Source of the DNA: a bacterium
GTDB lineage: Bacteria; UBP18; UBA7526
Direction: 5' to 3'
NCBI GenBank assembly: GCA_030615855.1
Contig: JAUWYL010000039.1
Coordinates: 1 to 5,010, forward strand
DNA length: 5,010 nucleotides
The notes under the pieces are model-generated. The model did no database searches, had not been told where the DNA came from, and worked only from the letters and a program-made list of their open reading frames with translations. Made by a program: the position numbers and the translations under genes. Below, piece after piece: positions 1 to 5,010 of this stretch; the first letter of the stretch is position 1; every line of letters starts with the position of its first letter.

Positions 1-1115
1 TAATTAAATTCCTGCGAGAAATCATCGCCATTCCCAGTCCTTCGGGGGAAGAGGAAAAGGTTGCTAAACGCATTGCCCGGGAGATGAGAAGAGTGGGATT
101 CGATGAGGTTCTCATCGATGAACTGGGAAGTGTTGTGGGAAAAATTGGTAAGGGAAGAATTAAAATCCTCTATGATGCCCACATAGATACCGTTGATATC
201 GGCAATAGAAGTAAGTGGTCCTTCGATCCCTATGAAGGAAAATATGAAAAAGGGATTATCTATGGCCGGGGAGCCTGCGATGATAAGGGCTGTGTAGCAT
301 CCATGCTCTATGGAGGGAGACTGATCAAGGAGTTGGAATTAGAAGAAGACTATACTCTATACTTTACAGCGAGCGTAAGGGAAGAGATTCACGAGGGATT
401 GGCTTTGAGCCACGTCATAGAGAAGAAAAGAATTAGGCCAGATTATGTCCTTATTGGCGAGCCTTCTGGCCTAAATATTGGTTATGGGCACAAGGGAAGA
501 ATAGAGTTAAAAATCACTGCTAGAGGTAGATCCTGCCACGCCGCTACTCCGGAAAGGGGGAAAAACGCTATCTATGAGATGGCACCCATTGTCTCCAGAA
601 TAGAAAGACTGAATAAAAGATTGAAAGCAAGAGAACCTCTGGGTAAAGGAATGATTGCGGTTACCAGGATTGAGACAGAAAATACCTCTCTAAATACTGT
701 TCCTGATGATTGCGCTATCTATCTTGATAGAAGAACAACTTTGGGAGAAACAAAGAGAAAAGTTATTCAAGAATTAAAATCCATACTGGGTGGTTCGAAG
801 GCTAAGGTAGAGGTCCTTAAGCATGAGAATGGGGATGAGAAGTACTATCCAGAGTGGATATTAGATGAAGACCATCCTCTAATTTTGGTCGGAGTTGAGA
901 CTTACAAGACTCTATTTGGTAAAAGACCTAAGATAAGGACCTGGCCCTTCTGCACTAATGGTTCCTATACCATGGGAATGAAGAGAATACCCACCATGGG
1001 CTTTGGCCCCGGTGACCCAAGATATGCTCATTCCGTAGATGAGAGAATAGAAGCAAATGATTTAGTGCCGGCTACTGCCTTTTACGCTCTATTCCCTTCT
1101 GTTCTTTCCTCTTGA
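1..1115 (+). CDS. ygeY: YgeY-like M20 family metallohydrolase (5' partial)
   Basis: Probable zinc-dependent cytosolic amidohydrolase/deacylase of the M20 family, YgeY ('selenium metabolism-linked hydrolase') branch. The frame stays open from the ATG at 84 back to the window edge, and the 27 upstream codons include the typical family N-terminus (EIIAIPSPSGEEEKVAK). The true start is therefore outside and ATG 84 is internal. About 370 residues are visible; the family is near 400. Counting from ATG 84, di-metal ligands are present: H33 and D35 (YDAHIDT), bridging D66 (GRGACDDKG), general base E100 and ligand E101 (VREEIHEG), E126 (IGEPSG) and C-terminal H316 (RYAHSVDE). The dimerisation domain has SCHAATPERGKNAIYEMAPI, with H152 at the position that reaches the partner's active site. 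WPFCTNGSYTMG also fits YgeY. The natural substrate is not settled; M20 relatives include N-carbamoyl-amide hydrolases, which suits the carbamoyltransferase/carbamate kinase neighbours. Family sure, YgeY branch likely. Confidence 0.88.
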   Translation, partial: IKFLREIIAIPSPSGEEEKVAKRIAREMRRVGFDEVLIDELGSVVGKIGKGRIKILYDAHIDTVDIGNRSKWSFDPYEGKYEKGIIYGRGACDDKGCVASMLYGGRLIKELELEEDYTLYFTASVREEIHEGLALSHVIEKKRIRPDYVLIGEPSGLNIGYGHKGRIELKITARGRSCHAATPERGKNAIYEMAPIVSRIERLNKRLKAREPLGKGMIAVTRIETENTSLNTVPDDCAIYLDRRTTLGETKRKVIQELKSILGGSKAKVEVLKHENGDEKYYPEWILDEDHPLILVGVETYKTLFGKRPKIRTWPFCTNGSYTMGMKRIPTMGFGPGDPRYAHSVDERIEANDLVPATAFYALFPSVLSS

Positions 1116-1207
1116 CCCCGCACCTTTTTAGCATTCATATTGACTTTTTAAAATAATTCTCTACGGCTTCTTGAATATATAAAAGGTGCGGGGTTGACAA
1201 AAGAGGA
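1107..1207. repeat. Nested inverted repeat, MITE-like, spanning the ygeY stop codon and the next promoter's -35
   Basis: A perfect 14-bp inverted repeat joins 1115-1128 (ACCCCGCACCTTTT) to 1181-1194 (AAAAGGTGCGGGGT), with 52 AT-rich non-coding bases between. The sequence TTGA occurs directly outside both 13-bp arms (1112-1115 and 1194-1197), like a 4-bp target duplication around a 78-bp element. Outer arms TCCTCTT (1107-1113) and AAGAGGA (1201-1207) also pair. No T-run follows the right arm, so it is not a standard intrinsic terminator, although the folded RNA could still protect or end the ygeY transcript. A miniature element, an operator or an RNA hairpin are all possible; a 4-bp duplication can occur by chance. 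Confidence 0.6.
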
Positions 1208-1222
1208 TAAATTCAATATAAT
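1194..1222 (+). promoter_or_regulatory. Consensus sigma70-type promoter upstream of ygeW
   Basis: TTGACA (1194-1199) and TATAAT (1217-1222) are exact matches to the housekeeping sigma consensus with the optimal 17-bp spacer. Transcription would start near 1228-1230, leaving a leader of about 140 nt before the ygeW start. This suggests that ygeW and the genes after it can be transcribed independently of ygeY. The first base of the -35 is the last base of the 14-bp inverted-repeat arm, so anything binding or folding that repeat could affect the promoter. Assignment rests on sequence match only. Confidence 0.75.
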
Positions 1223-1230
1223 CTTTACTG

Positions 1231-1331
1231 AGGAGGTGATGGAGACACGAATCTACACGAACTGCAAAGCAAAAGCAGGAAGTAAATTAAACGCGAATCA
1301 ACGCGGATCTGTGATCTGTGCAAATCTGTAA
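1231..1331 (+). other. Orphan Shine-Dalgarno-like site and possible 30-codon leader frame
   Basis: AGGAGG (1231-1236) lies almost at the predicted RNA 5' end and is followed by ATG at 1239, opening a 30-codon frame that ends at TAA 1329. The spacing of 2 nt is too short for efficient initiation, and the second half of the frame is just translated repeat sequence. The encoded peptide shows no attenuation-type run of regulatory codons. It might be a leader peptide or only a stabilising 5' ribosome site; more likely it is not a real gene. Confidence 0.2.
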
Positions 1332-1352
1332 TCAATCTGTGATGATCCGTGT
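1291..1352 (+). repeat. Degenerate ATC/TGTG repeat ending in a hairpin before the ygeW ribosome site
   Basis: Short related units follow one another: ACGCGAATCA, ACGCGGATC, TGTGATC, TGTGCAAATC, TGTAATCAATC, TGTGATGATC, CGTG. Repeats of this flavour occur in intergenic spaces of many environmental bacteria (from memory). The first and last units are complementary: 1301-1309 pairs with 1344-1352 in 9 bp including one G-U, ending three bases before the AAAGGAGG ribosome site (1355-1362). In RNA this could form a hairpin next to the translation start. Whether it has a function cannot be told from the sequence. Confidence 0.55.
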
Positions 1353-1367
1353 ATAAAGGAGGTAAGT

Positions 1368-2444
1368 ATGAAGACGAACAAATTCTTGGGACGTGATTGG
1401 ATCGATGCGGAGTTGGATTATTCCAGAGAAGAGTGGGAAACCATGATTGATGTAGCATTGGAGCTAAAGCGCCGCTGGGCGATGGGGGAAGACCATTCGC
1501 ATCTTCTCAAAGGTAAAACTCTTTTTACCATGTTCTTCAATCAATCCCTTCGCACCCGGAGCACTTTCGCGGCAGGGATTCAGCAATTAGGAGGATTTCT
1601 TGTTGACCTGGAACCGAGCAAAACCTACACCCCAGCCCGAAAGGGGTATGAGATTCCTTACAAGACAGAACGTATCTGTGATGTGGCTCAGATGCTGGAC
1701 CGGGTAGGGGAGGCTATGGCCATCCGTATGTATGGTGAACCTGCCCAGTGGATTTACGGCTTCGCCAATGCCACCATTAAGGAATTCGCCTATTATATGG
1801 AGAACCCGGTTATCAATATGGAATGCGATAAATATCATCCCACGCAGGCTTTGGCAGATATGCTCACCATAAAAGAGAAGTTCGGTAGATTTAAAAGACT
1901 GAAGTTCGTTATGTCCTGGGCTTACTCTGGCTCTACACATAAACCATTTGCCGTACCACAAAGTCTGGTTTTGGCGCCGACAAAGATGGGGATGAATGTG
2001 GTCTTTGCCCGGCCGAAAGGTTTGGAACTTGACCCTGAGGTCATCAAACAGTGCAAGAAATTTGCTAAACAGACTGGCGGTTCTTTTGCGGAAACAGACG
2101 ATATGGAAGCTGCGTTTGAAAACGCTGATGTGGTCTATCCCAAATGTTGGGGAGCTATGGATTATTTCGCCCAAGTCGATAAAAAAGGCAAAATCGTCAA
2201 GAAAGAAAACCTGGATGGGATGAAGAAACTCTTCGATAAGAACAAAGACTGGATCTGCGATGCCAAGAAGATGAAGCTCATCAAACCTAACGGAATCTAT
2301 ATGCACTGCCTGCCTGCGGATCGGGATATGGAAGTGACGGATGAGGTCATCGATGGTCCCCAGTCCGTGGTCTTCGATGAGGCAGAGAACAGACTCCATG
2401 CCCATAAGGCCATCATGGCACTACTTATGGGAGGAAGATTGTAA
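1368..2444 (+). CDS. ygeW: YgeW-like knotted carbamoyltransferase
   Basis: Aspartate/ornithine carbamoyltransferase superfamily enzyme, 358 residues, of the knotted branch that includes N-acetyl- and N-succinylornithine carbamoyltransferases and YgeW. Visible sites: carbamoyl-phosphate loop SLRTR (60-64, variant of STRTR), HPTQALAD (157-164), and HCLPADRD (313-320) in the second-substrate domain. The centre (WAYSGSTHKPFAVPQ, GMNVVFARPKGLELDPEV, GGSF, NADVVYPKCWG) closely recalls E. coli YgeW. The ending DEAENRLHAHKAIMAL recalls acetylornithine carbamoyltransferase. Start ATG 1368 is set by AAAGGAGG (1355-1362), 5 nt upstream. It lies between a ygeY-like hydrolase and a second carbamoyltransferase plus carbamate kinase, which argues for a catabolic role. 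There it would phosphorolyse a ureido compound to carbamoyl phosphate, rather than work in arginine synthesis. Substrate unproven. An arginine-pathway acetylornithine enzyme is the main alternative, made less likely by the neighbours. Confidence 0.87.
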   Translation: MKTNKFLGRDWIDAELDYSREEWETMIDVALELKRRWAMGEDHSHLLKGKTLFTMFFNQSLRTRSTFAAGIQQLGGFLVDLEPSKTYTPARKGYEIPYKTERICDVAQMLDRVGEAMAIRMYGEPAQWIYGFANATIKEFAYYMENPVINMECDKYHPTQALADMLTIKEKFGRFKRLKFVMSWAYSGSTHKPFAVPQSLVLAPTKMGMNVVFARPKGLELDPEVIKQCKKFAKQTGGSFAETDDMEAAFENADVVYPKCWGAMDYFAQVDKKGKIVKKENLDGMKKLFDKNKDWICDAKKMKLIKPNGIYMHCLPADRDMEVTDEVIDGPQSVVFDEAENRLHAHKAIMALLMGGRL

Positions 2445-2463
2445 TACAGAGAAGAATAAAATA

Positions 2464-2586
2464 GTTACTAACAGTTACTAAGGGTTACGAACGGTTACTA
2501 AGCAGTTACCGATGCTATAAAGCAACCGCTAGCAACCGATAGTAACAGTCCCGATTTTATCGGGACGTAGTAACCAATAGTAACCG
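2464..2586. repeat. Opposed 10-bp-phased GTTAC / GTAAC arrays around a hairpin
   Basis: GTTAC recurs at 2464, 2474, 2484, 2494 and 2505. The reverse-orientation form G(T/C)AAC recurs at 2522, 2532, 2542, 2570 and 2580. Spacing is 10 bp within arrays, close to one DNA turn. An exact inverted pair is CGGTTACTA (2492-2500) with TAGTAACCG (2578-2586). A perfect 8-bp stem with a 3-nt loop (2548-2566, GTCCCGAT...ATCGGGAC) sits inside the right array and is not followed by a T-run. This nearly fills the gap between the two carbamoyltransferase genes. It could be a cooperative protein-binding array, a large RNA fold or a decayed repetitive element. Confidence 0.7.
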
Positions 2587-2621
2587 CTGTATTCTATGCT
2601 TATGCCTGAAAGGAGAGTAGT

Positions 2622-3641
2622 ATGCCTAAGTCAGAATTGTTTGGGAAGGATTTGATCTGCACCCAGGAGTGGTCAAAGGAAGAATTGGTTAAGGTTTTAG
2701 AGTTGGCAGAAGAAATGCAGAGGGGTAGGTTTTCTCCCCAGTATACCTCTATCCTGAAGGACAAGACCTTCTTCATGTTCTTCTATAATCCCTCGGTGAG
2801 AACCAGACAGTCCTTTGAGTGTGCGGCAACAGAACTGGGAGGCCATGCCCAGTTCCTGGAGCCCAAGGCCATGCGGCTGAAGACAGCGAAGACAGCAGGG
2901 GAGACGGTAGAGGATGCCGCAAAGATTATGTCGAGATATGCCTGCGGGATCGGGATTAGGATGTTAGAAGATAAGATCACCAGATATGGAGAAGGGGATG
3001 AGCTATTGCGGGAGTATGCTAAGTGGGCCGATGTCCCCATAATCAGCATGGCTCACGATAAGTACCATCCTTGCCAGGGCCTGGCAGATATCATGGGACT
3101 GAGGAAACATTTGGGAAAGGATTTGAAGGGTAAGAAACTGCTCCTTACCTGGGCCCATGGTGCCCTGGCCCGTTCATGGTGTAGCGTTCAGGAGGCGGCA
3201 TTACTCTATTCTCGATTCGGGATGGATGTTACCATTGCCTCTCCTGAAGGATACGACCTCGATCCAGAGGTGATAGAAGAAACAAAGAAGAATTGCTCCA
3301 AAAATGATGCCAAATTTGAGATTACCCATGATGTTAAGGAAGGATATAAAGGAGCGGATGTTGTCTATTCCCGGAACTGGATGAGCCCCCAGGCTTATCG
3401 GGGTGGAGAACTTCGTAAAGAAGAAGAGATTGAGAAGGCCCTGAAGTATACTGAATGGATCTGTGATTCTGAAAAGATGAAACTGGGCAATAATCCATTA
3501 TTCATCCATCCCATGCCCGTTGATCGGGGGCATGAGGTGACGGATGAGGTGGCCAGCGGGTCCCGTTCCATCATCTACGATGTAGCAGAGAACCGGCTCC
3601 ATGTTCAGAAAGCCATTATGGCTCTGACTATGGCAAAATAG
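2622..3641 (+). CDS. Second knotted carbamoyltransferase (YgeW/AOTCase-like paralog)
   Basis: Second member of the same superfamily, 339 residues, about the usual length of acetylornithine carbamoyltransferases. Carbamoyl-phosphate loop is SVRTR (58-62) in FFYNPSVRTRQSFE. HPCQGLAD (149-156) replaces HPTQ, as in N-acetylornithine enzymes. GETVEDAAKIMS (93-104) is the regular loop-helix motif, which the upstream paralog lacks. The second-substrate motif is HPMPVDRG (296-303), not HCLP, so the Cys that helps bind ornithine in classical enzymes is missing and the amino substrate probably differs from its neighbour's. The C-terminus AENRLHVQKAIMAL is typical of the knotted branch. Start ATG 2622 is supported by AAAGGAG (2609-2615), 6 nt before. 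With the preceding gene and the carbamate kinase it probably yields carbamoyl phosphate from a ureido intermediate, perhaps the other carbamoyl group of the same molecule. Family firm, substrate unknown. Confidence 0.88.
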   Translation: MPKSELFGKDLICTQEWSKEELVKVLELAEEMQRGRFSPQYTSILKDKTFFMFFYNPSVRTRQSFECAATELGGHAQFLEPKAMRLKTAKTAGETVEDAAKIMSRYACGIGIRMLEDKITRYGEGDELLREYAKWADVPIISMAHDKYHPCQGLADIMGLRKHLGKDLKGKKLLLTWAHGALARSWCSVQEAALLYSRFGMDVTIASPEGYDLDPEVIEETKKNCSKNDAKFEITHDVKEGYKGADVVYSRNWMSPQAYRGGELRKEEEIEKALKYTEWICDSEKMKLGNNPLFIHPMPVDRGHEVTDEVASGSRSIIYDVAENRLHVQKAIMALTMAK

Positions 3642-3656
3642 AACGCACATCTGAAA

Positions 3657-3738
3657 AGTTCGGAGTTCGGAGTTCGGAGTTCGGAGAAAAAATACACCGA
3701 ACTCAAGTGACCCCACCAAAGGCGGGGGAGCGTGCTCC
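3657..3738 (+). repeat. Four AGTTCGG tandem repeats followed by hairpins
   Basis: AGTTCGG is repeated four times without error (3657-3684). The last GAGTTCGG (3677-3684) is complementary to CCGAACTC (3697-3704), giving an 8-bp stem with a 12-nt A-rich loop. Two earlier GAGTTCGG copies could pair in its place. A second stem follows, CCCCACC (3711-3717) with GGCGGGG (3721-3727), with one mismatch. It overlaps a near-palindrome GGAGCGTGCTCC (3727-3738). None ends in a U-run, so intrinsic termination is not supported. The region may modulate expression or mRNA processing between the carbamoyltransferase and kinase genes, or may be neutral repeat DNA. Confidence 0.6.
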
Positions 3739-3768
3739 AAACTAAACCGACTAGAAGGAGGTTTTGAG

Positions 3769-4878
3769 ATGGCAAGAAGAATAAGGCTTTTTGCTTTTGG
3801 AGGAAATGAGGTGGCTCCGGCAGGATTGACAGATGAGGAGGGAAAATCTATTATTCCCGACATCCCCATGCAATGGCAGAGGACGGATCAAACCTGTAAG
3901 GAAATAGCGGATGTGATTACTGCTCATCCAGAGGACGATTATATAATAAGCCATGGTAATGGCCCCCAGGTGGGAAACATCCTTTTAAGAGCAGAGTATT
4001 CTCATAAGATTCTGCATACCTTGCCTTTAGACGTCTGCGGTGCCGATACTCAAGGGTCAATGGGGTATATGATTGCCATGCTGGGGAACGAACTGAGGAA
4101 TCGGGGGATAGATAAGATTGTGGCTGAGACCGTGACCCAGGTGGTGGTTAATAAGGACGATCCTGATTTTCAGAATCCTACCAAGTTTATTGGCCCTTCC
4201 TATAGGAAAGAGGAAGCCCTGGAAAGGAAGGAGAAGTATGGTTGGGCAGTGAAATTATATTCGAAAGATGAGCAGGGGAAAGAAATCTGGAGGAGGGTGG
4301 TTCCTTCGCCGATACCTATAGATATCGTGGAGATAGACGCAGTAGAATCCGCCTTGAAAGCAGGCATCATCCCCATCAGTGTTGGTGGGGGAGGGATCCC
4401 GATAGTCCAGGTGGAGCCAGAGATCGTTGATGGAAAAGAGGTTTATAAATGCAACTACGGAATTACCTATACCAGACCCTATGTCGAGGGCCAGCCAAAG
4501 GCCAAGATCTATACCGGCGTAGAGGCGGTCATCGATAAAGATTATGCTACTTCCCTTTTAGGAAGAATGCTGATTAAGAAAGCCAAAGAAAGAGGGGAGG
4601 AGTTAGAAGTGAGTTTTACCATCTTTACTGCAGAGGATGGAGCAAAGCTGAACTATCAAAAGCCGGATCAGAAGGACCTCAGGCATCTTACCTTAAGCGA
4701 GGCAAAGGAGCTATACAATCGCAAGCCCTGCCCTTTCCCTCCGGGAAGCATGGGTCCCAAGGTAAAGTCCATTATCGACTTCTTAGAGGCTGGGGGAAAG
4801 GTAGCCTATATCTCTTTAACCAAACTCTTCGGAAAGACCTTGAAGGGTGAAGCAGGCACGACCATTGTGCCTGATTGA
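3769..4878 (+). CDS. arcC: Divergent, enlarged carbamate kinase
   Basis: Amino acid kinase-fold carbamate kinase: carbamoyl phosphate + ADP gives carbamate + ATP, the energy-yielding step of ureido and arginine catabolism. Motifs in order: FGGN (10-13), SHGNGPQVGN (61-70), LPLDVCGADTQGSMGYM (85-101), PTKFIGP (137-143, active-site Lys), GGGGIP (206-211), GVEAVIDKD (250-258, K257/D258) and GSMGPKV (326-332). At 369 residues it is about 55 longer than usual. Much of the excess is a 38-residue stretch between GGGGIP and GVEAVIDKD, where most relatives have roughly a dozen, plus extra residues near 20-34. The usual LTDVD motif is replaced by FTAED (286-290). Start ATG 3769 follows AAGGAGG (3755-3761) by 7 nt. 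Position after two carbamoyltransferases suggests it uses their carbamoyl phosphate; by context it corresponds to E. coli yqeA. The arcC symbol is family-level only. Changed phosphoryl-acceptor specificity is possible. Confidence 0.88.
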   Translation: MARRIRLFAFGGNEVAPAGLTDEEGKSIIPDIPMQWQRTDQTCKEIADVITAHPEDDYIISHGNGPQVGNILLRAEYSHKILHTLPLDVCGADTQGSMGYMIAMLGNELRNRGIDKIVAETVTQVVVNKDDPDFQNPTKFIGPSYRKEEALERKEKYGWAVKLYSKDEQGKEIWRRVVPSPIPIDIVEIDAVESALKAGIIPISVGGGGIPIVQVEPEIVDGKEVYKCNYGITYTRPYVEGQPKAKIYTGVEAVIDKDYATSLLGRMLIKKAKERGEELEVSFTIFTAEDGAKLNYQKPDQKDLRHLTLSEAKELYNRKPCPFPPGSMGPKVKSIIDFLEAGGKVAYISLTKLFGKTLKGEAGTTIVPD

Positions 4879-4887
4879 AGAAAAAAA

Positions 4888-4927
4888 GTGGGAAAGTGAG
4901 AAAGTGAGCAGGTGGGAAAGCGAGAAG
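4888..4927 (+). repeat. 8-bp purine-rich tandem repeat, five units
   Basis: GTGGGAAA, GTGAGAAA, GTGAGCAG, GTGGGAAA and GCGAGAAG follow each other in exact 8-bp register and fill nearly all of the gap between the kinase stop and the next gene. The repeat may have replaced or may act as the ribosome site of the following gene, since no clean GGAGG is present. Confidence 0.65.
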
Positions 4928-4929
4928 AA

Positions 4930-5010
4930 GTGAAAAAGATAAAGGGATTGAGGTGTCTGGGATGTGGCCGGGAGTATAGTCCGGAAGAGGTGAAGTACAA
5001 TTGCCCTTCC
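4930..5010 (+). CDS. Threonine-synthase-like PLP enzyme, N-terminal zinc-ribbon fragment (3' partial)
   Basis: Only the first 27 codons are in the window. The translation from GTG 4930 carries LRCLGCGREY and YNCPS, that is C9-x2-C12 and C25, with the fourth ligand expected just past the edge. This rubredoxin-like zinc ribbon at the very N-terminus is characteristic of many bacterial threonine synthases and related fold-type II PLP enzymes. The frame is open only from 4900, and candidate starts are GTG 4930 and GTG 4912. I prefer 4930 because the conserved part begins soon after it, but neither has a strong ribosome site (GGTGGGA at 4911-4917 is the nearest). In the E. coli cluster the corresponding PLP enzyme is YgeX, diaminopropionate ammonia-lyase, so this protein might act as a lyase on the pathway's amino acid rather than in threonine synthesis. 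Another zinc-ribbon protein cannot be excluded from so short a fragment. Confidence 0.6.
   Translation, partial: MKKIKGLRCLGCGREYSPEEVKYNCPS

Follow-up and report, generated by a model that had tools for sequence, protein, structure and literature searches.

The window (the whole stretch of DNA that was analysed, 5,010 bp in length) is a complete contig, C39, from a MAG of 1.375 Mb and 94% completeness (G000). All coding sequence lies on the + strand: a YgeY-family hydrolase cut at its 5′ end, two carbamoyltransferases named here CT1 and CT2, a divergent kinase and the start of a PLP enzyme (Table 1). This gene list, given by the initial annotation, was confirmed by open reading frames and profile matches. 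The inverted repeat that follows ygeY is possibly a terminator or a processing hairpin. No Rfam family was found in the window.

Table 1. Features of the window. Bit scores are followed by the cut-off of the profile in brackets.
Feature	Position	Strand	Evidence
YgeY-family M20 hydrolase; N-terminus missing, 5′ open	3..1115	+	NF009555, 456 bits (321); TIGR03526, 448 bits (321.5)
Imperfect inverted repeat between ygeY and CT1; 23-nt arms, 83%	1115..1194	n/a	
CT1, carbamoyltransferase, 358 aa	1368..2444	+	PF02729/PF00185, alignment, tree, structure model
Short tandem repeats (10 bp) in the CT1-CT2 gap	2463..2546	n/a	
CT2, carbamoyltransferase, 339 aa	2622..3641	+	PF02729/PF00185, alignment, tree, structure model
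Putative divergent carbamate kinase, 369 aa	3769..4878	+	TIGR00746, 252 bits (358); operon slot
Threonine-synthase-like PLP enzyme; first 27 codons, GTG start, runs off the contig end	4930..5010	+	Gene of the sister contig

Positions 1-141 of the window overlap exactly with the end of another contig of the same genome (C4), on which ygeY starts; ssnA-PLP489-ygeY thus lies directly upstream. In a sister genome, ssnA, PLP489, ygeY, CT1, CT2, the carbamate kinase gene and a thrC-like gene are found in one row on a single contig (L031). The thrC-like gene is complete there (L031:13691-14932, 413 aa; NF006050, 310 bits, cut-off 303) and identifies the PLP enzyme of the window as threonine-synthase-like; an identity as YgeX was rejected. 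The diaminopropionate ammonia-lyase YgeX is absent from G000 at E 1e-40. The score of the kinase is under the curated cut-off of TIGR00746 (ArcC). Its gene occupies the slot filled by an ArcC-type kinase in most relatives, and homology and operon slot together argue for a carbamate kinase.

Two clades of carbamoyltransferases

CT1 and CT2 both include the two carbamoyltransferase domains (PF02729/PF00185; 113-136 bits, cut-offs about 30). The carbamoyl-phosphate ligands are all invariant in 53 CT1 and 42 CT2 sequences: SxRT, HPxQ and the conserved Arg are the same in both proteins, and HxLP is HCLP in CT1 and the variant HPMP in CT2. The 240's-loop stretches (YPKCWGA in CT1, YSRNWMSP in CT2) differ from the OTC motif DxxxSMG, which is kept by the genome's own ArgF (DVWASMG). 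The column of the ornithine-binding Asp of OTC carries a basic residue (K259 in CT1, R251 in CT2); the corresponding Lys of AOTC and YgeW is thought to anchor a carboxylate.

Both transferases had been described as knotted. For CT1, this is well supported by sequence: the alignment gives the proline-rich loop KPFAVPQ (192-198), E152 and K259, and the loop and the Lys that opens the 240's loop are invariant in the 53 sequences. Its structure model (pLDDT 94.5) has AOTC as best match (Z 44). In CT2, R251 replaces the Lys of knotted members, HPMP replaces HCLP and the loop has no proline; sequence support is thus good for CT1 only. The CT2 model (pLDDT 95.3) nevertheless fits knotted AOTC best (Z 44, versus 40 for the best OTC).

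Each clade is monophyletic (support 100/100). CT1 is the sister group of a clade formed by YgeW and its short relatives; CT2 forms a clade of its own that branches deeper. Assignment to YgeW was rejected for both proteins by the tree and by TIGR03316 (170 bits for CT1, 130 for CT2, cut-off 500); strictly speaking, neither counts as a YgeW homolog. No YgeW above this cut-off was found in the window's genome. Assignment to AOTC was rejected by NF003384 (255 bits for CT1, 253 for CT2, cut-off 288) and by an invariant Glu (E322 in CT1, E305 in CT2) at the column of AOTC Lys302. CT2 also departs from the motifs of 2,3-diaminopropionate transcarbamylases: of (T/S)RWQTTG and HDLP, the S-R pair alone is present, HDLP being replaced by HPMP.

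In about ten phyla, CT1 and CT2 share one short operon. CT2 lies at most 4.3 kb from CT1 in 55 of 80 loci; most gaps are under 200 bp, and several lineages have the two genes 1-4 kb apart or separated by another gene. Nearly all of the 42 genomes sampled were picked from loci with CT2 visible, so that the presence of CT2 in 42/42 is biased and is not a co-occurrence rate. A less biased figure is given by the CT1 loci with adequate flanks: both genes occur together in 30/35, and no CT2 is found nearby in the other 5/35.

Purine operon context

SsnA, a marker of the urate pathway, is encoded on C4 (536 bits, cut-off 455.5) and on the sister contig (559 bits, cut-off 444). Further upstream, the sister contig encodes PreA (449 bits, cut-off 335), a PreT-like protein and 8-oxoguanine deaminase (621 bits, cut-off 532), whose product is urate. 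The PreA homolog, a candidate for the UacX-type DHO_dh reductase that can stand in for YgfK, is in the syntenic block of the sister contig; one is also found on contig C8 of the window's own genome. HyuA is encoded on contig C6 (478 bits, cut-off 393), but inside a pyrimidine island. No match to E. coli-type YgfK above cut-off was found in G000 or its relatives, GltD/PreT-like matches below cut-off being the only ones. Gene order is XDH-SsnA-YgfK-like-CT2-CK-CT1-ThrC in Neomarinimicrobiota and HyuA-XdhA-PreT-PreA-SsnA-CysK-CT1-CT2 in Zixibacteria; in other phyla, XDH subunits or YgfK-like genes adjoin the pair. Arginine genes are on a separate contig (C45), where a normal ArgF is encoded with argG, argH, argB, argD and argJ.

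The purine reading is supported because ssnA, preT, preA and the 8-oxoguanine deaminase gene are linked and the arginine genes are elsewhere; the window makes up the downstream half of an operon for the anaerobic, reductive catabolism of purines (urate). The initial annotation had proposed such a context; among the genes that it named, those for SsnA and HyuA were recovered in the genome, and XDH or YgfK-like genes next to the pair in other phyla. The catabolic pairing with carbamate kinase is likewise supported, as is the second transferase as a departure from the E. coli arrangement. Flanking arginine genes with no purine genes, named beforehand as the finding that would overturn the proposal, were looked for, and the reverse was found.

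The ygeY gene adjoins all 8 loci with a single transferase (CT3) and all 6 YgeW loci. At E 1e-50, YgeY is missing in 17/42 CT1/CT2 genomes, although some absences could stem from MAG incompleteness; YgeY is also missing in G074, which is 100% complete and encodes SsnA, CT1 and CT2. SsnA is present in all YgeY-less CT1/CT2 genomes except G109, where it was not found. The difference in YgeY between single-CT and dual-CT genomes (Fisher test, p about 0.01) is indicative only, since three single-CT genomes were called from frame length alone and the genomes vary in completeness. Some Cloacimonadota (L039, L044) have CT3, YgeY, CT1 and CT2 all together.

Two proposed phosphorolyses and the alternatives

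The best explanation as a whole, given slightly better than even chances from the sequences, is that CT1 and CT2 would carry out two phosphorolyses on 2,3-diureidopropionate and yield two ATP. Urate or another 8-oxopurine would be reduced and opened to 2,3-diureidopropionate by PreA/PreT (as a substitute for UacX/YgfK), SsnA and HyuA. CT1 (YgeW-like) and CT2 (new clade) would each move one carbamoyl group onto phosphate, giving 2,3-diaminopropionate and two carbamoyl phosphates, from which carbamate kinase would make ATP, two per purine and not just one. CT2 would do phosphorolytically what E. coli YgeY does hydrolytically; YgeY would be retained in the window's lineage perhaps as an irreversible bypass. 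A fold-II PLP lyase, for which the ThrC-like enzyme or PLP489 is proposed because YgeX is absent, would convert diaminopropionate into pyruvate by deamination and so draw the unfavourable phosphorolyses forward. More tentatively, with a likelihood somewhat short of even, CT2 may be the founder of an undescribed activity, phosphorolysis of mono-ureido-diaminopropionate, and with CT1 may define a two-ATP urate fermentation that takes the place of YgeY hydrolysis in about ten phyla, most of them uncultured, and perhaps in an Asgard archaeon.

The two-ATP idea, put forward in the initial annotation, is strengthened by the genomes that have CT1 and CT2 without YgeY; it is not required in the window's genome, which has YgeY. 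E. coli YgeY already removes one ureido group. With ygeY in the window operon, hydrolysis could account for one ureido group, which would leave one transferase without a needed role. The four genes of the Cloacimonadota exceed the need of two ureido groups, which also counts against two paired phosphorolyses. Alternatively, CT1 might be the sole transferase of urate breakdown and work as a short YgeW. The second ureido group would be left to YgeY, as it is in E. coli, and CT2 would share operon and kinase but act on another ureido substrate. Besides the YgeY of the window operon, the sister position of CT1 to the YgeW clade, with the same loop and lysine, and the loci with CT1 and no nearby CT2 are in favour of this division of labour. 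It is nonetheless rather unlikely, given the CT1/CT2 genomes that lack YgeY, including the complete one, with SsnA present (G109 excepted), and the retention of CT2 in the same short operon by about ten phyla.

The active sites of the family lie between subunits, and the tight pairing of the genes would suit subunits of one hetero-oligomeric transferase; the full carbamoyl-phosphate ligand set in each protein, their sharply different substrate-side residues and the lineages that split the pair make this improbable. About as improbable is a catabolic beta-alanine transcarbamylase, CT1 or CT2 acting on carbamoyl-beta-alanine from pyrimidine breakdown. The existence of such an enzyme has been suggested (PMC4581275) and a reductive pyrimidine island is present in the genome; however, this island, on C6, is already equipped with a PreT-PreA fusion, a HyuA and a carbamoyl hydrolase of the CN-hydrolase type (AguB-like, 235 bits, below cut-off), and CT1 and CT2 cluster with SsnA. 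A role in arginine biosynthesis (acetyl- or succinylornithine carbamoylation) was rejected as very unlikely: AOTC and OTC are the nearest neighbours by solved structure and HMM, but both proteins are under the AOTC and OTC cut-offs, both have Glu for the AOTC-diagnostic Lys302, and ArgF has its own operon.

If the preferred reading with two phosphorolyses is true, two dedicated transferases double the substrate-level ATP yield, and the urate pathway, worked out only in 2025 (PMC12507026), is no longer confined to gut bacteria but reaches many phyla of sediment and groundwater. In which order and by which chemistry the two ureido groups are cleaved has been named as an open question (PMC12990295); CT1 and CT2, each probably specific for one ureido group, offer a handle on this order. 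Automatic names such as 'ornithine carbamoyltransferase' here conceal what are probably distinct functions.

Comparison with known systems

The E. coli reductive uric acid cluster is xdhD-ygfK-ssnA-hyuA-ygeW-ygeY-ygeX-yqeA (Li et al. 2025, PMC12507026). It shares with the system described here SsnA, HyuA, YgeY, a carbamoyltransferase, carbamate kinase and an end point thought to be the conversion of diaminopropionate to pyruvate. It differs by one YgeW in place of two short transferases of two clades, by YgfK in place of PreA/PreT and by YgeX in place of other fold-II PLP enzymes; many relatives of the window system, unlike E. coli, have no YgeY. The paired-transferase operon thus departs from the published pathway, and a two-transferase arrangement with a possible yield of two ATP per purine appears to be previously undescribed.

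CT1 resembles YgeW (YTCase; PDB 3q98, 2yfk) by the loop WAYSxSxxKPxxVPQ, the 240's-loop Lys and its sister position, but has 358 aa versus 396, no extra 240's-loop helices and 33% identity. AOTC (PDB 3kzk) is the best structural match of both models, and CT1 keeps both of its carboxylate-side residues (E152, K259); identity is 36-37%, and Lys302, the HMM score and the arginine context set CT1 and CT2 apart from it. CT2 shares with the DPTCases of the zwittermicin and viomycin clusters (2,3-diaminopropionate transcarbamylases; PMC4581275) the Ser/Thr-Arg pair with which the 240's loop begins, and their reaction is expected to be the proposed CT2 step run backwards; DPTCases are biosynthetic enzymes of the unknotted OTC branch with HDLP, whereas in CT2 the motif is HPMP and the loop differs. 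A precedent is the ureidoglycine transcarbamylase of Rubrobacter, which with the adjacent carbamate kinase replaces a hydrolase of purine breakdown, allantoate amidohydrolase, and gains ATP (PMC4016543); that system belongs to the ATCase branch and to an oxidative pathway, and has one transferase.

Gene row and genomic surroundings

The source of the window is a metagenome-assembled genome (MAG) of 1.375 Mb (45 contigs, 94% complete), of which contig C39 (5,010 bp) was taken entire. The + strand carries four long ORFs and the 5' part of a fifth (thrC-like). YgeY: 456 bits (cut-off 321) in the NCBIfam/Pfam profile search. CT1, CT2: the two ORFs identified as carbamoyltransferases by NCBIfam and Pfam. 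CK: carbamate-kinase-like, score under the family cut-off. Shine-Dalgarno-like motifs (AAGGAGG/AAGGAG) precede CT1, CT2 and CK. These ORFs are not due to chance but give full significant domain matches. In sister genomes the entire row recurs, highly similar in sequence.

Once reverse-complemented, the final 141 bases of contig C4 (same genome) are identical to window positions 1-141. An exact end overlap is a sign of adjoining contigs in the assembly graph. C4 encodes, in order, a NuoF-like protein, a NuoG/HydA-like ferredoxin protein, SsnA, PLP489 (a 489-aa CysK-fold PLP enzyme) and the start of YgeY. The order ssnA-PLP489-ygeY-CT1-CT2-CK-thrC-like is thus supported within the window's genome by the overlap and by the gene content of C4. 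The same row is found on a single 43.9-kb contig of the sister genome G002 (L031/L111/L112), where a DgcN-like DUF1611 protein closes it. Upstream of this row are encoded an 8-oxoguanine deaminase (621 bits, cut-off 532), a PreT-like flavoprotein, PreA (449, cut-off 335), a ferredoxin and two aldehyde ferredoxin oxidoreductase (AOR)-family proteins. Contig C8 of the window's genome holds the same block. As 8-oxoguanine deaminase yields urate, its presence upstream in G002 and on C8 fits a urate pathway. The AOR-family genes occupy the place expected for XdhD and possibly encode an alternative reductase.

Coordinates of repeats in the window and of features in related loci
Location	Feature	Details
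window 2463-2546	tandem repeats, intergenic gap	10-bp units
window 3657-3686	tandem repeats, intergenic gap	7-bp units
window 4885-4926	tandem repeats, intergenic gap	8-bp units
L031:14916-15992	DUF1611/DgcN-like protein	205 bits (DgcN cut-off 480); overlaps ThrC-like gene end
L134:16355-18319	AOR family (tungsten-type)	lineage's purine cluster; with ferredoxins and NuoEF-like subunits
L111:6956-8935	AOR family (tungsten-type)	as L134
L133:3-1745	AOR family (tungsten-type)	as L134
L031:7057-8526	PLP489	
L132:281-1750	PLP489	
L039:8714-9697	CT3	
L184:5253-6239	CT3	
L118:13428-14444	diverged transferase of G077	branches near OTC; beside CT2 and CK

The initial annotation had named flanking arginine genes with no purine or hydantoin genes as a finding that would speak against ureido catabolism; instead, SsnA is joined upstream and the arginine genes lie on another contig, C45. 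There, ArgF (ornithine motif DVWASMG) is accompanied by argJ-, argB-, argD-, argG- and argH-like genes (names read from sequence). A role of CT1 and CT2 in arginine biosynthesis was rejected: ArgF is present on C45, and both proteins lack DVWASMG and score below the AOTC and OTC cut-offs. The neighbours that the same annotation proposed to look for were found in part: ssnA is on the adjoining contig C4, the hydantoinase gene hyuA is in a pyrimidine island on contig C6, and YgfK-like proteins and XDH subunits are encoded near the pair in other phyla. C6 encodes purine-nucleoside phosphorylase, adenosine deaminase, phosphopentomutase, a PreT-PreA fusion, a class III aminotransferase, HyuA and a CN-hydrolase, and looks like nucleoside salvage plus a reductive pyrimidine route with its own carbamoyl-cleaving enzyme. 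This HyuA is the only one found in the genome, so both routes would have to rely on it if the urate scheme is right.

Distribution of CT1, CT2 and YgeY

A CT1 search over GTDB species contigs gave 80 loci, assigned by record title to Cloacimonadota, Elusimicrobiota, Neomarinimicrobiota, Chloroflexota, Zixibacteria, Verrucomicrobia, Eremiobacterota, Caldisericota, Deltaproteobacteria/Myxococcales, Eisenbacteria, Armatimonadota and one Thorarchaeota chromosome. CT2 lies at most 4.3 kb from CT1 in 55 of them (mostly <200 bp), and close to CT1 in 30 of the 35 whose flanks each extend 4.3 kb or more. Neighbours of the pair: SsnA, XDH subunits, YgfK-like proteins or PreT/PreA; ThrC-like, PLP489 or CysK-like enzymes; nucleoside ABC transporters; adenine deaminase. 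The less biased reverse search (98 spread genomes) found CT2 in seven, six of which have CT1. In the seventh, G077, a diverged transferase takes the place of CT1; the near-syntenic locus of a relative (L034) has an ordinary CT1. The deltaproteobacterial MAG CSMAG_2928 carries two CT1 copies on separate contigs (L087, L088), with CT2 not in view.

The gene ygeY adjoins all CT3 loci of the 98-genome set (8/8; ~330-aa carbamoyltransferases) and all YgeW loci (6/6). CT3 proteins (also in L013-L020), which always adjoin ygeY and branch with YgeW, are probably a common short YgeW form missed by the TIGR03316 model.

YgeY has no match at E 1e-50 in 17 of the 42 CT1/CT2 genomes, including the Thorarchaeota chromosome and MAGs with otherwise intact purine operons: XDH-SsnA-YgfK-like-CT2-CK-CT1-ThrC-like (Neomarinimicrobiota), HyuA-XdhA-PreT-PreA-SsnA-CysK-CT1-CT2 (Zixibacteria) and SsnA-XDH-YgfK-like-CT1-CT2-CK-PLP489 (Cloacimonadota). 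In G074, rated 100% complete, SsnA, CT1, CT2 and CK are present and YgeY was not found. Given these absences, CT1 and CT2 can apparently replace the set of one transferase plus a hydrolase, scored here as YgeY. Other proteins in the 42 genomes: SsnA-like, 39 (24 over cut-off); HyuA, 35; YgeW, 6; YgeX over cut-off, none. CT2 in 42/42 is no co-occurrence rate, because the sample was drawn mostly from loci already showing CT2.

Protein features and proposed scheme

In ortholog alignments (CT1, 53 sequences; CT2, 42), neither protein varies at any of the intra-subunit carbamoyl-phosphate ligands that PMC4581275 lists. CT1 has E152 and K259, equivalent to the carboxylate-side pair E144 and K252 of AOTC, and shares the loop signature WAYSxSxxKPxxVPQ with YgeW. 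CT2 differs from AOTC at this pair (A144, R251); its loop lacks proline and contains R184, which is invariant, and HPMP takes the place of HCLP. Structure prediction gave confident models (mean pLDDT 94.5 for CT1, 95.3 for CT2); for both, AOTC is the best match (Z ~44, rmsd 1.5-1.7 Å, 320-326 residues), with OTC and YgeW ranking lower. In a tree of 89 proteins, CT1 and CT2 each form one clade (100/100), and CT1 is sister to YgeW plus CT3 (94/85, just under the starred threshold).

In the proposed scheme, CT1 would convert diureidopropionate and Pi to carbamoyl phosphate and a mono-ureido product, from which CT2 would release, with Pi, a second carbamoyl phosphate and diaminopropionate. Carbamate kinase would then gain two ATP, and a PLP lyase forming pyruvate would pull the equilibrium. 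The AOTC-like carboxylate site of CT1 would be suited to an N-acylated amino acid that loses its 3-carbamoyl group. For YgeW, the 3-position was proposed by Liu et al., as reported in PMC12990295, versus the 2-position by Li et al. (PMC12507026). The Ser-Arg pair of CT2 recalls that of diaminopropionate transcarbamylase, a weak hint, as two residues only are concerned. PLP489 matches no family model well, and YgeX is absent. PLP489 occurs in ~20 purine clusters and also beside YgeW-YgeY in L176. The main point unexplained by the scheme is that YgeY is kept in the window's lineage, and occurs with three transferases in some Cloacimonadota.

Full-text searches of an open-access library found the papers on the pathway, none of which describes a second transferase. 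Li et al. (PMC12507026) scored neighbourhoods by Pfam family; one and two transferases were not separated. The paired-transferase locus would be a new version of the known urate pathway, and a new enzyme activity in the pair is plausible. In E. coli, YgeW cleaves one ureido group with phosphate and YgeY the other with water (PMC12507026, PMC12990295). The initial view of the second transferase as a variation on this arrangement is supported: CT1 plus CT2 (with YgeY kept in the window's lineage), versus YgeW plus YgeY in E. coli.
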